NCBI RefSeq assembly: GCF_018619185.1
Contig: NZ_JAAXYC010000002.1
Location: 1-64,000, forward strand
Source: Streptomyces sp. McG3
GTDB taxonomy: Bacteria; Actinomycetota; Actinomycetes; Streptomycetales; Streptomycetaceae
Reading direction: 5' to 3'
DNA length: 64,000 bases
The notes beneath the pieces are model-generated. The model made no database searches, was not told the origin of the DNA, and saw nothing but the letters and a program-made list of their open reading frames with translations. Below are positions 1-64,000 of this stretch, in pieces. The position numbers were made by a program, and so were the translations under genes. Positions within the stretch are counted from its first letter, which is position 1; every line of letters begins with the position of its first letter.

Positions 1-1
1 C

Positions 2-1429
2 ACCCCGTCCGCCCCTCCCAGCCCACGCCGCTGGACGGCACTCGTCCTCATAGCCCTGGCCCAGTTCACGGTCATCATGGACACGTCCATCATTGGCGTG
101 GCCCTCCCCGAGATGCAGGTGGACCTGGGCTTCTCCCCCGAGGGCCTGTCCTGGGTCTTCAACGCCTACGTCGTCGCTTTCGGCGGGCTCCTCCTGCTCG
201 GCGGACGGCTCTCCGACCTGTTCGGCGCCAAGCGGGTCTTCGTCGCCGGCTGGTCCGTGATGGCCGCAGGATCCCTGGTCGCCGGCCTCGCCTCCGAGGT
301 CTGGGTCGAACTGACCGGGCGAGCCCTGCAAGGCGTCGGCGCAGCGCTGATCGCCCCGTCCGCCCTCACGCTGCTGATGCTGCTCTTCGGCTCCCGCCCC
401 AAGGAGCTGACCAAGGCGCTGGCCCTTTACGGGGCGGCGGCCCCGGCGGGCGGCACGGCCGGTGTGTTTCTCGGCGGCGTGATCACCGAGTACGCCAGCT
501 GGCCCTGGGTGTTCTACATCAACATTCCGATCGCCCTGATCGTGCTGGCCACCACCCCGGCGGTCATGCCCTCCACCCCCGTCCGCCGCGGCTCCGTCGA
601 CTTCGCCGGAGCGGCCACTGTCACCGTGGGACTGGCCACCGCCGTCTACGCCATCGTCCGCGCTCCGGAAACCGGCTGGGGTTCGGCCGAGACCTGGCTC
701 GTCCTGCCGGCAGGCGTGGCGCTGATCGCCGCGTTCGTCGCCATCCAGTCGAAGCGCCGCGAGCCGCTGATGCGGCTGGGCATCTGGCGGGCCCCCGACC
801 TGGCCGGGGCGAACATCGCGCAGTTGCTGATGGCCGCCGCGTGGATCCCCATGTGGTTCTTCCTCAACCTGTACCTCCAGCAGGTGCTGGGGCTGGGAGC
901 GTTCGCCTCGGGCGCGGCCCTGCTGCCCATGACGGTCGCCATCATGATCATGATGATCGTCCTGGCACCCCGTCTGATGGCCCGCTTCGGGAGCAGGCCG
1001 CTGATCGTCACCGGCCTGCTGGCCCTCGCGGCAGGCATGCTGTGGCTGTCGTTCGCGCGGGCGGACGGCACCTTCTGGGTCGACGTCCTGCCCGCGTCCC
1101 TGCTGGCCGCGGCCGGCATGTCGCTGGCGTTCATCCCCTCCCTCGGCACCGCACTGTCCAGTGCGCGGCCCGAGGAGGGCGGCCTGGCCTCCGGCATCGT
1201 CAACACCAGCTACCAGGTCGGCTCCGCACTCGGACTGGCCGCGATGACGGCCGTGTCCGCGGCGTACGGCGCCCGCGAACTCGGCAACCCCGAAGCACTC
1301 ACCAACGGGTTCTCCGCCGCCTTCACCGGAGCTGCGGCCCTCGCCGCCGTGGGCGCCGTCGCGTCACTGATCACCCTGCGCGGGGCCCTCTCGCAGAATC
1401 CCGCCCACAGCGAGAAGCGGCCCGTCTAG
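2..1429 (+). CDS. MFS transporter, DHA2 (EmrB/QacA) type, 5' end outside window
   Basis: Drug:proton antiporter of the 14-helix DHA2 branch of the major facilitator superfamily, expected to export small toxic molecules or metabolites across the cytoplasmic membrane. The reading frame is open from base 2, and the first visible residues (RRWTALVLIALAQFTVIMD) are already the typical first helix, so the true start lies upstream; an ATG at 77 is internal. Visible family marks are the MDTSIIGVALP segment at the end of helix 1, the GGRLSDLFGAKRVF loop (motif A, G-x-L-x-D-x-x-G-x-K/R), the ALQGVGAALIAPSALTLL segment and the AGGTAGVFLGGVI motif C of antiporters. The gene ends before a strong hairpin. 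The substrate cannot be told from sequence, and no regulator gene is visible next to it. Confidence 0.9.
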   Translation, partial: TPSAPPSPRRWTALVLIALAQFTVIMDTSIIGVALPEMQVDLGFSPEGLSWVFNAYVVAFGGLLLLGGRLSDLFGAKRVFVAGWSVMAAGSLVAGLASEVWVELTGRALQGVGAALIAPSALTLLMLLFGSRPKELTKALALYGAAAPAGGTAGVFLGGVITEYASWPWVFYINIPIALIVLATTPAVMPSTPVRRGSVDFAGAATVTVGLATAVYAIVRAPETGWGSAETWLVLPAGVALIAAFVAIQSKRREPLMRLGIWRAPDLAGANIAQLLMAAAWIPMWFFLNLYLQQVLGLGAFASGAALLPMTVAIMIMMIVLAPRLMARFGSRPLIVTGLLALAAGMLWLSFARADGTFWVDVLPASLLAAAGMSLAFIPSLGTALSSARPEEGGLASGIVNTSYQVGSALGLAAMTAVSAAYGARELGNPEALTNGFSAAFTGAAALAAVGAVASLITLRGALSQNPAHSEKRPV

Positions 1430-1445
1430 GCGGGCGCCGCTCGAA

Positions 1446-1481
1446 CCCGCGGGGGCGGTCCGGCCGGGCCGCCCCCGCGGG
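1446..1481 (+). terminator. GC-rich hairpin terminator after the MFS gene
   Basis: A perfect 13-bp stem (CCCGCGGGGGCGG with its complement) closes a 10-base loop 17 bases after the MFS stop codon. There is no T-tract, as is usual for Streptomyces terminators. It may also serve the converging acyl-CoA dehydrogenase gene. Confidence 0.7.
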
Positions 1482-1742
1482 TCACCCGGGGGGCATCGGC
1501 CGGTGACCGGGTCCACGAGCGCCCGTCGCCTGTCGCGGCCCTGCACCCTTGACCGGACGCGCGAACGAGGAGGAGGCGGACCGCTGCCATGTCTCCCCCT
1601 TAGAGCAGACCACCAAGTCCCGCGAAGAGAACAGGCAGCGGTTGACGCACACGGCAGAGCTGACAGAAGCCCCCATCGAAGACGCGAGCAACATCCTGGT
1701 CGCGCCTTCGGTGTCGCACGACGACGACACGGTCAGGAGCCC
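1482..1742. other. gap between convergent genes, no gene called
   Basis: Together with the terminator this makes a 313-base gap between two convergent genes. It is less GC-rich than its surroundings. Short open frames exist on both strands here, but none has a ribosome-binding site, a recognisable domain or clear coding bias. I see nothing else that can be supported. Confidence 0.4.
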
Positions 1743-2921
1743 TCAGCGCCGCACGCGCGGCATCCCCAGCCCGATCCACGCGATGATCTCCCGCTGGATC
1801 TCGTTGTTGCCGCCGCCGAAGGTGAAGATCACGGCCGACCGGTAGCCGCGTTCCAGTTCGCCGTGGAGCACGGCGCCGGCCGATCCCTCCTTCAGCGCGC
1901 CGGCGGAGCCGACGATCTCCATCAGCCAGGCGTAGGCGTCCCGGCGGGCCTCGGAGCCGTAGACCTTGACCGCCGAGGCGTCCTGGGGGGTGAGCGTGCC
2001 GTCCTGGAGGGCCGAGACCATCTGCCAGTTGAGCAGTTTCATCGCGTCGAGGCGGGTGTGGGTACGGGCGAGCAGGGCGCGTACCCAGCCGAGGTCGATG
2101 ACCCGGCGGCCGTCGGCGAGCTTGGTGTCGGCGGCCCAGCGCTGGACGTTGTGCAGGGCCCGGACCGCCATCGTGCCGTGGGCGGCGAGGGTGACGCGTT
2201 CGTGGTTGAGCTGGTTGGTGATGAGCCGCCAGCCCTTGTTCTCCTCGCCGACGCGGCGGGACACCGGGACCCGGATGTTCTCGTAGTAGCTCGCGGCCGT
2301 GTCGTGCGAGGCGAGGGTGTTGATCAGGGTGCAGGAGTAGCCCGGGTCGCTCGTGGGGACGAGGAGCATGGTGATGCCCTTGTGGGGCGGGGCGTCGGGG
2401 TCGGTGCGCACGGCGAGCCAGACCCAGTCGGCGGTGTCACCGTTGGTGGTCCAGATCTTCTGTCCGTCGACGACGTACTCGTCCCCGTCGCGGACGGCGC
2501 GGGTCCTGAGAGCGGCGAGGTCGGTGCCGGCGTCCGGTTCGCTGTAGCCGATCGCGAAGTCGATCTCCCCGGCCAGGATGCCGGGCAGGAAGTGGGCCTT
2601 CTGCTCGTCGGTGCCGAACTGCATGATCGTGGGCCCGACGGTGTTCAGGGCCATCAGCGGCAGCGGTACGCCGGCCTGGGCGGCCTCGTCGAAGAAGATG
2701 AACTGTTCCATCGGGCCGAGTCCCCGGCCGCCGTACTCCTCCGGCCAGCCGACCCCCAGCCAGCCGTCGGTGCCGAGCCTGCGGACGGTGTCGCGGTAGA
2801 AGCGCTTCTGGGCGGCGGGCTCCGCGTAGCGGGCGTAGGCGTTGTCGGGCACCAGGGTCGCGAAGTAGGTGCGCAGTTCGGTACGCAGCCGCTGCTGCTC
2901 AGGCGTGTATTCGAGGTGCAC
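1743..2921 (-). CDS. acyl-CoA dehydrogenase
   Basis: FAD-dependent acyl-CoA dehydrogenase of 392 residues that introduces the alpha-beta double bond into an acyl-CoA thioester. The three-part family layout is visible: an N-terminal helical domain starting HLEYTPEQQRLR, a middle beta-domain with the GYSEPDAGTDLAAL motif (flavin and substrate contact) and KIWTTNGDTADW, and a C-terminal helical domain ending with TFGGGNNEIQREIIAW, as in FadE-type enzymes. I chose the GTG at 2921 because GGAGGGG lies just upstream and homology starts there; a longer in-frame start would add 16 unrelated residues. It stands alone between a convergent transporter gene and a methyltransferase on the same strand. The chain length or branching of its substrate cannot be deduced. 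Confidence 0.9.
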   Translation of the reverse strand: MHLEYTPEQQRLRTELRTYFATLVPDNAYARYAEPAAQKRFYRDTVRRLGTDGWLGVGWPEEYGGRGLGPMEQFIFFDEAAQAGVPLPLMALNTVGPTIMQFGTDEQKAHFLPGILAGEIDFAIGYSEPDAGTDLAALRTRAVRDGDEYVVDGQKIWTTNGDTADWVWLAVRTDPDAPPHKGITMLLVPTSDPGYSCTLINTLASHDTAASYYENIRVPVSRRVGEENKGWRLITNQLNHERVTLAAHGTMAVRALHNVQRWAADTKLADGRRVIDLGWVRALLARTHTRLDAMKLLNWQMVSALQDGTLTPQDASAVKVYGSEARRDAYAWLMEIVGSAGALKEGSAGAVLHGELERGYRSAVIFTFGGGNNEIQREIIAWIGLGMPRVRR

Positions 2922-3035
2922 GGCCCCTCCAGAGTCTCGCTTCGGCGTCGTCCGTGTGCGGCGGCGCACACAGTAGAACGTGTTGCAAGAATCCGGAAGG
3001 GCCGGCGGGCGTCCGGCGGACGGAAGGCCCGGCGG

Positions 3036-4190
3036 TCAGCGTTTGACGGCGCGCAGCACCACGAATTTCGGGTCGCCCGCGACCGTGGTGCAGTTCCCGA
3101 AGATCCGGCGCAGGTGGGTGTGGTACGAGAGGTGCCGGTTGCCCACGACCCAGAGCTCGCCGCCCTGCCGCAGGGCGGTCCGCGCCCCGGCGAACATCGT
3201 GCGGGCCGTCGCGTCGGTGGTCGCCATGTGCGAGTGGAAGGGCGGGTTGTTCAGCACCAGGTCCACGCTGCCCGGGTCGAGGTCGCCGAGACCGTCGCCG
3301 ACCAGGAAGTCGGCCTTCGCACCGTCGGGCGCACCGGCCCGGAAGGTCTCCTCGGCGGAGGCGACCGCCCCGTAGGACTCGTCGACGAAGGTGAGGTGCG
3401 CGTCGGGGTTGTCGAGGGCGGCGGAGAGCCCGAGGACCCCGTTGCCGCAGCCCAGGTCGACGACCCGGACCGCCCCGGACCGGGTGGGCAGGTGCTTCAG
3501 GAAGAAGCGGGTGCCGATGTCGAGGCGCTCCGCGCAGAAGATCCCCGCGTGGTTGACGGCGGTCAGGCCCGCGACCGGGCCCACGTCGGCGGGCAGTTCG
3601 TAGCGGTACGGCCACGGGCTCGGCGTACGCGGCAGAGCGGGGTCCGGGGTGCAGAAGATGAGCCGCGCCTTGCGCACCGCGAGAGAGGTGCGGGTCGGGC
3701 CGATGATCCGCTCGAAGAGCTTGAGCGTGGAGGTGTGGATCTCCTTGACCATGCCGGTGCCGATGATCACGGTGCCGGAGTGGACGGCGGGGGCGACCCG
3801 GTGGAGCTGGTCCTCCAGGAACGCCAGGGACTTGGGCACCCGGACGATCAGGACGTCGATCCGGTCCGGCGGGGTGTCGCGCGAGGACAGCAGCCGGACC
3901 GCGTCCTCGTCGATGCCGTTCCTTGCGAGGTTGGCGAGGGTCGCGCGCCGGGCCAGGTAGGAGTCGCTGATCTGGACCGGCCGGTGCGCGGCCAGCGCGG
4001 TGGCGAGCGCCCCCCACCGGTCACCCACGACCGCGATCGTCCCCGAGAGGTCGACCGGGCCCGTCTCGGGGTCGGTCAGCTGCCGGAGCAGGTATTCGTC
4101 GGCGGCGTCCCACGCACGGAAGGGGTCGCGCGGGTGCTCGGGAAAGCGGGCGAGCTCGAAAGCGCCCTGTGAGGTCGTCAAACGGTTCAT
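3036..4190 (-). CDS. RlmG/RsmC-type rRNA guanine-N2 methyltransferase
   Basis: SAM-dependent methyltransferase of 384 residues with the two-domain architecture of RlmG (23S rRNA m2G1835) and RsmC (16S rRNA m2G1207): a degenerate N-terminal methyltransferase-like domain and a catalytic C-terminal half. The C-terminal half shows motif I (VVDLGCGNGVLGLSAA) for SAM binding and the NNPPFHSH catalytic motif of N-methyltransferases acting on exocyclic amino groups. The start ATG at 4190 has little Shine-Dalgarno sequence. A TAGCCT hexamer ends nine bases before it, so the leader may be very short. Which of the two rRNA positions is modified is inferred only from overall resemblance to RlmG. Confidence 0.8.
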   Translation of the reverse strand: MNRLTTSQGAFELARFPEHPRDPFRAWDAADEYLLRQLTDPETGPVDLSGTIAVVGDRWGALATALAAHRPVQISDSYLARRATLANLARNGIDEDAVRLLSSRDTPPDRIDVLIVRVPKSLAFLEDQLHRVAPAVHSGTVIIGTGMVKEIHTSTLKLFERIIGPTRTSLAVRKARLIFCTPDPALPRTPSPWPYRYELPADVGPVAGLTAVNHAGIFCAERLDIGTRFFLKHLPTRSGAVRVVDLGCGNGVLGLSAALDNPDAHLTFVDESYGAVASAEETFRAGAPDGAKADFLVGDGLGDLDPGSVDLVLNNPPFHSHMATTDATARTMFAGARTALRQGGELWVVGNRHLSYHTHLRRIFGNCTTVAGDPKFVVLRAVKR

Positions 4191-4317
4191 ATGTCACTCA
4201 GGCTAGCCGAGGGAGCCGGGGCGCGCCCCACGCGCTCCCCGGCTCCCCGGCCGCCCCCACCTCGGCGTACGGCTCCGCGCACCCGCCCACCAGGTGTGCC
4301 ACGGGCCCGCCGGGCCG

Positions 4318-4530
4318 TCAGGGCAGTTGTTTGTCGATGGCCGACCGCCCCTCGGCGGCCAGCTTGCGCCGTGCCCATTCCAGGGTCTCCGGCGTCAGGT
4401 CCCGCCCGGAGGCGAGCACCAGGTCCTCCGCGCTCGGCCGGTCGCTCGCGCCCGTGTGCAGGAGCCGGTCGGGCGTGATGCCCTCGGGCCCGGACACGGC
4501 CGCGGATACGGGTTCGGACTCTTCGCTCAT
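4318..4530 (-). CDS. small conserved hypothetical protein (70 aa)
   Basis: A small acidic protein of 70 residues starting MSEESEPV, with no signal peptide or membrane segment. The ATG at 4530 is preceded by GAGGAGG at good spacing, which is the main reason for calling it real. The C-terminal half (DLTPETLEWARRKLAAEG) looks like one or two amphipathic helices. It follows the start region of the methyltransferase gene and is divergent from the GH25 gene. I do not recognise the family. Confidence 0.6.
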   Translation of the reverse strand: MSEESEPVSAAVSGPEGITPDRLLHTGASDRPSAEDLVLASGRDLTPETLEWARRKLAAEGRSAIDKQLP

Positions 4531-4688
4531 GCCGCCTCCTCGTCCTTGCGGCAATTCTCGCCCCCCGCGGACCCGGCCGCATCCGAGGAGCCCGCGCACG
4601 CTTACCCGGGAGGGTGAATCAGCCCTTGGGGGGCCCGGGGAGTGGGCAGGAGAGGGAGGTCGTTGCCCCATTCTCCGAGGCGGTGCCC

Positions 4689-5240
4689 ATGCTCCACGGT
4701 GTCGATGTCAGTGCCTATCAGCCCTCCTACGACACGGACGGACTCGACTTCGTCATCATCAAGTCCACCGAGGGCCGCACCTATGTCAATCCACGTCTGG
4801 ACGCGCAGGTGAAGCGTGCCAGGGACGCCGAGTGCGTCGTCGGCTTCTACCACTTCCTGTGGCCGGGGGACGTGGCGGACCAAGTGGACTACTTCCTGAG
4901 CAAGACCCCGGAGAAGGCGGGTGATCTGCTCGCGGTCGACTGGGAACAGACCGGCGGCGGGACGCGGGCGAGCAACGCGGACAAGGACCGGTTCATCCGC
5001 GCGGTGAAGCGGGAACGGCCCGACCACCGGGTGCTGCTCTACTGCAACCGCTCCTTCTGGCTCGACCACGACACCACCGGCTACGCGGGCGACGGGTTGT
5101 GGATCGCCGACTACGGCACCGCGGGCAAGCCCCGCATCAAGGCGGACTGGCGCATCCACCAGTACACCGACGACCCCCTCGACCGGAACGTGGCCGACTT
5201 CGGCTCGGTACGCGCCCTGCGCGACTGGGCGGCCGGCTAG
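4689..5240 (+). CDS. glycoside hydrolase family 25 lysozyme-like protein
   Basis: A single-domain GH25 (Chalaropsis-type) muramidase of 183 residues. The family opening is plain (MLHGVDVSAYQP), followed by VIIKSTEG, the GFYHFLWPG strand, the AVDWEQT motif carrying the Asp and Glu of the active site, and a final IHQYTDD segment. These enzymes cleave beta-1,4 links between N-acetylmuramic acid and N-acetylglucosamine. Unusually for a lysozyme there is no signal peptide from the ATG at 4689. A GTG at 4683 is also in frame but would not add one. A GAGG lies eight bases before the ATG. It may therefore act in the cytoplasm, leave by a non-classical route, or be released on lysis. It is monocistronic and ends before a tight hairpin. 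Confidence 0.8.
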   Translation: MLHGVDVSAYQPSYDTDGLDFVIIKSTEGRTYVNPRLDAQVKRARDAECVVGFYHFLWPGDVADQVDYFLSKTPEKAGDLLAVDWEQTGGGTRASNADKDRFIRAVKRERPDHRVLLYCNRSFWLDHDTTGYAGDGLWIADYGTAGKPRIKADWRIHQYTDDPLDRNVADFGSVRALRDWAAG

Positions 5241-5253
5241 CACGTGCGACGCC

Positions 5254-5277
5254 CCCCGGAGCCTGTCGGCTCCGGGG
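5254..5277 (+). terminator. hairpin terminator after the GH25 gene
   Basis: A perfect 10-bp stem (CCCCGGAGCC and complement) with a TGTC tetraloop begins 14 bases after the stop codon of the lysozyme-like gene. Confidence 0.75.
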
Positions 5278-5538
5278 AAGCTGGGGTGGCCTACCGCCTG
5301 GCGCCTCGACGCACATCGGGCGCCACCCGCACGTCCCGCATGGCCGGAATGAGGTCGCGGGCCCATGCGGCCTGGTTAGTGTCGGTCAAAAGCGCGGGAC
5401 GGAAGGCTGGTTCGCCTGGCAGCCGGACAGAGGACGCGGCCGCCGGCGAGGAGCCACCGGCGTTCGGTCTCCTACGGACAGGGCCCCGGTGCCGACCGAT
5501 GACACCCCGCGTCCGCGGCCGAGAGACGGAGCTGAGAA

Positions 5539-6090
5539 ATGCCGGCGCCTTCGCCCCGGGGCGACGAGACCGACCTGCACGGGTGCATGATCGGCCTGTT
5601 CTGGACAGAACGGGACCGGGTCTGCCTGGGCTCGCCTCCGACCGGGGAGGACCCCGGTGTATTCCTCTTCCCCACCCGGCTCTCGGTCGGTGAAGGCGGC
5701 CGGCGACAAGCATGGACCTGGGCCGACGTGACGGACCTTCAGGTCCTGGATGTTCCGGTCCGCTCGTCCGCCGCCCGGTGGGCGACCCGGGTGACGAGCG
5801 TCGTCGCCGCGGCGCTGAACGCCTGGGGTCCGGACGGCCCGACGATGATGACCGCCGTGGTGTGCGCCCGGGACGACCAGCGCGTCGAAACGCCGGTCTT
5901 CTCCGGTGCGGCCACCGCGTACACCCGACGAGAGGTCGATCTGTCGCTCGGCCTTCTCTCCCACTTCGTGCGGGGCAACGCCACCCCGGCCCTGCTGACA
6001 CAGTGGTGGCACGAGAATCAGCCGTCCGGCGTCCTGCACTCGCACGAGCGGGAAGCAGTCCTCGAGAGCTGGATGGCGCCCCTGATGTGA
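5539..6090 (+). CDS. hypothetical protein (183 aa)
   Basis: A 183-residue protein I do not recognise. It starts MPAPSPRGDETD with GGAG eight bases upstream. The sequence reads as a soluble mixed alpha/beta protein: CMIGLFWTERDRVCLG and VFLFPTRLSV look like beta strands at the front, a middle AARWATRVTSVVAAAL helix follows, and the end is tryptophan-rich (LLTQWWHENQ, ESWMAPLM). The GLFWTERDRVCLG part resembles the start of small beta-rich proteins that display a value with a unit or threshold, but this is weak. It is monocistronic between two terminator hairpins. Confidence 0.55.
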   Translation: MPAPSPRGDETDLHGCMIGLFWTERDRVCLGSPPTGEDPGVFLFPTRLSVGEGGRRQAWTWADVTDLQVLDVPVRSSAARWATRVTSVVAAALNAWGPDGPTMMTAVVCARDDQRVETPVFSGAATAYTRREVDLSLGLLSHFVRGNATPALLTQWWHENQPSGVLHSHEREAVLESWMAPLM

Positions 6091-6175
6091 GGCCCGCACA
6101 CGCTGCGGCGCCTCCACACCCCTGAGAACGGCTCGGCGTCGGAGGGCGGAGGCGACAGCCCGCACGCCCCGCGCA

Positions 6176-6220
6176 CCCCGTACGCCCCCGAAGGCCCTGG
6201 GCCACCGGGGGCGTACGGGG
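6176..6220 (+). terminator. 14-bp hairpin terminator
   Basis: CCCCGTACGCCCCC and its exact complement flank a 17-base loop, 85 bases after the preceding gene. The rest of this 309-base gap (6091-6399) contains a TTGACC hexamer at 6248-6253 in a locally AT-richer stretch, which could be the -35 of the nuclease gene. No convincing -10 is seen. Confidence 0.75.
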
Positions 6221-6399
6221 TTCCGGCGGCGCCCGGCGGACCGATTCTTGACCTGCACATGATAGGTACACAGTGTTCACACGTGGGGCGCGGTGCGTGT
6301 GGAAGGCTCCCGCCTGACCACCTACCGCACGGCCGTCACGCGGGCGCCTCCACCCAGGGCTCTCGTCGCGACGCCCGCGTTCCGGAGAGGACACCCCAC

Positions 6400-7218
6400 A
6401 TGTCCCGTCGTCACTCGTTCTACGCGCGTCCACTGCTCGCCGCGGTGGCAGCCGTCACCGTGCTCGCCGGCACCGCCGCCGCGGCCCCGTCGGACGCCTC
6501 GCCCGGCCGGTACACCGCCACCGCGGCGGCGCTCGACGACACCTACTACCAGGACGCGCTCGGCAAGACCGGAGCCGAGCTGAAGTCCGCTCTGCACACG
6601 ATCATCAGCGACCAGACCAAGCTCTCCTACAGCCAGGTGTGGGACGCCCTCAAGGCCACCGACGAGGACCCCGCCAACTCCTCCAACGTGGTCCTGCTGT
6701 ACACCGGGCGCTCCCAGTCCAAGAACGACAACGGCGGCAACTCGGGACAGTGGAACCGGGAGCACGTCTGGGCCAAGTCGCACGGTGACTTCGGCACCGC
6801 GACGGGCCCGGGCACCGACGTCCACCATCTGCGGCCCACCGACGTCCAGGTCAACTCCACGCGCGGGAACAAGGACTTCGACAACGGCGGGAGCGAACTG
6901 GGCGACGCACCGGGCAACTTCACCGACGGCGACTCCTTCGAGCCGCGCGACGCGGTCAAGGGCGACGTCGCCCGCATGATCCTCTACATGGCGGTGCGCT
7001 ACGAGGGCAACGACTCCTTCGCCGACCTCGAACCCAACGACCAGGTGAACAACGGGTCCGCGCCGAAGATGGGCAAGCTGTCCGTCCTGCAGCAGTGGAG
7101 CCAGGAAGACCCGCCGGACACCTTCGAGAAGCGCCGCAACGACGTCATATTCGACCGGTTCCAGCACAACCGGAATCCGTTCATAGACCACCCGGAGTGG
7201 GTCGGCGCCATCTGGTAG
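6400..7218 (+). CDS. secreted endonuclease I family nuclease
   Basis: Extracellular non-specific DNase/RNase of the EndA/NucM (endonuclease I) family, 272 residues. The N-terminus is a clear signal peptide (MSRRHSFYARPLLAAVAAV, cleavage after the AAAA stretch near residue 29). The beta-beta-alpha-metal active site is visible as NREHVWAKSHGDFG and DVHHLRPTDVQVNSTRGNKDF: the histidine of DVHHLRP acts as general base, and an asparagine in the VNSTRGNKDF part is likely a magnesium ligand. The C-terminus RNPFIDHPEWVGAIW is typical of the family. The ATG at 6400 has GGAGAGG nine bases upstream. It is probably for phosphate or nucleotide scavenging, or for DNA removal during mycelial lysis (inference). 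Confidence 0.9.
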   Translation: MSRRHSFYARPLLAAVAAVTVLAGTAAAAPSDASPGRYTATAAALDDTYYQDALGKTGAELKSALHTIISDQTKLSYSQVWDALKATDEDPANSSNVVLLYTGRSQSKNDNGGNSGQWNREHVWAKSHGDFGTATGPGTDVHHLRPTDVQVNSTRGNKDFDNGGSELGDAPGNFTDGDSFEPRDAVKGDVARMILYMAVRYEGNDSFADLEPNDQVNNGSAPKMGKLSVLQQWSQEDPPDTFEKRRNDVIFDRFQHNRNPFIDHPEWVGAIW

Positions 7219-7242
7219 TCCGGCCCATTCGGCGGTACCGGC

Positions 7243-8592
7243 TCAGTCCTCCCCGGCCAGGGCCTGCGCGCAGCCTTCGACGGCGCCCTCACGGGTGGCG
7301 TAGCGCGGCAGGTCCTGGCCGGTCCGTTCCCGCACGAGGTCGGACGGGCCCAGCAGATCGTTCGGATCGACGACCGCCGCGCGCCGCCCGTCGCCGGCGA
7401 GCCGGGCGAGCCCGGTGTGCAGCATCCCCAGGGCCACGGAGTCGACGGACGTGACGTCGTGCAGGTCGAGGACGACCGAACCCCCGTCCGGCCCGGACTC
7501 GTCCAGGGCGTACAGCACCCGCTCCGCGGCCGTGAAGTCGATGGACCCCTGGGCGACGACGACGCCGACCTGTTCGTGGAGGACCCGTTCGTGCCCGGCC
7601 GAGGGCGCCGAGGGCAGGTCGTCCGCGGTGGTGACGAGGGTGACGGTGGAGCCGGGGAGCGCGGGGTTGAGCATGAGGTGGAGCCCGTAGCGGTCCGACA
7701 TCGCCTCCAGTGCGGCGTGGCCGCGCACCGATCCGCCGGTGGCGTCCAGCGGCGGGCTGTAGGTCGCCACGCCGAAGCGGGCGGGGCCCACCGCGATGAG
7801 GCCGCCGGAGACCCCGCTCTTGGCGGGAAGACCGACGCGCAGCAGCCATTCGCCCGAGCCGTCGTACATCCCGCAGGTCGCCATGACGGCGAGGACCCGG
7901 GCGGCGACCTCGGCGGGGACGACCCTCTCGCGGGTCACCGGGTTCACACCGCCGTAGGCGAGGGTCGCGGCCATCGTGGCGAGGTCGACGGCGGTGACGC
8001 GGATCGCGCACTGACGGAAGTAGCGGTCGACCGCCAGGACCGGGTCGACGGGCATGGTGCCGGTGGAGCGGATCAGGTACGCCAGCGCCCGGTTGCGGTC
8101 CCCGGTCACCGACTCGGAGCTGAACACCTCTTCGTCGACGTCCAGTTCACGCCCGGCGAAGCAGCCGAGGCAGTGCAGGATCCGGTCGAAGGCGGGTTCG
8201 TCCGGGGTGTCGGGGATCAGCGCGGTGGTGACGATCGCACCGGCGTTGACCATGGCGTTGGCGGGCCTGCCCGTACCGGGTTCGAGGCTGATGGCGTTGA
8301 ACGCCTCGCCGCTCGGCTCGGCGCCGACCCAGCGGCTCACCTCGTCCAGGCCGAGCAGGGAGAGCGCGAGGGCGTAGATGAACGGTTTGGAGACCGACTG
8401 GAGGGTGAAGGGCACCTCGGCCTCGCCCGCGACGTAGCGGTGTCCGTCCATGCTCACCAGCGCGAGACCGAAGGCGTCCGGGTCGGCGAGGGCCAGCTGG
8501 GGGATGTAGTCGGCCGGCTTCCCCTCCTGTACGTCGGCGAACCGGTCGCGCAGGTTCTGGAGGGAGTCGGTCACCACGTCGGCGGCGCTCAT
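7243..8592 (-). CDS. glsA: glutaminase fused to a C-terminal STAS domain
   Basis: L-glutamine amidohydrolase of the serine-dependent, beta-lactamase-like family, giving glutamate and ammonia, followed by a regulatory domain. Residues 1 to about 310 are the glutaminase: TLQSVSKPF holds the catalytic Ser-x-x-Lys, AMVNAGAIVTTALI is the substrate-binding Asn segment, and GLPAKSGVSGGLIAV contains the conserved lysine-serine loop. Residues about 335-449 form a STAS (anti-sigma antagonist-like) domain with VVLDLHDVTSVDSVALGML. Bacterial glutaminases are usually about 310 residues, so the extra 130 are the fused domain. The stop codon lies 11 bases before the next gene on the same strand begins its 3' end, so co-transcription with the lipoprotein-like gene at 8604 is likely. 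The STAS part may bind a nucleotide or a kinase-like partner. Confidence 0.9.
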   Translation of the reverse strand: MSAADVVTDSLQNLRDRFADVQEGKPADYIPQLALADPDAFGLALVSMDGHRYVAGEAEVPFTLQSVSKPFIYALALSLLGLDEVSRWVGAEPSGEAFNAISLEPGTGRPANAMVNAGAIVTTALIPDTPDEPAFDRILHCLGCFAGRELDVDEEVFSSESVTGDRNRALAYLIRSTGTMPVDPVLAVDRYFRQCAIRVTAVDLATMAATLAYGGVNPVTRERVVPAEVAARVLAVMATCGMYDGSGEWLLRVGLPAKSGVSGGLIAVGPARFGVATYSPPLDATGGSVRGHAALEAMSDRYGLHLMLNPALPGSTVTLVTTADDLPSAPSAGHERVLHEQVGVVVAQGSIDFTAAERVLYALDESGPDGGSVVLDLHDVTSVDSVALGMLHTGLARLAGDGRRAAVVDPNDLLGPSDLVRERTGQDLPRYATREGAVEGCAQALAGED

Positions 8593-8603
8593 GACCCCGC
8601 CCC

Positions 8604-9152
8604 TCAGCCGCGCTCGGCCTGGGCGACCCGGGGGAAGGTCTTCACCCCGGCGGCCTTGCGGCTGTTGGCCTGGGCGGTGACCGTGCGGCCGGGCGGGGCG
8701 TTCTCGACGCCGACGACGACGGTGGCCAGGACCTTGTCCTCGGCATCGACGAACTCCACCTTCACGGCGAAGAACGTGGCCTCGTCCGTGGGGTTGGTGA
8801 CCCGGACGAGCGCACTGCGGACCTCCTCGGACGCGGTGAGCGGCAGTCCGTTGACCGAGACGTCGCCGACGGCGTTGCCCCGGCCCTCGACCTCCTCCAG
8901 CCGCTTGGCCGCCTCCTGCCGTACGCGTTCGGACTCGGCGGACACGGAGGCGGCGAAGCTCTGCTGGGTGCGCGGGCTCGGCGCCTTCGAGGGTGATTCC
9001 TCCGGCTCGGGCGTGAGGGTGTGGACACCCTGGTCGGTACCTTCACTGCTGGTGTCGGAGTCGCAGGCCGCCGTGGCGGTGAACAGCAGGGCCGCGACGG
9101 CGACGGGGGCCAGGGCGCGTACGGCTCGGCGCGCGGGGAGGTTCGCTTTCAC
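8604..9152 (-). CDS. probable lipoprotein of unknown function
   Basis: A 182-residue exported protein. The GTG at 9152 gives a start VKANLPARR, an arginine-rich n-region, a hydrophobic core (APVAVAALLFTATAAC) and a cysteine suiting a weak lipobox. A TTG at 9167 is an alternative start that adds five residues. A low-complexity region rich in Glu, Pro and Ser follows, then a predicted helix (ESERVRQEAAKRLEEVEG) and a C-terminal Ig-like or FxLYD-like beta-domain (ALVRVTNPTDEATFFAVKVEF). Ser, Pro and Thr between anchor and domain suggest a tethered surface protein. It is probably co-transcribed with the downstream glutaminase-STAS gene. Function unknown. Confidence 0.7.
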   Translation of the reverse strand: MKANLPARRAVRALAPVAVAALLFTATAACDSDTSSEGTDQGVHTLTPEPEESPSKAPSPRTQQSFAASVSAESERVRQEAAKRLEEVEGRGNAVGDVSVNGLPLTASEEVRSALVRVTNPTDEATFFAVKVEFVDAEDKVLATVVVGVENAPPGRTVTAQANSRKAAGVKTFPRVAQAERG

Positions 9153-9210
9153 GGACGGTCCGTCCAATCCAGGAGAGGAGGTGCGAGTGGGGCGAAGGGC
9201 TGTGCGCGGG

Positions 9211-9705
9211 TCACACCGTCTCGTCGCCGAAGATGTCGCGGAGCTTCGCCTCGCGCTCGGTGTCGAGGTTGCTGTGGAGCAGTTCCGCGCCGTCGCCGGG
9301 CAGTTGCGCGCCGATCCGCTCGGGCACCTCGTTCGTGGTCAGCAGGAACAGCGCCGAGGTTCCGGGCGTCACCTTCTCCTTGACCTCGGCGATGAAGTCG
9401 TCGTCGATGCCGACGTCCGCGAGCTTCCCGCCGAGCGCCCCGGCCGCCGCCCCGATGGCCGCGCCCAGCAGCGGCATGAGGAAGATCAGGCCGAAGAGCA
9501 TGCCCCAGAAGGTCCCGCTGAGGGCCCCGGCGCCGACGAGGTTCAGCAGCTGTTTCGTGCGCGGCTTGGCCCGGTCGGCGGGCCAGCTGACCACCGCCGC
9601 GTCGAGGATCTTGATCAGCCCTTCCTTCTGAAGGGATTTCAGCGCCTCTTCGACGCTTTCCGCGCCTTCGGCCGTCCGGAACTTCCACACGGTGAGCGTG
9701 GACAT
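9211..9705 (-). CDS. DUF1269 domain membrane-associated protein
   Basis: A 164-residue DUF1269 protein starting MSTLTVWKF. The N-terminal ferredoxin-like half (LTVWKFRTAEGAESVEEALK, KILDAAVVSW) is followed by a glycine- and alanine-rich hydrophobic stretch with two likely membrane segments (GTFWGMLFGLIFLMPLLGA and AIGAAAGALGGKLADV), and by a C-terminal part with TPGTSALFLLT. The family is widespread and of unknown function; it often sits near stress or ion-homeostasis genes. The gene is divergent from the baeRF gene at 9825 across a 119-base AT-rich spacer that contains a TAATAT hexamer on its own strand at 9749-9744. Confidence 0.85.
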   Translation of the reverse strand: MSTLTVWKFRTAEGAESVEEALKSLQKEGLIKILDAAVVSWPADRAKPRTKQLLNLVGAGALSGTFWGMLFGLIFLMPLLGAAIGAAAGALGGKLADVGIDDDFIAEVKEKVTPGTSALFLLTTNEVPERIGAQLPGDGAELLHSNLDTEREAKLRDIFGDETV

Positions 9706-9824
9706 CGCGCAACCTCCCGCACTCCAAGGGCAACAACTCGCTCATATTAGGATCAAAAGGTATGAATTGACTCGTCGAAGCATCCGCTTCATACGGGAGC
9801 GGGTTCTAGCCCTGGGAGGGAACG

Positions 9825-10940
9825 ATGGATACGGACGCCCTGACCGCCGACCTGTTGCGGGAGCTGCGGGCGACCCGGCCCTATCCGGCCCTGTCCCTGA
9901 CCATGCCGACCCACCGCAAGGCCCCGGACAACGCCCAGGACCCGGTCCGCCTGCGGAACCTGGTGGCGGACGCCGGCCACCGCCTCGAAGCCGATCCACA
10001 GGTGAGCCGCGAGGTCCGGGCCGCCCTCGTGCACCAGCTGGAGCGGGCGGCGGCCGAGGTGGACCCACGCGCGGCGATGGACTCCCTGGTGCTCCTCGCC
10101 ACCACCGACGAGTACTGGATCTGGCAGCTTCCGCGCACCGCACCCGAACGGGTGGTGCTCAGCGACACCTACCTCACCCGTAACCTCGTCGCCGCCAAGG
10201 CCCAGACCCGGCCCTTCCGGGCGCTGACCGTCGCCGCCGACCACGCGACGCTGTGGATCGGCACGGCCGACGGCATCCGCCAGGAGGAGGTGGGCGGCTT
10301 CCCGCTGACCGCGCCGAAGGAACCGCCGAACCCGCAGCGCGAGGAGCGGATCGGGGACACCCCGAGCACCTTCAGCGACGAGGAGACGCGGAACTTCTTC
10401 CGCGATGTCGACGAGAAGCTGCGCACGGTGCTCGCCGACGACCCGCGCCCGCTGTATCTGGTGGGCCTCGCCCCCGCCCTCGCCCTGCTGGACGAGGTCG
10501 GCGAGAGTTCCGGGTCCGCCGTCGGCCGGGTCACGAAGGGCGCGCCGGCCGACCTGTCGCCCGCCGAGGTCCTCAAGGAGCTGCGGCCCGCCCTCGACGA
10601 GGGCGCTCGCCGGGCGGCGGCGGACGTGGAGACCCGCCTCGACAACGCCCGCAGCGCCCACTCCTTCGCCGGCGGGCTCGACGAGGTGTGGGCCGCCGTC
10701 CGTGAGGGCCGGGCGGGACTGGTCGCGGTGGAAGAACACTTCCAGGCAGCCGTCAGGGTGACCGACGAGCACCTGGAGCCGGTGCCCGGGGGAAGCACGC
10801 GGAGCGCGGACGGCACGATCCGCGAGGACATCGTCGACGAGCTGGCCGAAGCCGCGCTCGACAGCGGCGCCGATGTGGTCTTCGTCGAGGACGGTTCGCT
10901 GGCGGAGCACGGCCGGATCGCGGCGGCGCTGCGCTACTGA
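9825..10940 (+). CDS. bacterial archaeo-eukaryotic release factor (baeRF) family protein
   Basis: A 371-residue protein of the baeRF group: bacterial relatives of eRF1 and Pelota, thought to act on ribosomes rather than in normal termination. The layout fits: an N-terminal helical part (DALTADLLRELRATRPYPALSLTMPTHR), a central strand-rich part in which a peptidyl-hydrolysis loop would sit, a segment DEKLRTVLADDPRPLYLVGLAPALALLDE resembling the eRF1 domain 2/3 core, and a C-terminal domain ending ADVVFVEDGSLAEHGRIAAALRY, which resembles the L7Ae-like domain 3. The ATG at 9825 has GGGAGGG upstream. The exact baeRF subfamily is uncertain. Confidence 0.75.
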   Translation: MDTDALTADLLRELRATRPYPALSLTMPTHRKAPDNAQDPVRLRNLVADAGHRLEADPQVSREVRAALVHQLERAAAEVDPRAAMDSLVLLATTDEYWIWQLPRTAPERVVLSDTYLTRNLVAAKAQTRPFRALTVAADHATLWIGTADGIRQEEVGGFPLTAPKEPPNPQREERIGDTPSTFSDEETRNFFRDVDEKLRTVLADDPRPLYLVGLAPALALLDEVGESSGSAVGRVTKGAPADLSPAEVLKELRPALDEGARRAAADVETRLDNARSAHSFAGGLDEVWAAVREGRAGLVAVEEHFQAAVRVTDEHLEPVPGGSTRSADGTIREDIVDELAEAALDSGADVVFVEDGSLAEHGRIAAALRY

Positions 10941-10968
10941 CCGAAGGCTCCGACAGGGCCCTCCGCCG

Positions 10969-11928
10969 TCAGCCCAGGCGGCGGACCGGCTGCCCGTCGA
11001 GGAAGGCCCTGATGTTCTCCACCGCCTGGCCGTAGTAGGTCTCGTAGTTGGCGCGCGACACATAGCCCAGGTGCGGGGTGGCCAGCAGGCGCGGGGCCGT
11101 GCGGAGCGGGTGACCGGCCGGGAGCGGCTCGGTGTCGAACACATCGGTCGCGGCCCCGGCGATCACGCCGGCGTCCAGGGCGGCGAGCAGGGCGTCCGTG
11201 TCGACGATGGCCGCCCTGGAGGTGTTGATGAGATACGCGGTCGGGCGCATCATGGCGAGTTCGGCCGCGCCGATCAGGCCCCGGGTCCGGTCGCCGAGCG
11301 CCAGGTGGACGGAGACGAAGTCGCTGGAGGCCAGCAGTTCCTCCTTGGAGGCCGCCCGCTCCGCCCCGGCCTCGTCGGTCCGTTCCTTCGTGAGGTTCTG
11401 ACTCCACGCCAGGACGTCCATGCCGAAGGCCAGGCCCACGCGCGCCACCCGGCCGCCGATCTTTCCGAGCCCCAGCAGTCCCAGCGTCCGCCCGTGCAGA
11501 TCGGCGCCGAGGGTGGACTGCCAGGGGCCGCCCGAGCGCAGGGCCTCCGCCTCGGGGACGATCCCGCGTGCCAGGCCGAGGAGCAGCGCCCAGGTCAGCT
11601 CGACGGGCGGGGTGGAGGAGCTGGCGGTGCCGCAGACGACGACGCCGTGCCGCTTCGCGGCGTCGAGGTCGATGACGGAGTTGCGCATGCCGGAGGCGAC
11701 GAGCAGCCGCAGCCGGGGCAGCCGGGCGAACAGCTCCGCCGGGAACGGCACCCGCTCGCGCAGGGTGACCACGACGTCGAAGTCGGCGAGGGCCGCGGCC
11801 GCTTCGTCCTCGGTGGCGAGGTGTTCGGTGAAGGTCACGACCTCGACGTCGGCGGTCACGGCCGACCAGTCGACGACGGTGGTGGCGACGGACTGGAAGT
11901 CCTCGATCACGGCACAGCGCGGCTTCAT
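10969..11928 (-). CDS. D-isomer specific 2-hydroxyacid dehydrogenase family protein
   Basis: NAD(P)-dependent oxidoreductase of 319 residues in the phosphoglycerate/formate dehydrogenase-like family. The Rossmann dinucleotide motif is LGLLGLGKIGGRVARVGLAFG, the substrate arginine lies in INTSRAAIVDTDALL, and the catalytic histidine is in ATPHLGYVSR with the acidic partner in DVFDTEPLP. The ATG at 11928 (MKPRCAVIEDFQ) has GGAGAGG upstream. It is followed on the same strand, 74 bases upstream, by the aldehyde dehydrogenase gene, so the two may share a transcript. The substrate is not evident. Overall resemblance is to the short glyoxylate/hydroxypyruvate reductase-like proteins rather than to SerA, which carries an ACT domain absent here. 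Confidence 0.88.
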   Translation of the reverse strand: MKPRCAVIEDFQSVATTVVDWSAVTADVEVVTFTEHLATEDEAAAALADFDVVVTLRERVPFPAELFARLPRLRLLVASGMRNSVIDLDAAKRHGVVVCGTASSSTPPVELTWALLLGLARGIVPEAEALRSGGPWQSTLGADLHGRTLGLLGLGKIGGRVARVGLAFGMDVLAWSQNLTKERTDEAGAERAASKEELLASSDFVSVHLALGDRTRGLIGAAELAMMRPTAYLINTSRAAIVDTDALLAALDAGVIAGAATDVFDTEPLPAGHPLRTAPRLLATPHLGYVSRANYETYYGQAVENIRAFLDGQPVRRLG

Positions 11929-12002
11929 GGCGGCCTCTCCGGTGGGTCTCGGGTCGCCGCCCATGATCGCTCATCACGGGGTGGCGCGACCCGGGCGGGG
12001 TG

Positions 12003-13415
12003 TCAGGACGCCTCGGGGCCGTACCAGAGCGTGGTGGCGTTGCAGAACTCGCGGATGCCGTGTCCGGCCAGCTCACGGCCGTAACCGGAGCGCTTGATCC
12101 CGCCGAAGGGCAGGGCCGGGTGCGAGGCCGTCATCCCGTTGAAGAAGACTCCGCCGGCCTCCAGGTCGCGGGCGCAGCGCTCCTGTTCGCCGGGGTCGCG
12201 GGTCCAGACGTTGGAACTGAGGCCGAAGGGGGTGTCGTTGGCCAGGTGGACCGCCTCGTCGAGGTCGGCGACCCGGTAGAGGGTGGCGACCGGGCCGAAG
12301 GTCTCCTCGCGGTGGATGCGCATGGCGGTGGTGATGGAGGCGAGCACGGTGGGCTCGTAGAACCAGCCGTTCTCCAGACCGCCGCCGAGCTTGTCGGGAC
12401 GGCGTCCGCCGCACAGCGCCTCGGCTCCCCGTCCGACGGCGTCGTCGACGAGTTCCTCCAGGTCGGTGCGGCCCTGTTCGGTGGAGAGCGGACCGATGTC
12501 GGTGGCCTCCTCCAGCGGGTCGCCGACGGTCAGGGCGCGCATGCCCGCGGTGAACCGCTCGGCGAACGCGTCGTAGACGTCGGCGTGCACGATGAAGCGC
12601 TTGGCGGCGATGCAGGACTGGCCGTTGTTCTGGACGCGGGCTGTGACGGCGGTGGCGGCGGCCTTCGCCACGTCGGCGGACGGCAGGACGACGTACGGAT
12701 CGCTGCCGCCCAGCTCCAGCACGGTCTTCTTCACCTCGTCGCCCGCGGTGGCCGCGACGGCGCGCCCCGCCGGTTCGCTGCCGGTGAGGGTAGCCGCGAC
12801 GACGCGCGGGTCGCGCAGGACCGCCTCGACGGCGCCCGATCCGATCAGGAGCGTACGGAAGCAGCCGGCGGGGAAGCCGGCGCGGTGGAAGAGGTCCTCC
12901 AGATAGAGGGCGGTCTGGGGCACGTTCGACGCGTGCTTGAGAAGTCCGACGTTGCCCGCCATCAGCGCGGGGGCGGCGAAGCGCACCACCTGCCAGAGCG
13001 GGAAGTTCCACGGCATGACGGCGAGGACCACGCCGAGGGGGCGGTAGCGGACCAGTGCGTGGGAGGCGCCGGAGTCCCTCACGTCGCCCGGGTCCGGGTG
13101 TTCGTCGGCGAGCAGCCCTTCGGCTCGGTCGGCGTACCAGCGCATCGCCTTCGCGCACTTGGCCGCCTCCGCGCGGGCCGCCGTGACGGGCTTGCCCATC
13201 TCGACGGTCATCGTGCGGGCGATGGTGTCGCGGTCCTCGTCGAGGAGGTCGGCGGCCCGGTTCAGCCAGCCGGCCCGCTGCTCGAAGGGGGTGGTGCGGT
13301 ACTGGTGGAAGGTCTCCGCGGCGGCGGCGATCCTGCGTTCGGTCTCCTCATCGCCGAGGGCGTCGAAGGACCTGATCAGTTCGCCGTTCGCGGGGTTGAC
13401 CGTCGCGATGGGCAT
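12003..13415 (-). CDS. gabD: NAD(P)-dependent succinate-semialdehyde dehydrogenase-type aldehyde dehydrogenase
   Basis: Aldehyde dehydrogenase of 470 residues in the GabD group, oxidising succinate semialdehyde or a similar small aldehyde to the acid. Visible are the cofactor segment VLAVMPWNFPLWQ, the general-base glutamate in LELGGSDPYVVL, the catalytic cysteine in NNGQSCIAAKR, and the C-terminal PFGGIKRSGYGRELAGHG. The ATG at 13415 has AAGGAGG eight bases upstream. Succinate semialdehyde points to GABA or polyamine breakdown, but no transaminase gene is adjacent, so the specificity is inferred from family resemblance only. Possibly co-transcribed with the hydroxyacid dehydrogenase gene downstream. 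Confidence 0.85.
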   Translation of the reverse strand: MPIATVNPANGELIRSFDALGDEETERRIAAAAETFHQYRTTPFEQRAGWLNRAADLLDEDRDTIARTMTVEMGKPVTAARAEAAKCAKAMRWYADRAEGLLADEHPDPGDVRDSGASHALVRYRPLGVVLAVMPWNFPLWQVVRFAAPALMAGNVGLLKHASNVPQTALYLEDLFHRAGFPAGCFRTLLIGSGAVEAVLRDPRVVAATLTGSEPAGRAVAATAGDEVKKTVLELGGSDPYVVLPSADVAKAAATAVTARVQNNGQSCIAAKRFIVHADVYDAFAERFTAGMRALTVGDPLEEATDIGPLSTEQGRTDLEELVDDAVGRGAEALCGGRRPDKLGGGLENGWFYEPTVLASITTAMRIHREETFGPVATLYRVADLDEAVHLANDTPFGLSSNVWTRDPGEQERCARDLEAGGVFFNGMTASHPALPFGGIKRSGYGRELAGHGIREFCNATTLWYGPEAS

Positions 13416-13574
13416 GGCAGTGGCCTCCTTGCATCGGTACTCCGACCGTGCCGCGCCGCACCGGTCCGCGCAACGCGGCCCTCCCCTCCCCCGCACCTAC
13501 CCGGCCGGCGCGGATCATGCGTGCCGGGGCAGCGCGTTCCGCGTCGGCCGGGTGAGGGCCGCTCCTCCGGGCGG

Positions 13575-14033
13575 TTACACGAGCGCCGCCCGGGGGACGT
13601 GGCGGGCGGTGCGGACGCCGGGCAGCGGGGCGTACGGGAGCAGACCCGCGGGCCGCGGTGCCTCGGCGTAGCGGGTGAACCAGACCACTTTGCCGTCCGT
13701 GGTCCGGCAGGTGCCCCAGCTGTCGCTCAGGGCCATGACCCGGCTCAGCCCGCCGCCGGCCGGCAGCAGCCGGGGCATCCGGGCACTGTTGTCCGCGACG
13801 GACACGGTCACGTGCCGCCCGGTCCAGCGGAGTTCGAGGACGCAGGTGTTGCCGTCGCCGACATGCCGGTGGACGTTGGTCAGGAGCTCGTCCAGGGCCC
13901 GGCACACCGGCCGGACGTGCAGGTCGAGACTCCAGTGACGCAGGTGTGCGGCGACGATCCGCCGCACCTGGGAAACGCGCTCTGCCGACACCTGCAGTTC
14001 GACCGAGTAGTGCCGGTCGAGTGGAACGGTCAT
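13575..14033 (-). CDS. anti-sigma factor-like ATP-binding protein (SpoIIAB/RsbW type)
   Basis: A 152-residue HATPase_c_2 protein, one of the many streptomycete relatives of RsbW and SpoIIAB that bind ATP and sequester sigma factors or phosphorylate anti-anti-sigma partners. The N-box is RALDELLTNVHRHVG, the G1-like segment VTVSVADNSARMP, and the G2-like loop AGGGLSRVMALSDSWG. A following WFTRYAE strand ends the fold, with a short proline-rich tail. No anti-anti-sigma or sigma gene is adjacent. The upstream region contains a 15-bp tandem duplication. Confidence 0.85.
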   Translation of the reverse strand: MTVPLDRHYSVELQVSAERVSQVRRIVAAHLRHWSLDLHVRPVCRALDELLTNVHRHVGDGNTCVLELRWTGRHVTVSVADNSARMPRLLPAGGGLSRVMALSDSWGTCRTTDGKVVWFTRYAEAPRPAGLLPYAPLPGVRTARHVPRAALV

Positions 14034-14064
14034 CGTCGAGGCTCCTCACCACGAGGCCCACGTG

Positions 14065-14094
14065 CTTCACCCCGTCGTACTTCACCCCGTCGTA
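14065..14094. repeat. 15-bp perfect tandem duplication
   Basis: The unit CTTCACCCCGTCGTA occurs twice head-to-tail, 32 bases before the anti-sigma-like gene start, so it lies in that gene's leader or promoter. Confidence 0.85.
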
Positions 14095-14225
14095 CGAACG
14101 ACCCCCGAACACGAAGCGTGAGCACAGATCACTTCTGGGTCACTCATCAGGGTGCGTCGAGCAGGCCGGACACGCAACAGCTGGGCCGTCCGTGCTGGTG
14201 GGGGCGGTGTCGGGTAGCGGGGCGG

Positions 14226-16325
14226 TCAGAGCAGGTAGGGCAGCAGGGTGTCCGGGGTGAGGGGCAGTTCGCGCAGCCGGGCGCCGGTGGCGTGGCGGAC
14301 CGCGTTTCCGATGGCGGCGGCGGTGCCGACGATCCCGATCTCGCCGATGCCCTTGCTGCCCATCGGATTGAGGTGGCGGTCGTCCTCCTCGATCCAGTGC
14401 GCCTGGATGTCGGCCGTGTCGGCGCAGACGGGCACGTGGTAGGCGGCGAGGTCCTTGGCGGTGAAGTCGCCGAAGTCCGGGTCGATGCCGCAGCCCTCGG
14501 TGAGGGCCATGCCGATGCCCATCACCATGCCGCCGGTGAACTGGGAGCGCGCGGTGCGCTCGTTGAGGATCCGCCCGGCGGCGTACACGCCGAGGAGGCG
14601 GCGGACGCGCACCTCGCCCGTGACGGCGTCGACGGCCGTCTCGGCGAAGTGCGCCCCGAAGGCGTGCCGGGCGTACGGGGACTCCTCGCCGGTCTCCCGT
14701 TCGGTGTCGGCGGTGGTGGTGATCCCGGCGGCCGGCAGGGGACCCGGGTGCTCCGCGAGGCGGGCGGCAAGGTCGGTCGACGCCTTGTGCACGGCCCAGC
14801 CCCAGGAGGCGGTGCCGGAGGAGCCGCCGGCCAGCGGGGCGGCGGGCAGATCGGTGGAGCCGATGTCGACGCGTACGTCCGCCGGGGCGACGCCGAGCGC
14901 GTCGGCGGCGATCTGGGCCAGGACGGTGCGGGCCCCGGTGCCGATGTCGGTGGCGTTGACCTGGACGCGCAGGCCGCCGTCCGGCGCGGCGTGGGCGGTC
15001 GCGGTGGACCCGGAGACGAGGACGGGGTACGTCGCCGAGGCCACGCCCGTACCGATGAGCCAGCGGCCTTCCTGGCGGGCGGCGGGCCGGGGGTCGCGGT
15101 CGTGCCAGCCGAACCGGGCCGCACCGTCGCGCAGACAGGCGGCGAGGCCGCGGCTGCTGAAGGGGCGGTCGCTGTCCGGTTCGGTGTCCGGTTCGTTGCG
15201 CAGCCGCAGCTCCACGGGGTCCAGGCCGAGCGCGGAGGCCAGTTCGTCCATGGCGGACTCCAGGGCGTACATCCCGGAGGCCTCCCCCGGGGCGCGCATC
15301 CAGGAGGGGCTGGGGACGTCGAGAGCGGTCACCCGGTGCGCGGTCCGGCTGTGCGGCGAGGCGTACATGACGCGGGCGGGCACGGCGGCCTGCTCGACGA
15401 ACTCCTTCACGGTGGAGGTCTGGGTGACGACCTCGTGGCTGACCGCGGTGAGCACCCCGTCCAGGTCCGCGCCGAGCCGGACCCGCTGGATCGTGGGGGC
15501 CCGGTGGCCGACGATCTCCGCCAGCTGGGACCGGGGGAACACCAGCTTCACGGGCCGCCCGGTGTACCGGGCGGCCATCGCCGCCAGGACCGCCTGGGGG
15601 CGGGTGGTGCCCTTCGAGCCGAAGCCTCCGCCGACGTGCTCGGAGACCACGGTGATCCGGTCCGGGTCCAGGCCGAACGCCCGGGCCAGGCTCTCGCGGA
15701 CCTTGGTGGAGCCCTGGCTGGAGTCGTGGACGGTGAGGTGCCCGTCGGCCCACACGGCGGTGGCGGCGTGCGGTTCCATGGGGTGGTTGTGCAGTGCGCC
15801 CGTCCGGTACGTCGCGTCGATCTGGACGGGCGCCCCGGCCAGGGCGCGTTCCACGTCGCCGCGGACCCGGACGGCGGGATGGCCGCCGTTGGCCTCCTCG
15901 GGCGTGTAGAGACCGGGGTGGTCGTCGGTGAGGACCACGTCGTGCTCGTCGCGCGCGTACTCGACATGGAGCTCCCCGGCCCCTGTCCTGGCGGCCTCCA
16001 GGGACTCCGCGATGACGAGGGCGATCGGCCAGCCGTGGTGCGGGACCCGGTCGTCCTGGAGCACGGCGAGGATCGGGTCGTCGGGCTCCTGGAGCGCGGG
16101 CGCGTTGTCGTGGGTGAGGACGGTGTGGACGCCGGGTACGGCGAGGGCGTCGACGGCCCGTACGGCGGTGACGCGTCCGGCCGCGACGGTGGCCGGGACG
16201 GTCCAGGCGTACAGGCAGCCGGCGGGCGCGCGGTCGGCCGCGTAGCGGGCAGTACCGGTGACCTTGTCCCGGGCCTCTCTGCGGACGACGGGCGCACCGG
16301 GGAACTGCGGAGCTCGGGTGGTCAT
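14226..16325 (-). CDS. PaoC/YagR-type molybdenum-binding subunit of aldehyde oxidoreductase
   Basis: Large catalytic subunit (699 residues) of a xanthine-oxidase-family enzyme, binding molybdopterin cytosine dinucleotide and oxidising aldehydes or heterocycles with water as oxygen source. The N-terminal Ald_Xan_dh_C-type domain begins REARDKVTGTARYAAD. Further marks are EHVGGGFGSKGT (molybdenum cofactor loop), APGEASGMYALESAMDE and the catalytic glutamate region MGSKGIGEIGIVGTAAA near the C-terminus, which closely resembles E. coli PaoC. The ATG at 16325 has GAGGA nine bases upstream. It is the last gene of the three-gene unit (Fe-S, FAD, Mo). No XdhC/PaoD-like maturation gene follows; the next gene is an anti-sigma-like protein. 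Confidence 0.9.
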   Translation of the reverse strand: MTTRAPQFPGAPVVRREARDKVTGTARYAADRAPAGCLYAWTVPATVAAGRVTAVRAVDALAVPGVHTVLTHDNAPALQEPDDPILAVLQDDRVPHHGWPIALVIAESLEAARTGAGELHVEYARDEHDVVLTDDHPGLYTPEEANGGHPAVRVRGDVERALAGAPVQIDATYRTGALHNHPMEPHAATAVWADGHLTVHDSSQGSTKVRESLARAFGLDPDRITVVSEHVGGGFGSKGTTRPQAVLAAMAARYTGRPVKLVFPRSQLAEIVGHRAPTIQRVRLGADLDGVLTAVSHEVVTQTSTVKEFVEQAAVPARVMYASPHSRTAHRVTALDVPSPSWMRAPGEASGMYALESAMDELASALGLDPVELRLRNEPDTEPDSDRPFSSRGLAACLRDGAARFGWHDRDPRPAARQEGRWLIGTGVASATYPVLVSGSTATAHAAPDGGLRVQVNATDIGTGARTVLAQIAADALGVAPADVRVDIGSTDLPAAPLAGGSSGTASWGWAVHKASTDLAARLAEHPGPLPAAGITTTADTERETGEESPYARHAFGAHFAETAVDAVTGEVRVRRLLGVYAAGRILNERTARSQFTGGMVMGIGMALTEGCGIDPDFGDFTAKDLAAYHVPVCADTADIQAHWIEEDDRHLNPMGSKGIGEIGIVGTAAAIGNAVRHATGARLRELPLTPDTLLPYLL

Positions 16326-16393
16326 GGCGGTGGGTCCTCGGGGGTCGGTGGTGCGGGCGGACGGTGGGCGCGTGGGCAAGGGCCCCGGACGGT

Positions 16394-17395
16394 TCAGCCG
16401 GTCCGGGCGGGCTGCCGCTCGGTGAGTTCGCCGAACACGTCGAGGGCGAGCCGGCGGGCGAGATCCACCTTGAACGCGTTGTCGCGCAGCGGCCGCGCCT
16501 CGGCCAGTTCGGCGATCAGGGCGTGCTGGAACACCGCGGGGGTGGCCGGAGCGCCGCGCAGCTCGGCCTCCGCCCTGCGGGCCCGCCACGGCCGGTGGGC
16601 GACGCCGCCGAACGCGAGCGTGGCGTGCTCCACGCGGCCGGCGTCGACCCGGAGCGTGGCGGCGACGGAGACGAGCGCGAAGGCGAAACTGGCGCGGTCG
16701 CGTGCCTTGCCGTAGCGGGAGGCCGCCCCGGGCACCGGCGGCGGGAGCACCACCTCGGTGATCAGCTCGCCGGGCCTGATCACGGTGTCCTGGTCGGGGT
16801 TCTCCCCCGGCAGGCGGTGGAACTCGGTGAGGGGGACGGCCCGTTCGCCCTCGGGCCCCAGGAGCACCACGGTCGCGTCCAGCGCGGCGAGGGCGACGGC
16901 CATGTCGGACGGGTTGGTGGCCACGCACTCCGGCGAGTGCCCGAGGATCGCGAGGTCGCGGTGGGTGCCCTCGCGGGCGGGGCAACCGGAGCCGGGGAGC
17001 CGTTTGTTGCAGGGCTTGGAGACGTCCTGGAAGTAGCGGCACCGGGTGCGCTGGAGCAGGTTGCCGCCGGTGGTGGCGGAGTTGCGGAGCTGGCCGGAGG
17101 CGCCGGCCAGCAGCGCCTGGGACAGCACGGGGTAGCTCTCCGTCACGTCGGGGTGGGCGGCGAGGTCGCTGTTGCGCACGGTGGCACCGATGCTCAGGCC
17201 GCCGTCGGCCGTCCGGGTCACCCGGTCCAGCGGCAGCCCGGCGACATCGATCAGGACCCGGGGCGTCTCCACGCCGAGTTTCATCAGGTCCACCAGATTG
17301 GTGCCGCCGCCGAGGAAGCGGGCGCCGGCGCCTTCCGCGCAGAGCCGGACGGCCTCGGCGGTGGAGGCGGGGCGCACATAGCCGAACGGTTTCAC
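16394..17395 (-). CDS. PaoB/YagS-type FAD and [4Fe-4S] subunit of aldehyde oxidoreductase
   Basis: FAD-binding middle subunit, 333 residues, starting with GTG (VKPFGYVRPAS) and overlapping the previous stop by four bases, so translation is coupled. FAD-binding segments FLGGGTNLVDLMK and TTGGNLLQRTRCRYF are plain. Four cysteines in the order RTRC, KPCNKR, GSGCPA and PECVA match the extra [4Fe-4S] cluster that distinguishes PaoB-like subunits and 4-hydroxybenzoyl-CoA reductase beta subunits from ordinary xanthine dehydrogenase FAD subunits. Electrons would pass from molybdenum through the 2Fe-2S centres to FAD here. The four-cysteine pattern is seen directly; its cluster type is inferred from E. 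coli PaoB. Confidence 0.9.
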   Translation of the reverse strand: MKPFGYVRPASTAEAVRLCAEGAGARFLGGGTNLVDLMKLGVETPRVLIDVAGLPLDRVTRTADGGLSIGATVRNSDLAAHPDVTESYPVLSQALLAGASGQLRNSATTGGNLLQRTRCRYFQDVSKPCNKRLPGSGCPAREGTHRDLAILGHSPECVATNPSDMAVALAALDATVVLLGPEGERAVPLTEFHRLPGENPDQDTVIRPGELITEVVLPPPVPGAASRYGKARDRASFAFALVSVAATLRVDAGRVEHATLAFGGVAHRPWRARRAEAELRGAPATPAVFQHALIAELAEARPLRDNAFKVDLARRLALDVFGELTERQPARTG

Positions 17396-17961
17396 TCGAT
17401 CACGTCCTCGATGGCTTCGACGATCCGGGGGTAGGCCCCGCACCGGCACAGGTTGCCGCTCATCCGTTCCCGGATCTCATCGGCGTCGAGCGCGACGGGT
17501 CCGGCCGGTCCGGTGGCGGTGTCCGGTTCCGTGACGTGCGAGGGGTGGCCGTCCGCGGCCTCGCGGAGCATGCCCACGGCCGAGCAGATCTGGCCCGGGG
17601 TGCAGAAGCCGCACTGGAGGGCGTCCCGCTCGACGAACGCCCGCTGCACCGGGTGCAGGCTCTCGCCGTCCGCGAGTCCTTCCACGGTGGTGATCGCGGC
17701 GCCGTCCTGGGCGACGGCGAGCAGCAGGCAGCTGTTGACCCGCCGCCCGTCGACGAGGACCGTGCAGGCCCCGCACTGGCCGTGGTCGCAGCCCTTCTTG
17801 GCCCCGGTGAGGCCGAAGCTCTCCCGCAGCGTCTCCAGGACCGTGGTGCGGTGGTCGATGGTCAGCGTCGTCGGGGCTCCGTTGACGTGGAGGGTCACGG
17901 TGGAGTGTTCGTCGACGACCTGTTCCGGTTCGAGGTCGGCCCCCAGGGCGAGGGAATCCAT
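17392..17961 (-). CDS. PaoA/YagT-type 2Fe-2S subunit of aldehyde oxidoreductase
   Basis: Iron-sulfur subunit, 189 residues, with two [2Fe-2S] domains. The plant-ferredoxin-type cluster is GCDHGQCGACTVLVDG followed by NSCLL, and the C-terminal four-helix cluster has LQCGFCTPGQICSA and RMSGNLCRCGAYPRIVEAI. The last segment matches E. coli PaoA almost residue for residue. Unlike E. coli PaoA there is no twin-arginine signal: the chain begins MDSLALGADLEPEQ and enters the ferredoxin fold after about 20 residues, so the enzyme should be cytoplasmic. First gene of the operon. Confidence 0.92.
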   Translation of the reverse strand: MDSLALGADLEPEQVVDEHSTVTLHVNGAPTTLTIDHRTTVLETLRESFGLTGAKKGCDHGQCGACTVLVDGRRVNSCLLLAVAQDGAAITTVEGLADGESLHPVQRAFVERDALQCGFCTPGQICSAVGMLREAADGHPSHVTEPDTATGPAGPVALDADEIRERMSGNLCRCGAYPRIVEAIEDVIE

Positions 17962-18022
17962 GCGTGCGCCTTTCGCTTCACCGCGGGGCCGGTTCGCCCC
18001 GGTCGGGTTCTCGTCCGGGCCG

Positions 18023-18412
18023 TCAGCGGTTCTCCAGCCGCAGCCTGACCTCCTGCTCCTGGTCGCCGGCGGCCGTGCCGACGACGCTCACCGCGAAGGC
18101 GCCGGTGAGGTGGGTACGCAGCCGGTCAACGGCCCGGTAGCCGCCCTGGGCGTCCACCGTGACCGGTTCGGTGAGGCGGGCGGGGGTGGCGGCCGCCCTC
18201 GGTTCCGACACGTCCACGGTGGTGACCCACACGGTCGGGCGGGGACCCGAGGCCGACGTGGGGGTCTCGCCCATCGGGTGGTCGGACGCGAAGGCGGTGG
18301 CGAGCACGTCGAACACGGTCCGCGCGTCCTGTGTGTCGCAGCGGCTGAGCGAGACCACCACCTCCCGGCCCGCCGGATGCTCCTCGCCGCTCTGCTCGGG
18401 GGTGCTGTTCAC
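18023..18412 (-). CDS. hypothetical protein (129 aa)
   Basis: An unrecognised 129-residue soluble protein. I prefer the GTG at 18412 (VNSTPEQSGEE) because GAAGGA lies six to seven bases upstream; an ATG at 18469 would add 19 residues without a ribosome-binding site. The chain alternates short strands (REVVVSLSRCD, RPTVWVTTVDVS, EPVTVDAQGGY) with helices (ARTVFDVLATAF) and ends AAGDQEQEVRLRLENR. It is divergent from the DUF6479 gene at 18642 and lies 61 bases after the oxidoreductase operon start on the same strand. Confidence 0.6.
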   Translation of the reverse strand: MNSTPEQSGEEHPAGREVVVSLSRCDTQDARTVFDVLATAFASDHPMGETPTSASGPRPTVWVTTVDVSEPRAAATPARLTEPVTVDAQGGYRAVDRLRTHLTGAFAVSVVGTAAGDQEQEVRLRLENR

Positions 18413-18607
18413 CGTGATTCCTTCCACTGGAGTGCCGGCCTTCGGGACCACTCCAGGCTGACCCCGCATCCGGCCGACGGCGACACGGGAAGCGTCCGAA
18501 AGAGGACTTGAGCTCCCGGAGGGTGGGCAGGAGGGCGGTCCTGGCCCACGGTCTTGAAACACGTTTCCCCCGAGATACCCATAAAACATGAATTGCTGTG
18601 AATAGCT

Positions 18608-18632
18608 GACTGATGCCCTTCTCCCGGGGTAT
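18608..18632 (+). promoter_or_regulatory. candidate sigma-B-type promoter of the DUF6479 gene
   Basis: GACT, a 15-base spacer and GGGTAT match the GNNT-N14-16-GGGTAY pattern of Streptomyces sigma-B family promoters. The -10 ends nine bases before the ATG at 18642, so the transcript would be nearly leaderless, consistent with the lack of a Shine-Dalgarno sequence. Confidence 0.5.
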
Positions 18633-18641
18633 GCGCATCAC

Positions 18642-18983
18642 ATGGATGTTCTGAATGCAGTCAATGCGGTCGAGGTGTCGGCCGAGGTCCCGCTCGCGGC
18701 GAGCGCGGGGGCCCTCGGGGTCGTCATGCCCATCGTGGCGCTGGCCGTCGTCGCCCTGCTTATCGGCGGCTTCATCCTCAGCAAGCGCAAGCACGACGCC
18801 GAGCCGCCGCCGCCCCAGCCCCATGAGCAGCCGCGGCAGCCGGAAGGGCGCACCCACATCGACCAGCACGACCCGCACGCCTCCGACCGGTTCCCCGCGG
18901 ACGGCCACGCCCTGTCCCCGTATGAGCTGAAGGACCACGGCAACGGTCCGCTGCCGCCCGACGAGGAGCAGCAGCGCGGCTGA
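18642..18983 (+). CDS. DUF6479 family small membrane protein
   Basis: A 113-residue single-pass membrane protein of a streptomycete family. The N-terminal 25 residues are followed by one transmembrane helix (LGVVMPIVALAVVALLIGGF) and a positively charged stop (KRKHDAE). The cytoplasmic tail starts with a PPPPQPHEQPRQPEG stretch and ends in acidic low-complexity sequence. No enzymatic motif is present and the function is unknown. A sigma-B-like promoter directly upstream suggests stress or developmental control (inference). Confidence 0.7.
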   Translation: MDVLNAVNAVEVSAEVPLAASAGALGVVMPIVALAVVALLIGGFILSKRKHDAEPPPPQPHEQPRQPEGRTHIDQHDPHASDRFPADGHALSPYELKDHGNGPLPPDEEQQRG

Positions 18984-19093
18984 GCGGGGGCGTCGGCCGG
19001 GCCCGCGTTGCGGGACCGGGCGGGCCGGTCGAGGCTGGTTGCTGGACCGCAGCGGCCGGGCAGGACGCCGCTCCCCGAAGAAGGCAGTGGACG

Positions 19094-19906
19094 ATGACCG
19101 GAAGCGATCCCCGTACGGCCTCCTCGCCGGCACCGTTGACGGGGCCGGCCGCACCGTGCTGGGTCACCCTCATGGCCCGGAACCGGGAGACCGCCGAGCG
19201 GTTCTACGGGCAGGTCCTGGGCTGGTCGTTCCGCCCCGGTCGGCTCGGGGCCGACTTCTCCGTGGCCTACCGCGGTGAGATCCCGGTGGCCGGCGTCTTC
19301 GCCGTCTCCTCGGCGTACCAGGTCGCGGTGGCCTGGACGCCGTACTTCGCGGTGGAGGACGCGAACGTGGCCGCCGCCCGGATCCGCGAGCGCAGCGGGA
19401 CCGTGGCGGTGGGGCCGCTGACGCTCGGCAAGGGGCGCGGGGTGCTGGCGTCGGACCGGGACGGAGCCTCCTTCGGCCTCTGGGAGCGCACCGAGGCCTC
19501 CGCCTCGCCGCCGGCCCCGGCCGACCACGCGCACGCCTGGCTGCGGCTGCGGACCCGTAACGCCTTCGACGCGGCGATCTTCTACGGCGAGGTGCTCGAC
19601 TGGGCGAGCGGGCGGCCGGGATGCTGCGATGTCGCGTACGAGGGCGACGAGGTCATCGTGCGGTGCGAGGGGCATCCGCTGGCCCGGATCAGCTCCGGGG
19701 CGGTGGAGGCGGCTGTCGACCCGCTGGTGCGCCCGCACTGGCAGGTCCAGTTCCCGGTGGTGGATCTGGCGGCGACGGTCTCCGCGGCCGGGCGGCACGG
19801 CGGCGCCCTCGTCGAGGAGCGCACCGGCTTCGGGGGCACCGAGGTCACCCTGCGGGATCCGGACGGCGCGCTCTTCGCGGTGACCGATGTGCGCAGCCCG
19901 GCCTGA
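19094..19906 (+). CDS. VOC family protein with two glyoxalase-like domains
   Basis: A 270-residue protein with two vicinal-oxygen-chelate domains. The first covers roughly residues 20-135 (CWVTLMARNRETAERFYGQVLGWSF, then GTVAVGPLTLGKGRGVLASD), the second 145-265 (AWLRLRTRNAFDAAIFYGEVLDW, then TEVTLRDPDGALFAVTDV). This tandem layout resembles the CFP-30-like hydroxylase/glyoxalase proteins common in actinomycetes. The metal ligands expected of true glyoxalases are not all obvious, so it may be a binding or resistance-type protein. The downstream convergent DUF6328 gene ends seven bases away. Confidence 0.8.
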   Translation: MTGSDPRTASSPAPLTGPAAPCWVTLMARNRETAERFYGQVLGWSFRPGRLGADFSVAYRGEIPVAGVFAVSSAYQVAVAWTPYFAVEDANVAAARIRERSGTVAVGPLTLGKGRGVLASDRDGASFGLWERTEASASPPAPADHAHAWLRLRTRNAFDAAIFYGEVLDWASGRPGCCDVAYEGDEVIVRCEGHPLARISSGAVEAAVDPLVRPHWQVQFPVVDLAATVSAAGRHGGALVEERTGFGGTEVTLRDPDGALFAVTDVRSPA

Positions 19907-19912
19907 CCCGCT

Positions 19913-20461
19913 TCAGGTGGTGTCGCTCCCCCGCTGGGACGACTCGACCTCGTCCGCGTCGCCTTCCCCGTCGTCGGTCTCCCGTCGGCCGGAGCGCCCC
20001 CGGGCCAGGGCCCATACCGGGAAGACGAACCAGCAGGCGACGAACCAGAGGGCCATGGCACCGACGAGCCACAGGGCCAGCTGGTTGTGCAGGGCGACGC
20101 GCAGGATCAGCAGGAGCACCGAGCACATCGTGCAGAACAGCAGCACGAGGCCGAGCACGGTCATCCGGGAGGCCCAGATGACCGTCTCGGGCTTCATCCG
20201 GCGGCCGGTGAGGAGCCGGTGGTACGACACGGGGCCGATGAGCGCCGCCGCAGTCGCCGAGCCGAGCATCACGGTGACGACGTAGATGTTCCGGTCGGTG
20301 TCGCTCAGGTCCTCGAAGCGCGACTGGAAGACCACCGCGAGCAGGAAACCGAAGAGGATCTGCACCCCGGTCTGGGCGACGCGCAGTTCCTGGAGCAGTT
20401 CGGACCACTGCCGGTCCGCCCGTTCCTCCTGGGTCTCCTGACGGCCTCTGCTGGATGTCAC
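19913..20461 (-). CDS. DUF6328 family integral membrane protein
   Basis: A 182-residue protein with four predicted transmembrane helices: VQILFGFLLAVVFQ, NIYVVTVMLGSATAAALIG, VLGLVLLFCTMCSVLLLILR and WLVGAMALWFVACWFVFPVW. The basic N-terminus (TSSRGRQETQEERADRQWSELLQELRVAQTG split around a conserved WxELLQELRVAQTG block) is the family signature. The GTG at 20461 has GGGGAGG five bases upstream. The acidic C-terminal tail is unconserved. Function unknown. Confidence 0.8.
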   Translation of the reverse strand: MTSSRGRQETQEERADRQWSELLQELRVAQTGVQILFGFLLAVVFQSRFEDLSDTDRNIYVVTVMLGSATAAALIGPVSYHRLLTGRRMKPETVIWASRMTVLGLVLLFCTMCSVLLLILRVALHNQLALWLVGAMALWFVACWFVFPVWALARGRSGRRETDDGEGDADEVESSQRGSDTT

Positions 20462-20665
20462 GTGGCCTCCCCTTCCCTTCAGGGCCCCGGCGGGGACGGC
20501 GGTGTGCCGGTGGCCGGATCTCACAGGTTCCCCACGGGCACGGGCCCAACCCCGTGGACCGGTGTGTGCGGCCCGCCTATGATCACGGCAGGGCATCGCG
20601 CGTCGGTCACCGGCCGGGTGAGGCGTGGAGGTAGCCCGTGAGATGCCCGTTGGAGGCATTCCACC

Positions 20666-21046
20666 GTGTCAGTCGAGTTGAACCACACCATCGTCCATTG
20701 CCGGGACAACCGCGAGTCCGCCGAATTCCTGGCGGACCTGCTGGGCCTGACGGTCGGAGAAGAGTGGGGTCCGTTCGTTCCGGTCGTTCTCGCGAACAGC
20801 GTCACGCTGGATTTCGCGACGATTCCCGCCGCTTCGATCACCCCGCAGCACTACGCCTTCCTCATTTCGGAGGCGGAGTTCGACACCGCGTTCGCGAGGA
20901 TCCAGGCTCTGGGGATCGATTTCTTCGCCGATCCCCATCAGAAGATTCCCGGCGAGATCAACCACAACGACGGCGGACGGGGCGTGTACTTCCCCGATCC
21001 GAACGGTCATGGCATGGAGTTGATCACCCGCCCGTACGGCGGCTGA
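20666..21046 (+). CDS. single-domain VOC family protein
   Basis: A 126-residue vicinal-oxygen-chelate protein of the glyoxalase/bleomycin-resistance fold, starting with GTG (VSVELNHTIVHCRDN). Visible are the two beta-alpha-beta-beta-beta halves: LNHTIVHCRDNRESAEFLADLLGL with TLDFAT, and YAFLISEAEFDTAFARIQALG with GRGVYFPDPNGHGMELIT. His in the first strand and Glu in GHGMELI are plausible metal ligands. The substrate is unknown. Monocistronic, with a hairpin terminator after it. Confidence 0.8.
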   Translation: MSVELNHTIVHCRDNRESAEFLADLLGLTVGEEWGPFVPVVLANSVTLDFATIPAASITPQHYAFLISEAEFDTAFARIQALGIDFFADPHQKIPGEINHNDGGRGVYFPDPNGHGMELITRPYGG

Positions 21047-21071
21047 TCACCTTCCCAGGCACCCCGTCCAA

Positions 21072-21100
21072 GAGCCCGGCCGCGCACCGCGGCCGGGCTC
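21072..21100. terminator. 13-bp hairpin terminator between convergent genes
   Basis: GAGCCCGGCCGCG and its exact complement are separated by only three bases. It lies between the convergent VOC and GNAT genes and can serve both. Confidence 0.8.
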
Positions 21101-21124
21101 CGGTCATTCCCGGCAGGGCTCGCC

Positions 21125-21676
21125 TCAGCCGATGCGGAGCAGGAGTTCGGGGCGGTCCCACATGACCGCCGGCGGGTCGGCCCGCACCGTGCCGACGGGT
21201 TCGGCGCCGATGCTCCGGTAGAAGCCCTCGGCGGGCGGGTGGGAGACGATCCGGACTGCCGTGAGTCCGGCGCTCCGGGCCTCCTCGCGCAGATGCGCGG
21301 CGAGCAGTCGGCCGACGCCGAGCCCCTGGGCGGAGTCGGCGACGAACATCAGGTCCAGTTCCGGCGGATCGAGGAGCAGCGCGTAGAAGCCGAGGACCAG
21401 GCCCGTACCGCTGTCCGCGGCGACGAAGACCCGGTGCGCCTCGATGTAGTCCGGCCCGACCCGGTAGCCCTCGACCATCGGGGCGTACGGGCCCTCGTAG
21501 GCACCCGATGTGCGGACGAGCCGGGTCAGCCGGCCGGCGTCGCCCGCCGAGGCCCGGCGGACCGTCACGTCGGCACGCTGTGGGGTGCGCCCGCGCCGCC
21601 GCACTGCCCTGCCCGATCCCATACGGCGAGTATGCGGCACCGTGGTGGCGGCTTCAGGCCGGGTGGCGTTCCTCAC
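21125..21676 (-). CDS. GNAT family N-acetyltransferase
   Basis: Acetyl-CoA-dependent N-acetyltransferase fold, up to 183 residues. The core reads VTVRRASAGDAGRLTRLVRT at the start, GFYALLLDPPELDLMFVA for the central strands, the acetyl-CoA pyrophosphate loop GLGVGRLLAAHLREEARSAG (Q/R-x-x-G-x-G/A type) and a final SHPPAEGFYRSIGAEPVG. The GTG at 21676 overlaps the upstream DUF1992 gene by 23 bases; an ATG at 21622 is the alternative, and neither has a strong ribosome-binding site. The substrate is unknown. Confidence 0.8.
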   Translation of the reverse strand: MRNATRPEAATTVPHTRRMGSGRAVRRRGRTPQRADVTVRRASAGDAGRLTRLVRTSGAYEGPYAPMVEGYRVGPDYIEAHRVFVAADSGTGLVLGFYALLLDPPELDLMFVADSAQGLGVGRLLAAHLREEARSAGLTAVRIVSHPPAEGFYRSIGAEPVGTVRADPPAVMWDRPELLLRIG

Positions 21677-22058
21677 GCCAGCGGCGGACGGTCCCGTCCA
21701 CGTCGAAGGGGACCAGCCGCAGCGGCGGGCCCTCGGGAGGCATCCGGATCGCCCGCTCGATCTTCTCGTTCACCTCGGTCAGGATGCGCCGCACCTCGGC
21801 CTCGGTGCGGGCCGCGGAGACCGCGCCGGGTACGTCCTCCGCTTCCTTGCGCAGGGCCAGCGCGGGCGGCAGCATCGACACGCCCTCCCGCTGCATCTTC
21901 TGCTTGATCCACCAGGCCTCGTCGTACGGGCGTTCCAGGCCGGCGATCGGCTTGCCGAAGCCCGGGAGCGCGGAGAAGTCGCCGCGTTGTTCAGCCTCGT
22001 GGATCTGCCGGTCGACCCAGGACTCGAAACTGACCCCCGGTGGTTTGCGCTCCGTCAT
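21654..22058 (-). CDS. DUF1992 domain protein (DnaJ homologue subfamily C member 28-like)
   Basis: A 134-residue DUF1992 protein. The hallmark block is WVDRQIHEAEQRGDFSALPG followed by GKPIAGLERPYDEAWWIKQKMQREG, found in bacterial YhdN-like proteins and at the C-terminus of human DNAJC28. The family has no assigned biochemical function, and no J-domain is present here. Its 3' end overlaps the acetyltransferase gene, so the two are likely translated from one mRNA. Confidence 0.85.
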   Translation of the reverse strand: MTERKPPGVSFESWVDRQIHEAEQRGDFSALPGFGKPIAGLERPYDEAWWIKQKMQREGVSMLPPALALRKEAEDVPGAVSAARTEAEVRRILTEVNEKIERAIRMPPEGPPLRLVPFDVDGTVRRWREERHPA

Positions 22059-22142
22059 CGCGTGCCCCTCCGACCTGCCGCCGATCCGACACGTTCACCC
22101 TACACAGAGCGTTGCGCGGAGCCCTTCCGTCGGAGGGCCGCT

Positions 22143-22167
22143 GCCTCGAACGGGGATCCGGGGGTAC
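22143..22167 (+). promoter_or_regulatory. candidate sigma-B-type promoter upstream of the 22280-23385 pair
   Basis: GCCT, a 15-base spacer and GGGTAC fit the GNNT-N14-16-GGGTAY sigma-B pattern. It lies about 110 bases before the first gene and would give a leader of about 105 bases. Confidence 0.4.
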
Positions 22168-22279
22168 ACGAACCCCTGTACATCGCTCGGCGGTTGCCGC
22201 CGGGCTCGGACCGGAAGGGGTTGACCACTGTGCGACAGCAGAGCTACGTACCGGCCGATGAGCGTCGGGGGAGGTAGCC

Positions 22280-22858
22280 ATGACGACAGCGATCATCATC
22301 ATCGCCGTGGTCGCCGTGGCGGCCGTCGCCGCGTTCTTCCTGCTCCGTGGACGTCCGGCCGGCGGCAGGGGGCTGCGTGGCCGCTTCGGGCCGGAGTACG
22401 ACCGCGTGGTCGCCCGGCACGGCGGGGACACCGCGGCGGCCGAGCAGGAGCTCGGCGACCGGGTGAAGCGGCACGGGCACCTCGACGAGCGCCCGCTGAC
22501 CGAGGAGGCGCGCGCACGGTACGCCGCCCGCTGGGCGAGCGCCCAAGAGCTCTTCGTGGAATCGCCGGAGCGGTCGCTCACCGAAGCCGACGCGCTGCTG
22601 GCCGATCTGTCGCGCGAGCGCGGCTTCCCGGACGGCGAGGACTTCGAGGACCGTACGGACGCGCTCTCCGTCCACCACGCAGCGCACGTCGACGGCTACC
22701 GCCGGGTGCACGCCGCTCGTCGCGGGGAGGTGAGCACCGAGGAGATGCGTGAGGCCCTGGTCGAGGCCCGCGGGCTCTTCGACGGCCTGCTCGCGGACGG
22801 TTCGTCGGGCCGTGAACACGGCAACAGTCATCTGGTGAAGGGACGCGGTACATCATGA
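22280..22858 (+). CDS. membrane-anchored protein of unknown function, first of a coupled pair
   Basis: A 192-residue protein with an N-terminal membrane helix (TTAIIIIAVVAVAAVAAFFLL) and a charged cytoplasmic part. Residues about 30-75 (GRFGPEYDRVVARHGGDTAA, ELGDRVKRHGHLDERPL) form a predicted helical region, and residues about 78-135 (YAARWASAQELFVESPERSL, TEADALLADLSRERG) form a small helical domain that reappears in the next protein. The C-terminus EEMREALVEARGLFDGLLADG is also helical. I do not recognise an enzymatic family. The next gene starts inside its stop codon (ATGA overlap), so the two proteins are made together. Confidence 0.7.
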   Translation: MTTAIIIIAVVAVAAVAAFFLLRGRPAGGRGLRGRFGPEYDRVVARHGGDTAAAEQELGDRVKRHGHLDERPLTEEARARYAARWASAQELFVESPERSLTEADALLADLSRERGFPDGEDFEDRTDALSVHHAAHVDGYRRVHAARRGEVSTEEMREALVEARGLFDGLLADGSSGREHGNSHLVKGRGTS

Positions 22859-23385
22859 CGCGGACACCGAACGGAAAGTCGGATCTGCCCGAGGGCGCGG
22901 GCCCCATCGACACGGGTACGCCCGTGAGGGGCCCGGGCGCGCCCGTGACGGCTCCGAGGACGGTCACGGGCGAGGAGCCGGCCGGCCGCACCGGGGCGGA
23001 CCCCCGTACCGCCCCCGGCCCCGCGGTCTCCGAAGCCCCGGGCCCCACGGTCCCGCACGCCGGACCGGACACCGCCCGGGGGCCGGCCGAGGACGGGGCG
23101 CACCCCGGCAGGCCGCTGTTCGCCCCCGAGGAGCAGGAGGCGTACGCCGCCCGGATCCAGCAGGCGGTGACCGGGTTCGTGGAGGACCCGCACCGGGCGG
23201 TGCGGGAGGCCGACGCCACCTTCGACGAGGTCGTCGCGAGCCTCGGGGCCGCCCTGGAGGAGCGTGGGCGGCGCCTGCGCGCGGGGAAGGACGGGAGCGA
23301 CCCAGCCACCGGGGCGGAGACCGAGGATCTGCGGATCGCCCTCCAGCACTACCGCGACCTGACGGAACGCCTCGTGCGCCTGTAG
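22855..23385 (+). CDS. soluble partner protein with the same small helical domain
   Basis: A 176-residue protein in two parts. The first 90 residues are disordered and rich in Gly, Pro, Thr and Ala. The remaining part begins FAPEEQEAYAARIQQAVTGF and continues VEDPHRAVREADATFDEVVA, then EDLRIALQHYRDLTERLVRL. The segment F-V-E-D-P-x-R-A-V-x-E-A-D aligns with F-V-E-S-P-E-R-S-L-T-E-A-D of the upstream membrane protein. No signal or membrane segment. Function unknown; co-translation and shared fold suggest the two proteins interact (inference). Confidence 0.7.
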   Translation: MTRTPNGKSDLPEGAGPIDTGTPVRGPGAPVTAPRTVTGEEPAGRTGADPRTAPGPAVSEAPGPTVPHAGPDTARGPAEDGAHPGRPLFAPEEQEAYAARIQQAVTGFVEDPHRAVREADATFDEVVASLGAALEERGRRLRAGKDGSDPATGAETEDLRIALQHYRDLTERLVRL

Positions 23386-23407
23386 CCGGGACCGCTCCAG
23401 CACGTCG

Positions 23408-23456
23408 AAAGGTGGCCGGTCCGGCCGGGGAACTCCCTGCCGGACCGGCCGCCTTT
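23408..23456. terminator. 18-bp hairpin terminator
   Basis: AAAGGTGGCCGGTCCGGC pairs with GCCGGACCGGCCGCCTTT across a 13-base loop with one mismatch. The downstream arm ends in TTT. It lies between convergent genes and may work in both directions. Confidence 0.8.
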
Positions 23457-23497
23457 CCGCGTCCCCGCCCTGGTGCCGGCGCCGCGCTCCGGCCGGT

Positions 23498-24295
23498 TCA
23501 GCCGCGGATCACGAGGCCCTCGCGCAGCCGCTCCAGTACGGCGTCGGGTACGCGCAGCCCGTCGCGTACGTAGCCGTCGAGGCCGCCCCAGCGTTCGTCC
23601 ATGGCGTCGAGCGCCACGTCCAGGTAGCGGGGGCGGACCTCGATGACCGCCGCGGCGACGGCGGGGTCGCCGCCACCGTCCAGGAACTTCGCCACGTACG
23701 GGGCGAAGGCGGCCCGTACGGCGGGATTGACCGCGAGGAAGTCCGACCGCACCGTCGCGCGGGCCGCCCCCAGGAGCATCAGCAGGACGGCTGCCGCCCA
23801 GCCGGTGCGGTCCTTGCCCGCCGTGCAGTGGAAGAGCACCGGGCGCGCACCGGGGTCGGCGGCCGTCTCCAGAAAGGCCCGGTAGGCGGCCGCGGCGCCC
23901 GGCGAGAGGACCATCTTCCGGTAGGTCTCGGCGAACAGTTCCTCGGCCCGGCCGCCCCCCAGCGTCCGTTCCGCCTCCGCCGGGTCGGCGAGCAGGGACC
24001 GCAGCCGGGCGGGCGCCACGCCCGGGTGGTCGCCCAGGACATCGGCGACGAAGAGCCTGGCCCGGTCCGGCAGCCGGTCCGGGGCCCACTGGCGTTCGTC
24101 GGCGGTGCGCAGGTCCACGACGGTGCGGATACCGAGCGCGGACACCGCCCGGTCGCTCGCCGGGTCGAGCTCGCTCAGCTGACCCGAGCGGAACAGGACG
24201 CCCTGGCGCACCCGGCGGTCACGGCCCAGGGCGATGCCGCCCAGGTCGCGCAGATTGACAACGGTGGCGGCCGGAACGGTTCGGGCGGTCTGCAC
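23498..24295 (-). CDS. tyrosine-protein phosphatase (Y_phosphatase3 / IphP-like)
   Basis: A 265-residue phosphatase of the bacterial tyrosine/serine phosphatase family with a Cys-based active site, PVLFHCTAGKDRTGWAAAVLL, in which the P-loop is HCxAGKDRTG. The family opening NLRDLGGIALGRDRRVRQGVLFR splits into NLRDLGG and the VLFRSGQLSELD block, followed by GIRTVVDLRTADE. The C-terminal YLDVALDAMDERWGGLDGYV resembles the dimer region of MptpB-like lipid/tyrosine phosphatases. I chose the GTG at 24295 because homology starts just after it and AGAGGC is upstream. No signal peptide. Its upstream region has a perfect GAATTCCAGGAATTC palindrome. Confidence 0.85.
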   Translation of the reverse strand: MQTARTVPAATVVNLRDLGGIALGRDRRVRQGVLFRSGQLSELDPASDRAVSALGIRTVVDLRTADERQWAPDRLPDRARLFVADVLGDHPGVAPARLRSLLADPAEAERTLGGGRAEELFAETYRKMVLSPGAAAAYRAFLETAADPGARPVLFHCTAGKDRTGWAAAVLLMLLGAARATVRSDFLAVNPAVRAAFAPYVAKFLDGGGDPAVAAAVIEVRPRYLDVALDAMDERWGGLDGYVRDGLRVPDAVLERLREGLVIRG

Positions 24296-24416
24296 GATGA
24301 ACTGCCTCTTTCCCCGATGAATTCCAGGAATTCCACATATCAGGATCAACGTCGTATGCAGTAAGGAAAGCGCCACCGGAGAACGCCGGGCGGCCTCCCG
24401 GGGCGTCGGCCGGACA

Positions 24417-24935
24417 TCAGTCCGACAGGAGCTTCGTCTTCTGTTCCACGAACTCGGCGTCGGTGAGGACCTCCCGCCTCCACAGTTCGGCGAGCCGCTC
24501 CAGCCGGGTGATGATGTCGTCCCCCGTGACCTCCTGGTCACCGGACGCACCGGCCCCGAGGCGCTCGTGCGCGACGAACGTGCCGCCGGCCTCGCGGGCC
24601 GCGCGGGCGAGCCGTGTGGTCCACAGGTCCTCCCGGACGACGATCGCCACGACATCGCCCGCGGGCACTGCCCGGTCGAGCCTCTCGAGGTCCTCCGCGC
24701 CCAGGGCCGCCGCCGCCCCGCCCTCCGCCGTATCGGCGGGAACCACTCCCTCGGGGTCCAGCTCCCGCAGTTCCACCGGGGCCAGCGCGCCGCCCTCGGC
24801 CCTGGTGACGAAGGCCAGGTCGCCCGCCCGTACGGCTCCGGACGACACGGCGCCGGCGAGCGCGGGGGCGACCGCCCCGGTGAAACGACTGCCGGGGAAG
24901 GCGATGACGAGGTACTCCACAGGTCCGACGGCCAC
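24417..24935 (-). CDS. DUF6325 family protein with C-terminal SHOCT motif
   Basis: A 172-residue protein. The N-terminal 110 residues (MAVGPVEYLVIAFPGSRFTG, then VRAGDLAFVTRAEGGAL) form the DUF6325 region, related to DUF1269-like ferredoxin folds, with a long acidic middle. The C-terminus DIITRLERLAELWRREVLTD followed by AEFVEQKTKLL is a SHOCT short helical motif, often found at the end of oligomerising or membrane-associated proteins. No transmembrane segment. Function unknown. Its promoter region carries motifs shared with the phosphatase gene downstream. Confidence 0.8.
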   Translation of the reverse strand: MAVGPVEYLVIAFPGSRFTGAVAPALAGAVSSGAVRAGDLAFVTRAEGGALAPVELRELDPEGVVPADTAEGGAAAALGAEDLERLDRAVPAGDVVAIVVREDLWTTRLARAAREAGGTFVAHERLGAGASGDQEVTGDDIITRLERLAELWRREVLTDAEFVEQKTKLLSD

Positions 24936-25190
24936 GGTCGCGTCCTCTCCGTATCCCGGCGGCCACGGGGGCGCCGGGGTGGATACGGCATTCCAGGGAT
25001 GACATAGAAAATCAGGAAACTTCGCACATAATATGCATCACTGTCCTGATTCATCCCGATGTCGAGAACCGTCGTGTTGCCGCCGCCCACCCGCCACGCC
25101 GACTATGCGACCGTATGTAACGGATCACGTACCTGAGCGAGAGGGCAAGGTCACAGCATGCGCCCCTGCTGCTGGTTCGGCGCACTGGCC

Positions 25191-25203
25191 TAGCATCTGA
25201 CCA
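25191..25203 (+). promoter_or_regulatory. candidate -10 element giving a leaderless mutA transcript
   Basis: TAGCAT lies at 25191-25196, which would place the transcription start on or next to the A of the mutA ATG at 25203. No Shine-Dalgarno sequence exists before the ATG. The -35 is not convincing. Confidence 0.45.
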
Positions 25204-27065
25204 TGACGGTCCAGCCTGCTGACGGGCTCTCTCCCACCGCCGCGTTCCCCGACCCCTCCCATGACCAGTGGCAGACCCTCGTAGAGGGCGTACTGCGCAA
25301 GTCGGGCAAGGAAGTCTCGGGCTCGGCCGCCGAGGAAGCGCTGTCCACCACACTGGAGGACGGGCTCATCACCCGCCCCCTCTACACCGCGCAAGACGAG
25401 ACGCCGGACACCGGCTTTCCCGGCTTCGCCCCGTTCACCCGGGGCAGCAGGGCCGAGGGGAACGCGGCAGGCGGCTGGGATGTGCGCCAACGCCATAACC
25501 TGACCGACCCCGTACGGCTCAACGAGGCCGTACTCGGCGATCTGGAGAACGGCGTCACCTCCCTCTGGCTCACCGTGGGCGGCCCGGTGGGCGTCCCCGT
25601 CGACGGGCTCGCCCGGGCGCTGGAAGGCGTGTACCTCGACCTCGCGCCCATCGCCCTCGACGCCCCCGCCGACCTGGACGCCGCGGCGACGGAGCTGCTG
25701 CGGCTTCACGGGGAACGCGGCGTCGCGAAGAGCGAGGCGCGCGGCACGCTGGGGGCCGACCCGCTCGGCCACGAGGCCCGGACGGGCGTCGGGGCGGACC
25801 TCACCGCCGCCGTGCGCTGGGCGCGGGTGTGCGACGCGGAGTACCCGGGAATCCGGGCCATCGCCGTGGACGCGCTCCCCTACCACGAGGCCGGCGGTTC
25901 GGCCGGCGAGGAGTTGGGGCTCTCCCTGGCCGCCGGCGTCGCTTATCTGCGGGCCCTGACCGGGGCCGGGATGAGCGTGGAAGCGGCCTGCGGGCAGCTG
26001 GAGTTCCGCTACGCGGCCACCGCCGACCAGTTCCTGACCATCGCCAAGCTGCGCGCGGCACGCCGGCTGTGGGCGCGGGTCGCCGAGGCCTCCGGAGCCC
26101 CCGCCGCCGGATCCCAGCGGCAGCACGCCGTCAGCTCGCCGGTGATGATGACGCGGCGCGACCCGTGGGTGAACATGCTGCGCACCACGCTGGCCACGCT
26201 GGGCGCGGGGGTGGGCGGCGCGGACTCCGTGACCGTGCTGCCGTTCGATCACGCGCTGGGCCTGCCCGACGCGTTCGCGCGGCGGATCTCCCGTAACACC
26301 TCGACGATCCTCATGGAGGAGTCGCACCTGGCACGGGTCATCGACCCGGCGGGCGGCTCCTGGTACGTGGAGCGTCTGACCGACGAACTCGCCTCGGCCG
26401 CCTGGTCGTTCTTCCAGGAGACCGAGCGGGCCGGCGGTCTGCCCGCCGCCCTGCGCTCCGGGATGGTCGCGGAGCGGCTCGCCGCCACCTGGACCGCACG
26501 CAGTGCGAAGCTGGCCCGTCGCAAGGAGCCCATCACCGGGGTGAGCGAGTTCCCGCAGCCGGGCGAGCGCCCCGTGGAGCGGGAGCCCGCGCCCGACGCG
26601 TACGCGGGTGCTCCGGGCGGGTTGCCCCGGGTCCGGCGGGACGAGGCGTTCGAGGCGCTGCGCGCCCGGTCGGACGCGCACCTCGCGGCGGCCGGGAGCC
26701 GCCCGAAGGTGTTCGTCGCCGCGCTGGGTCCGGCCGCCGCGCACACCGCGCGGGTCTCCTTCGCCGTCAACCTCTTCGGGGCGGGCGGCATCGAGGCGGT
26801 CCACGATCCGGTGTCGGTGGACGCGGACACCGCCGCCGGCGCGCTGACCGCCTCCGGGGCGACCATCGCCGTTCTGTGCTCGTCGGACGCGCTGTACGCC
26901 GAGCAGGCGGAGCAGGTGGCCGGTGCGCTGAAGTCGGCAGGAGCGGCGCGGGTGTTCCTCGCGGGACGCCCCGGCGAGTACGCCGATGTCGACTCCTATG
27001 TCTTCGCCGGCTGCGACGCGGTCGCCGTTCTCACCTCCGTACTCGACCGCATGGGAGTGGCGTGA
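25203..27065 (+). CDS. mutA: methylmalonyl-CoA mutase small (beta) subunit
   Basis: Non-catalytic subunit, 620 residues, of the heterodimeric B12-dependent methylmalonyl-CoA mutase that interconverts (R)-methylmalonyl-CoA and succinyl-CoA. It has the TIM-barrel of the mutase ([20 protein letters not shown] at the start, [60 protein letters not shown]) and a C-terminal flavodoxin-like domain that lacks the DxHxxG cobalamin motif, as expected for MutA. The stop codon shares one base with the start of mutB. The gene has no ribosome-binding site and may be leaderless. The enzyme links propionyl-CoA and branched-chain metabolism with polyketide extender supply. Confidence 0.95.
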
Positions 27066-29290
27066 TGCCGACATCGCCCACGGACCGGAAACCCTCCGTT
27101 CCCGACTTCTCCGACGTGCCGCTCACGGCGGCCGAGCCGCCCGCCGGTTCCGCCGAGGAGTGGCAGGCGGCCGTGACGAAGGCCGCCGACGGCTCCGATG
27201 CCCCGCTCTGGGAGACGCCCGAGGGGATCACGGTCAAGCCGCTCTACACCGGTGAGGACCTGGAGGGCCTGGACGCGCTGCACTCGTATCCGGGGATCGC
27301 CCCGTATCTGCGCGGGCCCTACCCGACGATGTACGTCAACCAGCCCTGGACGATCCGTCAGTACGCAGGTTTCTCCACGGCCGAGGAGTCCAACGCCTTC
27401 TACCGGCGCAACCTCGCGGCAGGTCAGAAAGGTCTGTCGGTCGCCTTCGACCTGCCGACCCACCGGGGTTACGACAGCGACCATCCCCGGGTGACCGGCG
27501 ACGTCGGCATGGCCGGGGTGGCGATCGACTCGATCTACGACATGCGCCAGTTGTTCGACGGCATTCCGCTGGACCGGATGTCGGTGTCGATGACGATGAA
27601 CGGCGCGGTGCTCCCCGTGCTGGCGCTGTACATCGTGGCCGCCGAGGAACAGGGCGTACCGCCCGAGAAGCTGGCCGGGACCATTCAGAACGACATTCTG
27701 AAGGAGTTCATGGTCCGCAACACCTATATCTATCCGCCGTCGCCGTCGATGCGGATCATCTCCGACATCTTCGCGTTCACCTCGAAGAAGATGCCGCGCT
27801 ACAACTCCATCTCGATCTCCGGCTATCACATCCAGGAGGCCGGGGCGACGGCCGACCTGGAACTCGCCTACACCCTGGCCGACGGGGTGGAGTATCTGCG
27901 CGCCGGACGTGAGGCCGGGCTGGACGTCGACGCGTTCGCGCCGCGGCTCTCGTTCTTCTGGGCGATCGGCATGAACTTCTTCATGGAGGTCGCGAAGCTG
28001 CGGGCGGCCCGGCTCCTGTGGGCGCGTCTGGTGCGGCAGTTCGACCCGAAGAACCCCAAGTCCCTCTCGCTGCGCACCCATTCGCAGACGTCCGGCTGGT
28101 CACTGACCGCGCAGGACGTGTTCAACAACGTGACGCGTACGTGCGTGGAGGCGATGGCCGCGACGCAGGGGCACACCCAGTCGCTGCACACCAACGCGCT
28201 GGACGAGGCGTTGGCGCTGCCCACCGACTTCTCCGCCCGCATCGCCCGTAACACGCAGCTCCTGCTCCAGCAGGAGTCCGGCACCTGCCGGGTCATCGAC
28301 CCGTGGGGCGGCAGCGCGTACGTGGAGAAGCTGACGCGGGACCTGGCGGACCGGGCCTGGCAGCACATCGAGGAGGTCGAGGCGGCCGGCGGCATGGCGA
28401 AGGCCATCGACGCGGGCATCCCCAAGCTCCGGGTGGAGGAGGCCGCCGCACGCACGCAGGCGCGGATCGACTCCGGGCGGCAGCCGGTGATCGGGGTGAA
28501 CAAGTACCGGGTGGAGACCGACGAGAAGATCGACGTCCTCAAGGTCGACAACTCCTCGGTGCGCACCCAGCAGATCGAGAAGCTGCGCCGGCTGCGCGAG
28601 GAGCGCGACGAGGTGGCGTGCCAGGAGGCGCTGCGCGCGCTGACGGCCGCCGCCGAGCGTGACCCGGGCCCGGGCCTGGAGGGCAACCTGCTGGCGCTGG
28701 CGGTCGACGCGGCGCGGGCGATGGCCACGGTCGGGGAGATCTCGGACGCGCTGGAGAAGGTGTACGGGCGGCACGCCGGGCAGATCCGTACGATCTCCGG
28801 TGTGTACCGCAAAGAGGCAGGAGAGTCCCCTTCGGTGGACCGCACCCGTGCACTGGTCGAGGCCTTCGAGGAGGCGGAGGGCCGCCGTCCGCGCATCCTC
28901 GTCGCCAAGATGGGGCAGGACGGGCACGACCGGGGCCAGAAGGTGATCGCCACGGCCTTCGCCGACCTGGGCTTCGACGTGGACGTCGGCCCGCTGTTCC
29001 AGACTCCCGGCGAGGTGGCGCGGCAGGCCGTCGAGGCCGACGTGCACATCGTGGGCGTCTCGTCGCTGGCGGCCGGACACCTCACGCTCGTGCCCGCGCT
29101 GCGTGAGGAACTGGCCGCCGAGGGGCGCGAGGACATCATGATCGTGGTGGGCGGGGTGATTCCGCCGCAGGACATCGAGGCGCTGCACGAGGCGGGCGCC
29201 GCCTCGGTCTTCCCGCCGGGGACGGTGATCCCGGACGCGGCCCACGACCTGGTGACGCGGCTCGGCGCCGCGCTCGGACACGAGCTGTGA
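27065..29290 (+). CDS. mutB: methylmalonyl-CoA mutase large (alpha) subunit
   Basis: Catalytic subunit, 741 residues, binding adenosylcobalamin and substrate. TIM-barrel marks are [76 protein letters not shown] and [20 protein letters not shown]. The C-terminal cobalamin-binding domain carries [20 protein letters not shown], with the base-off/His-on DGHDRG (DxHxxG) motif supplying the lower axial histidine, then SSLAAGHL and VGGVIPPQD. An ATG at 27065 and a GTG at 27062 both overlap the mutA stop; I list the ATG. Translation is coupled to mutA. The B12 requirement links this operon to the corrinoid uptake genes at 37655-47177. Confidence 0.97.
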
Positions 29291-29302
29291 GCCGCTGACC
29301 GG

Positions 29303-30340
29303 ATGGCTGCGAAGATCGACATCGACGGTTATGTGCAGGGAGTGCTCGACGGGAAGCGGGCGTTCGTGGCGCGCGCGATCACGCTCGTCGAGTCGACGCG
29401 GGCCGAACACCGGGTGCTGGCGCAGCAGTTGCTGAGCCGGCTGCTGCCGCACGCGGGGGCGGCCCGGCGGATCGGGATCAGCGGGGTGCCGGGCGTGGGC
29501 AAGTCCACGTTCATCGACGCGCTCGGCACGATGCTCACGGGGCTCGGGCACCGGGTGGCGGTGCTGGCGGTCGACCCGTCCTCCAGCCGTACGGGCGGCT
29601 CCATCCTGGGCGACAAGACCCGGATGGAACGCCTCGCGGTGGACCCGGCCGCCTTCGTCCGCCCCTCCCCCACGGCGGGCACGCTGGGCGGGGTGGCGAA
29701 GGCGACCCGGGAGTCGATCGTGGTGATGGAGGCCGCGGGTTACGACGTGGTGCTGGTGGAGACGGTGGGCGTCGGGCAGTCGGAGACGGCGGTGGCCAAC
29801 ATGGTCGACACCTTCCTGCTGCTGACGCTGGCCCGTACCGGCGACCAGTTGCAGGGCATCAAGAAGGGCGTCCTGGAGCTGGCGGACGCCATCGCGGTCA
29901 ACAAGGCCGACGGCCCGCACGAGCGTGACGCCCGCTCGGCCGCGCGCGAACTGGCGGGCGCGCTGAGGCTGATGCATCCCGCGGACGCGGCCTGGACCCC
30001 CCCGGTGCTCACGTGCAGCGCGCGCGAGTCGAGCGGTCTCGACACCCTGTGGGAGCGACTGGAGCAGCACCGGACGCTCCTGGAGTCGACCGGCCGGCTG
30101 GCGGCCAAGCGCCGCGACCAGCAGGTGGACTGGACGTGGACGATGGTCCGCGACGAGTTGCTGGACAGTCTGCACAGCCACCCGGCGGTGCGGAAGCTCG
30201 CACCGGAGCTCGAACAGCGGGTACGGGAGGGCACGTTGACGGCGACGCTGGCCGCCGAGGAGATCCTCGGGGTGTTCCGCGGGGGCGAGTTCCGTGAGGG
30301 CGTGGCGCGTCGCGAGGGTGGCTCGGAAGAGTCCGGCTGA
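29303..30340 (+). CDS. meaB: methylmalonyl-CoA mutase-associated GTPase MeaB
   Basis: G3E-family GTPase of 345 residues that chaperones cofactor loading of the mutase and protects it from inactivation. P-loop GISGVPGVGKSTFID, switch/Walker B region VLLVETVGVGQSETAV (split as VVLVETVGVGQSE), and the base-recognition motif AVNKADGP are visible. SPTAGTLGGVAKATRESIVV precedes the switch. A C-terminal helical dimerisation arm (VDWTWTMVRDELLDSLHSH) follows. It starts 12 bases after mutB and ends the operon before a 17-bp hairpin. Confidence 0.95.
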   Translation: MAAKIDIDGYVQGVLDGKRAFVARAITLVESTRAEHRVLAQQLLSRLLPHAGAARRIGISGVPGVGKSTFIDALGTMLTGLGHRVAVLAVDPSSSRTGGSILGDKTRMERLAVDPAAFVRPSPTAGTLGGVAKATRESIVVMEAAGYDVVLVETVGVGQSETAVANMVDTFLLLTLARTGDQLQGIKKGVLELADAIAVNKADGPHERDARSAARELAGALRLMHPADAAWTPPVLTCSARESSGLDTLWERLEQHRTLLESTGRLAAKRRDQQVDWTWTMVRDELLDSLHSHPAVRKLAPELEQRVREGTLTATLAAEEILGVFRGGEFREGVARREGGSEESG

Positions 30341-30356
30341 CGGCGTCACCGTCGCC

Positions 30357-30394
30357 CGCCGAGGCCCCCTGGCATCCGCCAGGGGGCCTCGGCG
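30357..30394 (+). terminator. 17-bp hairpin terminator of the mutA-mutB-meaB operon
   Basis: A perfect 17-bp stem (core GCCGAGGCCCCCTGGC and complement) closed by an ATCC tetraloop lies 17 bases after the meaB stop and is followed by CTTT. Confidence 0.9.
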
Positions 30395-30476
30395 CTTTCG
30401 GAGACCGGCGGGCAAAGGGGCCCCGGCGGGCAGGGCACGGCGGCCCAGGGCCCCTCCGACAGTCCGGCCGGGCCAC

Positions 30477-31136
30477 CTACTCGTACCGGTACTTCAGCGA
30501 CTCCGCCTCGTTCCGCTCGATGTCGGCGATCGTCAGCCGCGGCATCCGCAGCTGGGCCAGCGTCACCTCGGCCGAGGTGGGCTGGGCGTCCGCCGGCAGC
30601 CACTGTTCCGGCTTCCAGGCCCCGCTGCGCATCAGCGACTTGGGGCAGTGCGGGTAGACCTCCTCGATGCCCACCACCAGCGCGCTGACCGGCGGTTTCC
30701 CCACGGCGGTCAGCTGGGACAGGAGCTCCGGGCGGGTGGAGACGCAGGCCCGGCCGTTCACCCTCAGCGTCGTCGTCCGCCCCGGGACGAGGAACAGCAG
30801 TCCGGCCCGACCGGTGGCGATGACGTTCTGCAGGGTGTCCAGGCGCTTGTTGCCGGTCGCGTCCGGAATCGCCACCGTCCGGGAGTCCAGGACGCTGACG
30901 AACCCGGTGGGGCCGCCGCGCGGGGAGACGTCGCAGTTGCCCTCGGCATCCGCGCTGGAGATCAGGACCAGTGACGAGCAGCTGATCAACCGCCGCGTCT
31001 GATCGGTGAGTTCGGTCATCTGCTTGCGGATGGCCGCGTCGCCGGGAAGCGCGTATGCACGGCGCAACGCCTCCTGGTCCGAAACCGCGTCGGAGCGGAG
31101 CGAGTCGAAGGCGCTGCCGGCCAGTGATGTCGTCAT
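30477..31136 (-). CDS. PPOX-class FMN-dependent flavoprotein (MSMEG_1061-like)
   Basis: A 219-residue split-barrel protein related to pyridoxamine 5'-phosphate oxidase. The family block is LISCSSLVLISSADAEGNCD followed by VSPRGGPTGFVSVLDSRTVA, DATGNKRLDTLQNVIATGRA, GLLFLVPGRTTTLRVNGRA and CVSTRPELL; Arg, Lys and Ser in NKR and the VSPRGG region contact FMN in relatives. It ends with YPHCPKSLMRSGAWKPEQW, typical of the uncharacterised subfamily. It could reduce or bind a flavin-dependent substrate such as F420-related compounds or heme; none is established. It is divergent from the MarR gene at 31227 across 90 bases, which suggests regulation by it. Confidence 0.8.
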   Translation of the reverse strand: MTTSLAGSAFDSLRSDAVSDQEALRRAYALPGDAAIRKQMTELTDQTRRLISCSSLVLISSADAEGNCDVSPRGGPTGFVSVLDSRTVAIPDATGNKRLDTLQNVIATGRAGLLFLVPGRTTTLRVNGRACVSTRPELLSQLTAVGKPPVSALVVGIEEVYPHCPKSLMRSGAWKPEQWLPADAQPTSAEVTLAQLRMPRLTIADIERNEAESLKYRYE

Positions 31137-31200
31137 GCGCACGACCCTAACGACCCGGCCCACGGCCGCTCCCGGCCGGTGGACAGAAGGGCACGAACAT

Positions 31201-31232
31201 TGTCGCAGCGCTGTTATATTAGCACTGTGACA
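31201..31232 (+). promoter_or_regulatory. dyad operator over the -10 and start codon of the marR-MFS operon
   Basis: TGTCGCAG (31201-31208) and CTGTGACA (31225-31232) form an inverted repeat with 7 of 8 matches, with an inner GCT/AGC pair. Between them lies TATATT (31215-31220), a good -10, ending six bases before the GTG at 31227. A bound MarR dimer would cover both promoter and start. Confidence 0.6.
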
Positions 31233-31715
31233 CATTCCGATCCCACAGCGCGCCCCGACCCCTGGCACTCCCTCCACGAACTTCTGGCAGCCATGGACGC
31301 CGAGATCGAGCAGGTCTACATCGAGCGGGGCATCGAGGGCGTACGGCCCCGATTCGCCTATCCGTTGATCCGGCTGGCGCACACCGGACCGCTGACCATC
31401 CGCGGGCTCGCGAAGTCCCTGGGGCGCTCACATTCCGCGATCAGCCAGACCGTCGCCGCCATGCGCAAGGCGGGGCTCGTCACCTCCGAGCCCGGGCCCG
31501 ACGCCCGCACCCGCCGCATCGACCTCACCGACCACGCCCGGTCGCTGGTGCCGTTCCTGGAGGCGGAGTGGCGCGCCACCCACAGCACGGTCGCCGAGCT
31601 GGACAGCGAGGTCCCGTACGCGATGACCGCCGTCGTCGAGGAGGTGCGGCAGGCCCTGGAGCGGAGGTCGATGCGGCAGCGGATCCTCGACCATCTGACC
31701 GAGCCACCGCGATGA
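31227..31715 (+). CDS. MarR family transcriptional regulator
   Basis: A 162-residue MarR-type winged-helix regulator starting with GTG (VTHSDPTARPDPW). The DNA-binding domain is GPLTIRGLAKSLGRSHSAIS, the recognition helix SHSAISQTVAAMRKAG, and the wing LVTSEPGPDARTRRIDLT. The first and last helices (SLHELLAAMDAEIEQVYIE, VEEVRQALERRSMRQRILDH) are dimerisation helices. No Shine-Dalgarno sequence is present; the transcript is probably leaderless. It is coupled by an ATGA overlap to an MFS exporter, the classical arrangement of a ligand-responsive repressor with its efflux pump. Confidence 0.88.
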   Translation: MTHSDPTARPDPWHSLHELLAAMDAEIEQVYIERGIEGVRPRFAYPLIRLAHTGPLTIRGLAKSLGRSHSAISQTVAAMRKAGLVTSEPGPDARTRRIDLTDHARSLVPFLEAEWRATHSTVAELDSEVPYAMTAVVEEVRQALERRSMRQRILDHLTEPPR

Positions 31716-33007
31716 AGCGGCGTGCCGGCGGCCCGTTCCTCGACACCCGCCCGCTCCGGGGCAATCAGCCGTTCCGCGATCTGTGGATCGGCACCTCCGT
31801 TTCCCAACTCGGCGGCCAGGCAGCCAATGTGGCGGTGCTGGCCCAGGTCTGGGAGTTGACGGGCAGCCCGGTGGGCACGGGTGCCATCGGGCTCGCCACC
31901 GGTCTGCCGATGGTGCTGTTCGGCCTGCTCGGCGGGTCCCTGGCCGACGCCTACGACCGCCGTACGGTGGTACGGGCCAGCACCGCGGGGCAGGTACTGG
32001 CCGCCGCGGGGATGTGTGCCCAGGCCCTGGCGGACAACCGCAGCGTGCTGCTGCTGCTCGCCCTGGTCGCCCTGGGAACGAGTTGCGGCGCTCTCGGCGC
32101 ACCCGCGCGGCGCACCCTCCCGGTCCGGCTCCTGCCGGGCGACCAGGTGGCGGCCGGGCTCGCGTTGACCAACGTCTCCTTCCAGGCGGCGATGCTGGCC
32201 GGTCCCGCGCTGGCGGGGCTGATCATCGCCGGCTGGGGCTTCGCCGCCGCGTACGCGGCCCAGGCCGTGGCCGTGGCGATCGCACTGCTCGCGGTGGTCC
32301 GCCTGCCCGCCATGCGCCCCGAAGGCACCGGCGCGGCAGGCGGCGGACCCCGGACGGAGCGCGGCGGTCTGCTGATCGTGCTGCGCCGCCCGACGCTGTG
32401 GGGCTCGATGGCCACCGACCTGTCCGCGACGCTGCTGGCCATGCCCATCGCGCTCTTCCCCCTGGTCAACGAGAACCGCTTCGGCGGAGACCCGCGGACC
32501 CTCGGCCTGTTCCTCTCCGCCGTCGCGGTCGGAGGGATCACGGCCGGCCTGCTCTCCGGCACGGTGACGCGCCGGCGCCGCGCCGGTCTCGTGCAGCTCT
32601 ACGCGGCAGGGACCTGGGGCCTGGCGCTTGCCTGCTTCGGCCTGGCGGGGCCTTTGTGGCTGGCGCTCGGCTGTCTGGCGGTGGCGGGCGCCGCCGACAC
32701 CGTTTCCGTCGTCACCCGCAGTGCGCTGATCCAGTGGGAGACCCCGGACGCCTTTCGGGGGCGGGTCTCCTCGGTGGAGCATGTCATCGGCGTCGCGGGC
32801 CCCGAACTCGGCAACGTGCGCGGCGGCCTGGTGGCGTCGGCCACCTCCGCCTCCTTCTCGCTGGTCTCCGGAGGGCTGTCCGCCGTCCTGGCGATCGCCG
32901 CCGTGTACGCGACCAACGCGCCCCTGCGCGCCTACCGCACGCCGACCGCCCCCGAGAAGCCGTCCGCCCCCAAGCCCCTCGCCCCGGCACAAGCGGCGCC
33001 CGACTAG
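31712..33007 (+). CDS. MFS transporter of the EntS/MFS_3 type
   Basis: A 431-residue 12-helix major facilitator of the MFS_3 (enterobactin exporter-like) group. It opens GNQPFRDLWIGTSVSQLGGQ, then LPMVLFGLLGGSLADAYDRR, in which the cytoplasmic motif A (G-x-L-A-D-x-x-D-R-R) is clear, and NVSFQAAMLAGPALAGLIIA. ALIQWETPDAFRGRVSSVEH in the second half is typical of the subgroup. It starts within the stop codon of the MarR gene. Substrate unknown; export of a small molecule sensed by the MarR protein is likely. Confidence 0.88.
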   Translation: MKRRAGGPFLDTRPLRGNQPFRDLWIGTSVSQLGGQAANVAVLAQVWELTGSPVGTGAIGLATGLPMVLFGLLGGSLADAYDRRTVVRASTAGQVLAAAGMCAQALADNRSVLLLLALVALGTSCGALGAPARRTLPVRLLPGDQVAAGLALTNVSFQAAMLAGPALAGLIIAGWGFAAAYAAQAVAVAIALLAVVRLPAMRPEGTGAAGGGPRTERGGLLIVLRRPTLWGSMATDLSATLLAMPIALFPLVNENRFGGDPRTLGLFLSAVAVGGITAGLLSGTVTRRRRAGLVQLYAAGTWGLALACFGLAGPLWLALGCLAVAGAADTVSVVTRSALIQWETPDAFRGRVSSVEHVIGVAGPELGNVRGGLVASATSASFSLVSGGLSAVLAIAAVYATNAPLRAYRTPTAPEKPSAPKPLAPAQAAPD

Positions 33008-33350
33008 GCCGGTTCCGACGCCGACCGCCGGCACGCGGACGGTCGGTACGGCGGGCGCCCCGTCGGACGGTTGTTCCGACCGATGTACCGACGAATTTCC
33101 CTCGCACCCCCGGCTCGCGGTGGTACAGTGCGATGAGCACATGTGCATGCCCCTTCTCATCGGGCACCGGTGCTCATTCCTCTCCACCGCTGTCGCGCCC
33201 GTCCTTTCCGACCGGCGATCCAGCTCCTTCCCAGCGTTTTCGCTGTCTCTCCGGCCCAGGGCCTTCCGTGCCCTCGGTGCGTGGCGTGATTCTCGCCGCC
33301 CCTCCGTTCGCCGGTCCCCTCATTCGCCTGTCCGCGAAAGGACCCCTCCC
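33008..33350. promoter_or_regulatory. 343-base leader/promoter region of the rho paralogue with inverted repeats
   Basis: No gene is seen. A TACAGT hexamer at 33124-33129 could be a -10. Immediately after it lies ATGAGCAC (33133-33140) with its exact complement GTGCTCAT at 33170-33177, and a 10-bp palindrome GCACATGTGC (33137-33146) overlaps the first arm. The remaining 170 bases before the ATG are pyrimidine-rich on the coding strand (C-rich, G-poor runs such as TTCCCAGCGTTTTCGCTGTC), the sort of sequence Rho itself can load on. Confidence 0.4.
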
Positions 33351-34490
33351 ATGACCACCACACTCGAACGCCCCGCGACCGGGAAGCAGCGCCCCGTCCG
33401 GGTCGCCGGCCTCCTCGACACCGCCGACGACGGCCACGGCATGCTCCGTGTCCACGGCGGCCACCCCTCCCCCGACGACATCCAGGTGTCGGCCGCCCTG
33501 GTCCGCCGCCTCGGGCTGCGCAAGGGCGACGCGGTCGAGGGCGGCTGCGACCGGCCGCGCGTCCTGTCCTCGGTCGACCGTGTGAACGGACTCGCCGCGG
33601 AGGAGCTGCGGGGCCGTGCCCGCTTCCGCGACCTGACGCCCGTCCACCCCCGCGAGCGGCTGCGCCTGGAGACGCCGCACGGCGGACCCGCACCGCGCAT
33701 CGTCGATCTGGTCTCCCCCGTCGGGAAGGGCCAGCGCGGTCTCATCGTCGCACCGCCCCGTACGGGCAAGACCGTGCTGTTGCAGCAGATGGCCGCCGCG
33801 GTCGCCACCAACCACCCCGAGGCGCACCTGATGGTGGTGCTGCTCGACGAACGACCCGAGGAGGTCACGGACATGCGCCGCTCCGTACGCGGCGAGGTGT
33901 ACGCGTCGACCTTCGACCGGCCCGCGCGGGAGCACATCGCCCTGGCCGAACTCGCCGTCGAGCGAGGCCGGCGCCTCGTCGAGCAGGGCCGGGACGTGGT
34001 GATCCTGCTGGATTCCCTCACCCGGCTGTGCCGGGCCCACAACAACGCGGCCCGCGCGGGCGGCCGGACCCTCAGCGGTGGCGTCGACGCGGCGGCCTTG
34101 TCCGGCCCCAAGAAGCTTTTCGGCGCGGCCCGTTGTGCCGAGGAGGGCGGTTCGCTGACCATCCTGGCGACGGCCCTCGTGGAAACGGGTTCGCGGGCCG
34201 ACGACTTCTTCTTCGAGGAGCTGAAGAGCACCGGCAACATGGAGCTGCGCCTGGACCGCTCCGCCGCCCAGGCACGGGTCTTCCCGGCCGTCGACATCGC
34301 CCGATCCGGCACCCGCCGTGAGGAACTCCTCTTCGGCCAGGTTGAGTTGATGGCCGTGAGGGCCCTGCGCCGCGCCCTGAGCACGCGGGACGGCCAGGGC
34401 GCCCTTCAGGTACTGCTCGACAGGGTCCGGCGCACCCCGGACAACGCGGCCTTCCTGCGGCAGGTGCAGCCGACGGTGCCGGGCGCCTGA
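33351..34490 (+). CDS. short paralogue of transcription termination factor Rho
   Basis: Hexameric RNA-dependent ATPase of the Rho family, 379 residues. The RNA-binding cold-shock-like domain is visible (VAGLLDTADDGHGMLRVHGG, then LRKGDAVEGGCDRPR), then the ATPase core with Walker A IVAPPRTGKTVLLQQM, Walker B VVLLDERPEEVTDMRR and VVILLDSLTRLCRAHN, the secondary-channel/Q-loop region TLSGGVDAAALSGPKKLFGA, and the arginine finger region GNMELRLDRSAA. Main streptomycete Rho proteins carry a long Arg/Asp/Gly-rich N-terminal extension and are much longer; here only about 15 residues precede the RNA-binding domain. It is therefore probably a second rho, not the housekeeping one. Monocistronic. Confidence 0.88.
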   Translation: MTTTLERPATGKQRPVRVAGLLDTADDGHGMLRVHGGHPSPDDIQVSAALVRRLGLRKGDAVEGGCDRPRVLSSVDRVNGLAAEELRGRARFRDLTPVHPRERLRLETPHGGPAPRIVDLVSPVGKGQRGLIVAPPRTGKTVLLQQMAAAVATNHPEAHLMVVLLDERPEEVTDMRRSVRGEVYASTFDRPAREHIALAELAVERGRRLVEQGRDVVILLDSLTRLCRAHNNAARAGGRTLSGGVDAAALSGPKKLFGAARCAEEGGSLTILATALVETGSRADDFFFEELKSTGNMELRLDRSAAQARVFPAVDIARSGTRREELLFGQVELMAVRALRRALSTRDGQGALQVLLDRVRRTPDNAAFLRQVQPTVPGA

Positions 34491-34531
34491 GCGCCGGCAC
34501 CGGTCGGGGTGGCGGATGGCGACGACAGGAA

Positions 34532-36175
<1,644 letters not shown>

Positions 36176-36339
36176 CGGGGCTCCTCGTACGTCTTCGTCG
36201 TCGGCCGGCCCGCGGGGGGACGGGCCCGGCGCACCGGGGAAACGATCACCCCGGTCCGTACCCGATTCTGCTCTCCCGGCCGCCCCGGCGCGCGACCGGT
36301 TCACGCCTTCCTCGTGTCGCTCCCCGGCCGGAGCGGCGC

Positions 36340-36372
36340 CGCGCCCCCGGTCCGGAGCGGACCGGGGGCGCG
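36340..36372 (-). terminator. 15-bp hairpin terminator after the chitinase gene
   Basis: CGCGCCCCCGGTCCG and its exact complement flank a three-base loop, starting 19 bases after the chitinase stop codon. The rest of the 216-base gap to pgm is unremarkable. Confidence 0.8.
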
Positions 36373-36391
36373 GACACGTACGGGCGGGGGC

Positions 36392-37459
36392 TCAACGGCC
36401 CTGGAGTGACCTCACGTTGTCGCCGAAGGTCCAGCCCCGGGAGCCGTCCCAGTTCAGGGACCAGGTCATCAGCCCCTTGAGGGAGCCGTTGTAGTGGTTC
36501 CAGGCCTGCGAGACGAGGCCGGTGGACATGTGGCCGCCGCCGGCGCCGGGCTGGGCGGGGAGGCCGGGGACCTGCTTGTCGTAGGGCACCTTGATGGTGG
36601 TGCCCTGGATGACCAGCCCCTTGTTGAGGCAGTCGGTCTGGGCGGTGAAGCCCGCGACAGTGCCCGCGGAGTAGGAGTCGCCGGAGCAGCCGTACATGCT
36701 GCCGTTGTAGTACTGCATGTTCAGCCACCACAGGCGGCCGTTGTCGGCGTACTTCTTGATGACGGGCAGGTACGAGCCCCAGATCGAGCCGTAGACGACG
36801 CTGCCGCCGGTGACGTACGCCGTCTCGGGGGCCATGGTGAGGCCGAAGTTCGGCGGCATCGCGGCGAGGACGCCGTCGATGATGCGGATGAGGTTGGACT
36901 GCGACGCGGACAGCTGGTTGATGTTGCCGCTGCCGACGAGGCCGGTCTCGATGTCGATGTCGATGCCGTCGAAGTTGTACTTCTTCAGGATCGGGACGAT
37001 CGTCTGGACGAACCGGTCGGCCACCGCGCTGGAGCTGAGGTCGATCCCCGCCGCGGCTCCGCCGATCGACATGAGGGTGGTGAGGCCGGAGGCCTTGGCC
37101 TGACACATCTCGGCGGGAGTGGCGACCTTGACGGTGTTGTCCATGCCGTCCTCCCAGAGGACGGTGCCGTCGGAGCGGATGACGGGGAAGGCCGCGTTGA
37201 TGACGTTGTAGCCGTGCTGGGTGATGCGGGAGTCGGTGATCGGGATCCAGCCGAGCGGCGGGTGCACGCCGTTGGCCGCCCCGTCCCAGTTCTCCCAGTA
37301 CCCCTGGAGCACCTTGCCGGTGGGCTTCGACTTGACCGCGCAGGTCTCGGCGGCCGCGGTGTTCGTCTCCGCGGACTTCGGAGGCGCGGCTCCGACCAGC
37401 ATCGGTACGACGAGTGCCGCGGCCAGGCCGAGGCCCAGCAGTCGTGATGTACGCCCCAT
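36392..37459 (-). CDS. secreted GH18 chitinase
   Basis: Extracellular family 18 chitinase, 355 residues, hydrolysing chitin with retention. The signal peptide is MGRTSRLLGLGLAAALVV to about residue 25, after which the chain begins PPKSAETNTAAAET. The catalytic motif is NFDGIDIDIETG, giving DxxDxDxE with Glu as proton donor; LTTLMSIGGAAAG is the upstream SxGG motif. WWLNMQYYNG and GLMTWSLNWDGS complete the barrel. There is no carbohydrate-binding module, so it is a single-domain enzyme. The promoter carries two DasR-like operators. It degrades chitin to (GlcNAc)2 in the DasR/GlcNAc regulon (inference from operator). Confidence 0.92.
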   Translation of the reverse strand: MGRTSRLLGLGLAAALVVPMLVGAAPPKSAETNTAAAETCAVKSKPTGKVLQGYWENWDGAANGVHPPLGWIPITDSRITQHGYNVINAAFPVIRSDGTVLWEDGMDNTVKVATPAEMCQAKASGLTTLMSIGGAAAGIDLSSSAVADRFVQTIVPILKKYNFDGIDIDIETGLVGSGNINQLSASQSNLIRIIDGVLAAMPPNFGLTMAPETAYVTGGSVVYGSIWGSYLPVIKKYADNGRLWWLNMQYYNGSMYGCSGDSYSAGTVAGFTAQTDCLNKGLVIQGTTIKVPYDKQVPGLPAQPGAGGGHMSTGLVSQAWNHYNGSLKGLMTWSLNWDGSRGWTFGDNVRSLQGR

Positions 37460-37543
37460 GATCCGTATGTCCTTCCAGCCCGGGTCCGCCGCCGACGGGA
37501 CGAAAGGTTCGCCCCGTCCCGCCCTATGTCGTGACCCTGCCAA

Positions 37544-37585
37544 ACCGTAGAATGGTCCAGACCTTCGGTCAAGAGGTCTGGACCA
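37544..37585 (-). promoter_or_regulatory. chitinase promoter with two DasR-like (dre) operators
   Basis: Two 12-bp elements, TGGTCCAGACCT (37553-37564) and AGGTCTGGACCA (37574-37585), form a perfect inverted repeat; each alone is a near-palindrome like the dre consensus ACTGGTCTAGACCACT. Between them on the minus strand is TTGACC (37572-37567), and 17 bases on, TACGGT (37549-37544), a good -35/-10 pair. This layout matches known chitinase promoters of Streptomyces, where repeats flank the -35. Confidence 0.85.
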
Positions 37586-37654
37586 GACTGCCCGTACCCG
37601 GTGAAGGGGGGAACCGTCCGCGCAGGCGGTGCGCGCCCCCGTCACCGGACCGGG

Positions 37655-39100
37655 TCAGGAGTAGCGCAGGGCGATGGTGTCGCCGACGCCGATCGTCTTG
37701 TTGCGGGCGGCCCCGGAGAAGGCCGAACCGTCCACGGACACCTTCCAGGTCGCCGAGCCGGCGTTGGCCCTGCCGTTGACGGAGGTGATGGTTCCGGTGC
37801 CGGAGGCGGGGACCACGGAGGTGACGCAGCCCGCCGGGGTGGACGCGCTCGTCGCGGCGGCCAGCACGTCGCCGAGGGTGGTGGTCGTGCCGGTCGGGGT
37901 GAACGCCACCGAGCAGACCTTCAGGGCGCCGGTGCCGTCGTCCACGGTGAGCGCCAGCTTCGTCGCCGTACCGGCGGTGAAGCCGCCCGCCGCGACCCAC
38001 TTGGGCGCGCCCGCGGTGACCGGGGTGGGCGGCGCCGCGGTGAAGCCGCCGCCCGCGACGGCGCGCAGGGCGTCGAGGGAGGAGTAGGCGGACGGGGTGG
38101 TGTCGGAGGGCTGGTACTTGAAGCCGCCTCCCGGGGTGAACTGCTGGGCGATCAGGAAGTCGATCGGGGTTCTGCCGGCCGGGGTGAGGAAGTCGCCGGT
38201 CTGCGGGTTGATGCCGCAGGCGTTGAGCCCGGAGACGGCCCAGCCGTTGGAGCTGGTGTTGATGCCGTACATGGCGTTGAACGCGCCGGAGGTGTTGACC
38301 AGCTTGCTCTTGAGGAACGCCTTGGCCTGGAGGATGTCGGGGTCGGTGTTCGGGACGCCGGACACGCAGAGCGCGGCCATCGAGGCACCGGTCATGTCGA
38401 CGTCGCCCGGCTTGTTCAGCTCGGTCGCGTTGCCCTCGGCCTTGGCGTAGGTCCAGCCGCCGTCGTTGTGCTGATTGGCTCGCAGGCGGGTGACGACCTT
38501 GTCGACGAGCGCCTGCGGGATCCGCTGGGCGCCCGTCTGGGTTCTGGCACCTCCCAGGGCGAGGGCGGCGAAGACGGTGCCGTTGTAGTTGGCGGACGGG
38601 CCGAAGTAGCCGGCTTCCGCGTTCTGCCAGTAGCCGTAGATGTCGGCGATCAGGTTGCGCGAGGCGGAGACCCGGGCGGGGTCGATCCCGGCGGCGTACG
38701 CGTTGAGCGTGCCGCGCTGGTAGTCGGTGACGACGGGGGTGGCGGAGGGCCAGCCGGGGGTGGCCAGGAGGTTGCGGTAGACGGTGCGGGCGTTCTTGGT
38801 GGCGTCGCCGCCCGGCGTCACGTCCACGGCGGCCGTACCGGCGGCGGCGAGCGCGCTGAACGCCCACTCGTTGGAGAGGCCGGAGCCGGCGTACGAACCG
38901 TCGGCCGCCTGGAGGGACTTGACGTACGTCACACCGTTGGTCTTCGAGGTGGCGATCTGGGCGGGGGTGGACGTCGCGGCGGCGGGGAGCGCCGTGAGGA
39001 CGAACGCCCCGAGGGCGGCGGGCGCCACGAGGCCGAAGCGGCGGGACCTACGGGAGATACGAGAGTCGCTGGGCGTGCGGGATGTGACAGAACGGGGCAT
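37655..39100 (-). CDS. secreted transcobalamin-like protein (alpha-toroid plus DUF4430)
   Basis: A 481-residue exported protein. Residues 1 to about 43 are a signal peptide (core FGLVAPAALGAFVLTALPAA). Residues 45-355 form an alpha-toroid of prenyltransferase/squalene-cyclase-type repeats: SLQAADGSYAGSGLSNEWAF, QHNDGGWTYAKAEG, GDVDMTGASMAALCVSG, PGGGFKYQPSDTTPSAYSSL. Residues about 370-481 form a DUF4430 domain (TTTTLGDVLAAATSAS, GTITSVNGRANAGSATWKVS, VGDTIALRYS). Helical barrel then beta-domain is the order in animal intrinsic factor and transcobalamin, and DUF4430 is named in Pfam as transcobalamin-like. The leader holds a cobalamin riboswitch, and an AGGAGC lies six bases before the ATG. 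Likely a secreted corrinoid binder; binding itself is inferred. No cell-wall anchor. Confidence 0.85.
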   Translation of the reverse strand: MPRSVTSRTPSDSRISRRSRRFGLVAPAALGAFVLTALPAAATSTPAQIATSKTNGVTYVKSLQAADGSYAGSGLSNEWAFSALAAAGTAAVDVTPGGDATKNARTVYRNLLATPGWPSATPVVTDYQRGTLNAYAAGIDPARVSASRNLIADIYGYWQNAEAGYFGPSANYNGTVFAALALGGARTQTGAQRIPQALVDKVVTRLRANQHNDGGWTYAKAEGNATELNKPGDVDMTGASMAALCVSGVPNTDPDILQAKAFLKSKLVNTSGAFNAMYGINTSSNGWAVSGLNACGINPQTGDFLTPAGRTPIDFLIAQQFTPGGGFKYQPSDTTPSAYSSLDALRAVAGGGFTAAPPTPVTAGAPKWVAAGGFTAGTATKLALTVDDGTGALKVCSVAFTPTGTTTTLGDVLAAATSASTPAGCVTSVVPASGTGTITSVNGRANAGSATWKVSVDGSAFSGAARNKTIGVGDTIALRYS

Positions 39101-39224
39101 GTGCCTGCTCCTGGGATGAGGGGCGCACGGCACCACAGCGCCTCCCGGGCCGCGCGGGGCGGGGCAAGGGCAGGCCGGGGTGGCCGACGCCCGGACGCGT
39201 GGGTACGGCTTCTCCTGGGACAAC

Positions 39225-39345
39225 CACCGTCTGGGCATTCGGGCTCGGGAACGGCCCCCAGCCGTCCCACACCGCTGCGCGTCAGCCCCGGATTCGCACC
39301 GGGTTCCCCCCTACGGCAGGCCAGGACGCTACCCGAGGCGGCACG
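39225..39345 (-). promoter_or_regulatory. cobalamin riboswitch upstream of the secreted toroid-DUF4430 gene
   Basis: Minus-strand sequence shows the conserved core GGGAACCCGGTGCGAATCCG, then GGGCTGACGCGCAGCGGT, and the closing segment GAGCCCGAATGCCCAGAC. This is the B12-box arrangement of actinobacterial cobalamin riboswitches. It lies about 125 bases before the ATG at 39100. Boundaries are approximate. Expression should fall when B12 is plentiful. Confidence 0.88.
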
Positions 39346-39424
39346 GCCGCGCCAGGGACGGTCCGGGCGTGCGCCGGGACGATCGCGAAGGAGACACAGG
39401 CCACCTTGACGGTCTCTTCGAGAG

Positions 39425-39540
39425 CGTGTTCCAATCCGCCTGATACGCACTCAGCCCCAGGGGAAGCCGGTCGGAATCCGGCGCTGACCCGCAACCGTAG
39501 GCCCGCCACCGCGCGGGCGAGCCGGAATGCCTGGGGCCAG
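39425..39540 (+). promoter_or_regulatory. cobalamin riboswitch upstream of the ECF operon
   Basis: GGGGAAGCCGGTCGGAATCC, then GGCGCTGACCCGCAACCGTA and GAGCCGGAATGCCTGGGGC form the cobalamin riboswitch core and its P1-side closure. It ends about 135 bases before the GTG at 39677. A 7-bp hairpin ACGCCGT/ACGGCGT at 39556-39577 follows and may be part of the expression platform. Together with the minus-strand element it fills the 576-base gap 39101-39676 with nothing else recognisable. Confidence 0.9.
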
Positions 39541-39676
39541 GAATTTCAGCGAGAAACGCCGTCGCGGACTACGGCGTGGTTCGAACAGCTCCCTGCGGGC
39601 GGCCCTTTCGTGGCCGTGTCCTGCCCGGGGAGCCGTCTGCCACGCGGGGCCCGCCCGGACGACACGAGGGGCCGTG

Positions 39677-42460
39677 GTGGGGACCGCACAGCAACAGGAC
39701 CGGCGCGTGGGGAAGAAGAGACTTCTCCCGCTCATCACGGCCGCCGCGGTGACCTTCGCCGCGAGCGTGGCGTTCGTCACCGGCGCGGGACCGGCGGTCG
39801 CCGACCCCGTCGAGGAGTGCACGGCCACGAAGGGCGCGATCGTCGCGGTGGACTTCACACCGTTCGGCGGCGGTGTGGTACGCGGCTGCGACACCACCCC
39901 GGCCACCGGCTTCGAACTGCTCCGCGACGGCGGGTTCACCACCGAGGGCACCCAGCACGACGGCGACGGCTTCATCTGCCGGATCGGCAACGCTTCGTTC
40001 AACTCCGGTACGCGGTACCCGACTCCGGCAGCCGAGGACTGCGTGCTGACCCCGCAGGCCACCGCCTACTGGTCGTACTGGATCGCTTCGCCCGGCCAGA
40101 AGACCTGGTCCTACAGTCCGCTCGGCGCGATGAGCCGCACACCCGGGGCCGGCGACGTGGACGCGTGGGTGTTCGGCGGCACCGACATCGGCGGATCCAC
40201 CGGCCGCCCCACCTTCACCCCCGACGAGGTCCGCGCGGGCGGCGGGGCGACGCCCGGTCCGACCGAGGGCCCGACCGACGGTCCGGGCGTTCCCGCCGGG
40301 GAGATCGACGTACCGGCCGCCGCCCGCTGGGTGAGCGGTCAACTGCGTGACGGCACGCACGTGGTGGACGAGGGGGCCGAGGCGCCGAACGACTTCCTCA
40401 CCACCGAGGCCGCGTACGCGCTCGCGGCGGCGGGCGGCAAGGGCCCGGCGCTGGACAAGGTGACGGCCCACCTCGCCGGCCGGACCGCCGCCTACGCCTA
40501 CCCGAACGGCACGGACGCGGCGCCCGACGCCCCGGCGGCCGCCCGGCTGGCGCTCATCGCGGAGATCACCGAGGGCGACCCGCGCGACTTCGGCGGGCAC
40601 GACCTGCTCGGCGACCTCACGGAGCACGTGTGCCCGGCGGGCCCCGACGCGGGCAGCCCCACCCCAGGCTGCACGGCCAAGGGCGACTTCAACGGCGCGA
40701 CGTACGCGGACGGGCAGGCGCTGGCCGTGCTGGCACTGCTGCGCGGCGGGGTCCGGCCGCCCGCCGGGACCGTGGACAGGCTGGCCCAACTGGTCTGCCA
40801 GGACGGCTCGGTGACCAGCATCCTCATCCGCCCCGGCGAGAACTGCGACGGCGATCCGATGACCACGGGGCTGGTCGCGATGGTGCTGAAGGAGGCGGGC
40901 GGGCAGGACGCCGTCGTCGCCGGGGCGCGGACGTATCTGAAGAAGGCGCAGCTGGACTCCGGCGCGTTCCCGCCGGCCAACGGGGCGACCACCGGCTCCG
41001 TGGCCCCCACCGCGTACGCGGCCCAGGCGCTGCGCGCGCTCGGTGACGGCGGCGCGGCGGACGCGGCCGTCGCCTGGCTGTCGCGGGAGCAACTGGACGG
41101 CGGCGGCTTCGGGTTCGGCGAGGGCGCCACCGACCCCGCGCTGTACGCGACCGGCCCCGCCGTGCTGGCGGGGGCGGGCGTCGACCTGGTCACCCTGGTC
41201 GCGAAGGCCCCCGAGCCCACGGACCCGCCGACCACTCCCCCGGCGACCGGCGGCCCCACCCCGCGGCCGACGACCCGCCCGCCGGGGATCGGACCGGACC
41301 TGAAGAAGGGCATCGCCTACCTCACCCGCCCGTCCCATCTCCATCAGGGGCGCTACTACCAGGGCGACGAGAAGACGGGACGCGCCGATTTCGGCCTGAC
41401 CATCGACGGTGCGTTCGCGCTGGCGGCGACCGGGCACGACGACAACGCGCTGCGCACGATCGTGGACTTCCTGGAACAGGGCGGCAAGGACGGCGAGGGC
41501 CGGACCCTGGACGACTGGACCGGGCTGGGCGGCAGTCACGCGCTCGGCGGATCGATGGGCAAGGCGGCCGTCCTCGCCCAGGTCGTCGAACGCGATCCGC
41601 GGGACTTCGGCGGCCGGGACCTGATCGCCGGCCTGGCCGACGCGGTCTGCGCGAAGCCGAGCACCGCCCCGGACCGCAGCTGCCCGGCCGCGGGCGCCTA
41701 CACCTACGCACCGTCCGTCTTCGCCCACTCCCTCGGGATCCTGGCGCAGGTGCGCGCGGGCGAGGAGAAGGCGGCCGAGGCCCCGATCGCGTACCTCGCG
41801 GGGCTCCAGCACGCCTCCGGGGCCTGGCCGAGCCTGATCCCGGCGACGGGCGACTCGGAGGTGGACTCGACGGCGATGGCCGCGATGACGCTGGACCTGG
41901 TCCCGGGCGACGCGCACGCCGCCGCCGTGGACAAGGCGCTGGCCTGGCTGGCTTCCCGGCAGCTGGCGGACGGCGGCTTCCCCGGAGCGTCCGGCAACTC
42001 GGTCAACTCCGCGGGGCTCGCCGTGCAGGGCCTCTCCCTGGACGCGGAGAAGTACGACGCCCAGATCACGAGGGCGCTGAGGTTCCTCGCATCGCAGCAG
42101 AACGAGGACGGCGGGTTCAACGTCGCGAAGGAGGGTCAGCGGGGCTCGGACATCCGCGCCTCGGCGCAGGCCGTCGGCGGGTCCACCGGCATCTCCTTCG
42201 GCACCCTGACCCGCGACCTGGAGGGCACCACCCCGAACCCGGTGCCGACCTCGTCCGCCCCGGTGATCGTCACTCCTGGGGACAGCGCGGGCGGCGGCGT
42301 CGTGCACGCCGACGGTCCCGGCGGCGGGGGCGCCCTCGCGTCGACCGGTGCCCAGGCGCTCGGCCTGGCGGCGGCCGCCGCGGTGCTGGTCCTGGTGGGC
42401 CGGGGCACGGTCGTCGCCGCCCGGAACCGGCGTGCGGCGGCAGCGGGTGGTCAGCGGTGA
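39677..42460 (+). CDS. LAxTG wall-anchored protein with a beta-domain and two alpha-toroids
   Basis: A 927-residue surface protein, first gene of the B12-riboswitch operon. GTG at 39677 has GAGGGG five bases upstream. Layout: signal peptide to about residue 42 (LLPLITAAAVTFAASVAF); a cysteine-containing beta-domain at about 48-185 (TKGAIVAVDFTPFGGGVVRG, TGFELLRDGGF, YWSYWIASPGQKTWSYSPLG, GDVDAWVFGG), also found in the next protein; toroid 1 at about 205-500 and toroid 2 at about 540-860, with QLDSGAFPPANG, QLDGGGFGFGEG, QLADGGFPGASG, QNEDGGFNVAKEG repeats, joined by a Pro/Thr linker. The end is LASTG, a hydrophobic stretch and basic residues: a sorting signal for class E sortase (LAxTG). Probably a wall-displayed corrinoid-binding protein; the ligand is inferred from riboswitch and operon. 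Confidence 0.85.
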   Translation: MGTAQQQDRRVGKKRLLPLITAAAVTFAASVAFVTGAGPAVADPVEECTATKGAIVAVDFTPFGGGVVRGCDTTPATGFELLRDGGFTTEGTQHDGDGFICRIGNASFNSGTRYPTPAAEDCVLTPQATAYWSYWIASPGQKTWSYSPLGAMSRTPGAGDVDAWVFGGTDIGGSTGRPTFTPDEVRAGGGATPGPTEGPTDGPGVPAGEIDVPAAARWVSGQLRDGTHVVDEGAEAPNDFLTTEAAYALAAAGGKGPALDKVTAHLAGRTAAYAYPNGTDAAPDAPAAARLALIAEITEGDPRDFGGHDLLGDLTEHVCPAGPDAGSPTPGCTAKGDFNGATYADGQALAVLALLRGGVRPPAGTVDRLAQLVCQDGSVTSILIRPGENCDGDPMTTGLVAMVLKEAGGQDAVVAGARTYLKKAQLDSGAFPPANGATTGSVAPTAYAAQALRALGDGGAADAAVAWLSREQLDGGGFGFGEGATDPALYATGPAVLAGAGVDLVTLVAKAPEPTDPPTTPPATGGPTPRPTTRPPGIGPDLKKGIAYLTRPSHLHQGRYYQGDEKTGRADFGLTIDGAFALAATGHDDNALRTIVDFLEQGGKDGEGRTLDDWTGLGGSHALGGSMGKAAVLAQVVERDPRDFGGRDLIAGLADAVCAKPSTAPDRSCPAAGAYTYAPSVFAHSLGILAQVRAGEEKAAEAPIAYLAGLQHASGAWPSLIPATGDSEVDSTAMAAMTLDLVPGDAHAAAVDKALAWLASRQLADGGFPGASGNSVNSAGLAVQGLSLDAEKYDAQITRALRFLASQQNEDGGFNVAKEGQRGSDIRASAQAVGGSTGISFGTLTRDLEGTTPNPVPTSSAPVIVTPGDSAGGGVVHADGPGGGGALASTGAQALGLAAAAAVLVLVGRGTVVAARNRRAAAAGGQR

Positions 42461-43377
42461 ACCCGCGCCTCCTTCGCGGCGCCGCCCGGGCCCTGGGGGC
42501 CCTCGGACTGGCCGGCGCGGCGCTGCTGGCCCCCACCGGGCAGGCGTCCGCGGCCCCGCAGCCGATCGGCCGGTGCACCACCTCTTCGGGCGTGGTGCTG
42601 GCCGTGGACTTCAGCCACTGGGGCGGCCCCGTCTACCGGTCCTGCGGTACGACGCCGACCACCGGCTACGAGCTGCTCAACCAGGGCGGCTGGCGGACCA
42701 CCGGCACCGGGCACGACGGGCCGGCGTTCATCTGCCGGATCGGCTACAGCGGACACCAGGGCGGCAAGCAGTACCCGACGTCCCAGCAGGAGGACTGCGT
42801 CCTCACCCCGCCGGCCTCGGCCTACTGGTCGTACTGGCACGCCGACCCCGGGGAGAACACCTGGGAGTACAGCCAGCTCGGCGCGATGAGCTACCGGCCC
42901 CGGCCGGGCAGCGTGGACCTGTGGATCTTCGGCGGGACGAACATCGAGGGCACGAAGGGCCGCCCGACCGTCACCCCGAACCAGTTGCGCGCCCATAACT
43001 CCCGCCCCACGGGCGGCGATCCGGCACCGGAGCCGAGGCCCGATCCCGTACGGACGACGCAGCGGCCGGCGGGCGGCGGCCAGGTTCCGCCTCCGTCGGC
43101 CGCCGCACCGGAGGTCTCGGAGTCCGCGTCGCCCTCCGCTTCCGCGAGCGGGTCCCCGTCCGCCTCCTCCACTCCCTCCCCCAGTGCGTCCGCTTCGACG
43201 ACGGGGCCGGCGGCGGCTGCGCCGGAGAAGCCGGCGAAGGTGGTGGACGCCGCCCCGGCGGCCGACGTGGAGCACGACTCCGGGTCCGTCGTGCCGGTGG
43301 CGGCGACGGCCGGCCTCGTGGTGGTCATCGGCGGCGCGGCCCTCTTCGCCGCGAAACGCCGCCGCCGTGAGCAGTAG
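42457..43377 (+). CDS. membrane-tethered single beta-domain surface protein
   Basis: A 306-residue protein that starts with GTG inside the previous stop codon (GTGA overlap). After a signal peptide (ALGALGLAGAALLAPTGQAS) comes one copy of the beta-domain of the previous protein at about residues 40-165: SSGVVLAVDFSHWGGPVYRS, TGYELLNQGGW, FICRIGY, YWSYWHADPGENTWEYSQLG, GSVDLWIFGGTNIEG. A Pro/Ser/Ala-rich spacer of about 100 residues follows, then one membrane helix (VVPVAATAGLVVVIGGAALF) and a KRRRREQ tail. No LAxTG or LPxTG, so it is held by its helix. The position between the wall-anchored binder and the ECF membrane subunits suggests a hand-over or docking role (inference). Confidence 0.8.
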   Translation: MNPRLLRGAARALGALGLAGAALLAPTGQASAAPQPIGRCTTSSGVVLAVDFSHWGGPVYRSCGTTPTTGYELLNQGGWRTTGTGHDGPAFICRIGYSGHQGGKQYPTSQQEDCVLTPPASAYWSYWHADPGENTWEYSQLGAMSYRPRPGSVDLWIFGGTNIEGTKGRPTVTPNQLRAHNSRPTGGDPAPEPRPDPVRTTQRPAGGGQVPPPSAAAPEVSESASPSASASGSPSASSTPSPSASASTTGPAAAAPEKPAKVVDAAPAADVEHDSGSVVPVAATAGLVVVIGGAALFAAKRRRREQ

Positions 43378-44563
43378 TCACCGCGTGGCCCGGGCGGCGT
43401 CTGAGCCGGGCACGCCGGTGTCCGCCCCCGGGCCGGACACCGGCGGCCGGCGGCTGCCGCGCACCCTGCACCCGGTCGCCTGGTGGATCTGGGCGCTCGC
43501 CCTGGCCACGGCGGTCAGCCGGACCAACAACCCGCTGCTGCTCTTCCTGGTCCTCGCGGTGCTCGGCTACGTCGTCACCACACGCCGCACCGAGGCCCCG
43601 TGGGCGCGGGGCTTCACGTACTACCTCTACCTGGCGCTGGTGGTGGTGGCGATCCGGGTGATCTTCCGGGCGGTCTTCGCCACCGGAATCCGGCCGACCG
43701 ACCACTACCTCTTCTCCCTGCCGCACATCCCGACACCCGACTGGTACGCGGGCATCCAGCTCGGCGGCCCGGTCTCGCTGGAGGCGCTGCTGTCGGCCGC
43801 GACGGACGGACTGCGCCTCGCCTGCATGCTGTGCTGCATCGGCGCGGCGAACACCCTCGCCAATCCGAAGCGGGCGCTGCGCGTCCTGCCGGGCGCGCTC
43901 TACGAACTGGGTGTCGCCGTGACCGTGTCGATCAGCGTCGCCCCCCAACTGGTGCAGAGCGTGCAGCGGGTGGCCCGCGCCCGCCGGCTGCGGGCGGGCC
44001 GCAACAAGGGGCTGCGAGCGCTGAGGGGGATCGTGGTCCCGGTGCTGGAGGACGCGCTGGAGCGGTCGCTCCGGCTGGCCGCGGCGATGGACTCGCGCGG
44101 CTACGGCCGGGCCGGGTCGGCGACGCGCGGCTCGCGCCGGCTGACCGGGGCGCTGATGCTGCTGGGCATGTGCGGGCTGTGTGCCGGGGCGTACGGCCTC
44201 CTCGACGCGACCGCTCCCACGCTGCTGGGGCTGCCCGCCCTGGCGGCCGGCTCGGTGCTCTGCCTGGCCGGGCTGCGGCTGGGCGGGCGCCGGGTGACGC
44301 GGACGACGTACCGGCCGGATCCGTGGCGGTTCGCGGAGTCGGCGGTGGCGTCCTGCGGAGTGGTCTCCGCCGTGCTGCTGTTCGTCAACGTCGGCTACGA
44401 CCCGGCCGAACTGAACCCGTCCATCTATCCGCTGAGCTGGCCGACGCTGCCGCTCGTCCCGGCCGCCGCGATCCTGCTCGCGGGCGCGGCCGGGTTCCTG
44501 GCGCCGCCGCCCGATCCGCCCACTCCGCACATCCCCGCGCAGCGCACCGAGGAAGCCGCATGA
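43367..44563 (+). CDS. ECF transporter transmembrane component (EcfT / CbiQ-like)
   Basis: T component of an energy-coupling-factor vitamin transporter, about 398 residues. Several membrane helices are visible (HPVAWWIWALALATAV, LLLFLVLAVLGYVVTT, YYLYLALVVVAIRVIF, LTGALMLLGMCGLCAGAYG). The cytoplasmic coupling helices contain VARARRLRAGRN and AAAMDSRGYGR, matching the two short Ala-Arg-Gly-type motifs by which EcfT proteins contact the ATPases. I use the GTG at 43367, overlapping the previous gene by 11 bases; a GTG at 43385 is an alternative. Gene order T-A-S with coupled overlaps. Confidence 0.85.
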   Translation: MSSSHRVARAASEPGTPVSAPGPDTGGRRLPRTLHPVAWWIWALALATAVSRTNNPLLLFLVLAVLGYVVTTRRTEAPWARGFTYYLYLALVVVAIRVIFRAVFATGIRPTDHYLFSLPHIPTPDWYAGIQLGGPVSLEALLSAATDGLRLACMLCCIGAANTLANPKRALRVLPGALYELGVAVTVSISVAPQLVQSVQRVARARRLRAGRNKGLRALRGIVVPVLEDALERSLRLAAAMDSRGYGRAGSATRGSRRLTGALMLLGMCGLCAGAYGLLDATAPTLLGLPALAAGSVLCLAGLRLGGRRVTRTTYRPDPWRFAESAVASCGVVSAVLLFVNVGYDPAELNPSIYPLSWPTLPLVPAAAILLAGAAGFLAPPPDPPTPHIPAQRTEEAA

Positions 44564-46311
44564 TCACCTTCGACCAGGTGTCCGTCGTGTACGACGGCGC
44601 CGACGAGCCGGTCCTGCGGGACGTGAACCTGAAGGTCGACGAGGGCGAACTGTGCCTCGTGGTGGGGCATACGGGAGTCGGCAAGTCGACCCTGCTGGGC
44701 GCGGTCAACGGGCTCGTCCCGCACTTCACCGGCGGCACGCTGTACGGCACGGTCATGGTCGACGGCCGCGACACCGCCGACCACCCGCCGCGCGAACTCG
44801 CCGATGTCGTGGGCGTGGTGGGCCAGGATCCGCTGGACGGGTTCGTCACGGACACGGTCGAGGAGGAACTCGCCTACTCGATGGAGCAGTTGGCCATCGC
44901 GCCGGCCGTCATGCGTAAGCGCGTCGAGGAGACGCTCGACCTGCTGGGGCTCGCGGATCTGCGCCACCGGGCGCTGCACGAGCTCTCCGGGGGGCAGCAG
45001 CAGCGTGTCGCGATCGGCTCCGTGCTCACCGCCCACCCACGGGTCCTGGTGCTGGACGAGCCGACGTCCGCGCTCGATCCGACGGCGGCCGAGGAGGTAC
45101 TGGCCGCGGTGACCCGGCTGGTCCACGACCTGGGGGTGACGGTGCTGCTGGCCGAGCACCGGCTGGAGCGGGTGGTGCAGTACGCCGACCGCGTCATCCA
45201 GTTGCCGGGGGACGGCCGGGTGGTGTCGGGGCCGCCGGCGGAGATCTTCACGTCGTCGTCGATCGCCCCGCCCATCGTCGAGCTGGGCCGGGCGGCGGGC
45301 TGGTCGCCCCTGCCCCTGTCCGTACGCGATGCCCGCCGGGCCGCCCGACCGCTGCGTACGGCGCTGGAGGGCACGGCACCCCCGCCGGTGCGCGCCGCCC
45401 CCGGCCCTCCGGGCGCGGAACTGCTCAGGGCCCGGGGGATCACGGTCGCGTACCGGGGCGCCCCGGCGGTCCGCGATGTGGACCTCGACCTGCGGGCCGG
45501 GGAGGTGACGGCGCTGATGGGCCGCAACGGCTCGGGCAAGTCGTCGCTGCTGTGGGCGCTCCAGGGATCGGGGCACCGTACGTCCGGAACGGTGCGGGTC
45601 GGCCGGGGCGGGCCCGCTGGACCGGGCCCGGCGCGCACGGACGGGAGCGGGCCCGGCGCTCCGGGTCCGGTACGCCGGGGCCGGGGCGGGTCCGGGCCAT
45701 CGGGGCGGGGCCGTCCGGCGGAGGGCGGCGATCCGAAGAGCCTGTCCGCCGCGGAGGCCCGGCGGCTGGTCGGACTCGTACCGCAGACCCCGACCGACCT
45801 GCTGTATCTGGAGAGCGTCGAGCAGGAGCTCGACCAGGCCGACGCCGAGTCCCGGGCGGAAGGAGCCGGGCATCCCGCCCGGACGATCCTGGACCGCCTG
45901 GCCCCGGGCATCGACGGTGCGACGCATCCACGCGACCTCTCCGAGGGCCAGAAGCTGGCGCTGGTCCTCGCGATCCAGCTGACGGCCGCGCCCCGGGTCC
46001 TGCTGCTGGACGAGCCGACGCGCGGTCTCGACTACCGCGCGAAGACCCAGTTGATCGCCATGGTCGACGAACTGGCGGCCGAGGGACGGTCGGTGGTCGT
46101 CTCCACCCATGACGTCGAGTTCGCCGCGCGGGCCGCGGACCGGGTCGTGGTGCTGGCCGAGGGCGACATCGTCGCCGACGGGACGACCGGCGAAGTGATC
46201 GTCGCCTCCCCCGTCTTCGCCCCGCAGGTGGCGAAGATCCTGTCGCCGCTCCCGTACCTGACGGTGGACCAGGTGACGGCGGTGCTCCCGCACGAGGAGG
46301 CGGGTGCGTGA
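44560..46311 (+). CDS. fused double ATPase component of the ECF transporter (EcfA-A')
   Basis: A 583-residue protein with two ABC ATPase domains in one chain. Domain 1: Walker A VVGHTGVGKSTLLGAV, signature HELSGGQQQRVAIGS, Walker B VLVLDEPTSALDP, H-loop LLAEHRLE. Domain 2: Walker A LMGRNGSGKSSLLWAL, signature DLSEGQKLALVLA, Walker B VLLLDEPTRGLDYRA, H-loop VVSTHDVEF. Between Walker A and the Q-loop (VPQTPTDLL) of domain 2 about 40 Gly/Pro/Arg-rich residues are inserted (about 45600-45725). The ATG overlaps the ecfT stop by four bases. It powers uptake with EcfT and the S component encoded next. Confidence 0.92.
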   Translation: MITFDQVSVVYDGADEPVLRDVNLKVDEGELCLVVGHTGVGKSTLLGAVNGLVPHFTGGTLYGTVMVDGRDTADHPPRELADVVGVVGQDPLDGFVTDTVEEELAYSMEQLAIAPAVMRKRVEETLDLLGLADLRHRALHELSGGQQQRVAIGSVLTAHPRVLVLDEPTSALDPTAAEEVLAAVTRLVHDLGVTVLLAEHRLERVVQYADRVIQLPGDGRVVSGPPAEIFTSSSIAPPIVELGRAAGWSPLPLSVRDARRAARPLRTALEGTAPPPVRAAPGPPGAELLRARGITVAYRGAPAVRDVDLDLRAGEVTALMGRNGSGKSSLLWALQGSGHRTSGTVRVGRGGPAGPGPARTDGSGPGAPGPVRRGRGGSGPSGRGRPAEGGDPKSLSAAEARRLVGLVPQTPTDLLYLESVEQELDQADAESRAEGAGHPARTILDRLAPGIDGATHPRDLSEGQKLALVLAIQLTAAPRVLLLDEPTRGLDYRAKTQLIAMVDELAAEGRSVVVSTHDVEFAARAADRVVVLAEGDIVADGTTGEVIVASPVFAPQVAKILSPLPYLTVDQVTAVLPHEEAGA

Positions 46312-47177
46312 AGGACCTCGGAGACCTCACCGACCGCTCCGCCGGGGCCATCCGCATCGCGCCGCGCGCCGGGATCGTGATCGCCATGGCGGCCTTCCTC
46401 GGCCTCGTCGCCTTCTTCTGGCCGTTCGTCGTCGCCCCCGGCAGGCTGGGAGCGAACTACGCGCCGCCGCTGATCTTCGGCGTGCTGCTGATCCTCGTGC
46501 TGTGCGTGGTGATCTCCGAGATCGCCGAGGGCGGCATCAACTCCAAGGCCCTGGCGATGCTCGGGGTGCTCTCCGCCGTGAACGCGGCGCTGCGCCCGCT
46601 CGGTGCGGGGACGGCGGGCATCGAGACGGTCTTCTTCGTTCTCGTCCTGGCGGGCCGCGTGTACGGTCCTGGCTTCGGCTTCACCCTGGGGTGCACCTCG
46701 CTGTTCGCGTCCGCGCTGATCACCGGCGGGGTCGGCCCGTGGATGCCGTACCAGATGTTCGGCTGCGCCTTCGTCGGCATGCTGGCGGGCATGCTGCCCC
46801 GGGCCACGGGACGCCTGGAGGTCATGATGCTCGCGGTCTACGGATCGCTCTCCGGCTATCTCTTCGGCTTTCTGCTGAACCTGTCCTTCTGGCCGTTCTC
46901 GGTGGACCCGAACAGCTCCATCGCCTACCTTCCGGGTCTCCCCTTCACCGAACAGTGGCAGCGCTACCTGGCGTTCGACGTCGCCACCTCCCTCGGCTGG
47001 GACACCGGACGCGCGGTCACGAACTTCGTCCTCGTCACGCTGGCGGGCCCCGCGGTGCTCACCACCTTCCGCCGGGCGGCCCGGAAGGCCCGCTTCCGGG
47101 CCCCGGTCCGCTTCGCTTCCCGGAAACCCGGTGGCGGGGCTCCGGCGGGGATAGATTCGGGGCCGCAGGGACCGTGA
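46308..47177 (+). CDS. ECF transporter substrate-binding S component, probably for cobalamin
   Basis: A 289-residue membrane protein, the vitamin-binding S component. Helices include GIVIAMAAFLGLVAFFWPFV, PPLIFGVLLILVLCVVISEI, FGFTLGCTSLFASALITGGV and LMVLAVYGSLSGYLFGFLLN-like sequence. The block GVGPWMPYQMFGCAFVGMLAG is typical of the large S-component group found in CbrT-like and related systems. The start GTG overlaps the ATPase stop (GTGA). Cobalamin as substrate is inferred from the riboswitch and the surface proteins in the same operon. The C-terminal 40 residues are basic and proline-rich, cytoplasmic. Confidence 0.85.
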   Translation: MKDLGDLTDRSAGAIRIAPRAGIVIAMAAFLGLVAFFWPFVVAPGRLGANYAPPLIFGVLLILVLCVVISEIAEGGINSKALAMLGVLSAVNAALRPLGAGTAGIETVFFVLVLAGRVYGPGFGFTLGCTSLFASALITGGVGPWMPYQMFGCAFVGMLAGMLPRATGRLEVMMLAVYGSLSGYLFGFLLNLSFWPFSVDPNSSIAYLPGLPFTEQWQRYLAFDVATSLGWDTGRAVTNFVLVTLAGPAVLTTFRRAARKARFRAPVRFASRKPGGGAPAGIDSGPQGP

Positions 47178-47198
47178 TCGTTTCCGGGGGGAAGAACC

Positions 47199-47747
47199 AT
47201 GGACTGGGGCACGCTCGTCGCGACGGTGAGCGGCGGTTTCATCGCCATATCGGGCACCGTGCTGGCCGACCGCCTGCGCCGGCGCCATGAGAGGGACCGC
47301 GGGGCGGAGGAGCGGCGGCGCGCCGTGTACATCGAGTTCATCGCCGCCGTCGGGAGATGCCACACCCGGCTGCGCGGCATAGCCCAGGCGCAGGATCCGG
47401 CCGTCGACCCGGACCTGGCCGCCCGTGCGGCCCTCGACGAAGCGGCCGTCCACGAGGTCCGCGAGCGGTTCTTCATCGACGCCTCCGCCGACGTGGCCGG
47501 CGCCGGACAGGCGATGTTCCAGCAGTTGCGTGCCGTCCAGCGCGTCGTGGGCACGGGCGCCACGCACACCTCGTCGGCCTTCCACGACGCCTACCACCCC
47601 TACCTCGACAGAGTGTGGGCCTACCGGGTGGCGGTGCGCGGCGAACTGAAGGACCGGACGTTCTCGCCCGCGTCCTTCGGGTGGGACGCCTGGGACGGCA
47701 AGGAACGGTGCCCGGTGTGCCGGGGGGAGCTCACCACGGGAGCGTGA
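47199..47747 (+). CDS. hypothetical protein with N-terminal membrane helix (182 aa)
   Basis: A 182-residue protein starting MDWGTLVATVSGGFIAISGT, one weak membrane segment, followed by a basic region (DRLRRRHERDRGAEERRRAV). The central part is helical (VYIEFIAAVGRCHTRLRGIA, AALDEAAVHEVRERFFIDA) with a later AFHDAYHPYLDRVWAYRVAV segment. It ends GKERCPVCRGELTTGA, where the CPVC pair could bind zinc or sit at an interface. It resembles a common streptomycete family of N-anchored helical proteins. It begins 21 bases after the ECF S-component gene and could be the last cistron of that operon, but nothing ties it to vitamin transport. Confidence 0.65.
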   Translation: MDWGTLVATVSGGFIAISGTVLADRLRRRHERDRGAEERRRAVYIEFIAAVGRCHTRLRGIAQAQDPAVDPDLAARAALDEAAVHEVRERFFIDASADVAGAGQAMFQQLRAVQRVVGTGATHTSSAFHDAYHPYLDRVWAYRVAVRGELKDRTFSPASFGWDAWDGKERCPVCRGELTTGA

Positions 47748-47757
47748 CCCGGTGCCG

Positions 47758-48201
47758 TCACCTGGCATCCGGTTCCTGGCGGGGCGCCGTGCGGACGCCG
47801 TCGTGGATCGAATGGGCCATGATCACGGGTCCGTTGTAGGTTCCGTCGTTGATGGTGTTGTGGTTGATCGAGACGGTGGTTCCGGCGGGCTGCCCGGGCG
47901 CCAGCTCGTCGAGCAGGCCGCGCAGCTCCTCCGCGGCCCCGGGATTGTCGCGCAGGGCCCGGCGGAGCCTGATCCGCCACTCGGCGGCGACGTCCGAGGC
48001 ACCGTCCTCGTCGCCGTCGCGGCGTGCCGCGATCAGTTCCTCGCGGGACTCCTCCAGCTCCGCGTCGATCACGTCGACGTCCTCGCCCCGCGCCAGGAAC
48101 CGGGCCACCCGCCCGCGCGCCTGCGTCCAGGCCTCCGTCACCATCAGTCCCACGAAGGCCGTCGCCCCCGATGCCGCCAGTGCCGTCAACTCGGCTTCCA
48201 C
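47758..48201 (-). CDS. hypothetical protein (147 aa)
   Basis: A 147-residue protein with the GTG at 48201 (VEAELTALAASGATAFVGLM) and GAGGGGGG six bases upstream. The opening is a short hydrophobic helix typical of small streptomycete proteins that precede effector or conservon-like genes. The middle is helical and charged (VDVIDAELEESREELIAARR, EWRIRLRRALRDNPGAAEEL), and the end contains VSINHNTINDGTYNGPVIMA, a strand-rich segment resembling right-handed repeat or signalling tails. Function unknown. Convergent with the 47199 gene. Confidence 0.65.
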   Translation of the reverse strand: MEAELTALAASGATAFVGLMVTEAWTQARGRVARFLARGEDVDVIDAELEESREELIAARRDGDEDGASDVAAEWRIRLRRALRDNPGAAEELRGLLDELAPGQPAGTTVSINHNTINDGTYNGPVIMAHSIHDGVRTAPRQEPDAR

Positions 48202-48523
48202 CGGACCCCCCTCTGCCTCACCTGTCGTGCCGTTCCGGACGTACTGCCCGTCGCTGGTGCAACCGTAGAGAGCGAACCGCCCCCGCGGAAGCGGAATCAT
48301 GGGCACGGCACGGGGCGTTTCCGGCCGGTCCGGCCGGTCCGTGCGGGGGCCCGGATGCGCCGCCCGTCGTGCGGGGCGGTCCGGGGCCGTCCGGGGCTGT
48401 TTCCGCTCGGGACCGGCGTTCGCGCAACCATGCCGGCGCCGGATGCGTGATGATGGATGAGGGACCACGACACGACGGCGTTGCGCCGACGCCGCCGGCC
48501 GACGCCCCGGAAGGGCGGTCGCC
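48202..48523. other. 322-base divergent intergenic region
   Basis: Promoters for both flanking genes must lie here. The stretch contains GC-rich direct copies of GGCCGGTCC-like sequence near 48330 and a GAAGGG ribosome-binding site for the right-hand gene. I see no convincing -10/-35 pair, operator or RNA gene. Confidence 0.4.
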
Positions 48524-49480
48524 ATGTCCGCAGCCGGAATCAGGACCTCGGCCGCAGCGCTGTTCACCGCGCTCGTGCTGTCCGTCACGGCCGCGTGCAC
48601 GGGCGGGGACGGTTCCGCACCCTCGCCCCGCAGCAGCTCTCCCTCCGGGCCGGGCCGGGCCGCCGTACTCGCCGTGAAGATCGACAATGTGGCGCCCGCA
48701 CGCCCCCACACCGGTCTGGAGCGGGCCGACATCGTCTACGTCGAGCAGGTGGAGGCCGGCCTGAGCCGGATCCTCGCCGTGTACTCCTCCGCCCTGCCGC
48801 CGGTCATCGGCCCGGTGCGCAGTGCGCGGGAGACCGATCTTGAGCTGCTGCGGCAGTTCGACCGGCCGACGCTGGCCTTCTCGGGGGCCCAGAGCAGGCT
48901 GCTGCCGGTCATCGACCGCGCGCCGCTGGACCCCGTGCCGCCCTCCAAGGCGCCGGGGGCGTACTTCCGGGGTCCGGACCGGCCCGCGCCGCACAATCTC
49001 TATCTGCGGCCGCAGCGGATCCCGTTCGAGGCCTCCGGGGTGAACGCCGTCGGGGAGCTGGGGCTGGAGACCGGCGCGCCACCTCCCGGCGGGGAGCGGG
49101 AGGACAGCCGCACGGTTCGCTATCCGTCCGCCTCCGTGACGTTCACCTGGTCCGCCGGACGCGAGCGGTGGCTCGTCTCCCTGGACGGCTCCCCCGCCCG
49201 CACCACCGAGGGCGACCGGCTCGGGGCCGGGACGGTCGTCGTCCAGGACGTGACCGTACGGCCGTCGGACTTCCGCGACCGGTCCGGGAACACCAGCCCG
49301 TTCACCGAGACCGTGGGCTCGGGAGACGCGGTCGTCCTGCGGGACGGCCGGGCGTACGAAACCCGATGGACGCGGAGCGCGGCCGACGCGGACACCGTGT
49401 ACACCACCCCCGACGGACAGCGCGTCGATCTCGCCGAAGGGCCGCTGTGGATCCTGTACGCGCCGCGCGGGGGCGCCTGA
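48524..49480 (+). CDS. DUF3048 domain lipoprotein (YerB-like)
   Basis: A 318-residue lipoprotein. The signal peptide ends in a lipobox-like LSVTAAC, so the cysteine near residue 25 would be lipidated. The DUF3048 N-terminal part shows AVLAVKIDNVAPARPHTGLE, RADIVYVEQVEAGLSRILAV, YSSALPPVIGPVRSARETDL and LAFSGAQSR, closely matching Bacillus YerB. The C-terminal part has SASVTFTWSAGRERWLVSLDG, VVVQDVTVRPSDFRDRSGN and a final LAEGPLWILYAPRGGA. The family has no known activity; fold prediction for relatives suggests a surface beta-rich binding protein. Monocistronic. Confidence 0.88.
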   Translation: MSAAGIRTSAAALFTALVLSVTAACTGGDGSAPSPRSSSPSGPGRAAVLAVKIDNVAPARPHTGLERADIVYVEQVEAGLSRILAVYSSALPPVIGPVRSARETDLELLRQFDRPTLAFSGAQSRLLPVIDRAPLDPVPPSKAPGAYFRGPDRPAPHNLYLRPQRIPFEASGVNAVGELGLETGAPPPGGEREDSRTVRYPSASVTFTWSAGRERWLVSLDGSPARTTEGDRLGAGTVVVQDVTVRPSDFRDRSGNTSPFTETVGSGDAVVLRDGRAYETRWTRSAADADTVYTTPDGQRVDLAEGPLWILYAPRGGA

Positions 49481-49507
49481 GCGACGGATCGCCGCAGCGC
49501 CCGCAGG

Positions 49508-49549
49508 GGCGTCCGGCCGGCGGGGTCGGCCCCACCACCCGGACGCCCG
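49508..49549. terminator. hairpin between convergent genes
   Basis: GGGCGTCCGG at 49508-49517 pairs exactly with CCGGACGCCC at 49540-49549; a smaller GGGG/CCCC hairpin fills the 22-base loop. It separates the DUF3048 and GH16 genes. Confidence 0.55.
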
Positions 49550-49562
49550 GGGTGCACGTTCT

Positions 49563-51296
49563 CTACTGCCAGACCTTGATGTAGTCGACGCTCATCTTCT
49601 GCGGGAAGCGCGTGGTGGCGTCGGGCGGGCCGGGCCAGTCACCGCCGACCGCGTTGTTGAGGATGAGGAAGAAGTCGTGGTCGAACACCCAGGGTCCGCG
49701 GGTGCGCTCCAGCTCCTCCTTGTCGACCGTGTGCGTGACCTGGCCGTCGACCCGGAACGTCATGCCCTTGCTGTCCCAGTCCACGGCGAAGGTGTGGAAG
49801 TCGTCGGCGAAGTCCGCTCCCCCGGGAAGTGAGTAGGGCGCTCCGTAACCGGCCGCACCGTGGTACGCGGGGGCGTGCAGCGTCGAGTACGTGGTGTTCG
49901 GCTCCTTGCCGACGTGCTCCATGATGTCGATCTCGCCCGTGTAGGGCCATGGGCGGCCCTTGTCGAAGTAGTCCGCGCCCAGCATCCAGAACGCGGGCCA
50001 CAGACCCTGCGTACCGGAGACCTTGACGCGCGCCTCGACCCGGCCGTAGGTGAACTGGAACGTGCCGTAGGTGTTGAGCCGCGCGGAGGTGTACTGGCAC
50101 GTGGTGCTGCCGCTCAGCGGGTCGGGCGGGCAGGCGGAGCCGGGCGTCGGTTCGCGGCGGGCCTCCAGCACGAGGCTGCCGTTGCCGTCCTGGGCGGCGT
50201 TCTTGTTCTCGGTGTAGTACTCCAGCTCGTTGTTGGGGCCCGGGCCCGTCTCGGGGACCCACTTCGCGGGGTCGGGCGTCGCGCCCGCGGGGCCGTTGAA
50301 CTCGTCGCTGAAGACCAGTCGGTCGTACGTGGGGTCCGCGGGCAGCGGCGGTGCGGGGATCGGGGCTCCCCCGGTGCCCCAGACCTGGAACTCCCAGAGC
50401 GAGTAGCCGTATTCACCGCTGCGCTGGGTGGCGTTCAGGCGTACGTGCCGGCCGGTGCCGCTGACGTCGAGCGTCTCCTTGAAGCCCGCGCCCGACGTCG
50501 TCTCGTGGATCGTCGTCCAGTCGGTCCCGTTGTCGGAGACCTCGATCCGGTAGGCCCTGGCGTGGGCAGGGTCCCACTGGAGGACGACCCGGCTGATCTC
50601 GGCGCGGGCGCCGAGATCGACCGCGATCCACCCCGGGTCGGTCCAGCCGCCCTCGGGGCTGGTGGCCCAGCGGCTGGCGGGGTCGCGATCGAACGCCTTG
50701 TCCGGGGAGCACTCCCAGCAGGTGCCGTCGTGCTGGGAGGTCGAGGCGGAGCCGGTCCTGCCGTAGGAGAGCAGGACGTCGTCGCCGGGGGCGGTGCCGT
50801 CGGTGGTGGAGTAGACCTGGAACTCGTGGAGGGAGTAGCCCCAGGCGGTGGCGCGCTCGGTGCCGTGCATCCGGATGTAACGGCCGGTTCCGGAGACCGT
50901 CAGCGTCTCGACGCCGCCGGCCCCCGTCGTGGTGGAGTGGATCGAGGTCCACTCCCGGCCGTCGCCGGAGACCTCGATGCGATAGCCCTTGGCGTACGCG
51001 GCCTCCCAGTCGAGGACGACCCGCCCGATCGAGGTGCTCGCGCCCAGGTCGATGCGGAGCCACTCGTCGTCGCCGAAGGCGCTGGACCAGCGGGTGGCGG
51101 TGTCGCCGTCCACGGCGGCTGCCGCACCGAAGGGGCCTTCGGTGCTGGAGGCGGTGGCCGGCTTTCCCTGGGAGACGAGAACGGCCGCGGCGGCGGCACG
51201 TTCCGGGGCCACGGCCACCGAGAGGGTGAACAGGAGGGCCACGACGGCCATGACCGCCAGGGCGCCGCGCGACCGTGGTGTTCCACGGGCTTCCAT
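49563..51296 (-). CDS. secreted GH16 beta-glucanase with two F5/8 C (CBM32-like) domains
   Basis: A 577-residue extracellular glycosidase. The signal peptide runs to about residue 36 (LAVMAVVALLFTLSVAVAPE). Two discoidin/CBM32-like domains follow, at about 38-165 (PATASSTEGPFGAAAAVDGD, TRWSSAFGDDEWLRIDLGA) and 170-315 (CSPDKAFDRDPASRWATSPE, PGWIAVDLGARAEISRVVL). The C-terminal 260 residues are a family 16 catalytic domain with the Glu-x-Asp-x-x-Glu active site in PYTGEIDIMEHVGKEPN, plus QGLWPAFWMLG and KMSVDYIKVWQ; laminarinase-type (endo-1,3-beta-glucanase) is the closest. The ATG at 51296 has AAGGAG five bases upstream. Divergent from the related beta-helix gene. Confidence 0.92.
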   Translation of the reverse strand: MEARGTPRSRGALAVMAVVALLFTLSVAVAPERAAAAAVLVSQGKPATASSTEGPFGAAAAVDGDTATRWSSAFGDDEWLRIDLGASTSIGRVVLDWEAAYAKGYRIEVSGDGREWTSIHSTTTGAGGVETLTVSGTGRYIRMHGTERATAWGYSLHEFQVYSTTDGTAPGDDVLLSYGRTGSASTSQHDGTCWECSPDKAFDRDPASRWATSPEGGWTDPGWIAVDLGARAEISRVVLQWDPAHARAYRIEVSDNGTDWTTIHETTSGAGFKETLDVSGTGRHVRLNATQRSGEYGYSLWEFQVWGTGGAPIPAPPLPADPTYDRLVFSDEFNGPAGATPDPAKWVPETGPGPNNELEYYTENKNAAQDGNGSLVLEARREPTPGSACPPDPLSGSTTCQYTSARLNTYGTFQFTYGRVEARVKVSGTQGLWPAFWMLGADYFDKGRPWPYTGEIDIMEHVGKEPNTTYSTLHAPAYHGAAGYGAPYSLPGGADFADDFHTFAVDWDSKGMTFRVDGQVTHTVDKEELERTRGPWVFDHDFFLILNNAVGGDWPGPPDATTRFPQKMSVDYIKVWQ

Positions 51297-51646
51297 GCGA
51301 ACTCCTTGTGCTGTGAGGGGATGAGGCCGAGAGAGCGCTCCCCCGCAGTGGGGAGACTGGCGGGCCCCCGTTGAACCGTCAAGCCTTACGGCGGAGTTGG
51401 TTTCGAGCGGCCGGTGGCGGACCTCCGATCCGCCACCCCGATGCCGACCAACTGGCTTTGTGCTTTCAGGAGATGAAACATCGGGCGGCCCGGCCACCCC
51501 ACTACGGCCTTCCTGTGCACAACTCTTGACGTGACGGAAACGCGGGAGAATCATTCGGCTACCGAGAGAGCGCTCTCTCCTCTTCGTGGGAGTGACGCCC
51601 GCACCTGTTGCCTCCCCACCCACCCGATCTTTCAGGAGATGCACAC
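51297..51646. promoter_or_regulatory. 350-base divergent promoter region with LacI-type palindromes
   Basis: GAGAGAGCGCTCTCTC at 51564-51579 is a perfect 16-bp palindrome, and GAGAGAGCGCTCCCCC at 51329-51344 is an imperfect copy on the other side, close to each divergent gene. Both have the GAGCGCTC core of LacI-family operators such as the CebR/CelR/BglR type. They would co-regulate the GH16 and beta-helix genes. No other feature is seen in this stretch. Confidence 0.65.
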
Positions 51647-53836
<2,190 letters not shown>

Positions 53837-53924
53837 CCCGGGCCTCTTCGGTCCGGACCCGGTGACCCGGGAGCGGGGGGACGGTCCGGTGTCCGGCGGC
53901 TCGGACCGGACCCCCGCGAACGGA

Positions 53925-53966
53925 GGGCGGCCTCCGGTGGACGCACCTGTCCACCGGAGGCCGCCC
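53925..53966. terminator. 18-bp hairpin terminator, bidirectional
   Basis: GGGCGGCCTCCGGTGGAC and its exact complement flank a six-base loop. It lies between the convergent beta-helix and enolase genes. Confidence 0.85.
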
Positions 53967-54032
53967 GTTCCGCGCGAGGAGGGTCATGCCGGGAGTCTCC
54001 GCGTCCGGCCGGCAGGAGGGGGAGTCAGTTTC

Positions 54033-55548
<1,516 letters not shown>

Positions 55549-55618
55549 CGGCGCTGACCGGTTCCGATCCGCAGGCCACCCGCGGGGACCCGCTGCCGAT
55601 CACGGGTTAAAGTGCCCT

Positions 55619-56041
55619 ATGCCGACCCCGGAACCCGCCACCGTCGCCGCCGATCTGCGCGTCGCCATGGGCAAACTCGCGCGGCGCGTGAAGCAGGAGG
55701 ACCGGATCCCGCACGGTCAGGTCGCCGTTCTGGGCGTCCTCGACCGGGACGGGGCCATGACCACCAGCGACCTCGCGGCGGACCAGCGCGTGCGCCCCCA
55801 GTCGATGGCCCGCGCGGTCGGACTCCTCATGGACCAGGGCCTCGTCGTCCGCCGGGCGCACCCGACGGACGGCCGCAAGTCCCTCGTCGACCTCTCCGAC
55901 GTGGGGCGGGCGGCGCTGGAGGCGGAGCGCGACCGCCGTGCCGACTGGCTCGCCCGGGCCATCGACCTCGAACTCGACGAGGACGAGCAGGAGACGCTCG
56001 CGCGTGGCGCCGCCCTGATGGAACGGCTCGCCGCGTACTAG
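55619..56041 (+). CDS. MarR family transcriptional regulator
   Basis: A 140-residue MarR-type winged-helix protein. The DNA-binding part is DGAMTTSDLAADQRVRPQSM followed by ARAVGLLMDQGLVVRRAHPT and the wing DGRKSLVDLSDVGRAALEAE. N- and C-terminal helices (ATVAADLRVAMGKLARRVK, DEDEQETLARGAALMERLA) form the dimer interface. The ATG at 55619 lacks a Shine-Dalgarno sequence but TAAAGT (55608-55613) lies six bases before it, so the transcript is probably leaderless. Divergent from the eno paralogue, which it may control together with itself. Confidence 0.88.
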   Translation: MPTPEPATVAADLRVAMGKLARRVKQEDRIPHGQVAVLGVLDRDGAMTTSDLAADQRVRPQSMARAVGLLMDQGLVVRRAHPTDGRKSLVDLSDVGRAALEAERDRRADWLARAIDLELDEDEQETLARGAALMERLAAY

Positions 56042-56122
56042 GAGCAGGGCCCGCCGCCCGCCCGGCCGGGCGGCGGGGAAAAGCGCGTTGTCGGGGGCGT
56101 ACGGGTGTGTCAGGGTCGCCCG

Positions 56123-56704
56123 GTGAACGCTTCGCGATGTGACCTTCTGCGCCGCCAGTTCGATCTGACCTGGTCCCTGTTCGAGTACCACCTGGAGCGG
56201 CTCGACACCGAGGACTTCCTCTGGCAGCCGACGCCGTTGTGCTGGACGGTGCACCTGCGCGCCGACGGCCGGTGGATGCCGGACTGGGCCGAGACGGAGC
56301 CCGACCCCGTTCCGGTGCCGACGATCGGCTGGCTCAGCTGGCACATCGGCTGGTGGTGGAGCACGACGATCGAGCACTCCCTGGGCCGCGAGCCCCGGAA
56401 CCGCGAGGACGTCGCGTGGCCGGGCGACGCCGAGGGGGCGATCGGCTGGCTGCGTGAGCTCCGGGAGGCCTGGCTGGGGGTGCTGGACGGCCTTGACGAC
56501 GCGGCTCTCGACGCCGCCGCCCCGTCTCCCTGGGGGCAGGGGCCGGACCACACCATGGCGCACATGGCCGCGTGGGTGAACGCCGAGCTGATGAAGAACG
56601 TGGCGGAGATCGGGCAGCTCCGGATGGTGCGCGCGGCCTCCTCCGGCCGGTCGACGGCCTTCGGGGACCGGATCGCCAACGCCCCCTCGGAGACGCCGGG
56701 TTAG
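56123..56704 (+). CDS. DinB/MDMPI-like four-helix protein
   Basis: A 193-residue protein of the DinB-like superfamily (which includes mycothiol-dependent maleylpyruvate isomerases and bacillithiol transferases). The first helix is CDLLRRQFDLTWSLFEYHLE, followed by TEDFLWQPTPLCWTVHLRAD and TIGWLSWHIGWWWSTTIEHS, in which the HIGWWW histidine is a metal-ligand candidate, then PDHTMAHMAAWVNAELMKNV with another His. The GTG at 56123 (VNASRCDLL) has CAGGG upstream. In actinomycetes such proteins often use mycothiol; the substrate is unknown. Its stop codon overlaps an iron box for the next gene. Confidence 0.8.
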   Translation: MNASRCDLLRRQFDLTWSLFEYHLERLDTEDFLWQPTPLCWTVHLRADGRWMPDWAETEPDPVPVPTIGWLSWHIGWWWSTTIEHSLGREPRNREDVAWPGDAEGAIGWLRELREAWLGVLDGLDDAALDAAAPSPWGQGPDHTMAHMAAWVNAELMKNVAEIGQLRMVRAASSGRSTAFGDRIANAPSETPG

Positions 56705-56714
56705 GCTCACCTCA
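56696..56714 (+). promoter_or_regulatory. iron box (DmdR/IdeR-type) upstream of the esterase gene
   Basis: TTAGGCTCACCTCA at 56701-56714 differs by one base from the right-hand 14 bases of the streptomycete iron box TTAGGTTAGGCTCACCTAA. The left five bases are poorly conserved. It lies 50 bases before the ATG and would repress the gene when iron is sufficient. Confidence 0.7.
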
Positions 56715-56763
56715 TCCAGGGGGAGCCCAGCCTCGCCTCTTCCTCTCTCGCAAGGAGACGCTC

Positions 56764-57873
56764 ATGCGTCCGGTGATCGACGAGAATCCGTTCGCCGTCT
56801 TCGGCCTCCCGGGCCGCCCGGGCAGCGACGCGTTCTGGGCGGCGGCCCGTACGCCCACGTCGGTCCCCGCCGACGGCGGGTGGCGGACCCTCTTCCTGTG
56901 GCGTGGTTCCGGGGAGGTCCGGGGCAACGGGCCCGTGCTCGACTTCGAGAGCTGGTCGCCACCCGTCCCGTTGCGCCGCTGGGGCGGTACGGATTGCTGG
57001 TACGCCGAGGTGCGGATGCCCGCGCGGCTACGGGTGACCTACCGCGTCATCGCCGGGGACGCGGCCCACGCCGACCCGTTCAACCCGGTCGGCGCCGGGG
57101 CGGACCGGTCCGTCGCCGCGACTCCGGACGCCCCTGCCCAGCCCCACTGGCCCGCACTCGGCGCGGACGACGTGCTCCCCCTCCCCCGCACCCGGATCCG
57201 CTGGAGCAGCGACCGGCTCGGCGGACGGCGGACCGTGCGCGTCCACCCGGCGGGCGGGGGCGGTCCGGTGGTGCTGCTGCTCGACGGGGACGACTGGCTG
57301 TATCTGCACCCGGCCGTGACCGCCTTCGACGCGGCCGTCGCCTCGGGTGACATGCCCCCGGTGACCCTCGTGTTCCTGCCGGCCAAGGACCGCGAGGCCG
57401 AGTTCGCCTGTCGCCCCGAGCTGTGGGAGGCGGTCCGGGACGAACTGCTGCCGCTGGTCGCCGACTCCGACGTGCCGGCCCGCCTGGACCAACTGGTGGT
57501 CGCCGGGCAGAGCCTGGGCGGTCTGAGCGCCCTGTACGCGGCGCTGGAGTTCCCGGAGCTGGTCTCGCGGGTCGCCTGCCAGTCGGGTTCCTTCTGGTGG
57601 GCCCCCGGTACGGAGGCGTTGCCGGATCCGCTGGGCGGGGCCCTCGGCGGAGCGGTCGCCGAGCGACTGCGCCGGGGTGCCGACCTGTCGGGGCTGCGGT
57701 GCGCGTTCGACGTGGGCGAGCACGAGCACCCGATGCTGCCGCACTGCGAGCTGACCGAGAAGCTGACCGAGCGGGCCGGCGCCATGGTCCGGGTGTCGCG
57801 TTCGGCGTCCGGGCACGACCGGGCGGGCTGGCGGCACGCCCTGCTCAGGGACGTCGCCTGGGCTCTCGGCTGA
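56764..57873 (+). CDS. siderophore esterase (enterochelin esterase Fes/CchJ-like)
   Basis: A 369-residue alpha/beta-hydrolase with the N-terminal immunoglobulin-like domain of Fes-type enzymes (GGWRTLFLWRGSGEVRGNGP, VTYRVIAGDAAHADPFNPVG) and a catalytic domain with the nucleophile serine in VAGQSLGGLSALYAALEFPE and the histidine in SASGHDRAGWRHALL. VVLLLDGDDWLYLHPAV is the typical strand before it. Such enzymes hydrolyse ester siderophores to release iron; in the coelichelin locus the homologous CchJ is instead proposed to release the peptide from the TE-less synthetase. AAGGAG precedes the ATG, and an iron box lies upstream. Convergent with the ABC-NRPS genes. Confidence 0.88.
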   Translation: MRPVIDENPFAVFGLPGRPGSDAFWAAARTPTSVPADGGWRTLFLWRGSGEVRGNGPVLDFESWSPPVPLRRWGGTDCWYAEVRMPARLRVTYRVIAGDAAHADPFNPVGAGADRSVAATPDAPAQPHWPALGADDVLPLPRTRIRWSSDRLGGRRTVRVHPAGGGGPVVLLLDGDDWLYLHPAVTAFDAAVASGDMPPVTLVFLPAKDREAEFACRPELWEAVRDELLPLVADSDVPARLDQLVVAGQSLGGLSALYAALEFPELVSRVACQSGSFWWAPGTEALPDPLGGALGGAVAERLRRGADLSGLRCAFDVGEHEHPMLPHCELTEKLTERAGAMVRVSRSASGHDRAGWRHALLRDVAWALG

Positions 57874-57876
57874 GAG

Positions 57877-57937
57877 GTTCCCGGAGCGTGCGCGGGCACC
57901 CCCGTTCCCGGAGCGTGCGCGGGCGCACTCCGGGAAC
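57877..57937. terminator. duplicated-arm hairpin terminator between esterase and ABC exporter
   Basis: A 21-base sequence beginning GTTCCCGGAGCGTGCGCG occurs twice in direct orientation (57877-57897 and 57904-57924). The second copy's first ten bases pair exactly with CTCCGGGAAC at 57928-57937, making a hairpin; the first copy could compete for the same arm. Confidence 0.65.
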
Positions 57938-57948
57938 CGTCCTGGGGT

Positions 57949-59649
57949 TCACCTGGCCACGGCCCGGCAGTAGGCCTCGTCGCCGGCGAGGAGGTTGCGG
58001 TGGGTGTCCTCGGCGGTGATGACGCCCTCGTCGAGGACGAGCACCCGGTCCGCGGCGTCCAGGAGCGCCGGACTGCTGGTGAGCACGAGCGTGGTCCGGC
58101 CCTTGCGCAGCTTCGCGACGTTGCGCGCGATGAGCTGTTCCGTCACCGCGTCGACGGCCGTCGTCGGATCGTGCAGGACCAGCACATCGGTGTCGGCTGC
58201 CAACGCGCGGGCCAGGGCGAGTCGTTGCCGCTGGCCTCCGGAGAGGTTCGCGCCCCGGTCGCGGATAGCGTAGTCGAGCCCCTCGCGGTGGAGGGCGACG
58301 ACATCGGTGAGCTGGGAGGCCTCGACGGCCGCCTCGATCGTCCGGCCGGTGCCCGACGGGTCGATGTTCGTCCGGAGCGTGCCGGCGAAGATCTCTCCGT
58401 CGTAGGGATTGACCAGCAGGTGCTCGCGGACCGCCTCGACCGACAGGTCCGCGATCTCCCGGCCGCCGAGCCGCACCACTCCCCCGTACGCGTGGGGGGC
58501 GACGTTCACCGCGAGGACGGCGGCCAGGTCGGCCGCCGCGCGCGGCTGGTAGGCCGCGATCGCCACGAACTCTCCTGCCGCGAGGGTGAACCGGACCCCC
58601 TGGAGGGTTCCGTGGTGCAGGCCGTCGACCTCCAGGTCTCCGCCGGGCTCCGGGCGCTCGGGACCCGGTGTCGTCACGGGGGGCGCGGTCAGCACCAGAG
58701 CCATGCGCTCGGCCGAAGCGCGGGCGATCATCACGTACTTGGGCATCTCGGAGAACATCTTCAGCGGTTCCATGATGAACTGCGCGAGGCCCACGGCCAT
58801 GACGAGTTCCCCGATGGTGATCCGGCCCTCGAAGGCCAGCCAGCCCGCCGTCAGCGAGACGGCCGCGGCGAGGACCGCGTTGAGGGCGAGCGCGGTGCCG
58901 GCGTAGACGCCGTTCACCCGGGCGACGGTGATCGCCTGGCGCTTCGCGTCGGTGCTGACCCTGCGGTAGGAGCCGAAGGCGGCGTGGTTGCCGCCGAAGC
59001 CGTGGAGCGGGCGCAGGCCGATGATGAGGTCGGCGACCTTGGCGCCCGCCCGGGCCACCCGGGCCTGCTGTTCCTGCGTACTGGCTCCGATCCGCCTGGA
59101 CATCACGGCGAGGACCGACAGGATCGCGACGGTCCCCACGATCACCAGCAACCCCAGACGGAGGTCCGCCAGGCTGAGGGCGACCGCCGCGACCGCGACG
59201 GCGACGAGGGAGCTGATCAGCAGGGGCACCACCTCGATGATGTCTGCGGTCTGGTCGGCGTCCTCGGTGGCGATGGTCAGGATCTCGCCGGATTTGAGGT
59301 CCACGTCCCTGGCCACCGGCTGGAGTCCGCAGGCCGCCACGCGCACCCGCCAGCGGTGCGCCTCGGTGGTGTTGGCCTTCTGCAGCACGCGCATGCCGAA
59401 CCGCCACGACAGGGACACCGTCGTGATGATCACGGCCAGCGAGCCGATCGAGACGCCGAGCGAGCCGAGGCTGCGGTCCTGCATCGTGTGCTCGACGATC
59501 AGTCCGAGAGCGATGGGGAACGCGGTCTCGGCCGCCTGGTAGAGGCCCATGAGGACGGTGCCCGCGATCATGGCGCCGATGTTGCGGCGCAGCGCCGTCC
59601 GCAGGATGGCGGCCCCCGGGCGGGGGCGCTCGGTGTCAGGAGTCTTCAT
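57949..59649 (-). CDS. half ABC exporter with degenerate nucleotide-binding site
   Basis: A 566-residue membrane-ATPase fusion of the type-I exporter class, with six helices in the N-terminal 300 residues (NIGAMIAGTVLMGLYQAAET, LGLIVEHTMQ and following) and a C-terminal ATPase domain. The signature NLSGGQRQRLALARALAADT is intact, but the P-loop is replaced by VAIAAYQPRAAADLAAVL, with no GxxGxGK[ST], and Walker B reads VLVLHDPTTAVDA with His for the usual Asp. Such half-transporters work as heterodimers, with the partner supplying the active site. It starts five bases after the NRPS stop, so they are co-transcribed. In the coelichelin locus, CchG and CchI form such a pair; the second is probably beyond the window edge. 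Confidence 0.85.
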   Translation of the reverse strand: MKTPDTERPRPGAAILRTALRRNIGAMIAGTVLMGLYQAAETAFPIALGLIVEHTMQDRSLGSLGVSIGSLAVIITTVSLSWRFGMRVLQKANTTEAHRWRVRVAACGLQPVARDVDLKSGEILTIATEDADQTADIIEVVPLLISSLVAVAVAAVALSLADLRLGLLVIVGTVAILSVLAVMSRRIGASTQEQQARVARAGAKVADLIIGLRPLHGFGGNHAAFGSYRRVSTDAKRQAITVARVNGVYAGTALALNAVLAAAVSLTAGWLAFEGRITIGELVMAVGLAQFIMEPLKMFSEMPKYVMIARASAERMALVLTAPPVTTPGPERPEPGGDLEVDGLHHGTLQGVRFTLAAGEFVAIAAYQPRAAADLAAVLAVNVAPHAYGGVVRLGGREIADLSVEAVREHLLVNPYDGEIFAGTLRTNIDPSGTGRTIEAAVEASQLTDVVALHREGLDYAIRDRGANLSGGQRQRLALARALAADTDVLVLHDPTTAVDAVTEQLIARNVAKLRKGRTTLVLTSSPALLDAADRVLVLDEGVITAEDTHRNLLAGDEAYCRAVAR

Positions 59650-59654
59650 CAGGT

Positions 59655-62600
59655 TCAGGAGTTCTCATCGAGGTGGCGGGCGATCGCTTCCGGCGTTCGC
59701 AGGGTGAACAGGTCACGGATGGTGATGACAGGACCGTACTCGCGGCGGAGGAGCCCGATCAGCCGCACCGCGAGCATGGAGTGCCCGCCGAGGGAGACGA
59801 AGTCGCCGACCGCGCTGACCTCGTCGTCGTCGAGGTCGAGCGCCTCGGCGAAGAACTCGCAGACGGTGCTCTCCGTCCCGGTCTCCGGGCCGCGCTCCCC
59901 CGCCGTGGTCAGCGCGCCCAGCGGCCTGGCCTCCGGCAGCGCCTTGGTGTCGGCCTTCCCGTTCACGGTCAGCGGGATGCTGTCCACCTGGGCGAAGTGC
60001 GTGGGGCGCAGGAAGTCCGGCAGTCCGGCACCCACCTCGTGTGCGACCCGCACCAGGTCCGCGGAGTCGGCGAGGACCAGATAGGCGGCCAGTCGGTGGC
60101 CGCCGTCCACCCCCGGGTCGGGCTGGGCGACCGCGGCGACGAAGCGGACCGCCGGGTGGGCCGCGAACACGGCCTCGACCTCGCCGGGTTCGACCCGGTG
60201 GCCGCGGATCTTGACCTGCTGGTCGGTGCGGCCCAGGTAGGCGATGTTTCCGTCGGGCCGGCGGATCACCAGGTCCCCGGTGCGGTACATGCGCTCCCCG
60301 GGGCGGCCGAAGGGGCAGGCGACGAAGCGGTGTGCGGTCTGGGCGCTCCGGCCCAGGTAGCCGCGGGCGATGCCGATGCCCGCCACGTACAGCTCGCCGG
60401 GCACTCCGGCGGGCAGCGGACGCAGCCATGGGTCCAGGACGTACACGTCGGTGTTGTCGATGGCCACGCCGACCACCGGGTCCTGGCATTCGAAGGTGCC
60501 GACGCCGAGGGTGTTGATGGTGTATTCGGTGGGCCCGTACAGGTTGTAGCCGACCGTGCCCCCGGTCTCCGCGAGCCGTTGCCACAGCGTCGGGGTGACG
60601 GCCTCGCCGCCCAGCAGCACCAGCGCGGGCCGCCTCTCCGGATCCTCCAGCAGCCCCTCGGCGACCAGTTGCTGGGCGTAGGTGGGCGTCACGTTGACGA
60701 CGTCGATGCCGTGCTCGACGCAGTACGCGACCAGCCTGGGGGCGTCCCGACGCAACTCCTCGTCACAGATGTGGACTTCATGGCCGTCGGCGAGCCACAG
60801 CAGCTCCTCCCACGACATGTCGAACGCGAAGGACACGGTGTGTGCGATCCGGAAGATCCGGTGATCGTGTTCGGCGAGGACGGGCTCGAAGATCCGGCGC
60901 TGATGGTTGATCAGCATATTGGTGAGACCCGCGTATTCGGTCACGACGCCCTTGGGCTTCCCGGTCGAGCCGGAGGTGTAGATCGTGTACGCGGGGTGGC
61001 GCAGGCGGTCCGGGTCCTCCGGCGCGAACGTCGTGTACGGCTCGGCCTCCGGCAACGGGCGGTCCAGTTCGATCAGTTCGCCGTTCAGCCGGGGCGACAC
61101 CGCGCTCACGGTGAGGATCACCTCGGGGCGGGCGTCGTCGACGATGGCCGCGATCCGCTCGTCCGGGTGGTCGAGCTCCAGCGGTACGTACGCGGCCCCG
61201 ACGCGCAGCACCGCGAAAAGTGCCGCGATCCAGTCGAGGGAGCGCGGGATCGCCAGGCCCACGGTCGTCTCGGGTCCGATGCCGCGCCGGGCGAGGACAC
61301 CCGCCACGGCCCGGCTGCGCTCCCGGAGTTCGGCGAAGGTCATGGTGGCGCCGTCGGCGACGAGCGCGATGCGCCCCGGATCGCGCTCGGCCGCCAGGTC
61401 GAAGCGGTCGACGACGGTGTCCGTGCCGACCTCGGTACGCCCGGCCGGTTCGGGGTCCGGGCCCAGGCCGCGCAGCGCGCCCACCGGTCCGGTGGCCCGC
61501 GCGACGTCCTCCAGGACGCGCAGGTAGTCCTCCAGGAGACGGCGGGCGCTGTCGGGATCTCCCTGGCGGTGCTCCAGCTTGACCGTGAGCCGGTCGCCGG
61601 GAGTGACGACCCAGGTGTACGGGTAGTGCGTGGAGTCGTCCGCCCGGACGGAGGTGATGCCGTGGCGGGCGTTCATCTCCGCGAAGGCGTCCGGGTCCAG
61701 GAAGTTCTGGAGCACGAACAGGTTGTCGAACAGGGTGTCGTGCCCGCCGGCCCGCTGGATCTCGCCGAGCCCCAGGTGCTCGTGGTCCATCGCCGCCACG
61801 CGCGCCGCCTGCACGGACGAGAGGTAGGCGTCGACCGTCTCGTCGGGCCGGGCCCGGGTCCACAGGGGGACGGTGTTGAGCAGGACGCCGACGATGTCGC
61901 CGTGTCCCTCGCCCTCGCGGCCCGAGACCGTTACGCCGAAGACCGCGTCGGCGCGGCCGGTGCGGGCTCCGAGGAGGAGACCGAAGGCGCCGGTGAGTAC
62001 GGAGTTCAGCGTGACGCCCCGGGTCCGCGCCGCTTCGCGCAGCAGCTCCGACAGTTCGGCGGACAGGGTGTGCACGAGCGGTCGCGGCAGCTCCTCCATG
62101 AGGTCAGGGGACGGCCCGGCGAGCAGCGTCGGTCCCGGCAGGCCGGCCAGGTACTCGGCCCAGAAGCGCTCGGAGACGGCCGGGTCCTTCGCGGCGAGCG
62201 TCCGGGCGTACTCCTCGAAGCCCGGCGCGGCCGGCGTCGCGTCCCACGGCCGGCCCGCCACCACGGCCTCGTACGCGTCGAACAGGTCGCGCAGCAGGAT
62301 CTCGCGGGACCAGCCGTCCCAGAGCAGCAGGTGGTAGCTGAGCAGCAGGCCGTCGCGGCCGTCGGGCAGTCGCACGACGGTCATCCGGACGAGCGGCGGC
62401 TCGCCCGGGTCGAAGCCCTGCTCGCGGTCCCGGGTGCGCAGGGCCTCGACCTCGGCCTCCGTCGTCAGGGCGACGGTGCGGACGGCGACCCGTCGGCCGG
62501 CCTTGAGGACCTGGACCGGGCTTCCGTCGTCGTCCGTGGTGAAGCCCGCGCCGACGACGGGGTGGCGTGCGATCACGTACGCCATCGCCTCGGCCAGCGC

Positions 62601-64000
62601 GTCGGTGTCCAGGCGCCGGTCGAAGGCGAAGTAGCTCTGGGCGACGTAGTGCCCGGCCGCGCCCGCCAGCTGGGCCTGGAAGAACAGGCCCCGCTGGAGT
62701 GGGGTGACCGGTGCGGTGCGCTCGGCCGTCTCGGAGGCGTTCCCGATCTGTTCCAGGGCGGCGAGCCAGTGATCGGTGATCGCGTCGGGTATGCCCTCGG
62801 CGAGGGTGAAGGCCGCGTGGAGGCAGCCGGTGGCCTCATCGGTCCAGGCGTTGACCTCGACGGCGTAGGGGCTGTTCGGGTCGCCCGTGGTGATCGGCAG
62901 GGCGTCCGACTCGCCGCCCCGGCCGAGGTAGTTGAACAGGACCTGCGGCTGCGCGGTGAGCAGGGGGGCCGTCTGCGCGTTGAGGTATCTGAGGCGGCCG
63001 TAGGCGACGTGCCCGTCCTCGTCCGGCTGGCGTTCGGTGATCTCGCGCGCCGAGGCGACGGGGTCGGTGTGGGCGGTGAGGCGTACGGGGGCGATGGAGG
63101 TGAACCAGCCGACCGTACGGGAGTAGTCGTGGTGCTCCGCGGCCGGGACCCGGCCGTGTCGCTCCAGCTCGACGGCGAGGTCGGTGGGCGTGGTCTGGAT
63201 CCGGGTCAGCGCGGTGCGCAGGGCTCCGCCCAGCAGCTCGGTGAGCCCGAGCCCGAGCGCGCCGGGTGCGCCGCGGGTCACCAGGTCGCTCGCTCCGGGC
63301 GGGAGGACGGCCGTCCTCCCGCGGTGGCCCCGGACCGTGCGCAGCAGCGCCGGGGCCCGGAGGGTGGTGATCCAGTGGCCGGGGTCGTCGGTCTGCTCGG
63401 CGGTCCGCACGGCGAGCGCTTCGGCGTAGGCGGCGTAGGAGGTGGTCGGCTCCGGCAGGGCGGCCCCGGTGAGGGCGGTGGCCAGGTCGTCGAGGAGGAT
63501 CAGCCAGGACACCGTGTCCACGGCGATGTGGTGGACGGTGACGACCAGGGTGCGGTGCGCCGCGAGCCAGGAGAACGCGATGACGTCCCCGGTCTCCGGG
63601 TCGAGCCGTCCGGCGGCCTCGTTCGCCGCGGTGACGGCGTCGGTGGTGTCCGGGGTGCCGACGTCGGCCTCACGGGCGGGTTCGGTGCGCAGGGCCCACA
63701 CGCCGTGCTCGACGCGCAGCCGCAGGCGCAGGGCCGGGTGTGCGGCCACGAGGGCGTTCGCCGCGCGCCGGATGTCGTCGAGACGGGTGCCGTCGGCGAC
63801 GGTCACGGTCCTGGCCTGGGCGAAGCCGGAGAGCGACGCGCCCAGCTCGCGCCGGCGCAGGATGATCGGCGTGAGGGGAAGGGGTCCGTCCGCGCGGCGG
63901 GACGCCGGCGCCGGCACGGCCTGCGGAGCGTGGTCGGCCACGTGGCCGGCGAGGGCGCGGGGCGTCCGGAACAGGAAGACGTCGCGGGGGGTGATCCGCA
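59655..64000 (-). CDS. siderophore NRPS, C-terminal part: PCP end, E, C, A and PCP, no TE (coelichelin CchH-like)
   Basis: Open to the window edge, so the 5' end is missing; the first visible residues ([20 protein letters not shown]) are the end of a carrier domain. Then come an epimerisation domain ([29 protein letters not shown]), a condensation domain (about 62720-61450) whose active site reads [10 protein letters not shown], an adenylation domain ([48 protein letters not shown]) and a carrier domain with LGGHSM (Ser near 59780). Residues at the binding-pocket positions read D-M-E-N-L-G-L-I-N-(K), the code assigned to N5-hydroxyornithine in coelichelin CchH module 3. No thioesterase follows; the stop comes 40 residues after the carrier serine. 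Product: probably a coelichelin-like hydroxamate siderophore. Confidence 0.9.

Follow-up and report, generated by a model that had tools for sequence, protein, structure and literature searches.

Two diverging compact cobalamin riboswitch aptamers between a gene for a transcobalamin-like protein and a putative ECF import operon in Streptomyces sp. McG3

Two compact cobalamin riboswitch aptamers, one on each strand and pointing away from each other, lie between a minus-strand gene for a transcobalamin-like protein and a plus-strand operon for surface proteins and an ECF-type transporter in the window, by which we mean the whole stretch of 64,000 nucleotides that was analysed. We consider it likely that two divergent promoters each transcribe their own compact cobalamin riboswitch and that both RNAs act as translational OFF switches, one for the carrier and the other for the import operon. 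Both halves of a likely B12-scavenging system would then probably be turned off when B12 is plentiful. The spacer between the two transcription units had been put at 576 bases (39101-39676) in the sequence-only reading, which is correct provided that the plus-strand operon starts at GTG 39677, one of two adjacent GTG codons and the one kept by most relatives.

Two compact aptamers on opposite strands

Searches with the Rfam model RF00174 matched the minus strand at 39309-39233 with 37.4 bits, above the gathering score of 31.5, and the plus strand at 39393-39524 with 29.5 bits, below that score, the E-values of the plus element being 1.3e-5 for 701 bases and 3.8e-5 genome-wide. The outer helix of RF00174 looks misplaced on the plus element, several of its pairs being flagged as non-standard, and since this element scores under the gathering score it was filed as a compact variant and not as a plain RF00174 member. 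A compact model, R1, was built from 42 sequences comprising relatives and both window elements, and is therefore not independent evidence for the latter, whereas RF00174 is. Both R1 alignments of the window elements were full-length, and the third-best R1 match in the 64 kb reached 13 bits. With RF00174 matches on both strands and R1 scores as listed below, the proposal of two diverging cobalamin riboswitches on opposite strands is upheld.

39225..39322, minus strand: compact cobalamin riboswitch aptamer (P2/P3 to P3'); RF00174 37.4 bits, R1 75.9 bits
39447..39540, plus strand: compact cobalamin riboswitch aptamer; RF00174 29.5 bits (below gathering score), R1 84.7 bits

The spacing between the elements, which had been described as about 80 bases, amounts to 83 bases when measured between the Rfam ends and to 124 bases when measured with the compact model, so that the earlier figure holds for the former only. 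The two elements were also correctly described as non-identical, as they differ in their L5/L13 loops and in P3, P4 and P6 in conserved ways, and the sequence difference between minus and plus aptamers is itself conserved.

According to alignments A2 (window plus 42 of 57 loci), A3 (window plus 45 of 56 loci) and A7 and to the consensus folds, both aptamers comprise the conserved core, P3, P4, the L5 region, a short P6 and a B12-box-like closing motif. Neither has a P8-P12 extension, P6 being a short hairpin. The J3/4 segment of the window elements contains GGAA, and J6/3 reads AAUG in both; the J6/3 bases may resemble those of a known class IIa RNA. By the class criteria given in the accessible text of PMC11260477, namely P8-P12 for class I and GGAA in J3/4 together with UCU in J6/3 for class IIb, the aptamers are not class I because the P8-P12 extension is absent; they carry the J3/4 bases of class IIb but not its UCU in J6/3. 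Both RNAs are thus within or at the edge of the known cobalamin riboswitch class.

Cobalamin is the putative ligand of both RNAs. It is possible, though doubtful, that another cofactor form or a precursor is sensed instead (methyl- or hydroxocobalamin, or cobinamide), or that the two ligands differ and tune binder and importer apart. The mixed J3/4 and J6/3 bases of these non-class-I RNAs are consistent with such a reading, as are the L5/L13 pairs, which are conserved within either switch but different from one to the other. However, the compact ppe2 riboswitch is reported, in the part of PMC11260477 available, neither to be unable to bind AdoB12 nor to be selective for it, and compactness therefore leaves the ligand undecided. 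The locus might also be a module dedicated to scavenging extracellular B12, with a secreted transcobalamin, cell-surface receptors and an ECF importer, whose paralogous compact riboswitches, with differing kissing loops and diverging from a common promoter region, would set distinct B12 thresholds for carrier and importer, a suggestion that we regard as tentative and somewhat unlikely.

Genes on either side of the spacer

The genes flanking the spacer are the following:

37655..39100, minus strand: transcobalamin/intrinsic-factor-like protein, alpha/alpha toroid plus C-terminal beta domain; signal peptide by eye
39677..42460, plus strand: repeat protein, first gene of the operon; Pfam toroid families, signal peptide and anchor tail by eye
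42457..43377, plus strand: second probable surface protein; SCO2322-family E 1.2e-4, below cut-off
43184..44563, plus strand: ECF transporter T component (CbiQ family), limits of the listed open reading frame; PF02361 E 1.1e-9
44560..46311, plus strand: ECF double ATPase, two ABC_tran stretches; TIGR04520 E 7.4e-83, below cut-off
46308..47177, plus strand: probable ECF S component; TIGR04518 E 0.003, below cut-off; substrate putatively cobalamin

The minus-strand gene had been read as encoding a secreted binder, and this was borne out in so far as the modelled protein has the transcobalamin/intrinsic-factor fold of a B12 carrier, its signal peptide being recognized by eye and B12 binding being predicted. 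An AlphaFold2 model obtained from alignment A4, which holds the window protein and those of 42 of the 58 orthologous loci (43 sequences, with identity to the window protein dropping to 64%), had a pLDDT of 85.9 and a pTM of 0.84. In Foldseek searches of the PDB with this model, ranks 1-15 were transcobalamin, haptocorrin and intrinsic factor (E 1.9e-8 to 1.3e-5), with matches that span both domains at 12-15% identity. Superimposed as whole chains, the structures agreed poorly (rmsd 18-20 A; TM-score 0.33 to 0.37 when normalized by query length), and the two domains may be arranged differently in the model. Taken by itself, the toroid resembles terpene cyclases more closely, with Z 24.2 for squalene-hopene cyclase and Z 19.3 for intrinsic factor. 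A first structure model from 12 sequences was poor (pLDDT 42.8) and was discarded; with that poorer model, the beta domain had matched 5np4 with a probability of 1.00 and a TMt of 0.60. At the sequence level, Pfam gave a sub-threshold toroid match only, and a PDB sequence search returned nothing significant (best E 0.018). A class-wide profile search at E 1e-8 or better found the protein in its own genome only (1 of 296), and since some of these genomes belong to the same genus, the family looks narrow and patchy.

On the plus strand, the description as an import operon found support: it is of the ECF type, the T component and the double ATPase being clear from profiles and the S component being probable. 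The true start of the T component may lie further inside its open reading frame. The first protein of the operon shows SCO2321-family similarity (NF053823, E 1.7e-34, below cut-off), and its N-terminal domain is 52% identical to that of the second protein (window 39707-40360 and 42457-43377). By eye, both surface proteins show features of secretion, and their tails resemble sortase or membrane anchors.

Promoter-like boxes and switching parts of the two leaders

The elements recognized outside the aptamers in the two leaders were:

39326..39355, minus strand: putative promoter, CTGGCG (39355-39350) and TAGCGT (39331-39326); conserved columns in A2
39183..39209, minus strand: P13 hairpin, loop CGCG 39199-39196 complementary to L5 CGCG 39281-39278
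39121..39192, minus strand: alternative (anti-P13) helix, 39192-39182 with 39133-39121, directly ahead of the Shine-Dalgarno site
39098..39112, minus strand: Shine-Dalgarno AGGAG and start ATG 39100, conserved
39406..39435, plus strand: putative promoter, TTGACG (39406-39411), 18 bases, TCCAAT (39430-39435); A3 columns
39557..39576, plus strand: P13 hairpin, loop GCGG 39564-39567 complementary to L5 CCGC 39489-39492
39574..39645, plus strand: alternative (anti-P13) helix, 39574-39580 with 39639-39645
39639..39679, plus strand: sequestering helix, CCAC with GUGG at the start codon; the inner helix covers the Shine-Dalgarno site
39666-39671, plus strand: Shine-Dalgarno GAGGGG, start GTG 39677

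Between the aptamers, the TTGAC columns are almost invariant in A3, and the two putative promoters predict transcript starts at about 39319 on the minus and about 39442 on the plus strand, at most about 10 bases from each aptamer and giving two transcripts that would not overlap. As a generic sigma-70 consensus scan recovered neither pair of boxes, we infer these promoters from conservation. With conserved promoter-like boxes upstream of each aptamer, transcription beginning downstream of either aptamer seems unlikely from the sequence.

Each leader has a hairpin whose loop is complementary to the L5 loop of its aptamer. In the minus leader, where the distance from aptamer to start codon is 113-139 nt at 57 loci, L13 CGCG and L5 CGCG are both kept in 45 of 45 rows; in the plus leader L5 is CCGC in 42 of 42 sequences and L13 is GCGG in 35, GUGG in 4 and GAGG in 3, the latter at the cost of one kissing pair. 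Both loop pairs are too invariant for a covariation test. The plus P13 stem has 98.8% of its cells paired, with one pair that is C-G in 37 and U-A in 5 of 42 sequences. For the minus P13 stem 86.3% of cells are paired, which is not clearly more than in shuffles (73 of 500 as high for paired cells, 50 of 500 for covariation).

The 3' strand of P13 can alternatively pair with a strand upstream of the ribosome site, and these alternative helices covary in both leaders. On the minus strand, 83.6% of cells are paired, a value that 0 of 500 shuffles reach; one pair occurs as A-U (26), G-C (16) or G-U (3) and is intact in all 45 sequences, but another among the 11 is disrupted in 39 of them. The number of covarying pairs and the number of pair types were equalled or exceeded by 466 and 491 of 500 shuffles. 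On the plus strand, the 3' strand of P13 pairs with the conserved GCCACGC in 94.6% of cells, again reached by 0 of 500 shuffles, and one pair varies between U-A (33), C-G (4) and U-G (2); the pair-count and pair-type measures were reached by 65 and 53 of 500 shuffles, and duplex energy was not significant (mean z -0.70; 2 of 42 below -1.5). The GCCAC strand can also form the plus sequestering helix with the start-codon region, with 80.4% of cells paired and none of 500 shuffles as high, and this helix is part of the structure of lowest free energy predicted for the window leader. Among the 32 of 42 plus leaders passing motif and distance filters, the Shine-Dalgarno site was paired at 0.71 as against 0.61 in controls. 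The minus helix over the start is weak, 23 of 500 shuffles being as high, and the minimum-energy folds of the complete leaders did no better than those of shuffled sequences (z 0.22 and 0.55). Because the energy tests gave no support, the case for switching rests on covariation and position.

From these elements we would propose that every transcript has a promoter, an aptamer and an expression platform to itself; the equal B12 control suggested in the sequence-only reading would be a supposition, as would differences in affinity or corrinoid preference. Under B12 limitation, the 3' half of the P13 stem would pair with the segment immediately ahead of the ribosome site, the start codon would stay accessible, and the transcobalamin-like carrier (minus strand) and the surface-protein/ECF operon (plus strand) would be made. 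When cobalamin is bound, L5 would kiss L13, P13 would be held and the released pre-start strand would fold over the Shine-Dalgarno site and the start codon, whereupon translation would stop. The kissing step and the OFF direction are put forward by analogy with other cobalamin riboswitches, for which the accessible portions of PMC9600662 describe a role of the L5-L13 loop and those of PMC11260477 report translational OFF switches in M. tuberculosis. Consistent with OFF switches of this kind, complementarity between L5 and L13 is retained in both although the loop sequences are not the same.

Both RNAs might instead be cobalamin riboswitches that control transcription, through Rho-dependent termination or pausing, or the stability of the mRNA. 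The weakness by energy of the start-codon helices, and of the minus sequestering helix in particular, would suit such control, and read profiles of Streptomyces lividans point to premature termination via riboswitches (PMC8079986, accessible part). We nevertheless judge this unlikely, as no intrinsic terminator was found in the 701 bases scanned, as the alternative helices finish just upstream of conserved Shine-Dalgarno sites, and as none of 500 shuffles matched the plus sequestering helix in its proportion of paired cells.

Conservation of the divergent pair and relation to known systems

Orthologs of the minus protein were gathered from named genomes at 58 loci, mostly from Streptomyces, the other sources being Kitasatospora, Actinacidiphila, Micromonospora, Dactylosporangium and one unclassified actinomycete bin. 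The divergent pair was found upstream at 57 of these 58 loci by R1 (scripted count), with an aptamer-to-aptamer gap of 79 to 284 bases and a median of 122. At the exception, L069, the ortholog has no divergent pair upstream. A compact element does lie on the strand of the gene at that locus, some 850-950 bases upstream, and a second lies 7.5 kb beyond the gene. In the locus lists 13 loci were omitted, the plus list also lacking L067 and L068, for which no conserved start was found; for the comparison of minus leaders and starts 12 near-identical or redundant loci were omitted and for that of plus starts 11, leaving 46 rows in each case. When 121 genomes of the same genus were sampled, the minus protein was present in 12 and, among the matches listed, the divergent pair in the same 12, and the 150 best-scoring matches listed contained neither convergent nor tandem pairs at distances of up to 400 bases. 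Some loci are common to both samples (L031/G071, L050/G100 and L061/G115), and in view of such shared loci, close relatives and sequences used in the model, the counts speak for conservation and are not independent discoveries. The divergent arrangement is common to many streptomycetes and some relatives.

A wide motif scan was too noisy and was dropped, and paired motifs, with at most one mismatch per motif, were used on the 830-base orthologous stretches. This two-motif pattern occurred on both strands in 56 of 58 stretches; among 1160 mononucleotide-shuffled stretches it matched both strands in none and gave any match in 5. In 1.10 Mb of flanking DNA the pattern was present at 36 places, of which 14 have GGGAA preceding the core, and additional riboswitches account for at least some of them.

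In 20 of the 58 loci a third compact riboswitch was seen on the opposite strand within 3 kb past the minus-gene ortholog. The one at L031:12576-12671 (minus strand), the only locus whose gene was inspected, precedes a gene for a small secreted protein that by eye resembles a stand-alone transcobalamin-type beta domain. In G012, contig C1 harbours the divergent pair and the minus gene at about 8.12 Mb and the matching S component at 5.49 Mb, and on account of this distance the operon may be split or rearranged there.

That one element alone is functional, the other being a relic or a reversed copy, would agree with the sub-gathering score of the plus element, and is very unlikely given that the invariant core is kept in both and is found in 57 of 58 loci; with differences along their whole length and a conserved platform belonging to each, the elements are not recent copies of one another. 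It is most improbable that the conserved boxes in the middle mark a protein-controlled bidirectional operator to which the RNA resemblance is incidental, as the aptamer cores are the most strongly conserved part, with covarying helices, and as the RF00174 matches are independent of this analysis.

Two compact OFF switches would be part of a wider set. Ten RF00174 candidates at E 1 or better are present in the genome, the divergent pair included, and the genes after the others were recognized by eye as metE, cobD, a ribonucleotide reductase gene, cobN, cbtA and genes for a BtuF-like binding protein (Peripla_BP_2), a BtuC-like permease and a SCO2321-like toroid protein. A compact element on contig C69 of the same genome (6285-6189, minus strand; R1 75.5 bits, Rfam 28.9 bits) lies before a BtuC-like permease gene (by eye). 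S-component matches were obtained in 114 of the 121 same-genus genomes, and most of them come from a second, related ECF operon. This operon, which has a SCO2321-like first gene and is nearly genus-wide, has a compact cobalamin riboswitch upstream, in at least 68 of 113 genomes among the matches listed, a count from which five partial S-component rows had been omitted and in which S rows at 53-60% identity were taken as core. The core motif was present in 15 of 20 regions upstream of related ECF operons (L082-L101); when Rfam was applied to 18 of the 20, 13 had the motif and 6 of those passed, which illustrates that the Rfam cut-off misses compact members. The copy upstream of the second ECF operon in the genome studied (contig C395; L010:1524-1615, plus strand) scored 15.4 bits with Rfam and 46.5 bits with the compact model, part of its L5 and the closing motif having been lost (by eye). 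The upstream compact riboswitches of related ECF operons support, without proving, cobalamin as the substrate of this ECF transporter family.

If the proposed system operates, Streptomyces and relatives would release a transcobalamin-like carrier to collect B12, with carrier and importer subject to one type of RNA control, and the predicted bacterial B12 binders of PMC1796856 (accessible part) would be tied to cobalamin through regulation. A substrate would also be suggested for the ECF transporter family with S-component matches in those 114 genomes, and the locus would offer a natural two-switch construct for comparing riboswitch set-points. Among the open-licence papers listed, we found no description of a conserved divergent cobalamin riboswitch pair or of a Streptomyces transcobalamin-like gene linked to a cobalamin riboswitch.

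Among known proteins, the bacterial two-domain transcobalamin-like SLBB proteins described in 2007 as predicted B12 binders resemble the minus protein in mostly having signal peptides and in having an alpha/alpha toroid, there combined with a beta-grasp domain; the accessible text of that paper mentions neither riboswitches nor Streptomyces (PMC1796856). The cobalamin transporter ECF-CbrT has the modules T, A, A and S, as the plus operon probably does, whereas here the S component could not be assigned confidently to any named family and the operon adds surface repeat proteins (PMC5997447, accessible part). With regard to the RNAs, the B12 riboswitches of M. tuberculosis metE and ppe2 are described as translational OFF switches with possible L5-L13 kissing, and ppe2, like the window pair, lacks P8-P12 and has GGAA in J3/4; in contrast, the M. 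tuberculosis switches are linked to upstream open reading frames, precede other genes and are not described as a divergent pair in the available text (PMC11260477). The window elements share with compact, class II-like RF00174 members the GGGAA-P4-L5 core, the B12-box-like closure, the short P6 and the L5-L13 complementarity, and they differ from RF00174 members in the sub-gathering score of the plus element and in lacking P8-P12. What sets them apart from the compact members is that each aptamer lies so close to its predicted transcript start and that the two diverge across one promoter region.
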